Source: Comamonadaceae bacterium
GTDB lineage: Bacteria > Pseudomonadota > Gammaproteobacteria > Burkholderiales > Burkholderiaceae_C
Direction of reading: 5' to 3'
DNA: 37,105 bases
Assembly: GCA_947447405.1 (NCBI GenBank)
Contig: CANFKQ010000005.1
Span: forward strand, 1-37,105
The notes beneath the pieces were generated by a model that was given only the letters and a program-made list of their open reading frames with translations, had not been told where the DNA came from and searched no databases. Below are positions 1 through 37,105 of the stretch, piece by piece; within the stretch, counting starts at the first letter, position 1; each line of letters begins with the position of its first letter. Position numbers and translations under genes: made by a program.

Positions 1-3000
1 AGGGCCAAGGTGTAGAGCACGTATTGCACTTCGTAGCGTTTGTGCAGCACCGCGTCTTGCAAGGTGGCGCTGTCGTAACTGGGCAGTTTGTTCGACTTGT
101 AGTCCACCACCCAATAGCGGCCATCGTGTTGCAGGACCAAGTCCATCGAGCCGGTGAGCATGCCTTGCATCACACGCGCTTGCAGTGCGGGGCGTGGCGT
201 GCCTTCAAACACATGGCTTTGAATGAGTTGGTCTAGCGCAGTGGCGCTGACGTGGGCCACTTCGAGGTTGAACTCCATCTCGGGCCACATGTGCTCGGTG
301 CTGAGTTCGCACAGTGTGAGTTGTCCAGCGTTGAGTTCGTGCAACGGCAGCGGCGTTTGCACCACGGCTTGCAGCCAGGGTTCTAGTTGCGCACGAGGTG
401 CGTCGTCGAGTTGCAACCAGCTGGCTTTGCGTTCTAGCAAATTGACCCACGCTTGCTTGGTCCACTCAGGCGCTTGCGTGTTGGCCAGAGGCCAATTGTT
501 TTGCGACAGCCATTCCAATAAATCGTGCAGCAGCGTGCCGTAGCGTGCACCGGCGGGGAAGCTTTGCCATGCGCTGATGCTCTCAGGCTCTGGTGTGGGT
601 GCGGCTGATGCCGCCACTGCAAAGGACTGTGCATCCGAGCTAGCGTCAGTGATGGCATCTGCCACCGCTTCGTCACGTTTGGATTCAGACACCAGCCCAC
701 GTGTGATGGCGCTGAAGCTGGCCGTCCACCACAGGCTGTGGTGCGTGCTTGTGGGTGTCAGGGCATCTTTGGGTGCGCTGATGGCAGCGGGGGCTTGGTA
801 GCGAATGCCTTGCAGCTCTGGCAAGTCGGCCACTTGGATGTGATCACACGTGCCCCACAAGGCGTGTAACTGATAGCCTAAATCACCGCGTTCTTTGCGC
901 ATCAGCAATTGAGACAACGCACTCAGCTTTAAATCGCTCTTGGTGGTGGCTTTGCTCACATCATTTTTGGTTTCTGCCACGCCCATCCATAAACCACGTT
1001 GCGCACGGGTAAGGGCCACGTACAACAAGCGCATGTCTTCTTCCACCGAAGTGGCGGTTGGGTCGCTGTCGTCCTCGCCCTCGTCTTCATGTGCGAAGTT
1101 GGTCTTGGCTTTTTTCTCCACGGCAAACGCGCCTGCAAACGGCACAAACACCAGCGGGTATTGCAAGCCCTTGCTCTTGTGATACGTGATGACTTTCACG
1201 CACAAAGCATCGGTTTCTAAGCGGGCTTGCTGTGCATCGTTGTCGTGGTGTTGGCTTTGAATTTGTTCGCCCAGGTGGCGCACCAGCGCGTGTTCGCCTT
1301 GCAGGCTTTGCTCGGCGTGTTGCAGCAGCTCGCCCAAGTGCAGCAAGTTGCTTAAGGTCCGTTCACCATCGGGTTGGGCCAGTATGCGCTGCGCCACGTG
1401 CTGGCTGTGCAGCCATTGGTGCAGCATGGGAAGCACGCCGTGTTGTTGCCACAGGCCGTGCCATTGGTGGAATTGCTCTAGCAGTTGCTCCCACTGAGTC
1501 TCATCTTGCGTGATGGCCAGCACTTGATGCAAGTCCAGCGCCCACAAGCGGCTGCCCACGGCCGCACGCACCCAACCTGTTTGGCGGGGCGAAGCCACCG
1601 CACGCAATAAGCGCCACAAGTCGGTGGCCTCGGTCGATTGGTACACGCTGGTGTGGTCTGACAAATACACACTCGGGATGTGTCGCGCACGCAGGGCGTG
1701 GCGCATCGCATCGGCTTGCTTTTGGCTGCGCACCAGCACGGCCATCTCGCCGGGGGTGGCTGCGCCTTTGTTGAGTAGGTCTGCCATTTGGTCGGCAAAC
1801 ACTTGTGCGGTGTGGTGCAAGTAGCTGGTGCTGCTGACGACATCCGCGTCACCTTGTGCGTGCATTTGCCAGACGGTGAAGGGCGGGCATTCTTCGCCGT
1901 TCACCACCAGCGCAGGCTCTTTGCCTTGAGCCGACACCTCCACAAACTCAATCTCACCTTGGTTGGATGCAAACGGTTGCGCGGTTTGCATGAACACGTG
2001 GTTCACCGCTTGGACCAAGCCCACGCTTGAGCGGTGGTTGCCGGTGAGGGTGTGCAGCGCGTCTGGGTTCGTGGCTTGCGCATCGTTGCGCGCCTGCAAG
2101 TAAGTGCCTAGGTCTGCACCACGGAAGCTGTAGATGGCTTGCTTGGGGTCGCCAATCATCACCAGTACGTTGGTTTCGTTGCATGCGTCTGGCGCATAGA
2201 TGCGGTTGAGCGTGCCGTACTGCCAAGGATCGGTGTCTTGAAACTCGTCCACCAACGCCGCCGGGTATTGCTGGCGAATGGCTGTGGCCAATCGGCCATC
2301 GTCCGCCATCACCGCGTGATGCAGGTTTTGCAACAGGTCTGAGAAGTCAAACGCGGCGCGTTGGGTTTTGGCAGCCTTGTAGGCTTCGTTCACTGCGTGT
2401 GCAGCGTGCAGCGCAATGTCTTTGTCGGTGCTTGGCTTGGCGTCAAACAATGCAACATAGGTTTGCATCGCCGCGAAGAAAGCAAAGCCCTCGGCCTCGG
2501 CCCAGCCTTTGTCTTGCAGGGCTTGGGTGGTGAAGCGCTCGAGCACTTTGAATTCTTCTTTGCTGACTTGAGCCTTTGCACTTTGCGTGGCCCATGCTTG
2601 CAGTGCTCTGAGCCAGTTGGCAAAGTAGTCGGCACGCAAGCCTTTGATTTTTTTCTGTGCACCTGCTTCTTGCAGGGCTTGCAGGGTCGTCTCACTCCAG
2701 GCCTCATGCGCAGCAAGTGCTGCAGCTTCGACCTGCGCTTGCCACGCCATGTGGGTGTCAATGGCTTGGGTGGGATTGATGTCGGGTGCGATCACTTCGC
2801 GCGGTTTTCGTTCTTGTTCCTTCCACATCTCGCTCAAGGTTTTCAGCAGCTTGGCTGGGTCTTGGCCGATGAGGGGTGTGATGTGTTGTAGCGTGTCACC
2901 GCTGAGTGGGTAAAACCATTCGCGCCAATAGTCTTGCACCAGCGTGAGCTTGAGTTGGTCGGCGTTTTCTAAGCGCGTTTGTTCAAACAGGTTGTGGCTT

Positions 3001-3437
3001 TCCAGCGCGTGCTGCGTGAGCATGCGGCGCGACCAACCGTGAATGGTGTAAATGGCCGCATCGTCCATCCACTCGGCGGCGCAGTTGAGCTGCAAGGCGC
3101 AGCGTGGCCACAGCGCTGCGTCAAAACTGTCGCGCAGTGTTTCTAAAAACGCATCCACCTTCAACGAGGTAGGAAACTCGCGGCCTTGCGCACTCAAGTC
3201 AAAGTACGTAGCAGCTTGACTTAGCCGTGTGCGAATACGCTCGCGCAATTCAGCCGTAGCGGCGTCGGTGAAGGTCATCACCAAAATTTGCGGGGGTAGC
3301 AAAGCCTCGGTGCGTTCGTGGCCCAGCACCAGACGCAGGTACAGCGCAGCGAGTGTCCAAGTTTTGCCCGTACCTGCACTGGCCTCGATCACTTGGCGGC
3401 CTTGCAGCGGCAGGGTATGTGCGTTGAGGGCTTTCAT
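1..3437 (-). CDS. recB: Exodeoxyribonuclease V beta subunit RecB (partial, continues past left edge)
   Basis: Start ATG at 3437 overlaps the recC stop. Reverse-strand reading gives MKALNAHTLPLQGRQVIEASAGTGKTWTLAALYLRLVLGHERTEALLPPQILVMTFTDAATAELRERIR (Walker A and UvrD-like motif), LVDEFQDTDPWQYGTLNRIY...VLVMIGDPKQA near 2140-2260, and the nuclease motif GSMDLVLQHDGRYWVVDYKSNKLP near 80-160. Missing from the ORF track because no stop occurs inside the window. Confidence 0.93.
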   Translation of the reverse strand, partial: MKALNAHTLPLQGRQVIEASAGTGKTWTLAALYLRLVLGHERTEALLPPQILVMTFTDAATAELRERIRTRLSQAATYFDLSAQGREFPTSLKVDAFLETLRDSFDAALWPRCALQLNCAAEWMDDAAIYTIHGWSRRMLTQHALESHNLFEQTRLENADQLKLTLVQDYWREWFYPLSGDTLQHITPLIGQDPAKLLKTLSEMWKEQERKPREVIAPDINPTQAIDTHMAWQAQVEAAALAAHEAWSETTLQALQEAGAQKKIKGLRADYFANWLRALQAWATQSAKAQVSKEEFKVLERFTTQALQDKGWAEAEGFAFFAAMQTYVALFDAKPSTDKDIALHAAHAVNEAYKAAKTQRAAFDFSDLLQNLHHAVMADDGRLATAIRQQYPAALVDEFQDTDPWQYGTLNRIYAPDACNETNVLVMIGDPKQAIYSFRGADLGTYLQARNDAQATNPDALHTLTGNHRSSVGLVQAVNHVFMQTAQPFASNQGEIEFVEVSAQGKEPALVVNGEECPPFTVWQMHAQGDADVVSSTSYLHHTAQVFADQMADLLNKGAATPGEMAVLVRSQKQADAMRHALRARHIPSVYLSDHTSVYQSTEATDLWRLLRAVASPRQTGWVRAAVGSRLWALDLHQVLAITQDETQWEQLLEQFHQWHGLWQQHGVLPMLHQWLHSQHVAQRILAQPDGERTLSNLLHLGELLQHAEQSLQGEHALVRHLGEQIQSQHHDNDAQQARLETDALCVKVITYHKSKGLQYPLVFVPFAGAFAVEKKAKTNFAHEDEGEDDSDPTATSVEEDMRLLYVALTRAQRGLWMGVAETKNDVSKATTKSDLKLSALSQLLMRKERGDLGYQLHALWGTCDHIQVADLPELQGIRYQAPAAISAPKDALTPTSTHHSLWWTASFSAITRGLVSESKRDEAVADAITDASSDAQSFAVAASAAPTPEPESISAWQSFPAGARYGTLLHDLLEWLSQNNWPLANTQAPEWTKQAWVNLLERKASWLQLDDAPRAQLEPWLQAVVQTPLPLHELNAGQLTLCELSTEHMWPEMEFNLEVAHVSATALDQLIQSHVFEGTPRPALQARVMQGMLTGSMDLVLQHDGRYWVVDYKSNKLPSYDSATLQDAVLHKRYEVQYVLYTLA

Positions 3438-6400
3438 GCGTCAGCCTCCTCGGCGTGGTCGGCGCTGTCGGCATTCAGGTGAATCACCTTGGCGGCTTTG
3501 AACATGGGTTCGTACAAGCGGGTGGCCCAATGGTTCAGGTCTGCTTCCACATCTTCAAAGCTGGTGAACACACGTTGCAAGGCTGGCGAGCCTGTGTATT
3601 CGCCGCTCTTGCCGAAGCCGCCTTCAAACGCAGCTTGCGCTTTGCCCATGGCATCTTTGCTACCGCCGTGCACGCCCATCAGCAACGCGCAGGCAGTTTT
3701 GGCGGCTACGGGCAGTGGCTGCGCCCATGCTTTTAAATACGCATCGCATAGGTCTTGTAAATGTTCTTGCGCTTGTTCCGCTTTGATGGGTTTGAGTTCG
3801 ATGGCGGCATCAAACCCAATTTGTACGCTGGTGGTGGGCGTGCCACTGGCGCACGCGGCCAAATGGTGCAACCACAGTTGGCTGAGTGTGTCGATGCGTG
3901 GGATTTGGTTTTCTTTTTTGCCTTCGGTCACCGCACCTGGGCGCAGGGCCACTTGCAGCCACTGCTGCCCAGCGCCTTGCGATTTGCCGTTGGTGTGCCA
4001 CATGGTTTGGCCATTGGCCCACTCGGCACTTAAGCGTGTTTGGCCCAGTGGCCAGTGGGCGGATTGCACGCTCAAGTGGTTGGGCCACTTGGGCAACAAC
4101 ACATCGAGTTGCTCGCGCAGTTTTTCGCGGTCGTTCTCAAACAGGTGTTGCTGCGCTTCGCCAAAACCAGCCATGGCCAATTGGCCGCTGAGGCGCAGTT
4201 GGTCAATGGCTTGCTTCGCATCTTCGGCCTGCGCAATGCGTTGGTTGAGTTTGTATTTTTCTAAACCGTCGAGCGAGAAAGGCTCGTCTTCCTCGGCGGC
4301 TTCTTCGGGCTTGTCTAGTCGCAAGCGCAAACGGTCCACCAAAAACACGTCCACGGGTTGGCGCAACAAGCGCTGCAAATGTTGCAGCGTCAGCTCGGTG
4401 GGTGCTGCTTCGCTTGGCGTTGCGTCGTTTGACGCAGTTGCAGCAGACGAAGCCGAGGGCGACAACAAAGCACGCTGCCAATCATTGGCATAGGTTTGGA
4501 GTGTGGAGTCTTGCGTGAAGTACTTGGGCGAGAACGCTTGCAGCGGTTGCAGTGGCGCATCACACGCCATGCCACCATCACGCGTCCACACCGCATTGAG
4601 GTAGTCCATCAGCTGCGCCACCAACACCGAAGGCGGCTTCACTTCATGGTCTGTTGTGCGCCGTCCTTGCCAGCTGATGTAGAGCCTGTCGCGTGCTGAT
4701 AGCAACGCCTCTAAAAACAAATAGCGGTCGTCTTCGCGACGCGAGCGGTCGCCGGCGCGCCAGTGAGATTGCGTGCTGCCTGCGTGTGCGGCGTCGCTCA
4801 TCAAATCAAAGTCGCGTGGGGTTTGGCTGCGTGGGTAGTCGCCATCGTTCATGCCCAGCAAGCACACGCACTTGAAGGGGATGGAGCGCATGGGCATGAG
4901 CGTGGCGAACTGCACGCCACCACCAAAGAAGCGGCGTTGCATGGCGGGCTGTTGTAGCTGGGCCATCCAGTGTTCACGCACCACCACCAGTGGCAGTGGG
5001 CTGTCGAGGCGGGCCAGTTGACATTCGGCCAGCCATGTTTCTAGCGGTGCCATCACGCGTTCTATCAAGCGCTCATCCGCTTCGTCGCTGGGCTTGAAGA
5101 ACAAGCTCACCAACTGCTGCAACACCGCCACCCATTCAGTGGGCGTGTGTTCTTGGCGCAGTTTGATCAGCGCAATGTGTGTGTGGCGCAGCCACTGCAA
5201 CAGGCCATCGACCACGCGTGCATCTAGCCCGCCCACGCCTGCTTGGGGCAGTGTGTCGGCCCACGGTGTGGCGAGGTCGTCGCTTGCGCCTGTGGCGTAG
5301 CCCAACAGCAAACGCTCGATGCCAAACAGCCAACTGTTTTGGTTGGCATCGGCCATGTCGGGCGCGATGCCCCAAGGCTTGCGGTGTGTTGCGTCTAGGC
5401 CCCAGCGCACGCCGGCGTCGGCCAGCCAAGTGTCGAGCTGGGCCACGTCGTGTTCTTCTAGGTCAAAGCGTTCGCGCACGGCAGCCACTTCAAACAGGCT
5501 TTGCCACTCCACGCGCGTCACGCGCAGTTGGGGCAGTTGCAGCAGGGTGTCTAGTGCCTGCACCAGTGGCTCGGTGCGCGGTGTGGTGTCGGCTACGGTG
5601 TAGGGCAGGTGGCGTGGGTCGTTGCTGGCGAAGCGCCCAAACACCGCATGGATGTGCGGCGCAAAGTTGGCCATGTCAGGCACCATCACCATGATGTCGC
5701 TGGGCTTTAAGGTGGGGTCTGCATCCAGCCACGCCAGCAGGCGGTCGTGCAGCACCTCGACCTCGCGTTGGGCTGAGTGCGTTTGCACAAAGCGCACGCT
5801 GCTGTCGTGCGAGGCTACTTCGCTTAATTGGTCTGGCAATTTATCGAGGTTGAGCAGGGACGACTGCAAGTGCTCCAGCATTGTGGGTGCGCGGTCTTCA
5901 TCGGCGGCGGTGTCTGCGGGGTCCACAAACACATCCACGCGCTTGAATTGGCCTTTGTATTGGTCCACATCGTCAAAGCCATCGAGCAAGTGCAAGTAGT
6001 CGCGTCCATGTTTGCCCCATGCGGCCAGCAGGGGGTGCGTGTCGGTGTGCAGGGTGTATTGGTCTGCTTCGGTCAGCGAGCCATCGTCTTGCGGTACGGG
6101 CAAACCGGCTTTGTGTGCTTGGCGTTGCTTGGCGAGTTTTGCCAATGGCACACGGCTTTCCACCACATGACCCCAGTAGTGCTGACAGGGGTTTTGCACC
6201 AGCATGAGCACTTGGCACACGCGGCCCAAAGCGGCCAGCGCCTGCACGGTTTGCATGGGCAGCGATGTCACGCCAAACACCATGATGCGATGCGGCACAC
6301 CCGTAGGGCGTTGGCCCTCAGAAAGAGTGGCCATCTTGGCCATGAAGGCCTCGTGCACTTTGGCGCGTGAGCTAAAGCTGTGTTGCAGATCGTCTTTGAC

Positions 6401-7006
6401 TTCGGCATCAGCCGCAAGGTCGTCCAGCAAATCGCGCCACAGCTCGGGCTGCCAGCTTTGTGCGGCGGGCAGGGGTGTGGCCATGCCCGCTTGTGTGCGC
6501 AGTTGGTATTGGCTATTAGTCCAGTCTTCTAGCCAATCGGCGCGGTAGTTTTGGTAGCCGTCCAGTACGTCGGCCAGCTGTGCGGCCAGTTGATACGCGC
6601 GGCGGTTCATGGGCGACGCGTCAGCATCGGCTTGGCCTAGGTAGTTTTTCAGCGGCGTAAAGCTGGGCTTGGCCAACAACACAGGCAGCAAACGCATGAT
6701 GCGCCACACCAGTGGCGACTTGTCCAGTGGCATGTGCGCGGGCACGTGGCTGGGGCCCAACACGGCGCGGTAAATTTGCCACAGCTTCGTCGATGGCAGC
6801 TCCACCTGCGTGGCTGCGCAAATGCCTAGGTCTTTGGCCAAAGCCAGCTCTAGCCAATGCTTCATGCCGTTGCTTTGCACCAGCAACACCTCGGGCGCGA
6901 GTACGGGCAGCGGGTGGTTGCGGATGAACTGCACCGCCAGTTCACGCAGGCCCTCTAGCTGGTTGCTATGAAGCACCATAAAACCGGTGGCGTAGGGGCT
7001 AGACAT
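3434..7006 (-). CDS. recC: Exodeoxyribonuclease V gamma subunit RecC
   Basis: 1190 aa ORF; N-terminus FMVLHSNQLEGLRELAVQFIRNHPLPVLAPEVLLVQSNGMKHWLELALAKDLGICAATQVELPS is typical of RecC; overlaps recB start by 4 bp. Confidence 0.94.
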   Translation of the reverse strand: MSSPYATGFMVLHSNQLEGLRELAVQFIRNHPLPVLAPEVLLVQSNGMKHWLELALAKDLGICAATQVELPSTKLWQIYRAVLGPSHVPAHMPLDKSPLVWRIMRLLPVLLAKPSFTPLKNYLGQADADASPMNRRAYQLAAQLADVLDGYQNYRADWLEDWTNSQYQLRTQAGMATPLPAAQSWQPELWRDLLDDLAADAEVKDDLQHSFSSRAKVHEAFMAKMATLSEGQRPTGVPHRIMVFGVTSLPMQTVQALAALGRVCQVLMLVQNPCQHYWGHVVESRVPLAKLAKQRQAHKAGLPVPQDDGSLTEADQYTLHTDTHPLLAAWGKHGRDYLHLLDGFDDVDQYKGQFKRVDVFVDPADTAADEDRAPTMLEHLQSSLLNLDKLPDQLSEVASHDSSVRFVQTHSAQREVEVLHDRLLAWLDADPTLKPSDIMVMVPDMANFAPHIHAVFGRFASNDPRHLPYTVADTTPRTEPLVQALDTLLQLPQLRVTRVEWQSLFEVAAVRERFDLEEHDVAQLDTWLADAGVRWGLDATHRKPWGIAPDMADANQNSWLFGIERLLLGYATGASDDLATPWADTLPQAGVGGLDARVVDGLLQWLRHTHIALIKLRQEHTPTEWVAVLQQLVSLFFKPSDEADERLIERVMAPLETWLAECQLARLDSPLPLVVVREHWMAQLQQPAMQRRFFGGGVQFATLMPMRSIPFKCVCLLGMNDGDYPRSQTPRDFDLMSDAAHAGSTQSHWRAGDRSRREDDRYLFLEALLSARDRLYISWQGRRTTDHEVKPPSVLVAQLMDYLNAVWTRDGGMACDAPLQPLQAFSPKYFTQDSTLQTYANDWQRALLSPSASSAATASNDATPSEAAPTELTLQHLQRLLRQPVDVFLVDRLRLRLDKPEEAAEEDEPFSLDGLEKYKLNQRIAQAEDAKQAIDQLRLSGQLAMAGFGEAQQHLFENDREKLREQLDVLLPKWPNHLSVQSAHWPLGQTRLSAEWANGQTMWHTNGKSQGAGQQWLQVALRPGAVTEGKKENQIPRIDTLSQLWLHHLAACASGTPTTSVQIGFDAAIELKPIKAEQAQEHLQDLCDAYLKAWAQPLPVAAKTACALLMGVHGGSKDAMGKAQAAFEGGFGKSGEYTGSPALQRVFTSFEDVEADLNHWATRLYEPMFKAAKVIHLNADSADHAEEADA

Positions 7007-7170
7007 GTGGGGCAGAGCGGGGAAAAATGACTAAATCTATGTGTGAAACAGTGAGCATACTGGAAGGTGAGGCGCAGCCGATGAGCCTGCGGGTCGTTGC
7101 ATCGCTCAGCGTGTGGTGGCGCTGACCACAAGGCCGCTGACGTTCATCAAGTAAGTCAACGACAACGGGC

Positions 7171-8175
7171 TTAAACCCCTTCAGGTTTGATTTGCGCCCG
7201 TGCAATCACAGGCTTCCAACGCGCTTGTTCGAGTTTGATGAACGCTTCAAACTCGGTCCGCGTGTTGCCTACGGCCAGCGCGGTGTCTTGGCTGAGTTTG
7301 TCGCTCACCACTTTGCCGCGCGCGGCTGCGATGGCTTCTTTTTCTAGCTTGTCGATGTGGGCTTTGGCCATTTGACTAGGGGCTAGCAGGCCGTACCACT
7401 GCGTCATCTCAAAACCTTTGAAGCCTTGCTCGGCCACGGTGGGCACTTCGGGCAACAGGGGCAAGCGTGTACTGCTGCCGGTGGCAATGCAACGCAGCTT
7501 GCCTGCTTTGATGAACTGCAACAGCGCCGGTGCGCCCACGGCTGCGGCATCTAAACGGCCCGCCATCAGGTCGGTCAGCATGGGGCCAGTGCCACGGTAG
7601 GGCACGTGTAGCACAAAGGTGTCGGTGACCATCTTTAAGTATTCAAATGCCAAGTGGCCTGCGCTGCCGTTGCCTGCCGAGCCGTAGTTGAGTTTGGCGG
7701 GGTTGGCTTTGGCGTAGGCCACAAACTCTTTGAGGTTCTTCACGGGCAAGTCGGGGTGCACCACGTAGAGGCTGGGCACCTTCGAGATGAGTGTGATGGG
7801 TGTGAAGTCTTTGTTGGGGTCGTAGGGCAGTTTGGGGAAGATGTATTGGTTCACGGCCAGCGTCCCGATGTGGCCCAAGATAAGGGTGTGGTCATCGGTG
7901 GCGTGTGCCACGTCTTGCATGGCAATGTTGCCTGCGCCGCCGGGCTTGTTTTCAACAAACACGCTTTGACCTATGGTCTTGCTCATCTCGCCCGCCAAGG
8001 CGCGCGCCACAATTTCGCTGCTGCCGCCGGGGGCAAACGGCACGATGAAACGCAAAGGCTTGCTCGGCCATGCCGCTTGAACTTGAGAAAGTGCCGGCGA
8101 CACACCGAGTGCGCAGGCTGTGGTCGCGGCTAAGAGTTGGCGGCGGGTGAGGGGTGTGTCATGGTGGCTTTGCAT
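7171..8175 (-). CDS. Bug-family tripartite tricarboxylate transporter substrate-binding protein
   Basis: 334 aa with signal peptide; AWPSKPLRFIVPFAPGGSSEIVARALAGEMSKTIGQSVFVENKPGGAGNIAMQDVA is the classic Bug/TctC motif. Confidence 0.92.
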   Translation of the reverse strand: MQSHHDTPLTRRQLLAATTACALGVSPALSQVQAAWPSKPLRFIVPFAPGGSSEIVARALAGEMSKTIGQSVFVENKPGGAGNIAMQDVAHATDDHTLILGHIGTLAVNQYIFPKLPYDPNKDFTPITLISKVPSLYVVHPDLPVKNLKEFVAYAKANPAKLNYGSAGNGSAGHLAFEYLKMVTDTFVLHVPYRGTGPMLTDLMAGRLDAAAVGAPALLQFIKAGKLRCIATGSSTRLPLLPEVPTVAEQGFKGFEMTQWYGLLAPSQMAKAHIDKLEKEAIAAARGKVVSDKLSQDTALAVGNTRTEFEAFIKLEQARWKPVIARAQIKPEGV

Positions 8176-8192
8176 GTATTGGTCTCGCTCGA

Positions 8193-9188
8193 TTATTCGG
8201 TGGTGATGTGGCGTTCTTTGATCACACGCGTCCAGAGGGTGATCTGTTGCTCTATGAATTTTTTAGCTTGTTCTGGCGAGCCTTTTTGAATGTCACCACC
8301 AAGCTGTGCCACACGTGCTTTGACTTCAGGTGATTCCAACGCTTGTTGAAAAGCCGCTGCCAATTTGGCCACCACGGGCTCGGGTGTGTTAGCGGGGGCG
8401 AACACCGCATTCCATTCGTAAATCTCTGCGCCTTTCAAACCCGATTCGGCCAATGTGGGTACATCGGGCAGGATGGGTGAACGCTTCGCCGAGGTGACCG
8501 CCAATGCTTTGAGCTTGCCTGACTGCACATGTTGCAGCGTTGATGCAAGGTTGCCAAAGAACAAAGGCACTTGTCCACCTATTACGTCATTCAATGCAGG
8601 GCCGCCGCCTTTGTAGGGCACGTGCACCATGTCGACCTTGGCCGCTGATTCAAACAGTGCACCCGCCAAGTGCTGAGCCGAGCCGTTGCCTGATGATGCA
8701 TAGGACACCACATCTTTGTTTTGACGTGCGGCTGCAGTGAGTTCTGCAATGTTCTTTGCAGGGAAGTTGGCGTTGACCAACACCACGTTGGGGAACAAAG
8801 CCACTACGCCGATGGGCTTGAAAGCTTTGAGGCTGTCATAGGGGAGCTTGGGATACAGGGCTGGGTTGGCTGAGAACGACGATGCATCCAGCATGATGGT
8901 GTAGCCATCGGGTGCAGCTTTGGCGACAGCTGATGCGCCAATTTGACCACTGGCCCCGGGCTTGTTTTCGATGATCACGGCTTGACCCAGTGCCTCGCCC
9001 ATCTTGGGGGCAATCAACCGTGCCATGGCATCTGCGCCGCCACCAGGTGGATAGGTCACGACCAATGAGATGGGCTTGTTGGGGAAAGCGCCTTGTGCCA
9101 AAGCGACAGGTGCAAAGACGCATGTGCTGAGTACAGCCAGTGCCAATGCTTTGCGTGTGAGGCGGGCTTCAGAAGTGTTTGTCATCAT
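8193..9188 (-). CDS. Bug-family tripartite tricarboxylate transporter substrate-binding protein (second copy)
   Basis: 331 aa; FPNKPISLVVTYPPGGGADAMARLIAPKMGEALGQAVIIENKPGASGQIGASAVAKAAPDGYT; signal peptide. Confidence 0.93.
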   Translation of the reverse strand: MMTNTSEARLTRKALALAVLSTCVFAPVALAQGAFPNKPISLVVTYPPGGGADAMARLIAPKMGEALGQAVIIENKPGASGQIGASAVAKAAPDGYTIMLDASSFSANPALYPKLPYDSLKAFKPIGVVALFPNVVLVNANFPAKNIAELTAAARQNKDVVSYASSGNGSAQHLAGALFESAAKVDMVHVPYKGGGPALNDVIGGQVPLFFGNLASTLQHVQSGKLKALAVTSAKRSPILPDVPTLAESGLKGAEIYEWNAVFAPANTPEPVVAKLAAAFQQALESPEVKARVAQLGGDIQKGSPEQAKKFIEQQITLWTRVIKERHITTE

Positions 9189-9206
9189 GGTGTGTCTCCG
9201 GAGTTG

Positions 9207-9947
9207 TTATTGCAGTTGGGTGGTGTACTTGAATGAGAAGGCATCGCCACGCGTGGTGCGTAGCTCGACGCAGCGACCCGCCATGTCAAAAGCTTGGCGC
9301 TCGACCAACACGCAAGGGTGCGCTGGCGCTAGTTTGAGACGTTTGGCCTGCGTGGCGTTGAGTTGCGAGAAGCTCAAGCTGTCATGTGTTTTTTGAATCA
9401 CCACGCCGCAGCGTTGTTGGTACATGGGGTAGAGCAAGTCGTCCCATGAGTCGCTGTCTGACTCTGCCAACTTGCCAAACAGTGGCAAGGGCACGACGAT
9501 GGTTTCTAGTAAGCAAGGGTCGTTACCTAGACTGCGCAGCCTTTCGAGCTGCAGCACTTGTGCGCCTTTGACCATGGTGAAGGCGTTGACTTCTTGCGTG
9601 CTGGCACTCCGCATGCGGCTAGACAAAATGCGTGATTCGGGGGCTTCGCTCTGTCCATCATCTACCCCACGAAAGCGAAAGAACCGCATCATGGATGCAC
9701 CATCGACGCCTTTGGTGACAAACGTACCCCTGCCATGGCGGCGTTGCAGCACACCGTCTTCGACCAACAAAGCCAGTGCTTGACGAATGGTGCCCAGTGC
9801 CACGCCGTAGCTTTGTGCCAGTGCTGATTCGGCTGGAATGACTTCGCCCGGCGCCCATTCACCTTGCAAGATGCGGTCGCGCATGGCCAAGGCCAATTTG
9901 CCGTAACGGCTTTGCCCAGGGGTGTGTGTGAGAAGTTGTGCCGTCAT
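9207..9947 (-). CDS. GntR family transcriptional regulator, HutC/UTRA-type
   Basis: 246 aa; N-terminal wHTH RYGKLALAMRDRILQGEWAPGEVIPAESALAQSYGVALGTIRQALALLVEDGVLQRRHGRGTFV; C-terminal UTRA-like effector domain. Confidence 0.9.
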   Translation of the reverse strand: MTAQLLTHTPGQSRYGKLALAMRDRILQGEWAPGEVIPAESALAQSYGVALGTIRQALALLVEDGVLQRRHGRGTFVTKGVDGASMMRFFRFRGVDDGQSEAPESRILSSRMRSASTQEVNAFTMVKGAQVLQLERLRSLGNDPCLLETIVVPLPLFGKLAESDSDSWDDLLYPMYQQRCGVVIQKTHDSLSFSQLNATQAKRLKLAPAHPCVLVERQAFDMAGRCVELRTTRGDAFSFKYTTQLQ

Positions 9948-9955
9948 GATTTAAA

Positions 9956-9979
9956 CTAGACATCTAGAGGACTAGAATG
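9956..9979. promoter_or_regulatory. Candidate GntR operator: three CTAGA repeats with 8 bp period
   Basis: CTAGACAT-CTAGAGGA-CTAGAATG lies between the divergent GntR gene and the amidohydrolase gene. Confidence 0.5.
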
Positions 9980-10780
9980 TACACCATGAATTTAACACCG
10001 TCAAAACAATGGGTCGATACCCACTTTCATGTGTTCAACGCTGGCATGGCTGTCGAGGGTGCGCGCTATGTGCCGCAATACACCGCAGCCTTGCAAGAAT
10101 GGATGGCGCTGGCACAAGGTGTGGGCGTCTCGCGTGGGGTGTGGGTGCAGCCTAGTTTTTTAGGGACAGACAACAGCTTGATGTTGCGTGCCTTAGACGA
10201 ACACCCAGATGTATTGCGTGGTGTGGCGGTGGTGGCAACTGACGTTCATCCAGATGAGTTGAAGGCGATGGATGAACGCGGTGTACGTGGCATTCGTTTG
10301 AACCTCGTGGGCATTGACCACGAGATACCTGAGTGGACGCGCGCCGAGCGCGTGTGGCAGAGCATGCACGACTTGGGCTGGCACTTGGAGGTGCATACAG
10401 ACCCAGGTGGTTTACCCAAGGTATTGGCGCAGTTGCCAACAGATATGCCTTTGGTGGTTGATCACATGGCCAAGCCCAGCGAGGTCAAAGCGAGGGATGT
10501 CACGGTGCAAGCTTTGTCGCATCGCGCGCACCGAGTGCCAACACATGTCAAGCTCAGTGGTGCGTATCGTTTGGGCGGAGTGAGCGCCGCAAGTTTGGCG
10601 GATCTCTGGCTACATGAGCTGGGTCCACAGGCATTGTTGTGGGGTAGTGATTGGCCTTGCACCAACCATGAGCACCTGGCGAACTATGAAGCGTTATTGG
10701 CGTCAGTTCAAACGTGGATTGGCGCGCAGCATCTTGATACTGTGCTGAATCACAACCCCGAAAGGTTATTTGGATTTTGA
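9977..10780 (+). CDS. Amidohydrolase family 2 (2-pyrone-4,6-dicarboxylate hydrolase-like)
   Basis: 267 aa; WVDTHFHVF N-terminal metal motif, RGVAVVATDVHPDELKAMDERGVRGIRLNLVG, WGSDWPCTNHE. Start could alternatively be ATG at 9986. Confidence 0.85.
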   Translation: MYTMNLTPSKQWVDTHFHVFNAGMAVEGARYVPQYTAALQEWMALAQGVGVSRGVWVQPSFLGTDNSLMLRALDEHPDVLRGVAVVATDVHPDELKAMDERGVRGIRLNLVGIDHEIPEWTRAERVWQSMHDLGWHLEVHTDPGGLPKVLAQLPTDMPLVVDHMAKPSEVKARDVTVQALSHRAHRVPTHVKLSGAYRLGGVSAASLADLWLHELGPQALLWGSDWPCTNHEHLANYEALLASVQTWIGAQHLDTVLNHNPERLFGF

Positions 10781-10837
10781 TGTAGCGCCTGTTCGCTGAC
10801 AAAATCACAGACTTGATTCAAATTTGAAAGACATGAG

Positions 10838-11632
10838 ATGCGCGTAAACCGAATGCCAGCCATGTACCTGCCCCACGGTGGTGGACCCTCGTTTTTTATG
10901 ACGGGTGAGCGCAAAGAGCGCTACCACGAGACAGAAGTTTTTTTGCGTGGCATTCGCAGCACATTGCCAGCCACCCCCAAAGCTATTCTGATCGTCACGG
11001 CGCATTGGGAAACCAACATTCCCACGTTCACCGGAGGCAACGCCCCATCGTTGATTTACGACTACTACGGTTTTCCGCCCGAAACCTACGACATTCAATA
11101 CCCTGCACCCGGCCAGCCTGAGGTCGCTCAGCGAGCTGCTGAACTGCTGCAACAAGCGGGCTACCCCGTGCATGTGGATGATGACTATGGCTGGGACCAC
11201 GGCGTTTTTATTCCTTTGAAGGTGATGTTCCCTGAAGCAGATGTGCCCGTGGTGGCCATGTCGATTCACCCGAGCTTAGACCCCGTGTTGCATTGCAAAT
11301 TGGGCCAAGCTTTGAGCGGTTTGCGCGATGAAGGTGTGTTGGTGATTGGCAGTGGCATGAGCTTTCATAACTTGCGCAATTTTTCGCAAGGTGGACCTGT
11401 GTCTGAACAGTTTCATGCGTGGCTGGACCTTGCACTGGATGGCAATCAAGCTGAGCGTACTGAGCGTTTGATGCACTGGAGCACCGCACCTGGGGGGGGA
11501 GAGTCGCATCCGCGTGAAGAGCATTTGATTCCTTTGATGGTCGCCAGTGGTGCCGGCAGTGATGCACCTGGCCGACGGATGTGGGCGGGTAGGGTGGGGC
11601 CGACACATTTGGGTGCTTGGGTCTTCGATTGA
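10838..11632 (+). CDS. DODA-type extradiol aromatic ring-opening dioxygenase (LigB-like family)
   Basis: 264 aa; MYLPHGGGPSFF, PKAILIVTAHWE, DYYGFPPETYDIQYPAPGQPEVA, DYGWDHGVFIPLKVMFPEADVPVVAMSIH. Confidence 0.92.
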   Translation: MRVNRMPAMYLPHGGGPSFFMTGERKERYHETEVFLRGIRSTLPATPKAILIVTAHWETNIPTFTGGNAPSLIYDYYGFPPETYDIQYPAPGQPEVAQRAAELLQQAGYPVHVDDDYGWDHGVFIPLKVMFPEADVPVVAMSIHPSLDPVLHCKLGQALSGLRDEGVLVIGSGMSFHNLRNFSQGGPVSEQFHAWLDLALDGNQAERTERLMHWSTAPGGGESHPREEHLIPLMVASGAGSDAPGRRMWAGRVGPTHLGAWVFD

Positions 11633-11758
11633 AGTTGTGCGTTTTACGGGTTTTCCCGCCGGTTGAATCCTTATCGTGCCTGTCGCTTTGGCATCTGGTC
11701 GCTTTGAATTGACGTGCAGAATGCAAATTCCAAAAATTTTTCAAAACAGGAGACAAAG

Positions 11759-12895
11759 ATGAAATTATTCAAGCAACTGGTGCTCTCGTCATTGATTGGT
11801 GTGTCCGCGATGGCGAGTGCACAAAACGTCAAAATTGTTGGCTTGGTCGAGTTGACCGGTACGGGCACCACGTCGGGTACCAACTTTGACAACGGCATCA
11901 AACTGGCGGTGAAAGAGATCAATGCTGCAGGTGGCATTCTGGGCAAGAAGATCGACTACGTGTCCTACGACACGCAGTCCAATCCCGGTGTGGCCAAGGG
12001 CCTGACCGACAAGGCTGTGGATGACTCGGCTTATGTGGTGATGGGCCCCGTGTTTTCAGGTTCCATCATGGTGAGCATGGCTTCCACCAAGCGCGCTGAA
12101 ATTCCTAACTTCACCGGTGGTGAAGCGGCAGCGATTACCCAGCAAGGCAACCCGTATGTCTTTCGCACGTCCTTCACGCAATCCACCGCCATGCCAAAGA
12201 TTGCAAACTACATCAAAGACAAGGTGAAAGCGAAAACAGTCGACGTGGTGTACGTGAATAACGACTTTGGCAAAGGTGGCCGCGACTTGATCATCAAGGC
12301 TTTAGAAGCGCGTGGCATCAAAGTAGGTGCAGACATTTCGTCTGAGCCAGGCCAAGTGGACTTCAGCAGTGTGGTGGTCAAAGCTAAGCAATCCAATGCT
12401 GATGCTTTGTTTGCTTACACCAACGAAGAAGAGTCCGCACGTTTGTTGCGTGAGCTGAAAAAGCAAGGTTACAAAAAACCTGTGTTGGGCGAAACAGTCC
12501 TGACCAGCCAAAAAGTGATTGAGTTGGCAGGTGATGCCGCTAACGGTGCGATTGCCCATGTCGGTTTGACCGCAGATGCGCCACAAGCAGGTGTGAAGAA
12601 GTTTGATGCAGCCTTTCAAAAGGAATATGGTTCACGCTCAGACCACAACGGCTTGAAGGGTTACATCGGCATGTACACCGTCAAGGCTGTGACCGAAAAA
12701 ATTGGCAAGTTTGATTCCAAGGCGTTTGCTGCAGCAATGAAGAACATCAGCTTGTCTGCTAAGACCAACCCCGGCTTGCTGTTAGACATTTCGTACGACG
12801 AGAACGGTGACTTGGACCGTGAAAGCTACTTGACCAAAGTGGTGAATGGCAAACAGGTGGTGAGCGAAATCTTGCCGCCCGTGAATAAAAAGTAA
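11759..12895 (+). CDS. LivK-like ABC transporter substrate-binding protein (branched-chain amino acid type)
   Basis: Start placed at ATG 11759 (AGGAGA RBS; signal peptide MKLFKQLVLSSLIGVSAMASAQ) instead of the track start 11714; KIVGLVELTGTGTTSGTNFDNGIKLAVKEINAAGGILGKKIDYVSYDTQSNP. Confidence 0.92.
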   Translation: MKLFKQLVLSSLIGVSAMASAQNVKIVGLVELTGTGTTSGTNFDNGIKLAVKEINAAGGILGKKIDYVSYDTQSNPGVAKGLTDKAVDDSAYVVMGPVFSGSIMVSMASTKRAEIPNFTGGEAAAITQQGNPYVFRTSFTQSTAMPKIANYIKDKVKAKTVDVVYVNNDFGKGGRDLIIKALEARGIKVGADISSEPGQVDFSSVVVKAKQSNADALFAYTNEEESARLLRELKKQGYKKPVLGETVLTSQKVIELAGDAANGAIAHVGLTADAPQAGVKKFDAAFQKEYGSRSDHNGLKGYIGMYTVKAVTEKIGKFDSKAFAAAMKNISLSAKTNPGLLLDISYDENGDLDRESYLTKVVNGKQVVSEILPPVNKK

Positions 12896-12909
12896 TGAAA
12901 GTTTGAAGA

Positions 12910-13752
12910 ATGTCAGACAGCAATCAATTCAAGTTGGCAGGCGTCATGGGGATGCCGGTGTTTCAATCGCGCTCCCCCATCCTGCACAACTATTGGATTA
13001 AGAAGTACAACCTGAAAGGTGCCTACGGGCACTTTCCAGTGCAGATTGAAAACGTGGAAGCGGCCGTCAGAGGTTTGTCTGCGTTGGGTATTGCAGGCTG
13101 CAACATCACGCAGCCTCACAAACTGATGGCCATGAAGTTGATGGACCAACTCAGTCCCATGGCTCAACGCATCGGTGCAATCAACTGCATCGTGGTACAG
13201 CCTGATGGCAGTCTTCATGGCTTTAACAACGATGGGTTTGGCTACATTCAAAGTTTGAAAGATATCAAGCCCACTTGGCGTGCCGACGAAGGTCCTGTCG
13301 TGGTGTTGGGGGCGGGTGGCGCTGCGCGTGCGGTGGTCATCAGCTTGCTCGATGAAGGTGCGAAAGAAATTCGTTTGATCAACCGCACACGCGCCAAGGC
13401 TGATGAGTTGGCTTCGGTAGACCCCACGATGGTGAAAACTTATGAATGGGATGAGCGCCATATGGCGCTTGAAGGTGCGGCCCTGTTGGTCAACACCACG
13501 AACCAAGGCATGTATGGTCAGCCACCTCTGGAGATTAGCTTGGATGCGTTGCCCAAGTCTGCCATGGTGTCTGACTTGATTTACATCCCACTTGAAACAC
13601 CGTTGCTAGCTGCGGCACGTGAGCGTGGCCACGTGACAGTGAATGGATTGGGTATGTTGCTTAACCAAGCGATTCCTGCATTTGAGGCATGGTTTGGTGT
13701 GAAGCCTGAAATCACCGATGAATTGCGCAACGCGATTCTTGCTACCTTTTGA
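12910..13752 (+). CDS. Shikimate dehydrogenase family protein (AroE/YdiB-like)
   Basis: 280 aa; GVMGMPVFQSRSPILHNYWIKKYNLKGAYGHFPV, NITQPHK, NCIV, NNDGFGYIQSL, VVVLGAGGAARAVVISLLDEGAKEIRLINRT. Confidence 0.9.
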   Translation: MSDSNQFKLAGVMGMPVFQSRSPILHNYWIKKYNLKGAYGHFPVQIENVEAAVRGLSALGIAGCNITQPHKLMAMKLMDQLSPMAQRIGAINCIVVQPDGSLHGFNNDGFGYIQSLKDIKPTWRADEGPVVVLGAGGAARAVVISLLDEGAKEIRLINRTRAKADELASVDPTMVKTYEWDERHMALEGAALLVNTTNQGMYGQPPLEISLDALPKSAMVSDLIYIPLETPLLAAARERGHVTVNGLGMLLNQAIPAFEAWFGVKPEITDELRNAILATF

Positions 13753-13755
13753 TGC

Positions 13756-14577
13756 ATGAGTATCTTCACAGAATCCAAAATTGATTCGCACTGCCATGTG
13801 CTGGAGCCGAGTCGTTTTCCTTATGGCGAAAACGCATCGTATCGACCTGCGGGGCAGGAGATGGGCAGTGCCACATACTTTCAAGAGGTGATGGCTTGCT
13901 ACTCGGTGAAGCACGCGTTGCTGGTGGGGCCTAACTCGGGTTACGCCATGGACAACCGCTGTTTGCTCGATGCGATTGCATGTGCACCCGAGGTGTTTAA
14001 GGGCATTGCTGTGGTGCCTAACGACATCAGCTTGGAGGCCTTGCAGCAATTCAAATCGCGAGGGGTGATCGGTGTGGCATTCAATCCTTCCTTGATGGGG
14101 TTTGATTACTACGCCAACATTGAACCCTTGTTGCAGCGGCTCAAGCAGTTGGACATGTGGGCGCAGTTCCAAGTTGAGAATGAGGTGTTGCTCGACTTCT
14201 TACCTATGCTCGCTCGTGTGGATGTCAAGATGATGGTGGACCACTGCGGTCGCCCTAATTTGAGTGGTGGTGTGTCGCAGACAGGGTTTCAAGCGCTGTT
14301 GGCCTTGGGACGCGAGGGCCGTGCCGTGGTCAAAATTTCAGGCTTTGCCAAGTTCTCGCAGGTGGGTTATCCCTTTGCCGACACGCGTGCTTTCACAGAC
14401 GCATTGGTGCGTGACTTTGGTGTGGCAAACTGTGTGTGGGCCTCTGATTGGCCCTACCTTAAAGCGCCGTACCGTCTGGATTACGGGCCGATGTTGAAGG
14501 TGTACGACAACACCTTCAGTGCCTCAGAGCGTCACGCCATGATGTGGGATGCACCGAAAAAGCATTTCGGGTTTTAA
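13756..14577 (+). CDS. Amidohydrolase family 2 (2-pyrone-4,6-dicarboxylate hydrolase-like), second copy
   Basis: 273 aa; KIDSHCHVLEPSRFPYG, MMVDHCGRPNLSGG, WASDWPYLK. Confidence 0.87.
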   Translation: MSIFTESKIDSHCHVLEPSRFPYGENASYRPAGQEMGSATYFQEVMACYSVKHALLVGPNSGYAMDNRCLLDAIACAPEVFKGIAVVPNDISLEALQQFKSRGVIGVAFNPSLMGFDYYANIEPLLQRLKQLDMWAQFQVENEVLLDFLPMLARVDVKMMVDHCGRPNLSGGVSQTGFQALLALGREGRAVVKISGFAKFSQVGYPFADTRAFTDALVRDFGVANCVWASDWPYLKAPYRLDYGPMLKVYDNTFSASERHAMMWDAPKKHFGF

Positions 14578-14591
14578 ACAGCGGATGGCCC

Positions 14592-15350
14592 TTAGTTCGA
14601 ACTGGCGCGTCGCAGTGCGCTGACGCGACGGTGTTCGTCAAGCGCGTTGTGTTCAATGCTCTCACGGATGTAGCCACTGTGTTCTTTCGCTGCCACGCTG
14701 GCTTTGTCTGCTTTGTTGGCCTTGATGGCTTTCCAAATGGCGCGGTGTTGACTGCGCAGTTGTTCCCATTTGGCAGGGTGCGTGTGGGAGTGCTTGAGGT
14801 TGTTGGTCACATGGTCGTGGATGACACGCATCAAGCTCGCCGTGAGGTGGCCAATTAGCACGTTGTGTGAGGCTTCGGCAATGGCTTGGTGAAACGCCAC
14901 ATCAGCGGCAATCGATTCGTCCAAATTTTTATTGGCATAGGCCTCGTCCAGTGCTGTAAAGGCTTTGTCGATGCGCGCCATATCCACATCAGTCGCACGC
15001 AGTGCGGCCAGTGCAGCGGCTTGACCCTCCAACATTTCACGGAACTCCAAGATGTCGCTGTGCAGCATCGGATGGTCCTTCAACATGTCTTGCCATGGGT
15101 CCATGAAGGGAGCATCGAGTTTGTCGGTGACCGTGGTGCCACCGCCATGACGTGTGACAAGCAAGCCTTTGGCCACCAACTTTTGAATGGCCTCGCGGAT
15201 GGAGGGGCGAGACACGCCGAAGTCCTCAGCCAACTTGCGCTCAGACGGAATGCGATCTCCGGGGCGCAGAGCGCCATCCAGAATTTGATTCTCGATTTCA
15301 CTGACGACGGTATCGGCTAATCGAACAACAGGGAAGGCGAGGTGGACCAT
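14592..15350 (-). CDS. GntR family regulator, FadR/LldR subfamily
   Basis: VVRLADTVVSEIENQILDGALRPGDRIPSERKLAEDFGVSRPSIREAIQKLVAKGLLVTRHGGGTTV plus all-helical FCD domain. Track ORF begins at 15431; I prefer ATG 15350 (MVHLAFPVVRLAD) because the extra N-terminal 27 aa are atypical and a candidate operator lies in that stretch. Confidence 0.88.
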   Translation of the reverse strand: MVHLAFPVVRLADTVVSEIENQILDGALRPGDRIPSERKLAEDFGVSRPSIREAIQKLVAKGLLVTRHGGGTTVTDKLDAPFMDPWQDMLKDHPMLHSDILEFREMLEGQAAALAALRATDVDMARIDKAFTALDEAYANKNLDESIAADVAFHQAIAEASHNVLIGHLTASLMRVIHDHVTNNLKHSHTHPAKWEQLRSQHRAIWKAIKANKADKASVAAKEHSGYIRESIEHNALDEHRRVSALRRASSN

Positions 15351-15362
15351 AAATTTGAAAAG

Positions 15363-15373
15363 TGGTAAGACCA
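15363..15373. promoter_or_regulatory. Candidate LldR/PdhR-type operator TGGT-AAG-ACCA
   Basis: Perfect TGGT-N3-ACCA inverted repeat just upstream of the preferred regulator start. Confidence 0.5.
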
Positions 15374-15473
15374 AATTATTGGCCGAATCACCATCTTTGA
15401 AACGGGCATGAGACCAATGCAGGGTAAGCACCTAGCTGTAAGACGCTTGGCAGGTTCTTACACTATGGTTAAG

Positions 15474-15484
15474 TGGTATTACCA
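15474..15484. promoter_or_regulatory. Candidate LldR/PdhR-type operator TGGT-ATT-ACCA
   Basis: Second perfect TGGT-N3-ACCA inverted repeat, upstream of the lactate permease gene. Confidence 0.55.
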
Positions 15485-15508
15485 ATTTTGATTGAACTTT
15501 TGTAGGAG

Positions 15509-17176
15509 ATGAGTATGGTTTGGCAACAGGTCTATGACCCGTTTAACAACATGGTGGTGTCCACCTTATTGGCTGCGATCCCTGTGGTGGTGATGTTGGT
15601 GGCTTTGGGTTTCATGCACATCAAGGCACACATTGCTGCAGGTTTGGGTTTGGTCGCCGCTTTGGTTGTGGCTATCTTCGCTTATGGCATGCCTGCTGAT
15701 ATGGCTGGTAAGGCTGCGATGTATGGTGGCTTGACGGGTTTGTTGCCCATCGGCTGGATCGTGCTGAACATCATCTTCTTGCAACAAATGGCTGAGCAAA
15801 ACGGCAGCTTCAAAGTGTTGCAAGACTCTTTGTCTGGCATCACCGATGACCGCCGCTTGCAGTTGTTGTTGATCGCATTTTGTTTTGGCGCGTTCTTCGA
15901 AGGTGCTGCTGGCTTCGGTACCCCTGTGGCTGTGACCGCAGGTATCTTGATCGGTTTGGGCTTCTCGCCTTTGGCCGCTTCGGGTTTGAGCTTGATCGCC
16001 AACACCGCGCCTGTGGCGTTTGGTGCCTTGGGTACGCCTGTGATCACGCTGGCTAAAGTGCACGGTTACGACTTGATGGAAGTCACCGCGATGATTGGCC
16101 GTCAGTTGCCTTTCTTCTCGCTGCTCGTACCGTTCTGGTTGATCTGGGCGTTTGCCGGTCGCAAAGCCATGATGGAAATTTGGCCTGCCATTTTGGTGAC
16201 AGGTTTGTCGTTTGCCATTCCTCAGTATTTGGTGTCTAACTTCATCGGCCCAGAGCTGGTGGACATCATTGCGGCCATCGTGTCGATGACAAGCTTGATT
16301 TTGTTCTTGCGCGTGTGGCAGCCCAAAACCATTTGGACTTCGCCTTCGCTCAAAGGCCACGAGACTGATGGCGGCGAAGCCAAGCCAGCTGTTGCAGTGG
16401 TCAACCATTCACGTGCCGAGTTGGTGCGTGCTTGGACCCCTTGGGTGATCTTGTCTGTGTTTGTGTTCATTTGGGGCTTGCCACCGGTGAAGGCTTACTT
16501 CAACAGCGTCTGGGCGCCTGCATTCCCCATCGAAGGTTTGCACAACTTGATCGAAAAGATGCCACCCGTGGTACCTAATCCCACCAAAGAAGGTGCTGTT
16601 TACACACTGGGCTTGTTGTCTGCCACAGGCACAGGTATTTTCTTCTCAGCCATCGTTGGCGCGTTGGTGATGAATTACAAACCATTGGAAATCGTGCGCT
16701 CCTATGCACGCACCTTCTGGTTGGTGCGCTATTCGTTGTTGACCATTGTGTTGATGTTGGGCTTGGGCACATTGACACGTTTCTCTGGCACGGACACCAC
16801 CCTCGGTTTGGCGTTTGCCAACACGGGTGTGTTCTACCCCTTCTTCGGTACGTTGATGGGCTGGATTGGTGTGGCCATGACGGGTTCCGATACCGCTTCC
16901 AACGTGTTGTTTGGCGGTATGCAAAAAGTGGCGGCTGAGCAACTGGGTCTCAGCGCCAACTTGATGGGGGCAGCCAACAGCTCGGGTGGTGTGATGGGCA
17001 AGATGATTGACGCACAGTCCATCGTTGTGGCCTCGACCGCGACACGTTGGTTCAACCACGAAGGCGACATCTTGCGTTATGTGTTCTTCCACTCGATCGC
17101 ACTGGCGAGCTTAGTGGGCTTGTACGTGACGCTGCAAGCGTACGTGTGGCCTTTCCACTTGATGGTCGTGGGTTAA
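15509..17176 (+). CDS. lldP: L-lactate permease (LctP/LldP family)
   Basis: 555 aa polytopic protein; GAFFEGAAGFGTPVAVTAGILIGLGFSPLAASGLSLIANTAPVAFGALGTPV and GSDTASNVLFGGMQ...LMGAANSSGGVMGKMIDAQSIVVA; AGGAG RBS. Confidence 0.93.
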   Translation: MSMVWQQVYDPFNNMVVSTLLAAIPVVVMLVALGFMHIKAHIAAGLGLVAALVVAIFAYGMPADMAGKAAMYGGLTGLLPIGWIVLNIIFLQQMAEQNGSFKVLQDSLSGITDDRRLQLLLIAFCFGAFFEGAAGFGTPVAVTAGILIGLGFSPLAASGLSLIANTAPVAFGALGTPVITLAKVHGYDLMEVTAMIGRQLPFFSLLVPFWLIWAFAGRKAMMEIWPAILVTGLSFAIPQYLVSNFIGPELVDIIAAIVSMTSLILFLRVWQPKTIWTSPSLKGHETDGGEAKPAVAVVNHSRAELVRAWTPWVILSVFVFIWGLPPVKAYFNSVWAPAFPIEGLHNLIEKMPPVVPNPTKEGAVYTLGLLSATGTGIFFSAIVGALVMNYKPLEIVRSYARTFWLVRYSLLTIVLMLGLGTLTRFSGTDTTLGLAFANTGVFYPFFGTLMGWIGVAMTGSDTASNVLFGGMQKVAAEQLGLSANLMGAANSSGGVMGKMIDAQSIVVASTATRWFNHEGDILRYVFFHSIALASLVGLYVTLQAYVWPFHLMVVG

Positions 17177-17183
17177 TGACCCT

Positions 17184-17204
17184 CGCTGAGGCCGTGCCTC
17201 AGCG
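17184..17204. other. Hairpin CGCTGAGG-CCGTG-CCTCAGCG after lactate permease gene
   Basis: Perfect 8 bp stem, 5 nt loop, no T-run immediately after. Confidence 0.5.
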
Positions 17205-17212
17205 CTGATTTC

Positions 17213-17244
17213 AAAGCCGCTGTTTTCGGACCGCGGCTTTTTTA
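17213..17244 (+). terminator. Rho-independent terminator after lactate permease gene
   Basis: AAGCCGC ... GCGGCTT followed by TTTTT. Confidence 0.8.
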
Positions 17245-17298
17245 TTGGCGCATCTTGGTGTTTAATTTGCAACTTCATTCTTTAAGAAAAGCACATCC

Positions 17299-17808
17299 AT
17301 GATTGCCAACTCTGTTTCAGACTTCGTTCGCACGCTCACCGCTTTGAGCGGCATCTTAGACAAAGGTGCCGCCTCAGCCCAAGCCCGTAAGATTGACCCA
17401 CTGGTGCTCACCAGCGCGCGCTTGGCCCCCGATATGTTTGCGCTGGCTCGCCAAGTGCAAATTTCGTGTGACGTCGCAAAAAATGGCTTCGCCCGTTTGA
17501 GCGGTGTGGATGCGCCCAAGTTTGAAGACACCGAAACCACGTTTGCTGAACTGCAAGCCCGTATTGCCAAAACGATTGATTTCTTGCACAGCGTGAAGGC
17601 CGAGAGCTTGGCAGGCAGCGAGGACAAAGTGGTGTCGTTCCCTGCGGGCCCCGAGCGGGTGCTGAAGATGAAGGGCGATGCTTACCTCTCGCAGTGGTTG
17701 CTGCCCAATTTGTATTTCCACACCGTCACGGCCTACAACATCTTGCGCCACAACGGTGTGGATGTGGGCAAGATGGATTACCTCAAAGGTGCAGACCTGC
17801 TGCCTTGA
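17299..17808 (+). CDS. DUF1993 domain-containing protein
   Basis: 169 aa; LSGILDKGAASAQARKIDPLVLTSARLAPDMFALARQVQISCDVAKNGFARLSG and C-terminal FHTVTAYNILRHNGVDVGKMDYL. Confidence 0.85.
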   Translation: MIANSVSDFVRTLTALSGILDKGAASAQARKIDPLVLTSARLAPDMFALARQVQISCDVAKNGFARLSGVDAPKFEDTETTFAELQARIAKTIDFLHSVKAESLAGSEDKVVSFPAGPERVLKMKGDAYLSQWLLPNLYFHTVTAYNILRHNGVDVGKMDYLKGADLLP

Positions 17809-17821
17809 GGTTTAGCCTTGT

Positions 17822-20800
17822 TTAGGCTTTCGCTGGGTTATTGGACTTAGAGAACCACGACACATACAACGCTGGCAAAACCACCAGCGTGAGCAGTGTG
17901 GCGGTGACCAAGCCACCAATCACCACAATGGCCAAGGGGCGTTGGGTCTCAGACCCAATGTCATGGCTCAAGGCCATGGGCAATAGGCCTAAGGCTGCGA
18001 GCATGGCCGTCATCAGCACGGTGCGCAGTCGCTGCAGTGCGCCTTCTTTGACCGCATCAATTACGGTATAGCCCGCGTTGCGCAATTGCTGGAATACCGA
18101 GAGCATCACCACACCATTGAGCACCGCTTGGCCCGACAGCGCAATAAAGCCAATGGCCGCAGAGACTGACAGCGGGATGCTGAAAATCCACAGTGCCACA
18201 AAGCCGCCAATCAAGGCCAAAGGCACGTTGATCAAAATCAGGCCCGCTGTTTTGAATGAGCCAAAGGCATCAAACAGCAGCACAAAAATCAGCAGCAACG
18301 AAATGGGCACCACCACGCCCAAGCGTTTCATGGCGCGTTCTTGGTTTTCAAATTCGCCAGACCATGTGACGGCGTAGCCATCGCTGATAGTCACGTTTTT
18401 GGCGACGCGTGCTTGCATGTCAGCCACGACCGAGCCCATGTCACGACCTTTCACAAAGATACCGATGGCCATGGTGCGTCGTCCTGCTTCGCGGGCGATG
18501 TTCATGGCACCGCTGCCCTGGCGAATGGTGGCCACGTTCTCCAACGTAGCGTAGCCGCCGCCGGGCAGGGCGATGGGGATCGCCGGCAGGTTGACGACCG
18601 ATCGGCGGTCACCCGCCAAGCGCAGCACCACCGAGAACTTGCGCTCGCCTTCCCAAATTTCTGTAGTGGCGTGACCAGCCAAAGCGGACTCGATCACATC
18701 TTGAATGTCGCCCACGTTCAAGCCTAGGCGTGCGGCGCGGTCGCGGTCGATATCGACGATCAGTTGTGGCACTTCGCCCAAACGGTCAATCTCGGCGCGT
18801 TGCACGCCCACGACTTGCTTGAACTCGCGTTGCATGGCTTCGGTCGTTTTACGCAACACGTCCAGGTCGTCACCTGAGACCTTGACCACGATTTGGCCTT
18901 TGATCTGCGAGATCGATTCCAGTACGTTGTCACGAATGGGCATGGAGAACGCAGGGTCGACACCGGGGATGATGGCCAGCTTTTGGTCCATTTCCTCAAT
19001 CAACAAATCACGCGTCATGCCTTTGCGCCATTCTTCAGCAGGCTTCACGTCTACAAACACCTCTGCCATGCTGAGAGTTTTGGGGTCGGTGCCGTCTTCA
19101 GGTTGACCGGCTTTGGACACTACAGTGCGAACCTCGGGAATGGTCAGCAGTTGCAAGCGTGCTTTGCGCAGCACTTTGGCCGCTTCGTCTTGCGACACGC
19201 TGGCGGGCATGTCCCAGTTCACCCAGAAGGTGCCTTCGTTCAATTCAGGTAAAAACTCAGAGCCTAAGCTGCCCGCTGCCAAGATGGATGCGGCAAAACA
19301 AGCCAGGGCAATTTTGACGACTTTGCTTGGCTGCTCCAGCGCCCAGTTGAGCACGGGTTCGTACACGCGCTTGGCCCAAGACACCACCGCGTTGTCGCCA
19401 TGCGGCACGCCTTTGCGCAGCAGCCAATAGGCCAGAAGTGGCACCAGCGTGAGCGAGAAAATGAGCGAACCAATCAATGCCGTGGTCACCGACAGGGCCA
19501 TGGGTTGGAAGATGCGGCCTTCGTGGCGTTGCAGCGCAAAAATAGGAATATGCGCGGCAATGATGATGAGCATCGAGAATACCGTGGGGCGACCCACTTC
19601 ACTGGCTGCGTTGGTGATGAGGGTGCGACGTTCTTTCTCGTTCATACCTTCACCACGCTCAGCCAAGCGGTGCATGATGTTTTCAATCACGATCACCGCA
19701 CCGTCCACGATGATGCCAAAGTCCATCGCGCCCAAACTCAGTAAGTTGGCAGGTACACCCAAAATTTTCAGACCTAAGAAAGTCGACAGCAAAGCGAGTG
19801 GAATCACCACGACCACCGCCAATGACGCACGCATGTTGGATAAAAACAAGTACAGCACCAACGACACCAGCAACGCACCTTCCACCAAGTTTTTAAACAC
19901 AGTGGTGAGGGTCTTACCCATCAACCAAGTGCGGTCGTAGAACGGCACGATTTGCACGCCCTTGGGTAGCACGCGCTCGTTGAGGTCGGCCACTTTGTCT
20001 TTGATGCCTTTCAACACGACGCTGGGGTTCTCTCCCTTGCGCATGATGATGATGCCGGTCACCACATCGTCATCCATGTCTTGGCCCACCGTGCCTAAAC
20101 GGGGTACGGCGCCAATGGCGACGGTGGCGACGTCTTTGACCAGCACAGGTGTATTGCCACGCGCGGTGACTACGATATTGCCAATGTCTTGCGCGGAATG
20201 AAGCAAGCCAATGCCACGAATGGCGAACTGTTGAACGCCTTGCGCCACGTAGCTACCACCGGCGTTGGCATTGCCTCGGCCCATGGCGTTTTGCAAGTCT
20301 TGCAGCGTCAGCTTGAAGGCCCGCAGCTTTTGCATGTCGGGCTGCACTTCGTATTGCTTGATGTAGCCGCCCATGCCCACCACGTCGGCTACGCCTGGGA
20401 TTTGGCGCAGAGCACGTTCCACGGTCCAGTCTTGGATGGTGCGCAGATCGGTTGATGTTTTGCCATCTCCCTTTAGGCGGTAGCGCATGACTTCGCCCAC
20501 GGGGGTGGCGTTGGGCATGACGTTGGCTTGCACACCGGTGGGCAAGTCGATGCTGCTGAGGCGTTCGTTGACTTGCTGACGCGCCAAGTTGACCTCGGCC
20601 TTGTCGTCATACGTGACCACGGTGAAGGACAAACCAAACTGCGTGTGTGAGAACACACGAATCGAGTTGGGCAAACCAGACAGAGCCACTTCGATCGGCA
20701 GCGTGACTTCTTTTTCCACCTCTTCCGCCGCACGACCGGGGTAGAGAGAAATCACTGTCACTTGCGTGTCGGTGACGTCGGGAAAGGCTTCAACGGATAA

Positions 20801-20896
20801 GTTTTTAAAGGCGAACACGCCCGCCATCACAAACAGCAAGGTGCCCAAGAGGATGAACAGCGGCTGGTTCAGCGCATAGTCAATGAGGCGCTTCAT
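17822..20896 (-). CDS. Heavy-metal RND efflux transporter, CzcA-like (HME family)
   Basis: 1024 aa; EAFPDVTDTQVTVISLYPGRAAEEVEKEVTLPIE; TM4 signature DFGIIVDGAVIVIEN characteristic of CzcA-type HME-RND proteins. Confidence 0.93.
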   Translation of the reverse strand: MKRLIDYALNQPLFILLGTLLFVMAGVFAFKNLSVEAFPDVTDTQVTVISLYPGRAAEEVEKEVTLPIEVALSGLPNSIRVFSHTQFGLSFTVVTYDDKAEVNLARQQVNERLSSIDLPTGVQANVMPNATPVGEVMRYRLKGDGKTSTDLRTIQDWTVERALRQIPGVADVVGMGGYIKQYEVQPDMQKLRAFKLTLQDLQNAMGRGNANAGGSYVAQGVQQFAIRGIGLLHSAQDIGNIVVTARGNTPVLVKDVATVAIGAVPRLGTVGQDMDDDVVTGIIIMRKGENPSVVLKGIKDKVADLNERVLPKGVQIVPFYDRTWLMGKTLTTVFKNLVEGALLVSLVLYLFLSNMRASLAVVVVIPLALLSTFLGLKILGVPANLLSLGAMDFGIIVDGAVIVIENIMHRLAERGEGMNEKERRTLITNAASEVGRPTVFSMLIIIAAHIPIFALQRHEGRIFQPMALSVTTALIGSLIFSLTLVPLLAYWLLRKGVPHGDNAVVSWAKRVYEPVLNWALEQPSKVVKIALACFAASILAAGSLGSEFLPELNEGTFWVNWDMPASVSQDEAAKVLRKARLQLLTIPEVRTVVSKAGQPEDGTDPKTLSMAEVFVDVKPAEEWRKGMTRDLLIEEMDQKLAIIPGVDPAFSMPIRDNVLESISQIKGQIVVKVSGDDLDVLRKTTEAMQREFKQVVGVQRAEIDRLGEVPQLIVDIDRDRAARLGLNVGDIQDVIESALAGHATTEIWEGERKFSVVLRLAGDRRSVVNLPAIPIALPGGGYATLENVATIRQGSGAMNIAREAGRRTMAIGIFVKGRDMGSVVADMQARVAKNVTISDGYAVTWSGEFENQERAMKRLGVVVPISLLLIFVLLFDAFGSFKTAGLILINVPLALIGGFVALWIFSIPLSVSAAIGFIALSGQAVLNGVVMLSVFQQLRNAGYTVIDAVKEGALQRLRTVLMTAMLAALGLLPMALSHDIGSETQRPLAIVVIGGLVTATLLTLVVLPALYVSWFSKSNNPAKA

Positions 20897-22185
20897 TTGT
20901 GACCTGCGATGCTGGCTGGAGCGGCAGAGCCTGGGGCTGGGGTGTGTTGCATGGCTTCGTCCTGCGCATTGCGGAACTCACGTGCCAGCAGCAAGCTGTT
21001 TTCTTTCACCACCCATTCGTTGGCTTGCACACCATCGACGATGAGCACGTCTTGTAAGCCTTCGTAGCCCAGTTTGACGAGGCGTGGCTCGTACACGCCG
21101 GGTTCGGTTTGCACGTAGGCCCAATGCTCTGAACCACGCAATTGCACAGCGCTCGCGGGCACCAACACACCAGCACCCAGCTTGCGTTCGATGCGGGCGG
21201 TGCCCAGCATTTCGGCTTTGAGCACGCGTTGCTTGTTGTCGATGACGGCGCGCACTTTGATGGAGCGTGTGGTGCTGTCAATGAAGTCACCCGTGGCGGT
21301 GATCTTGGCTTCAAAGGTTTGACCAGGAAAATTAGGCAAGGTGAGCGAAATTTTGGTGCCTGGCTTGAGCGATGCGGTGTCTGATTCACGGGCATCAATT
21401 TGCACCCACAACACGCTGGGGTCACTCACCACAAACAGGGCTTGGTTGCCCGGACCGCCTTGATCGGGACGTACTTCTTGGCCCGCACTCAGGTTGCGTT
21501 CGACGACGACGCCTTTGACGGTAGCGGCGAGTCCGAGTTGTTGGTTGACGTTGTTGGCGCTGCTGCCATACATGCGTGTGCGCGCTTGGGCACGAGCCAG
21601 CTCAGCGCGTGCGCGCATGGCGTCGGCTTCGGTCAGGTCGAGTTCTTTGCGCGAAATGACGTCGGCTTCAAACAAAGTTTGGTGGCGGGCCAAGGCTCGT
21701 TCGGCCACTTGCGCATCGGCCATGGCTTTGGCGGTGTCTGCTTGGGCTGCGCCGAATTCAGGCGAGGCCAAGGTGGCCAGTACTTGTCCTGCGTTGACAC
21801 TTTGGCCGATGTCTGCGTTGAGGCTCAGCACACGCCCTGCGAACGCTGGATAGATGCGCTGGGTGCGTTCTTCGTTCCACACCAGGCGTGCGGGGAGTTC
21901 GATGGTCACGCTCTCGGCTGCTTTGGCTTCGGTTGTGCTTAACAAGGCGAGCTGAGGGTGACCTGCCGGAAAGCGGAGTTGCTGGCCTTGCACGATGGGT
22001 TGTGGTGCAGGGGGTTTCATCGCCGCATCTTGGTTGAAGAGCGCGTAGGCCAATACAGCAACGGCCAGTGCTGAACCACCAGCAACGTAGCGCTTGGTGG
22101 GCGTGTCAAGTAGTTGGCGGGTGTTTTCGCGAAGGCGATCTTGTAGGTTATGTCGTATGCTCATGCCACGTTTATCGTTCATCAT
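20893..22185 (-). CDS. Efflux RND transporter periplasmic adaptor, CzcB/CusB-like
   Basis: 430 aa membrane-fusion protein: AFAGRVLSLNADIGQSVNAGQVLATLASPEF, hairpin region, ...VQIDARESDTASLKPGTKISLTLPNFPGQTFEAKITATGDFID; ATGA overlap with the RND gene. Confidence 0.9.
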   Translation of the reverse strand: MMNDKRGMSIRHNLQDRLRENTRQLLDTPTKRYVAGGSALAVAVLAYALFNQDAAMKPPAPQPIVQGQQLRFPAGHPQLALLSTTEAKAAESVTIELPARLVWNEERTQRIYPAFAGRVLSLNADIGQSVNAGQVLATLASPEFGAAQADTAKAMADAQVAERALARHQTLFEADVISRKELDLTEADAMRARAELARAQARTRMYGSSANNVNQQLGLAATVKGVVVERNLSAGQEVRPDQGGPGNQALFVVSDPSVLWVQIDARESDTASLKPGTKISLTLPNFPGQTFEAKITATGDFIDSTTRSIKVRAVIDNKQRVLKAEMLGTARIERKLGAGVLVPASAVQLRGSEHWAYVQTEPGVYEPRLVKLGYEGLQDVLIVDGVQANEWVVKENSLLLAREFRNAQDEAMQHTPAPGSAAPASIAGHK

Positions 22186-22235
22186 GGCTGACCAATTCCT
22201 GACCTGATTCCTGATTTCATTTCCCTAATACTTTC

Positions 22236-22925
22236 GTGCGAATTTTATTGATTGAAGATGATGCCGTGTTGCAAACGGTGATGTTGCGTAGCCTGAGCGA
22301 TGCAGGCCACCGCGTGGACGTCGCCAGCCATTTGGAAGAGGGCGCGCATTTTTGGCAGGTGCAAGCCTATGACGCCGTTTTACTTGACTTGAACCTGCCG
22401 CTCAACGGTCAGTCACACGCCGCTCAAGGGAGTGGCTTACAGCTGTTACGCGTTGCCCGCGCCCGCGGCGATCGCACGCCGGTGTTGGTGCTGACCGCTC
22501 GCAACCGAACCGACGAACGCATTGCTGGCTTAGACGCTGGCGCTGACGATTACTTGGGCAAGCCCTTTGATTTGGAAGAAGTGGAAGCCCGCTTACGCGC
22601 CTTGGTGCGACGCACCCAAGGTGTGAGTGACGAGGTACAAGTGGGGCGTTTATGCCTGAACCGTAAGCTGCGCCGCATCTTTGTGGACGATGCTGATTTG
22701 GCTTTGCCTACGCGCGAGTTTGAGGTGTTGTGCGAGTTGATGACCCCGCCTGGTCGAGCCGTGAGCAAGCGAGTGTTGTCTGACAAGCTCTCAGGTTTTG
22801 ATGAGGCCTTGGGTGACAACGCCTTAGAAGCCTTTATTTCTAGGTTGCGTAAAAAGCTGGCAGACAGTGGTGCGTCTATTCGCACTTTGCGCGGCATTGG
22901 TTATGTCCTAGAGGAGCAAATATGA
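22236..22925 (+). CDS. OmpR-family response regulator (GTG start)
   Basis: 229 aa; RILLIEDDAVLQTVMLRSLSDAGHRVDVA, VLLDLNLP, GADDYLGKPFDLEEVEARLRALVRR, C-terminal wHTH. Confidence 0.92.
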   Translation: MRILLIEDDAVLQTVMLRSLSDAGHRVDVASHLEEGAHFWQVQAYDAVLLDLNLPLNGQSHAAQGSGLQLLRVARARGDRTPVLVLTARNRTDERIAGLDAGADDYLGKPFDLEEVEARLRALVRRTQGVSDEVQVGRLCLNRKLRRIFVDDADLALPTREFEVLCELMTPPGRAVSKRVLSDKLSGFDEALGDNALEAFISRLRKKLADSGASIRTLRGIGYVLEEQI

Positions 22926-24322
22926 ATGCCACTGAACGTAAACCCTCCTTGCGCAATCGGCTGCTGCGCCATGTACTGATACCGCTGGCGGTGACTTGGC
23001 TGCTGGGGTCTGCCTTGGTGGTAGGTATTGCTTCTTACTTTACGCAGCAGGCGTTTGACCGCTCGCTGCTGGATGATGCATATCTAGTGGCCAGCCATGT
23101 GCGGCGCACGGCTGACGATGCAGGCAGCTTGGACTTGAGCCTATCTGCGCAAGAGATGAGCACAGTGCTGTTTGACCAAAGTGAGTCCTTGTACTTCGCC
23201 GTACTGAGTCCCACAGGTAATTTGTTGGCCGGTCATGCAGGTCTTCGTCCAGCGCAGTTTGGTGAGGCCGTGAAACCCCAATTTGCAGCCATGGAATACC
23301 AAGGGCGCGTGTTGCGCACGGTGACAATTCATCGCCAACAGCCGGGTGATTTTTATGTGGTGATGGCGCAAACCACGGCCAGTCGAGATCGTTTGTTGCA
23401 ACGCTTGTTGACGTTCTCTATCGTGCCGCAGCTGTTGTTGCTCGTATTGTTAGCCGCTTGGTTGCAACGCGCGATCGAAGACGATTTGACGCCATTGGCT
23501 GCTTTAGAAAAAGCGGTGGGGCAACGCGACGCACGCGAACTGACCCCTGTGCCTGTGACCGCCACCACGCGCGATGTGCAACGTTTGGGACAAGCCATCA
23601 ATGCCCTGCTCGGACGTATCGCTTACAGCGTGCAAGCGCAGCGCGAGTTCTCGGGCAACGTGGCGCACGAGTTGCGCACGCCACTGGCGGGCATTCGCGC
23701 CTTGGCTGATTACGGTTTGCGACAAAACGACCCACAGGTATGGCGCGAACAGTTGCAAGGCATCGCACAAAGCCAAGAGCGAGCCAGCCATTTGGTGGAT
23801 CAGTTGTTAGCCCTTGCTTTGGCAGATGAGGCTAAACAAACCCTAGAAAACACGCCTGTGGCTTTAGATGTCTTGGTCGGTGAGGCCGTGCTGCGCTTTT
23901 TGCCGCGCGCGGATGCGGCGGGTGTAGACCTAGGCGCCAAAGGCATTGACCATGCAATGGTGGTGCAAGGCAACGCGGCGTTGATTGAAGGTATCTTGAA
24001 TAACTTGATTGACAACGCGCTGCGCTATGGTCACTCTGAAAGTGGTGACAGCCACATCACCGTGTCGGTGGAGCACAGCTACCCACGCGTTACCTTATCG
24101 GTCACCGACAACGGTGTGGGCGTGCCCGCTGAGAAATTACAGCAAATCAGCCAGCGCTGGGTGCAAGGTGCAGCTGGCGAAGCACTGAAGGCCGGCATGG
24201 GTTTGGGGCTGGCTATTGTCGGCACTTATGCCAAGTTGCTGGGTGCACGCGTAGATTTGAAGCCGGTGCAGCCACAGGGTTTTTGCGTGAGCGTGGTGTT
24301 TGAAAAACCTCCACAAAGTTAA
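22922..24322 (+). CDS. Sensor histidine kinase
   Basis: 466 aa; two N-terminal TM segments, EFSGNVAHELRTPLAGIRALADYG H-box, NNLIDNALRYG N-box, VTDNGVGVP, GMGLGLAIV; overlaps response regulator by 4 bp. Confidence 0.93.
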   Translation: MNATERKPSLRNRLLRHVLIPLAVTWLLGSALVVGIASYFTQQAFDRSLLDDAYLVASHVRRTADDAGSLDLSLSAQEMSTVLFDQSESLYFAVLSPTGNLLAGHAGLRPAQFGEAVKPQFAAMEYQGRVLRTVTIHRQQPGDFYVVMAQTTASRDRLLQRLLTFSIVPQLLLLVLLAAWLQRAIEDDLTPLAALEKAVGQRDARELTPVPVTATTRDVQRLGQAINALLGRIAYSVQAQREFSGNVAHELRTPLAGIRALADYGLRQNDPQVWREQLQGIAQSQERASHLVDQLLALALADEAKQTLENTPVALDVLVGEAVLRFLPRADAAGVDLGAKGIDHAMVVQGNAALIEGILNNLIDNALRYGHSESGDSHITVSVEHSYPRVTLSVTDNGVGVPAEKLQQISQRWVQGAAGEALKAGMGLGLAIVGTYAKLLGARVDLKPVQPQGFCVSVVFEKPPQS

Positions 24323-24344
24323 CTAATCAGTGCAGGAGATTTCC

Positions 24345-24806
24345 ATGGATGCCTTTCAAGATCACTACCCAGAAAACGTGGCCCATTGCTATGGCTGCGG
24401 TCACCTGAACGAGCACGGCCACCAAATTAAAACCGTGTGGGAGGGTGATGAAACCGTCACGCGTTTCAAGCCCGAGCCATATCACACCTCTGTGCCGGGT
24501 TATGCGTATGGCGGCTTGATTGCGTCACTCATTGACTGCCACTGCACAGGCACAGCTGCGGCGGCCATGTATAAGCAAGAAGGGCGCAGCCACGATTCGC
24601 TGCCTGCTTTCCGTTTTGTCACAGGTTCATTGCATGTGGACTTTTTAAAGCCAACGCCGCTGGATGGCGAGTTGGTCATTCGTGGCCGTGTGAAAGAAAT
24701 CAAAGGCCGCAAAGTGGTGGTCGAGGCCACCGTCTACGCTGGCGATGTGGCCACCGCGCGCGGTGACGTGGTGGCGCTGCAAATGCCAGAGAGCTTTGGC
24801 CAGTGA
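24345..24806 (+). CDS. PaaI-like hotdog-fold thioesterase
   Basis: YAYGGLIASLIDCHCTGTAAAA, LHVDFLKPTPLDGELVIRGRVKEIKGRKVVVEATVYA. ATG 24345 follows AGGAG; track start 24330 is GTG. Confidence 0.85.
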   Translation: MDAFQDHYPENVAHCYGCGHLNEHGHQIKTVWEGDETVTRFKPEPYHTSVPGYAYGGLIASLIDCHCTGTAAAAMYKQEGRSHDSLPAFRFVTGSLHVDFLKPTPLDGELVIRGRVKEIKGRKVVVEATVYAGDVATARGDVVALQMPESFGQ

Positions 24807-24815
24807 CGACCTTGC

Positions 24816-25430
24816 TTAAGCCTTGGGCCGCCACATGTGAAACAGTTGCTCTGGTCCGATACTGAAGTAGTCGGCAGGACCACCGCCACGCAAGATATGG
24901 CCTGCATTGGCGGTGTCGTAAATGCCGTCTTTGAGCAAGTGGTCGGCAATGTGCACGCCCACGACTTCGCCCAACACCAACCACGTAGGTACCTTTTGTT
25001 TGTCAAGGCCTTCGAGCTGAATGATTTGCGTGCTGCGGCACTCAAACGACACAGGGCTTTCTGCCACACGGGGCACATTGACCACGCGTGAAGGTGCGGT
25101 GGTGAGGCCAGCCAACTCAAACTCATTCACCTCGGGGCCGACTGGTGCGCAGGTTTGATTCATGGCTTCGGCCAAAGGGCGTGTGACGAGATTCCACACA
25201 AACATGCCATTTTCTTGTACGTTGCGCAGCGAGTCTTTGGGGCCGGTGCTTGAGAAGCCCACGATGGGCGGGATGTAGTTGAAGGCGGTGAAGAAACTGT
25301 AGGGAGCGAGGTTCAACACACCGTCGTTGCTGCGGGTCGAGACCCAGCCAATGGGGCGAGGGCCAACGATGGCGTTGAACGGGTCATGGGGCAGGCCGTG
25401 GCCATCTTTGGGTTCGTAAAAATGCGTCAT
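24816..25430 (-). CDS. Flavin reductase-like (FMN-binding) family protein
   Basis: 204 aa; HDPFNAIVGPRPIGWVSTRSNDGVLNLAPYSFFTAFNYIPPIVGFSSTGPKDSLRNVQENGMFVWNLVT. Confidence 0.9.
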   Translation of the reverse strand: MTHFYEPKDGHGLPHDPFNAIVGPRPIGWVSTRSNDGVLNLAPYSFFTAFNYIPPIVGFSSTGPKDSLRNVQENGMFVWNLVTRPLAEAMNQTCAPVGPEVNEFELAGLTTAPSRVVNVPRVAESPVSFECRSTQIIQLEGLDKQKVPTWLVLGEVVGVHIADHLLKDGIYDTANAGHILRGGGPADYFSIGPEQLFHMWRPKA

Positions 25431-25499
25431 GGCTATACGGTAAACGCAAACGGGTAAGCAGGCTGTCGCCTACTTGCAAAACCGCAAACGCTGTGGGCC

Positions 25500-27092
25500 T
25501 TAGAACGTGCGTTTTGCGACGATGGACAACACATCGAGTTCGGCTTGGTGATCCGCCTTGATATCGTTGAAACTCTTGCGTAACTTGTCTTCGCCGGTGG
25601 CTTGGGTAATCAAGCTGAGTTGGTCCACCAATAGCTTGAACTGGGCCGCAGCCAGCGCTGGGTGAGCCTTGGCATCGAGCACCAAACCGTTGGCGTGCGT
25701 GTGGTCTTCGGCTTCTTTGGCGGCAAATTCGGCGCGTGCTTCGTCGGTCAGGCGTTTGACTTCGTCGCCTGACAAATGCAGGCGCTCGGCTTCGGCCACG
25801 ATGAGTTCTTTTTCAGCACGGTCAAGCATGCCGTCTTCATATGCCAGCATTAAGCGTTGCTTGAAGGCTTCGCGGTCAATACGCAGTTGGTCGGTGAATG
25901 CTGATGCCAACAGGCCCGCAGGGATGGCAAAAATACCAATACCAATCAAAGCCACGACCACCGTGAGCAAGCGGCCCAATGGGGTGATGGGCGAAATGTC
26001 ACCGTAGCCCACTGATGCCAAGGTGATGATGGCCCAGTAAATGGATTGGGGAATATTTTCAAACTTGTCAGGCTGCGCCTCATGTTCGAGCAAGAAGCCC
26101 AAGCTGGCAGTCAGCACCACCAGTAACATCATCACAAATACCGATGCAAAGATGACTTGCCACTCGCGCTGCACCACTTTATAAAGGGTTTCCAGGGCTG
26201 AGGTGTAGCGTGTGAGTTTGAGCATCCGAATCAAACGGAAGACGCGCAAGAAACGCAAATCGACATGTTGACTAAATAGGCTTTCCAACACAAAAGGCAA
26301 GATCGCTAACAAGTCGATGATGGCGGAGCCCGAGCGTATATGGGCCCAATGTGGCAAGCGCAGATGCTTGTACTTTGGGTTTTCAGGTGCTGTGTAAACG
26401 CGAGCGATGTATTCGATGGTGAAGATGGTGAAGGCCATCATGTCCACGACATGAAATTCCATAGCAAATAGAGCTCTGAAGGATTCCACGGATTCAAGAA
26501 TCACACAGGTGATGGACAGTGCCACCCAAAACACAATGAAGTTGTCGATGTAGGTGTGCAAGCGACCCGAGTGTCCGGTCGGCACCAACAACGCAAATAT
26601 TTTGGCGCGAAGGGTTCGATCTGCATTGAGCTCTTGAAACTCATGCCACGCCGGAATGATTTGGCGTGACAGTTTGAACATTCGAGCCAATCGCATGATT
26701 CGTAACACGCGCAACATTTCCACATCGACATCCACGAAACGGGCGAAGTAGAAAGGGGCGATGGCAATCAAATCAATTAGCGCATAAAAGCTTATGGCAT
26801 ATCGCAAACGTGGGAAGCTTTTGCCTGCAAAGTCAGGGTTTAGGTGTGCTGTAGCCACACGCATCACATATTCGGCGGTGAAGATGCCTACTGTGACGAT
26901 GTCAAACCAATGGAACCAGTGTTTGTAGTCGTTGTAAATTTCTGGCGTGTTTTCGATCAAGACCGCAATCACGCTCGCCACAATCAGAAACGCAATGCTG
27001 CGTTCCACTTGGCGTTGAAAGCCGTGCTTGAACTCGGGGTCAAACACCCACTTGTAAAAACTGGCGAGTGGCGAGGTGTTGTGCGTGGTCAT
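25500..27092 (-). CDS. Voltage-gated-type K+ channel with tandem voltage-sensor domains (VSD-VSD-pore)
   Basis: 530 aa. VSD1 S4 LRVLRIMRLARMFKLSR, VSD2 S4 LRFLRVFRLIRMLKLTR, single pore ITLASVGYGDISP, C-terminal cytosolic tail. Confidence 0.9.
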   Translation of the reverse strand: MTTHNTSPLASFYKWVFDPEFKHGFQRQVERSIAFLIVASVIAVLIENTPEIYNDYKHWFHWFDIVTVGIFTAEYVMRVATAHLNPDFAGKSFPRLRYAISFYALIDLIAIAPFYFARFVDVDVEMLRVLRIMRLARMFKLSRQIIPAWHEFQELNADRTLRAKIFALLVPTGHSGRLHTYIDNFIVFWVALSITCVILESVESFRALFAMEFHVVDMMAFTIFTIEYIARVYTAPENPKYKHLRLPHWAHIRSGSAIIDLLAILPFVLESLFSQHVDLRFLRVFRLIRMLKLTRYTSALETLYKVVQREWQVIFASVFVMMLLVVLTASLGFLLEHEAQPDKFENIPQSIYWAIITLASVGYGDISPITPLGRLLTVVVALIGIGIFAIPAGLLASAFTDQLRIDREAFKQRLMLAYEDGMLDRAEKELIVAEAERLHLSGDEVKRLTDEARAEFAAKEAEDHTHANGLVLDAKAHPALAAAQFKLLVDQLSLITQATGEDKLRKSFNDIKADHQAELDVLSIVAKRTF

Positions 27093-27904
27093 CGGGGGTG
27101 TTGGTCGATCATTAATTGGCGCAGCGCAGCCATTTCTTTGCGCAGTTCTTGCAGCTCTTCTTGCACTGTAAGTTGGTGGTGGTGATCACGATGGTCTTTG
27201 TCATGGTCTGCGGTGATGGAGTCCACGATCACAGCGATGAACAAGTTGAAGATGATGAACGTGGCGATCAGGATGAACAGAATGAAGAAGATCCACGCAT
27301 AGGGGAACATTTCCATGACAGGTCGCGCAATTCCGTCTGCCCAGCTTTCCAGCGTCATCACTTGGAACAGGGTAAAGGCACTGGTGCTCAAGTCGCCAAA
27401 CCAATCTGGAAAGTCGTGGCGGAAGATGTTGGTGGCAATCACCGACGCCACATAGAAGATGATCAGAATCAGTCCAAACACCGAGCCCAAGCCAGGCAAT
27501 GAGCTGAGCAAGCCGCCCACCACTTTGCGCATGCTCTCGACTTTGTTGATGAGGCGCAGCACCCGCAACACACGAAGTGCACGCAGCACAGACAAAGAGC
27601 CAGAGGCAGGCACCAGTGCAATGCCCACCACGATGAAGTCAAACACACTCCAAGCGTCTTTGAAAAACGAAAAGCCACGCGCAGCAATGAGCAACACGAT
27701 TTCGGCGATGAAGATGCCCAAGATGACGTGGTCTAGCAAGAACAATTCATGCCCCCACGACTCCATCACACTGTGGTTAGTCTCAATGCCCAAGATGGCG
27801 GCGTTGATGACGATGAGAAAAACTAAGAAATTTTGAATGCCATGGTGCGTAATGAATTGTTCAATTCGATCACGCCAAGTGACGACTTCGATGGTGCTTT
27901 GCAT
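27089..27904 (-). CDS. BacNav-type voltage-gated sodium channel (NaChBac-like)
   Basis: 271 aa, 6TM; S4 LRALRVLRVLRLINKV; pore FTLFQVMTLESWADGIARPVM (BacNav-type LESW filter); S6 ILIATFIIFNLFIAVIVDSI; C-terminal coiled-coil-like VQEELQELRKEMAALRQL. Confidence 0.92.
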   Translation of the reverse strand: MQSTIEVVTWRDRIEQFITHHGIQNFLVFLIVINAAILGIETNHSVMESWGHELFLLDHVILGIFIAEIVLLIAARGFSFFKDAWSVFDFIVVGIALVPASGSLSVLRALRVLRVLRLINKVESMRKVVGGLLSSLPGLGSVFGLILIIFYVASVIATNIFRHDFPDWFGDLSTSAFTLFQVMTLESWADGIARPVMEMFPYAWIFFILFILIATFIIFNLFIAVIVDSITADHDKDHRDHHHQLTVQEELQELRKEMAALRQLMIDQHPR

Positions 27905-28029
27905 TGCTAAATCCGCGAGCTAACGGTTGATATGTGACAACCTTCCACTCTACCTTATCGAGCTGTTTGTCTCACTGAACGGTGTGTTGGCAGGCGGACG
28001 GAATCCTCAGGTGTTGAAATCAAAGACTT

Positions 28030-28059
28030 TGAAAATTTATTGAATTATTTGATATAAAT
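28030..28059 (+). promoter_or_regulatory. Candidate sigma70 promoter for the divergent K+ channel
   Basis: TTGAAA - 18 bp - TATAAA in the AT-rich divergent intergenic region. Confidence 0.35.
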
Positions 28060-28230
28060 TTTGGATTCTTTTGAATTAAAAAAATAATAGATATTTGGTG
28101 AATGTGATTCCCCTTGAATTGAAATAAATCCTTATGGGTTATTCGTGAGGTGTGGTGAGTACAGTGGTCATTCTTAAAATGATGACCGCTCCAAATTTTC
28201 CATTTGGTACCAATAAGGAAAGAAATACCT

Positions 28231-29262
28231 ATGCATGCAAATGTGCGTTACCAAGAAAACTCAGACAGCGTGATTCAACGCGTCTTCACAGACCCCACGA
28301 GCAATGCCTTCATGCGTTGGGTGGCGATGATCAATTTCTGGATTTTTGTGTCTTGTTTGTCTCTGGCCGGTGAAACCGTAGAGCCCTACGCCACCGTTCA
28401 TGCGAACTTGTTCAATTACATTGAATACGCCGCAGTGCTGTTCTTCACGATCGATTACCTTGGCAACTTGTACTTTGCCAAAGATCGCATGAAGTATTTC
28501 TTCAGCTTCTGGGGTTTGGTGGACTTGATCTCCATTTTGCCTACCTACTTGACCATCATGAACTTGACCGCCTTGCAAGGCTCTAAAGTTTTCCGCGTTT
28601 TGCGCGTGGTCCGAGTGCTCCGAGTGTTGAAGATGGCACGCATTGCTTTGCAACAGTTGGAACAAAAACTGGAAAGCTCCAACCCCATCCTGACCAACCT
28701 CAAGATCTATTTCATCGCCTTGTTTTCTGTGGTGATGATCTCTAGCACCTTGATGTACTACGTCGAAGGCGATTTGTATTCCGCAGACGCGATCGCACTG
28801 GGCCAAGCCAAGTTGGATGCGCAAATCAAAGCGACACCGTTGCCTGCGGATGCGCCACCTGAAGCGGCTAAGTTCATGCCTGTGGATCCCATCAGTGGCA
28901 ACCCAATTCCTGAAGACAAGCGTTTCTTCACATCCATCCCTGCAGCGATGTGGTGGTGTATGGTGACTTTGACCACGACGGGTTACGGCGATATGTTCCC
29001 GCTCACTTTTGGTGGACGATTCATTGCCGCAGTCACTATGTTGATGGGCTTGGTACTGTTTGGTATTTTGTTGAACATCGTGGGTAAAACCATCATGGTG
29101 TTGCTGTTTGGTGAGCAGTTGACCGAAGACAACACATCGCCAGCATCACGCGAAACTATTTTGCGCATGATGGTGAGCCGTAAATGGATTTCAGAGCACC
29201 GTGCTTACGAGTTGGAGCTGATGTCTGAAGAAGATATCAAGAACCGCGCGAAAGACCTCTAA
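28231..29262 (+). CDS. 6TM voltage-gated-type K+ channel with long S5-pore insertion
   Basis: Start ATG 28231 (MHANVRYQ) after AAGGAAAG RBS preferred over 28204. S4 KVFRVLRVVRVLRVLKMAR; pore WWCMVTLTTTGYGDMFPLT; about 50 aa between S5 and pore helix. Confidence 0.9.
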   Translation: MHANVRYQENSDSVIQRVFTDPTSNAFMRWVAMINFWIFVSCLSLAGETVEPYATVHANLFNYIEYAAVLFFTIDYLGNLYFAKDRMKYFFSFWGLVDLISILPTYLTIMNLTALQGSKVFRVLRVVRVLRVLKMARIALQQLEQKLESSNPILTNLKIYFIALFSVVMISSTLMYYVEGDLYSADAIALGQAKLDAQIKATPLPADAPPEAAKFMPVDPISGNPIPEDKRFFTSIPAAMWWCMVTLTTTGYGDMFPLTFGGRFIAAVTMLMGLVLFGILLNIVGKTIMVLLFGEQLTEDNTSPASRETILRMMVSRKWISEHRAYELELMSEEDIKNRAKDL

Positions 29263-29278
29263 GTCATATTTGCCCAAT

Positions 29279-29310
29279 AAAAATGGCCGCTCAGTGAGCG
29301 GCCATTTTTT
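29279..29310. terminator. Bidirectional rho-independent terminator between convergent genes
   Basis: AAAAATGGCCGCTCA-G-TGAGCGGCCATTTTTT, near-perfect palindrome with A/T tracts on both sides. Confidence 0.88.
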
Positions 29311-29322
29311 ATGCGGGTTCAT

Positions 29323-29895
29323 TTAGATGAACAACATAAATCCGTTGATGGTGCAGAAGATGCCCACCAAGCCTAGAAAGCAAGGAACCCAAAAGAGGGC
29401 CATGGTTCCAGTCAAGATGGCTACCGAGGTGAGTACGATAGAAATTTGCAGCAAAGCTTCTGCATAGTCAAACCAAGGGTCTTGGCGCAAAGCGATGTCG
29501 CGCTCATGCTCGTGTTCTTTGGCTTTTTCCATCAGCTCTTTCTTGCCGTCGCCAGTTTCTGGTTCGGACTCGTAGCGAGCGATGTTCTTTTCGTAGGCCT
29601 CTAGTTTCTTCTCAGCCATTTGTTTAGCAGCAGGCGAGAGTTTGTCGCTGGCCAGTTGAATGCGTAGCTCATCCGCAGCGATTTTGTAATCTGTCTGACG
29701 AATGTTTTTGGCTTGGTAGAACGAATAAGCGTTGGCAGCCAAGATGTTGTTGCTCATGCTTTCTTTGGACGCGTTGTTACCGCCTAAGCTGGCGATGGCC
29801 AAGCACATGGCCAAAGTCGAGACCAACATGGCGCAACGGGTGCGAAATGGGTCGTTGCCGTGTTCTGGCAATTCGGTTTCTGGAACCTCACTCAT
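29323..29895 (-). CDS. DUF4337-like membrane protein
   Basis: 190 aa; N-terminal TM CAMLVSTLAMCLAIASLGGNNASKE, NNILAANAYSFYQAKNIRQTDYKIA, two C-terminal TM segments. Confidence 0.75.
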   Translation of the reverse strand: MSEVPETELPEHGNDPFRTRCAMLVSTLAMCLAIASLGGNNASKESMSNNILAANAYSFYQAKNIRQTDYKIAADELRIQLASDKLSPAAKQMAEKKLEAYEKNIARYESEPETGDGKKELMEKAKEHEHERDIALRQDPWFDYAEALLQISIVLTSVAILTGTMALFWVPCFLGLVGIFCTINGFMLFI

Positions 29896-30095
29896 AGATC
29901 TTCCTTGTTTTTATCTTTGCGTTTGACAAATAATTTGTAGATGGCGACCACGGTCAAGACGGCAGCCACCACACATACCACCAATTCGGTGATGGTCAGT
30001 TGGTGGACGAATTGATCAACGTAGTCGTAGGTCGAGAGAGGCGTGTAAACGTCTGGGTTCTCTTGTTTGTACTTTTCGTAAGCGCCGTTGTCCAT
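29892..30095 (-). CDS. Small single-TM protein (67 aa)
   Basis: MDNGAYEKYKQENPDVYTPLSTYDYVDQFVHQLTITELVVCVVAAVLTVVAIYKLFVKRKDKNKEDL; ATGA overlap with the downstream DUF4337 gene supports translation. Confidence 0.7.
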   Translation of the reverse strand: MDNGAYEKYKQENPDVYTPLSTYDYVDQFVHQLTITELVVCVVAAVLTVVAIYKLFVKRKDKNKEDL

Positions 30096-30113
30096 GCTTG
30101 CTTTCTGTGAGGT

Positions 30114-31082
30114 TTAGGCCTGTTTGTTGGCTGCAGAGATTTGCTTCTCTTCTTCCATCTGGTGTTTGATGGCGTCCACTTGCTCATCAGACATACCCAG
30201 TTTGGCTTGCATGATTTTAAGTTGGGCTTGTTCCTCGTCTGTCACGACACCATCGGCTAGCACGTTGCGAACTTCCATCTCATACAGGGCTTGTCGGCGC
30301 TCCACTTGTGCGGTGTAGGCCGTTGCCACCACACCCGTCAGGATCGCGGCCAAAGCGATGGACAAAATTTGCGTGAAGATGACCAAAATTGTTCCGAAGA
30401 AGGTGATCGGATCCACGTTGCCCCAGCCAGACACGATGGTGATGACAAACCAGTGCATGGCCGCAGGGATGGAGGGAAACACTTCAGGTTGCTCATGGCC
30501 TTCGATGATGTAGATCAGCGAAGAGAACAACAAACAGCTGATGAACAGCAAAAACACGGCGGATGAAAAAGAATCTTTTTCAGCCTTGACGGCTGCCACC
30601 ATGTCTTCAAATGCACTGTTATAGCGAGAGAGTTTGAAAATTCGCATCAAACGGAACATACGCAGTACGCGTAAGTCTGCGCCTGGGAACAGCAGTTGCA
30701 AGTAAAACGGCACCGTGCTGACAAAGTCAATGATGCCGTAGAAGCTGAACACATACTCTTTTCGTCCATCCCACTGCGTCCCACCCGTGCGGAGGTACTT
30801 TTCGCCATAGGACCAAACGCGCATGACGAACTCTACCGAGAACACCGCGACACTGAACATGTCAAACAAGTGGAACTCGTGTTCAAAGGCTTCATGAATT
30901 TCGGGCACAGACTCCAAAATGATGCCAATCACGTTTGCCACCACCAATAGGGCAATGAAAATTTCGACGAAGTGACTGTACTTGTCAGGCACCTCACCTT
31001 CCATGATTTCGAAGGTGCGACGCTTGATGCGTTCGTAAGTAGAAGGGGTCGTAACTGCTGTGGTCATGGTGCGCTCATTCAT
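30114..31082 (-). CDS. 6TM ion channel protein with non-canonical filter SGWGN
   Basis: 322 aa; S4 LRVLRMFRLMRIFKLSR; pore MHWFVITIVSGWGNVDPITFFG; alternative start MTTAVTT at 31067. Confidence 0.87.
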   Translation of the reverse strand: MNERTMTTAVTTPSTYERIKRRTFEIMEGEVPDKYSHFVEIFIALLVVANVIGIILESVPEIHEAFEHEFHLFDMFSVAVFSVEFVMRVWSYGEKYLRTGGTQWDGRKEYVFSFYGIIDFVSTVPFYLQLLFPGADLRVLRMFRLMRIFKLSRYNSAFEDMVAAVKAEKDSFSSAVFLLFISCLLFSSLIYIIEGHEQPEVFPSIPAAMHWFVITIVSGWGNVDPITFFGTILVIFTQILSIALAAILTGVVATAYTAQVERRQALYEMEVRNVLADGVVTDEEQAQLKIMQAKLGMSDEQVDAIKHQMEEEKQISAANKQA

Positions 31083-31986
31083 TGGCGGACGATTTGTTTT
31101 TGGCGCGGAGCATCATGGCTTCGACTTGCTCATCTGTCAGGCGGTAATGTGCTTGCAGACGTTGCAGCGTTTCTTGCTCTTCTTCTGACATGTTGCCATC
31201 TTTGAAAACTTCGCGCAGCTGGGCTTCAAATGCCGCTTTCTTGCGTGCCACTTGGTTGGAGAAGGCCGAAGCCACGATACCGGTCATGATGGCGGCCATA
31301 CACACGCCCAAGAAGCCAGTGATGAGCGCAATGGCTTCACCTGCTTTGGTCATGGGCTCGACGTTGCCGTAACCTGAGGTGATGGTCACGATGGACCAAT
31401 AAATGGAATGAGGAATGGTGCCAAAAAACTCGGGTTGGTGGTGTCCTTCAGCGAAGTGCATCAACGAGGCTGACACGATGGTGGCGATGGTCAACAAGAA
31501 CACAGCTGAGCCAAATGCTTGGCGTTCGGAGTGAATGGCATGAAACAGGTCTTGCAACGCAGTGTTGTATTTGGAGAGTTTCAAAATCCGCAGCAGACGC
31601 AGCACCCGCAAGATGCGTAAGTCCAAGCCGGGCATGAACATGTGCATGTAATAAGGCATGGTGGCAAAGAAGTCCACCAAACCAAATGCGCTGAACATGT
31701 ACTCAAAGCGGCCTTTCCAAGTTCCGCCGTGTTCTTGGCTGTATTTGGCGCCCAAGGACCACACGCGAGAAATGTATTCACATGTAAAGAACATCACGCT
31801 CCAAAATTCGAGCTCATGAAAGAAGTCACGAAATTCTGCGTGGATTTCGGGGACGGAATCAAGAATCACGGCCGAACAGTTGACCAACACCACAAGTGTG
31901 ATGGCCCATTCAACGTAGCGGCTGGCTGTGTGCTTGGGCGAGCCATCCAGTATTTCCATCAGGGTGTTCTTAAAACCTGTAGTCAT
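31075..31986 (-). CDS. 6TM ion channel protein with non-canonical filter SGYGN
   Basis: 303 aa; S4 LRILRVLRLLRILKLSK; pore IYWSIVTITSGYGNVEPMTKAG; C-terminal cytosolic helical tail. Confidence 0.88.
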   Translation of the reverse strand: MTTGFKNTLMEILDGSPKHTASRYVEWAITLVVLVNCSAVILDSVPEIHAEFRDFFHELEFWSVMFFTCEYISRVWSLGAKYSQEHGGTWKGRFEYMFSAFGLVDFFATMPYYMHMFMPGLDLRILRVLRLLRILKLSKYNTALQDLFHAIHSERQAFGSAVFLLTIATIVSASLMHFAEGHHQPEFFGTIPHSIYWSIVTITSGYGNVEPMTKAGEAIALITGFLGVCMAAIMTGIVASAFSNQVARKKAAFEAQLREVFKDGNMSEEEQETLQRLQAHYRLTDEQVEAMMLRAKNKSSANE

Positions 31987-32030
31987 TGCGAAGGTCTAAC
32001 GAAATTAAATATAAGAAGTGTTTGAGCCAA

Positions 32031-32063
32031 CAAGCCGCCACACGTTCAAGGTGTGGCGGCTTG
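32031..32063. other. Strong intergenic hairpin between two channel genes (possible attenuator or weak terminator)
   Basis: CAAGCCGCCACAC-loop-GTGTGGCGGCTTG, perfect 13 bp stem, poor T-run on the minus strand. Confidence 0.6.
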
Positions 32064-32080
32064 TGGATGGAGACCTTGGC

Positions 32081-33718
32081 TTAGGCTTTGCCTTGAATTT
32101 TTTGCCACAAGGCCAATTCATGGGCCGACAGACGTTCACCTTGTTGCGCTGCTGTCTCAAATTGGGTCGCATCGGTTTGCACGCCGAGTTGTCGAATTTG
32201 GCCTAACAACACTTTGTAGTGCTCGACAGCCAGAGCTGGATTTTCTGCAATTTTGTGAATGGGCAGCGGGTTGCGTTCTTCCAACTCGTGTTCTTTGATG
32301 ACCACTTCAATCAAGGCGTTGACTTCAGCGGTTGTCAAATGCAAGCGCTTGGCTTCGGAGCGAATGATCACAGCTTCATCGTCGCTGATGTGGCCGTCTT
32401 TGAGGATGGCAAACAAGTTGGCTTTCAACTGGTCACGTTCTTTGACCAATTCATCACTGAAGGCCGAGGCCAACAGCGCAGCAGGAATCGCAAATATACC
32501 AATGCCCATCAAAGCCAGAACGCTTGTCATCGCTCGGCCCATCGGTGTGACAGGTGAAATGTCGCCATAACCCACAGAGGCCAAGGTGATGACCGCCCAG
32601 TAGATGGAGGTGGGAATGTTCTCAAATTTCTCAGGCTGAGCGTCGTATTCAAACAAGTAGCCTAAGCTGGCGGTCAAGACCAATAGCAACATCATGATGA
32701 AGGTGGCGGCCCCCATGACAGGCCATTCGCGCACGACGACTTTGACCAACACGGCGGTAGCATCGCTGCCGCGTGTTAGTTTGAGCAATCGTGCCAATCG
32801 GAAAACTCGCAAGAAACGCAAGTCCATCAAGTGATGCAAGAACACTTCCAAGAAGAAGGGCAGCACGGCCAAGAAGTCAATGAACGTGGAGGGTGATTTG
32901 GCCTGCTTGAAGCGACCCAAAAACGCACCTTTGTAACCAGGCTCTTCCACGCAAGAGTAAATGCGCATGCAGTACTCAACCGTGAAGATGGCCACGGCCA
33001 CGGCGTCCAAGATGACAAATTGCAAGTGCAACACGTAGTGAATGCCCTTCACCGATTCCAAGATCACAGCCATCACAGACAGCAAAACCCACACTGCAAT
33101 GAACACCTCAAAGATGTTTTGCATGGTGCCGCCGTAGTTGCTAGGAAATACCAAGGCATGAACTTTTTGGCGGAAGGTACGGTCTTTGTTGAGTTCTTTG
33201 AATTCAGCCATGGCTGGAATCAACACACGGAACAACTTCAAGATTCGCAAGAGTCGCAAGAATCGCAACACGCGCAAGTCGATGGGGATGAAGGCCTTCA
33301 AGTAGAAGGGCGCCACAGCTAAGAAGTCGATGATGGCGAAGGGGCTAGACACAAAGCCCCAACGTGCATGCTTGCGGTTTTTGAACTCTTCGTCCTCGGG
33401 GGCGAGGTACAGGCGCAAAGCGTATTCAATGGTGAACACGGCCACCGATAGGATGTCAAAAAACTCAAACCATCCGCGGTACGGCTCGTATACGGCAGGT
33501 ACGTGTTCAAACATGAGGCTGAACAAGTTACCAATAATCAGATAGCTGATCCACTTGTCCAGGTCTTTTTGAAAGTTGCCAGGAATGTTGGGATCCAGCA
33601 GCCATGAGTACAACCACTTGCGCATCGGCAGGTTGCGATCAATGTTGGCCTCTTCGTCTTGTCCCAGAATGGCTTGGACGTTGAGGTCTTTTAGAAATTT
33701 GTCGTGTTTGTTTTCCAT
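32081..33718 (-). CDS. Voltage-gated-type K+ channel with tandem voltage-sensor domains (paralog of 25500..27092)
   Basis: 545 aa. VSD1 S4 LRVLRFLRLLRILKLFR, VSD2 S4 LRFLRVFRLARLLKLTR, single pore ITLASVGYGDISP. Confidence 0.9.
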   Translation of the reverse strand: MENKHDKFLKDLNVQAILGQDEEANIDRNLPMRKWLYSWLLDPNIPGNFQKDLDKWISYLIIGNLFSLMFEHVPAVYEPYRGWFEFFDILSVAVFTIEYALRLYLAPEDEEFKNRKHARWGFVSSPFAIIDFLAVAPFYLKAFIPIDLRVLRFLRLLRILKLFRVLIPAMAEFKELNKDRTFRQKVHALVFPSNYGGTMQNIFEVFIAVWVLLSVMAVILESVKGIHYVLHLQFVILDAVAVAIFTVEYCMRIYSCVEEPGYKGAFLGRFKQAKSPSTFIDFLAVLPFFLEVFLHHLMDLRFLRVFRLARLLKLTRGSDATAVLVKVVVREWPVMGAATFIMMLLLVLTASLGYLFEYDAQPEKFENIPTSIYWAVITLASVGYGDISPVTPMGRAMTSVLALMGIGIFAIPAALLASAFSDELVKERDQLKANLFAILKDGHISDDEAVIIRSEAKRLHLTTAEVNALIEVVIKEHELEERNPLPIHKIAENPALAVEHYKVLLGQIRQLGVQTDATQFETAAQQGERLSAHELALWQKIQGKA

Positions 33719-33726
33719 GTCAGACC

Positions 33727-34314
33727 TCAGAATTCGAATTCAGCAACTTTGATGGCATAGCCGCCCTTGTCACACACGGACAGGCGCAACTGCATCTTGT
33801 AGTCAATGGGGTCGGCTTCGATCAATTGCGAGGCCACAAAGGGGGTGGCAGAGCCAGGTGGGGTCGGCATCAAGTCTTCCAACAAGATGGCGCCCATCAA
33901 GGTGCGGTCAGAAGGCACGCATGCCGGCACAAAGTGTGGTGCGACATTGAAGAATGGATTGATTTGCTCTTTCAGATCCGTGGTTTCCATGATGTGTGCC
34001 AAGCAAGCGCCCCACGTGCCAGCAGTGCCTGCTTTGGCGTCGGCGCCAGGTTTGGTGCCCCCTTTGCAGGCAGGGTGCTGCGTGTTGGCTTCAAAGCGCG
34101 TGGTGCCGGTTTCGGTCAACCACGCAACCCAAGCCTCGCCATTGCTTTTGGCCGTTTCGGTCTTTAGAGCTTCTTTGTAATTGACCACACCTAGCCAGGT
34201 AACGGCAATCACAATCAAGACTAAAAAGGCTAGAAAAATTTTGTCGGCGGTGTTGGGGCCGAGTTGCTGCTGATCGCTTGAGTGATCTGTGGAAGATGCC
34301 ATGGGTATCGCCAT
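33727..34314 (-). CDS. Hypothetical single-TM protein with predicted cysteine-containing periplasmic domain
   Basis: 195 aa; TM KIFLAFLVLIVIAVTWLGVVNY then soluble part with four Cys (HPACKG, WGACLA, VPACVP, SVCDKG); 8 bp from the next channel gene. Confidence 0.7.
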   Translation of the reverse strand: MAIPMASSTDHSSDQQQLGPNTADKIFLAFLVLIVIAVTWLGVVNYKEALKTETAKSNGEAWVAWLTETGTTRFEANTQHPACKGGTKPGADAKAGTAGTWGACLAHIMETTDLKEQINPFFNVAPHFVPACVPSDRTLMGAILLEDLMPTPPGSATPFVASQLIEADPIDYKMQLRLSVCDKGGYAIKVAEFEF

Positions 34315-34455
34315 TGAAATGAAGGAAATCCGGTCTGGCTAGAGAGATAGCTGGCCGGTCGAAAGTGGGTTTGATGATATTCGTAAATATGTTGAATTTA
34401 TCGAATTAACACGAGATATTAGGGCGGCTCGCTGTTCTTAATGAATATTAAAGAT

Positions 34456-34487
34456 GTAAAAAAAGCCGCTATGAAAGCGGCTTTTTC
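34456..34487. terminator. Bidirectional rho-independent terminator
   Basis: TAAAAAAAGCCGCT-ATGAA-AGCGGCTTTTT located between the channel cluster and the ABC importer operon. Confidence 0.85.
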
Positions 34488-34499
34488 GTTTGTTAAAAC

Positions 34500-35267
34500 T
34501 CAGTGGTTTTGCGAGCCTCGGTGGGCCCAGCCTGTGGTGTGTTTTTCCACCAAACTGAACAGCTCATACATGATCATGGCCATGGCACCCACCACCACCA
34601 AACCTGCAAAAGCTAAGCCCATTTGCATGGCGGAGCCCGCTGAGATTAGCAAGTAGCCAATGCCTTCGTTGGCAGCTGTCATCTCAGAGACGGTGGTGCC
34701 CACAAAGGCCAAGGTGATCGCCACTTTGAGTGAGCCATAAAAGTAGGGCATGGAGCGAGGCAGGCCCACTTTGATTAGCACGTCCCAGCGTTTAGCGCCC
34801 AAGACGCGTAACACGTCTTCGAGCTCGGGCTCAAGCGTCGCTAAGCCCGTGGCGATGTTCACCATGATGGGGAAGAAGCTGATCAAGAACGCGGTCAAGA
34901 TGGCCGGGCCCACGCCAATGCCAAACCACACCACTAAGATCGGTACAAAGGCGGCTTTGGGCAAAGCGTTGAAGCCCGTCATAAGCGGGTACACGGCAGC
35001 ATAAGCCAAGCGTGAGCTGCCGATGACAAAGCCCAACAGAACGCCCACGACGATGGCAATCCCAAAACCCACCATGGTCACCCAATAGGTACGCCAAGCG
35101 TGGCCTGCAATGACGTCGCGGTATTCGACCATTTGCTCCCAAATGCGCAGGGGCGAGGGAAAAACAAATTCAGACACATTAAATAGCGAACACGCGGCTT
35201 GCCAAATGAGCAAAGTAGTCACGAGCAAGCCCCAAGGCGCCCAAGTTTCAAGTTGTTTTTGGTTCAT
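34500..35267 (-). CDS. ABC transporter permease (SsuC/TauC/NrtB-like)
   Basis: 255 aa; NALPKAAFVPILVVWFGIGVGPAILTAFLISFFPIMVNIATGL EAA-loop region. Confidence 0.92.
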   Translation of the reverse strand: MNQKQLETWAPWGLLVTTLLIWQAACSLFNVSEFVFPSPLRIWEQMVEYRDVIAGHAWRTYWVTMVGFGIAIVVGVLLGFVIGSSRLAYAAVYPLMTGFNALPKAAFVPILVVWFGIGVGPAILTAFLISFFPIMVNIATGLATLEPELEDVLRVLGAKRWDVLIKVGLPRSMPYFYGSLKVAITLAFVGTTVSEMTAANEGIGYLLISAGSAMQMGLAFAGLVVVGAMAMIMYELFSLVEKHTTGWAHRGSQNH

Positions 35268-35272
35268 GGGGT

Positions 35273-36097
35273 TTATTGCCCGAGTTGGATGCCGACTTTA
35301 CGCATGGCACCGATGTGACCACGCAGCTCATGCACGATGTTGGTGAACTCGGGTGTATAGGTCACCTCAAGGTCGCGGGGGCGTGGCAGGTCGATGTCGC
35401 GTTTCACCACAAAGCGGCCTGGGCTTTTGCTCATCACGTACACGGTGTCGGCCAAGAAAACGGACTCGCGCAAATCGTGGGTGACCAAGATGACGTTGAA
35501 CTTTTGTTCAGCATGCAAGTCGCGCAGCGTGCACCACAGCTCTTCTCGGGTGAACGCGTCGAGCGCGCCAAATGGCTCGTCCAGCAACAGCATTTTGGGT
35601 TCATGAATTAGCGCGCGGCAGATGCTGGCGCGTTGTTGCATGCCACCTGACAGCTCCCACGGAAACTTACGCTCGTAGCCGCCCAAACCCACAGTTTGCA
35701 GAAGTTTCATGGCGCGGGCTTCGTATTCGGCCTTCTTGGCTTTGAAGTTGGAGCGATAAGGTTCCACAATTTCTAAAGGCAGCAATACGTTGTCTAGGGT
35801 CGTGCGCCAAGGCAATAGGGAGGACGATTGAAACGCCATGCCACTGATTTTGAGTGGGCCGTTGACAGGCTGGCCATCGACATAAATCTCACCACGGCTG
35901 GGTTTCTTCAAACCTGTGGTGAGCTTCATGAAGGTGGATTTGCCGCAACCCGAGGGTCCCACAATGGCGATGAACTCGCTTTGTTTGACCTGTAGGTTGA
36001 TGTCCTCCACTGCAAAGTGGTTTTGTGCCAGCAACTCGTCGTTGTAGGCGAGCCAGACGTTTTGAAAGTCGACGAAATGTTCAGGAGAGGCGGTCAT
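35273..36097 (-). CDS. ABC transporter ATP-binding protein (SsuB/TauB-like)
   Basis: 274 aa; Walker A GPSGCGKST, signature LSGGMQQRASICRAL, Walker B MLLLDEPFGALD, H-loop VTHD. Confidence 0.95.
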   Translation of the reverse strand: MTASPEHFVDFQNVWLAYNDELLAQNHFAVEDINLQVKQSEFIAIVGPSGCGKSTFMKLTTGLKKPSRGEIYVDGQPVNGPLKISGMAFQSSSLLPWRTTLDNVLLPLEIVEPYRSNFKAKKAEYEARAMKLLQTVGLGGYERKFPWELSGGMQQRASICRALIHEPKMLLLDEPFGALDAFTREELWCTLRDLHAEQKFNVILVTHDLRESVFLADTVYVMSKSPGRFVVKRDIDLPRPRDLEVTYTPEFTNIVHELRGHIGAMRKVGIQLGQ

Positions 36098-36112
36098 GCA
36101 GAAGGGCCTAGA

Positions 36113-37105
36113 TTACTTCTTACCCTTGGGCAACACGTCGAGTTCTTTGGCGCTAGGCAAGAAAGAACCGTTCCACACATCGTCCGCTTTGACGCGTGTC
36201 TTGGTGTTGAACGCGTCGGACACTTGAGAAGCCATCAAAGACAAACGTGGACCTTTGACTTGACCAAAGCCTTCCGCGCGTGCGTCCGGGCTGTTGATGA
36301 CGGTGTCGATGGCCAGCTTCAAGCGGCGTGTTTCGAGTTCTGAGTTGATGATGCCGTCTCGTGCCTTGACCGTTTCAATGGCTTTGGCAGGGTCGGCAAT
36401 GACGTCTTTCGCACCTTTGGCAAACGCAGCCAAGAAGGCTTTGAGGGCGGCTGGGTTTTCTTTGATCAGCTTAGGGGAAGCGATGATGGCGTTGCCATAT
36501 AGCTTCACGCCCAAGTCGGGGTATTGCATGACGACCACGTCGTCAGCCTTGACACCACGGGCTTCGATGTTGAGCAACGAGGTAAAGGTGAAGCCTGTGA
36601 TGGCGTCTACATCGCCGCGCACCAACATGGTTTCACGCAGAGGAGGGTCCATGGATACCCAGGTGACCGCGCCCACTTTATTTTCTTTGGCGAAGATGGG
36701 AAACGCGCGACGGCCTGCGTCGAACACTGGTGCGCCCAGTTTTTTGCCAGCCAAGTCAGCCGGGGTTTTGATGCCAGACTTTTTCAATGCCATCACCGAA
36801 GCGGGGGTATTGTTGTAAACCATCATCACAGCCACAGGCTTGTTGGGCGCGTCTGGGTTATTGGCGTGGAATTCCATCAAGGCGGCCAAGTCGGCAAAAC
36901 CCACGTCGTATGCGCCAGAGGCCACGCGGTTGACCGCACCGCCAGAACCGTTACCAGCATCGACCGTCACATCAAGCTTGGCGTCCTTGAAATAGCCTTT
37001 GGCGGCGGGAACCAAGAAGAAGGCGGCAGGGCCTTCAAAGCGCCAGTCGAGCTGGAACTTGAGGGGCGTGGTTTGTGCCGAAACGCCTGCAAAACTGGCA
37101 GCCAG
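36113..37105 (-). CDS. ABC transporter substrate-binding protein (SsuA/NMT1-like), partial at right edge
   Basis: Frame stays open to the window end: LAASFAGVSAQTTPLKFQLDWRFEGPAAFFLVPAAKGYFKDAKLDVTVDAGNGSGGAVNRVASGAYDVGFADLAALMEF; track ORF starts at an internal Met/Val. Confidence 0.9.
   Translation of the reverse strand: MAASFAGVSAQTTPLKFQLDWRFEGPAAFFLVPAAKGYFKDAKLDVTVDAGNGSGGAVNRVASGAYDVGFADLAALMEFHANNPDAPNKPVAVMMVYNNTPASVMALKKSGIKTPADLAGKKLGAPVFDAGRRAFPIFAKENKVGAVTWVSMDPPLRETMLVRGDVDAITGFTFTSLLNIEARGVKADDVVVMQYPDLGVKLYGNAIIASPKLIKENPAALKAFLAAFAKGAKDVIADPAKAIETVKARDGIINSELETRRLKLAIDTVINSPDARAEGFGQVKGPRLSLMASQVSDAFNTKTRVKADDVWNGSFLPSAKELDVLPKGKK

Follow-up and report, generated by a model that had tools for sequence, protein, structure and literature searches.

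The bacterial K+ channel Kch is a voltage-dependent conductance that was proposed to shape membrane potential (PMC11928028), and both Kch and YugO, channels of bacterial electrical signaling, are encoded by single scattered genes. Kv-type K+ channels (Shaker, KCNQ and MlotiK1-like proteins; PF00520) have six transmembrane helices (6TM), with one voltage-sensor domain (VSD; S1-S4) carrying an RxxR-type S4 and an S5-P-S6 pore with a GYGD filter. Bacterial sodium channels (BacNav) such as NaChBac, NavAb and NavMs are small 6TM proteins with a TLESW filter and a charged C-terminal tail. In K+ channels, the backbone carbonyls of TxGYG form four K+ sites; NaK, which is non-selective, has two, and with four sites K+ selectivity is restored (PMC9822992). 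The non-selective channels NaK, HCN and CNG are natural departures from TVGYGD with fewer filter sites (PMC9822992, PMC13088309). The locus reported here would share a bacterial voltage-dependent K+ conductance with Kch and YugO, but it is a complete multi-channel locus with candidate depolarizing partners. Judged by their domains, all of its channels belong to the voltage-gated channel superfamily. To our knowledge, no locus containing all voltage-gated channels of a genome has been described. The initial annotation likewise knew of no such bacterial locus, and none was found in the open-access literature searched (subscription papers being largely outside it), which also held nothing relevant on channels of Limnohabitans.

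The window, that is, the whole stretch of 37,105 nucleotides analyzed, is contig 5 of its source assembly. The nine ORFs within 25500-34314, lettered A through I in order of increasing coordinate, are all open and intact, and the six channel and three small membrane-protein genes recorded in the initial annotation are all present. Pfam places the Ion_trans domain (PF00520) on six of the nine, with E values of 1e-24 to 5e-47. The reported arrangement of two minus-strand runs and one divergent gene with tight junctions was also recovered: the run I-H-G-F-E-D has gaps of 9 bp (I/H), 95 bp (H/G) and 19 bp (F/E) and overlaps of 8 bp (the end of G with the start of F) and 4 bp (E/D); B-A is a second minus-strand run, joined by a 4 bp overlap between the end of B and the start of A; and C lies alone on the plus strand. 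The terminator scan and the ORF positions put a near-perfect inverted repeat (34460..34486) in the interval separating gene I from an ABC operon upstream of it; the repeat is likely a terminator that parts this run of channel genes from the operon. A sigma-70 promoter scan gave scores not above those of shuffles. In the whole 2.21 Mb assembly, which is 83.6% complete, eight Ion_trans domain matches were detected, and 8/8 lie inside this 8.8 kb, so that every Ion_trans gene detected in the genome (six) is a member of the locus; such clustering is not expected by chance. Two relatives rated 100% complete (G225 and G364) also have all eight domain matches, and therefore six genes, in the cluster, and a closed genome (G121) has all four of its Ion_trans genes there, B and C being absent.

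Channels H (32081..33718, minus strand, 545 aa) and A (25500..27092, minus strand, 530 aa; 43% identity to H) consist of one S1-S4 unit followed by a second S1-S4 unit with S5-P-S6, and Pfam finds two Ion_trans S1-S4 units in each. An AlphaFold2 model of H, of moderate confidence (mean pLDDT 72), has ten membrane helices in the expected order. Across 28 aligned A/H-type sequences, the RxxRxxRxxRxxK series is kept in both S4 segments, and the S2 Glu and S3 Asp are invariant in both VSD units; because these features are retained in each unit, both VSDs look voltage-sensing. The filter of H, SVGYGD (32561..32578, minus strand), is of canonical length (W-x8-GYG), and W-x8-(ASV)GYGD, which conforms to the K+-channel pattern T/S-x-GYGD, was found in 113 distinct sequences of the H and A types. 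In the PDB, H is matched best by Kv7, Kv2 and Kv4. A and H thus resemble Kv-type channels, as does C, in the RxxR S4, S5-P-S6 and GYGD; in place of one VSD and six helices, however, they have two S1-S4 units and ten helices, a complete VSD being added in front, and a helical cytoplasmic tail, and H in addition has a linked one-TM protein (I). Two-pore channels (TPCs) also carry more than one VSD per polypeptide. TPCs duplicate the entire 6TM unit and hence have two pores, whereas A and H duplicate the VSD alone and have a single pore loop. Among 300 sampled genomes of the order, full-length A/H relatives were present only in the window's own genome and in one genome of family f18, and 293 sampled genomes of the class yielded none except in the window's own genome; two more f18 genomes each carry one. 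A search of open-access literature turned up no description of this VSD-VSD-pore architecture. In another Limnohabitans genome, two different A-type double-VSD channels lie in direct tandem (L012:2571-5806). The C-termini of F, G, H and A have a common helical tail with a DGxxxxEE-like motif, and that of F gave a weak match to TerB (E 8e-4), below the cut-off.

Gene I (33727..34314, minus strand) encodes a 195 aa protein with one N-terminal TM helix and a presumed periplasmic domain. Its AlphaFold2 model (mean pLDDT 88) has a helix at 22-72 followed by a small alpha/beta domain, cysteines C83, C104, C132 and C181 are invariant in the alignment, and a Foldseek search of the PDB with the model gave nothing significant (best E 0.57). 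With edge effects controlled and some genomes counted twice, I lies directly 5' of H in 104/107 testable cases, and another family within the order likewise has diverged I genes ahead of H. Most simply, I is a candidate auxiliary subunit of H.

G (31075..31986, minus strand, 303 aa; Ion_trans E 3.6e-28) and F (30114..31082, minus strand, 322 aa; Ion_trans E 1.2e-24) are 6TM proteins whose VSD and pore are homologous to those of Kv channels by Pfam and phmmer, but their filters depart from the full-length TxxTVGYGD pattern. Canonical channels have W-x8-GYGD, for example WGVITLTTVGYGD, whereas the filter regions of G (WSIVTITSGYGN) and F (WFVITIVSGWGN) have W-x7, that is, one residue fewer, and the Asp is replaced. 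The filter of G, TSGYGN (31363..31380, minus strand), corresponds to TTVGYGD minus one residue, and that of F, VSGWGN (30417..30434, minus strand), is likewise one residue short. Among all loci fetched, the short filter was present in 133/133 distinct G/F sequences and in 0/180 distinct other channels, and the residue following GxG was N, G or H in the 133 and D in all 180 others. MAFFT and, independently, phmmer against Kv structures put the gap at the same point. A sequencing error is ruled out as its origin, since the deletion keeps the frame and recurs in 133 sequences. Re-reading confirmed the filters of the initial annotation, with TLESW in B, GYGD in A, C and H, SGYGN in G and SGWGN in F. 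A and H, with their doubled VSD, and G and F, with their shortened filter, are not plain Na+ or K+ channels, and the initial annotation had missed both features. As natural departures from TVGYGD, G and F are like NaK, HCN and CNG, but they lack one residue before a GxG that is neither changed nor widened, and they are 6TM voltage-sensor proteins encoded as a two-gene pair. Pfam found a cNMP domain in neither G nor F, and by sequence they fall outside the NaK/CNG/HCN group (2TM, or 6TM with a cNMP domain). Nothing relevant on short K+-type filters was found in the open-access literature searched, and judged by that literature, the double-VSD K+ channel, its linked protein I and the short-filter channel pair would all be new forms within the superfamily.

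In the tree, F, G and their canonical relatives form one clade each, and F and G are joined at 100/100, so that they appear to be sister clades from one short-filter ancestor. Most simply, these sequences point to one filter deletion followed by a duplication, predating the split of G/F between Limnohabitans and genus g261 (family f18). G and F are approximately 45% identical to each other. With edge effects controlled and some genomes counted twice, G was accompanied by F in 78/80 cases, and the two exceptions are probably products of fragmented assembly. The overlapping pair recurs in another family at 57-63% identity, with a 4 bp overlap in genus g261, where a CLC gene follows G-F. In that genus, two small proteins that resemble P-II by eye (the one scanned had no Pfam match) and a DUF1538 membrane protein lie 5' of G-F (L201:13549-16134). 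Given the gene overlap, the almost constant pairing and the identity of about 45%, the two proteins are probably subunits of one heterotetramer, although their adjacency may itself be a product of tandem duplication.

The deletion would remove one backbone-carbonyl layer between the pore helix and GxG, and for that reason G/F would be expected to be weakly selective; most likely, G/F would act as a weakly selective cation channel that is depolarizing at negative potentials. The three-layer filter could also still be K+-selective, or non-conducting. G and F might instead be silent or regulatory subunits that have no useful pore and modulate H or each other: all copies carry the deletion and have lost the Asp, F has Trp in place of Tyr, and one G orthologue (L025:2532-3428) has SGNGN in place of SGYGN. 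We regard this as unlikely, since the pore helix and GxG are kept under strong purifying selection, and G-F occurs in another family without an adjacent H (H being assessed at the locus only). The 133 natural short filters, set against 180 full-length relatives, allow a test of the idea that selectivity depends on how many sites a filter has; varying that number is reportedly the subject of Derebe et al. (2011).

B (27089..27904, minus strand, 271 aa; Ion_trans E 2.6e-41) is a BacNav-type sodium channel with a TLESWA filter that matches prokaryotic channels in the PDB at E 5e-73 and a NavAb fusion at 2.5e-65. It shares the small 6TM build, the TLESW-type filter and the charged C-terminal tail of BacNavs and is an ordinary member of that family, unusual solely in its gene company. 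C (28204..29262, plus strand, 352 aa) is a 6TM K+ channel by its TxTGYGD-type filter (TTTGYGD), with a long turret. D (29323..29895, minus strand) was correctly annotated as a DUF4337-like membrane protein (PF14235, E 2.9e-46), and it also lies directly 3' of H in relatives that have no G/F (L146, L152 and L162). E (29892..30095, minus strand) is a 67 aa protein with a single TM helix, found in the sub-clade of the window only; like the 195 aa protein I, it matches no Pfam family.

The locus is conserved beyond the source genome, whose nearest named relatives are Limnohabitans. The isolate Limnohabitans sp. Jir61 (NZ_NESD01000001) carries the same nine genes, with F 97% identical, and other relatives of the locus come from Limnohabitans and Comamonadaceae MAGs. 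Among the best 80 loci of the named-genome scan, the I-H-G-F order was held in 56/80, and the whole A-to-I set in nine-gene order was found in five further loci. Rhodoferax, Polaromonas and similar MAGs have I-H without G-F, and D directly follows H in some of them. The orthologues of B and C in other Limnohabitans are located at separate loci with other neighbors, sister species have A, B and C as solo or scattered genes while others lack part of them, and several sister species or Limnohabitans relatives have no G/F. Judged from this distribution, I-H-G-F is an ancient core and A, B (the Nav gene) and C are lineage additions, and most simply, the channel genes were brought together at a single site within the sub-clade of the window. 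The expectation that one set would be co-localized in multiple genera was borne out for the pairs I-H and G-F but does not extend to the nine genes as a whole; a multi-channel locus with candidate accessory subunits is real and conserved, but its conserved unit is I-H-G-F rather than the six-channel set first proposed. The full gene set is not essential, because G121 has neither B nor C and several sister species have no G/F.

In pairwise comparison of the window with close relatives, at dS of approximately 1, each of the nine genes had a dN/dS within 0.015-0.18, which indicates working genes under purifying selection. Decay or a one-strain oddity, the case named at the outset as refuting a functional module, is ruled out by this selection and by the conservation across loci, including the five further nine-gene loci; broken or fragmented reading frames were noticed solely in isolated MAG contigs (L029/L102 and L089). 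Neutral accretion, in which channel genes piled up at a tolerant site through tandem duplication and chance insertion and share no function, would fit the solo occurrence of A, B and C in sister species and the variation of downstream genes between lineages. It is quite improbable, however, given that the entire channel complement was collected in the sub-clade of the window, that five further loci share the nine-gene order and that dN/dS stays below 0.2 at dS near 1.

We give an even chance to the reading that the locus encodes a conserved Limnohabitans set of voltage-dependent cation conductances, in which the K+ channels H (with I), A and C are opposed by the weakly selective G/F and the Nav-type B. 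H, A and C would be K+-selective and repolarizing, B would provide an added Na+ path in the sub-clade of the window, and the set would fix and reset the membrane potential upon a change in K+/Na+ balance or energy state. A more specific version is tentative, namely a dedicated excitability module in which a heteromeric, three-site non-selective voltage-gated G/F channel, with a new type of filter, would work against a double-sensor K+ channel with its periplasmic subunit to give Limnohabitans regulated membrane-potential spikes or switches. Equally tentative is slow ion homeostasis, in which the channels would act as K+/Na+ safety valves when osmotic conditions shift or energy becomes limiting, and clustering would serve only to couple their expression; a TrkH K+ uptake gene adjoins I-H in another family (L260), a CLC gene follows G-F in genus g261, and freshwater oligotrophs meet low external ions. 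Against such valves, six voltage-sensing channels, two with doubled sensors, plus a Nav exceed what would be needed, and no mechanosensitive or ligand-binding domain was found save the weak TerB-like tail. We make no firm choice between signaling, favored by the many voltage sensors and the opposed conductances, and homeostasis, favored by TrkH beside I-H and CLC beside G-F. A and H offer a way into gating with two sensors per subunit (eight per tetramer, if they form tetramers), and H into the role of a linked one-TM subunit. Limnohabitans, a common freshwater genus with sequenced isolates such as Jir61, provides a concrete system in which to ask what purpose bacterial membrane electricity serves, and in the sub-clade of the window, the whole voltage-gated set at one locus of approximately 9 kb could be removed in a single step.

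In many Limnohabitans, the core lies amid urate/allantoin degradation, UreD and urea-ABC genes (flanks of L118, L119 and L166). This setting raises an ammonium or urea-nitrogen link, in which G/F would pass NH4+ from urease or ureide breakdown. We consider this highly improbable: the window genome carries UreD on a different contig, genomes with this gene may have no G/F, and G/F genomes of the other family show no UreD. Because UreD does not track G/F, we treat these genes as a shared neighborhood and not as a functional link. Anti-phage defense was also rejected, PADLOC matches being weak and C-terminal (E 2e-4 or worse). A motility role for the locus is possible because flagellin genes are present, and the same genes rule out a non-motile setting, which would exclude that role. 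In some Limnohabitans (L119:13679-15064 and L166:12921-14306), the gene directly after F encodes a ZIP-like transporter of 461 aa into which a cyclic-nucleotide-binding domain is inserted, as judged from a scan of the L119 copy. Elsewhere in the window, at 7171-9188, two tandem genes resemble tripartite-tricarboxylate (Bug) solute receptors by sequence alone.
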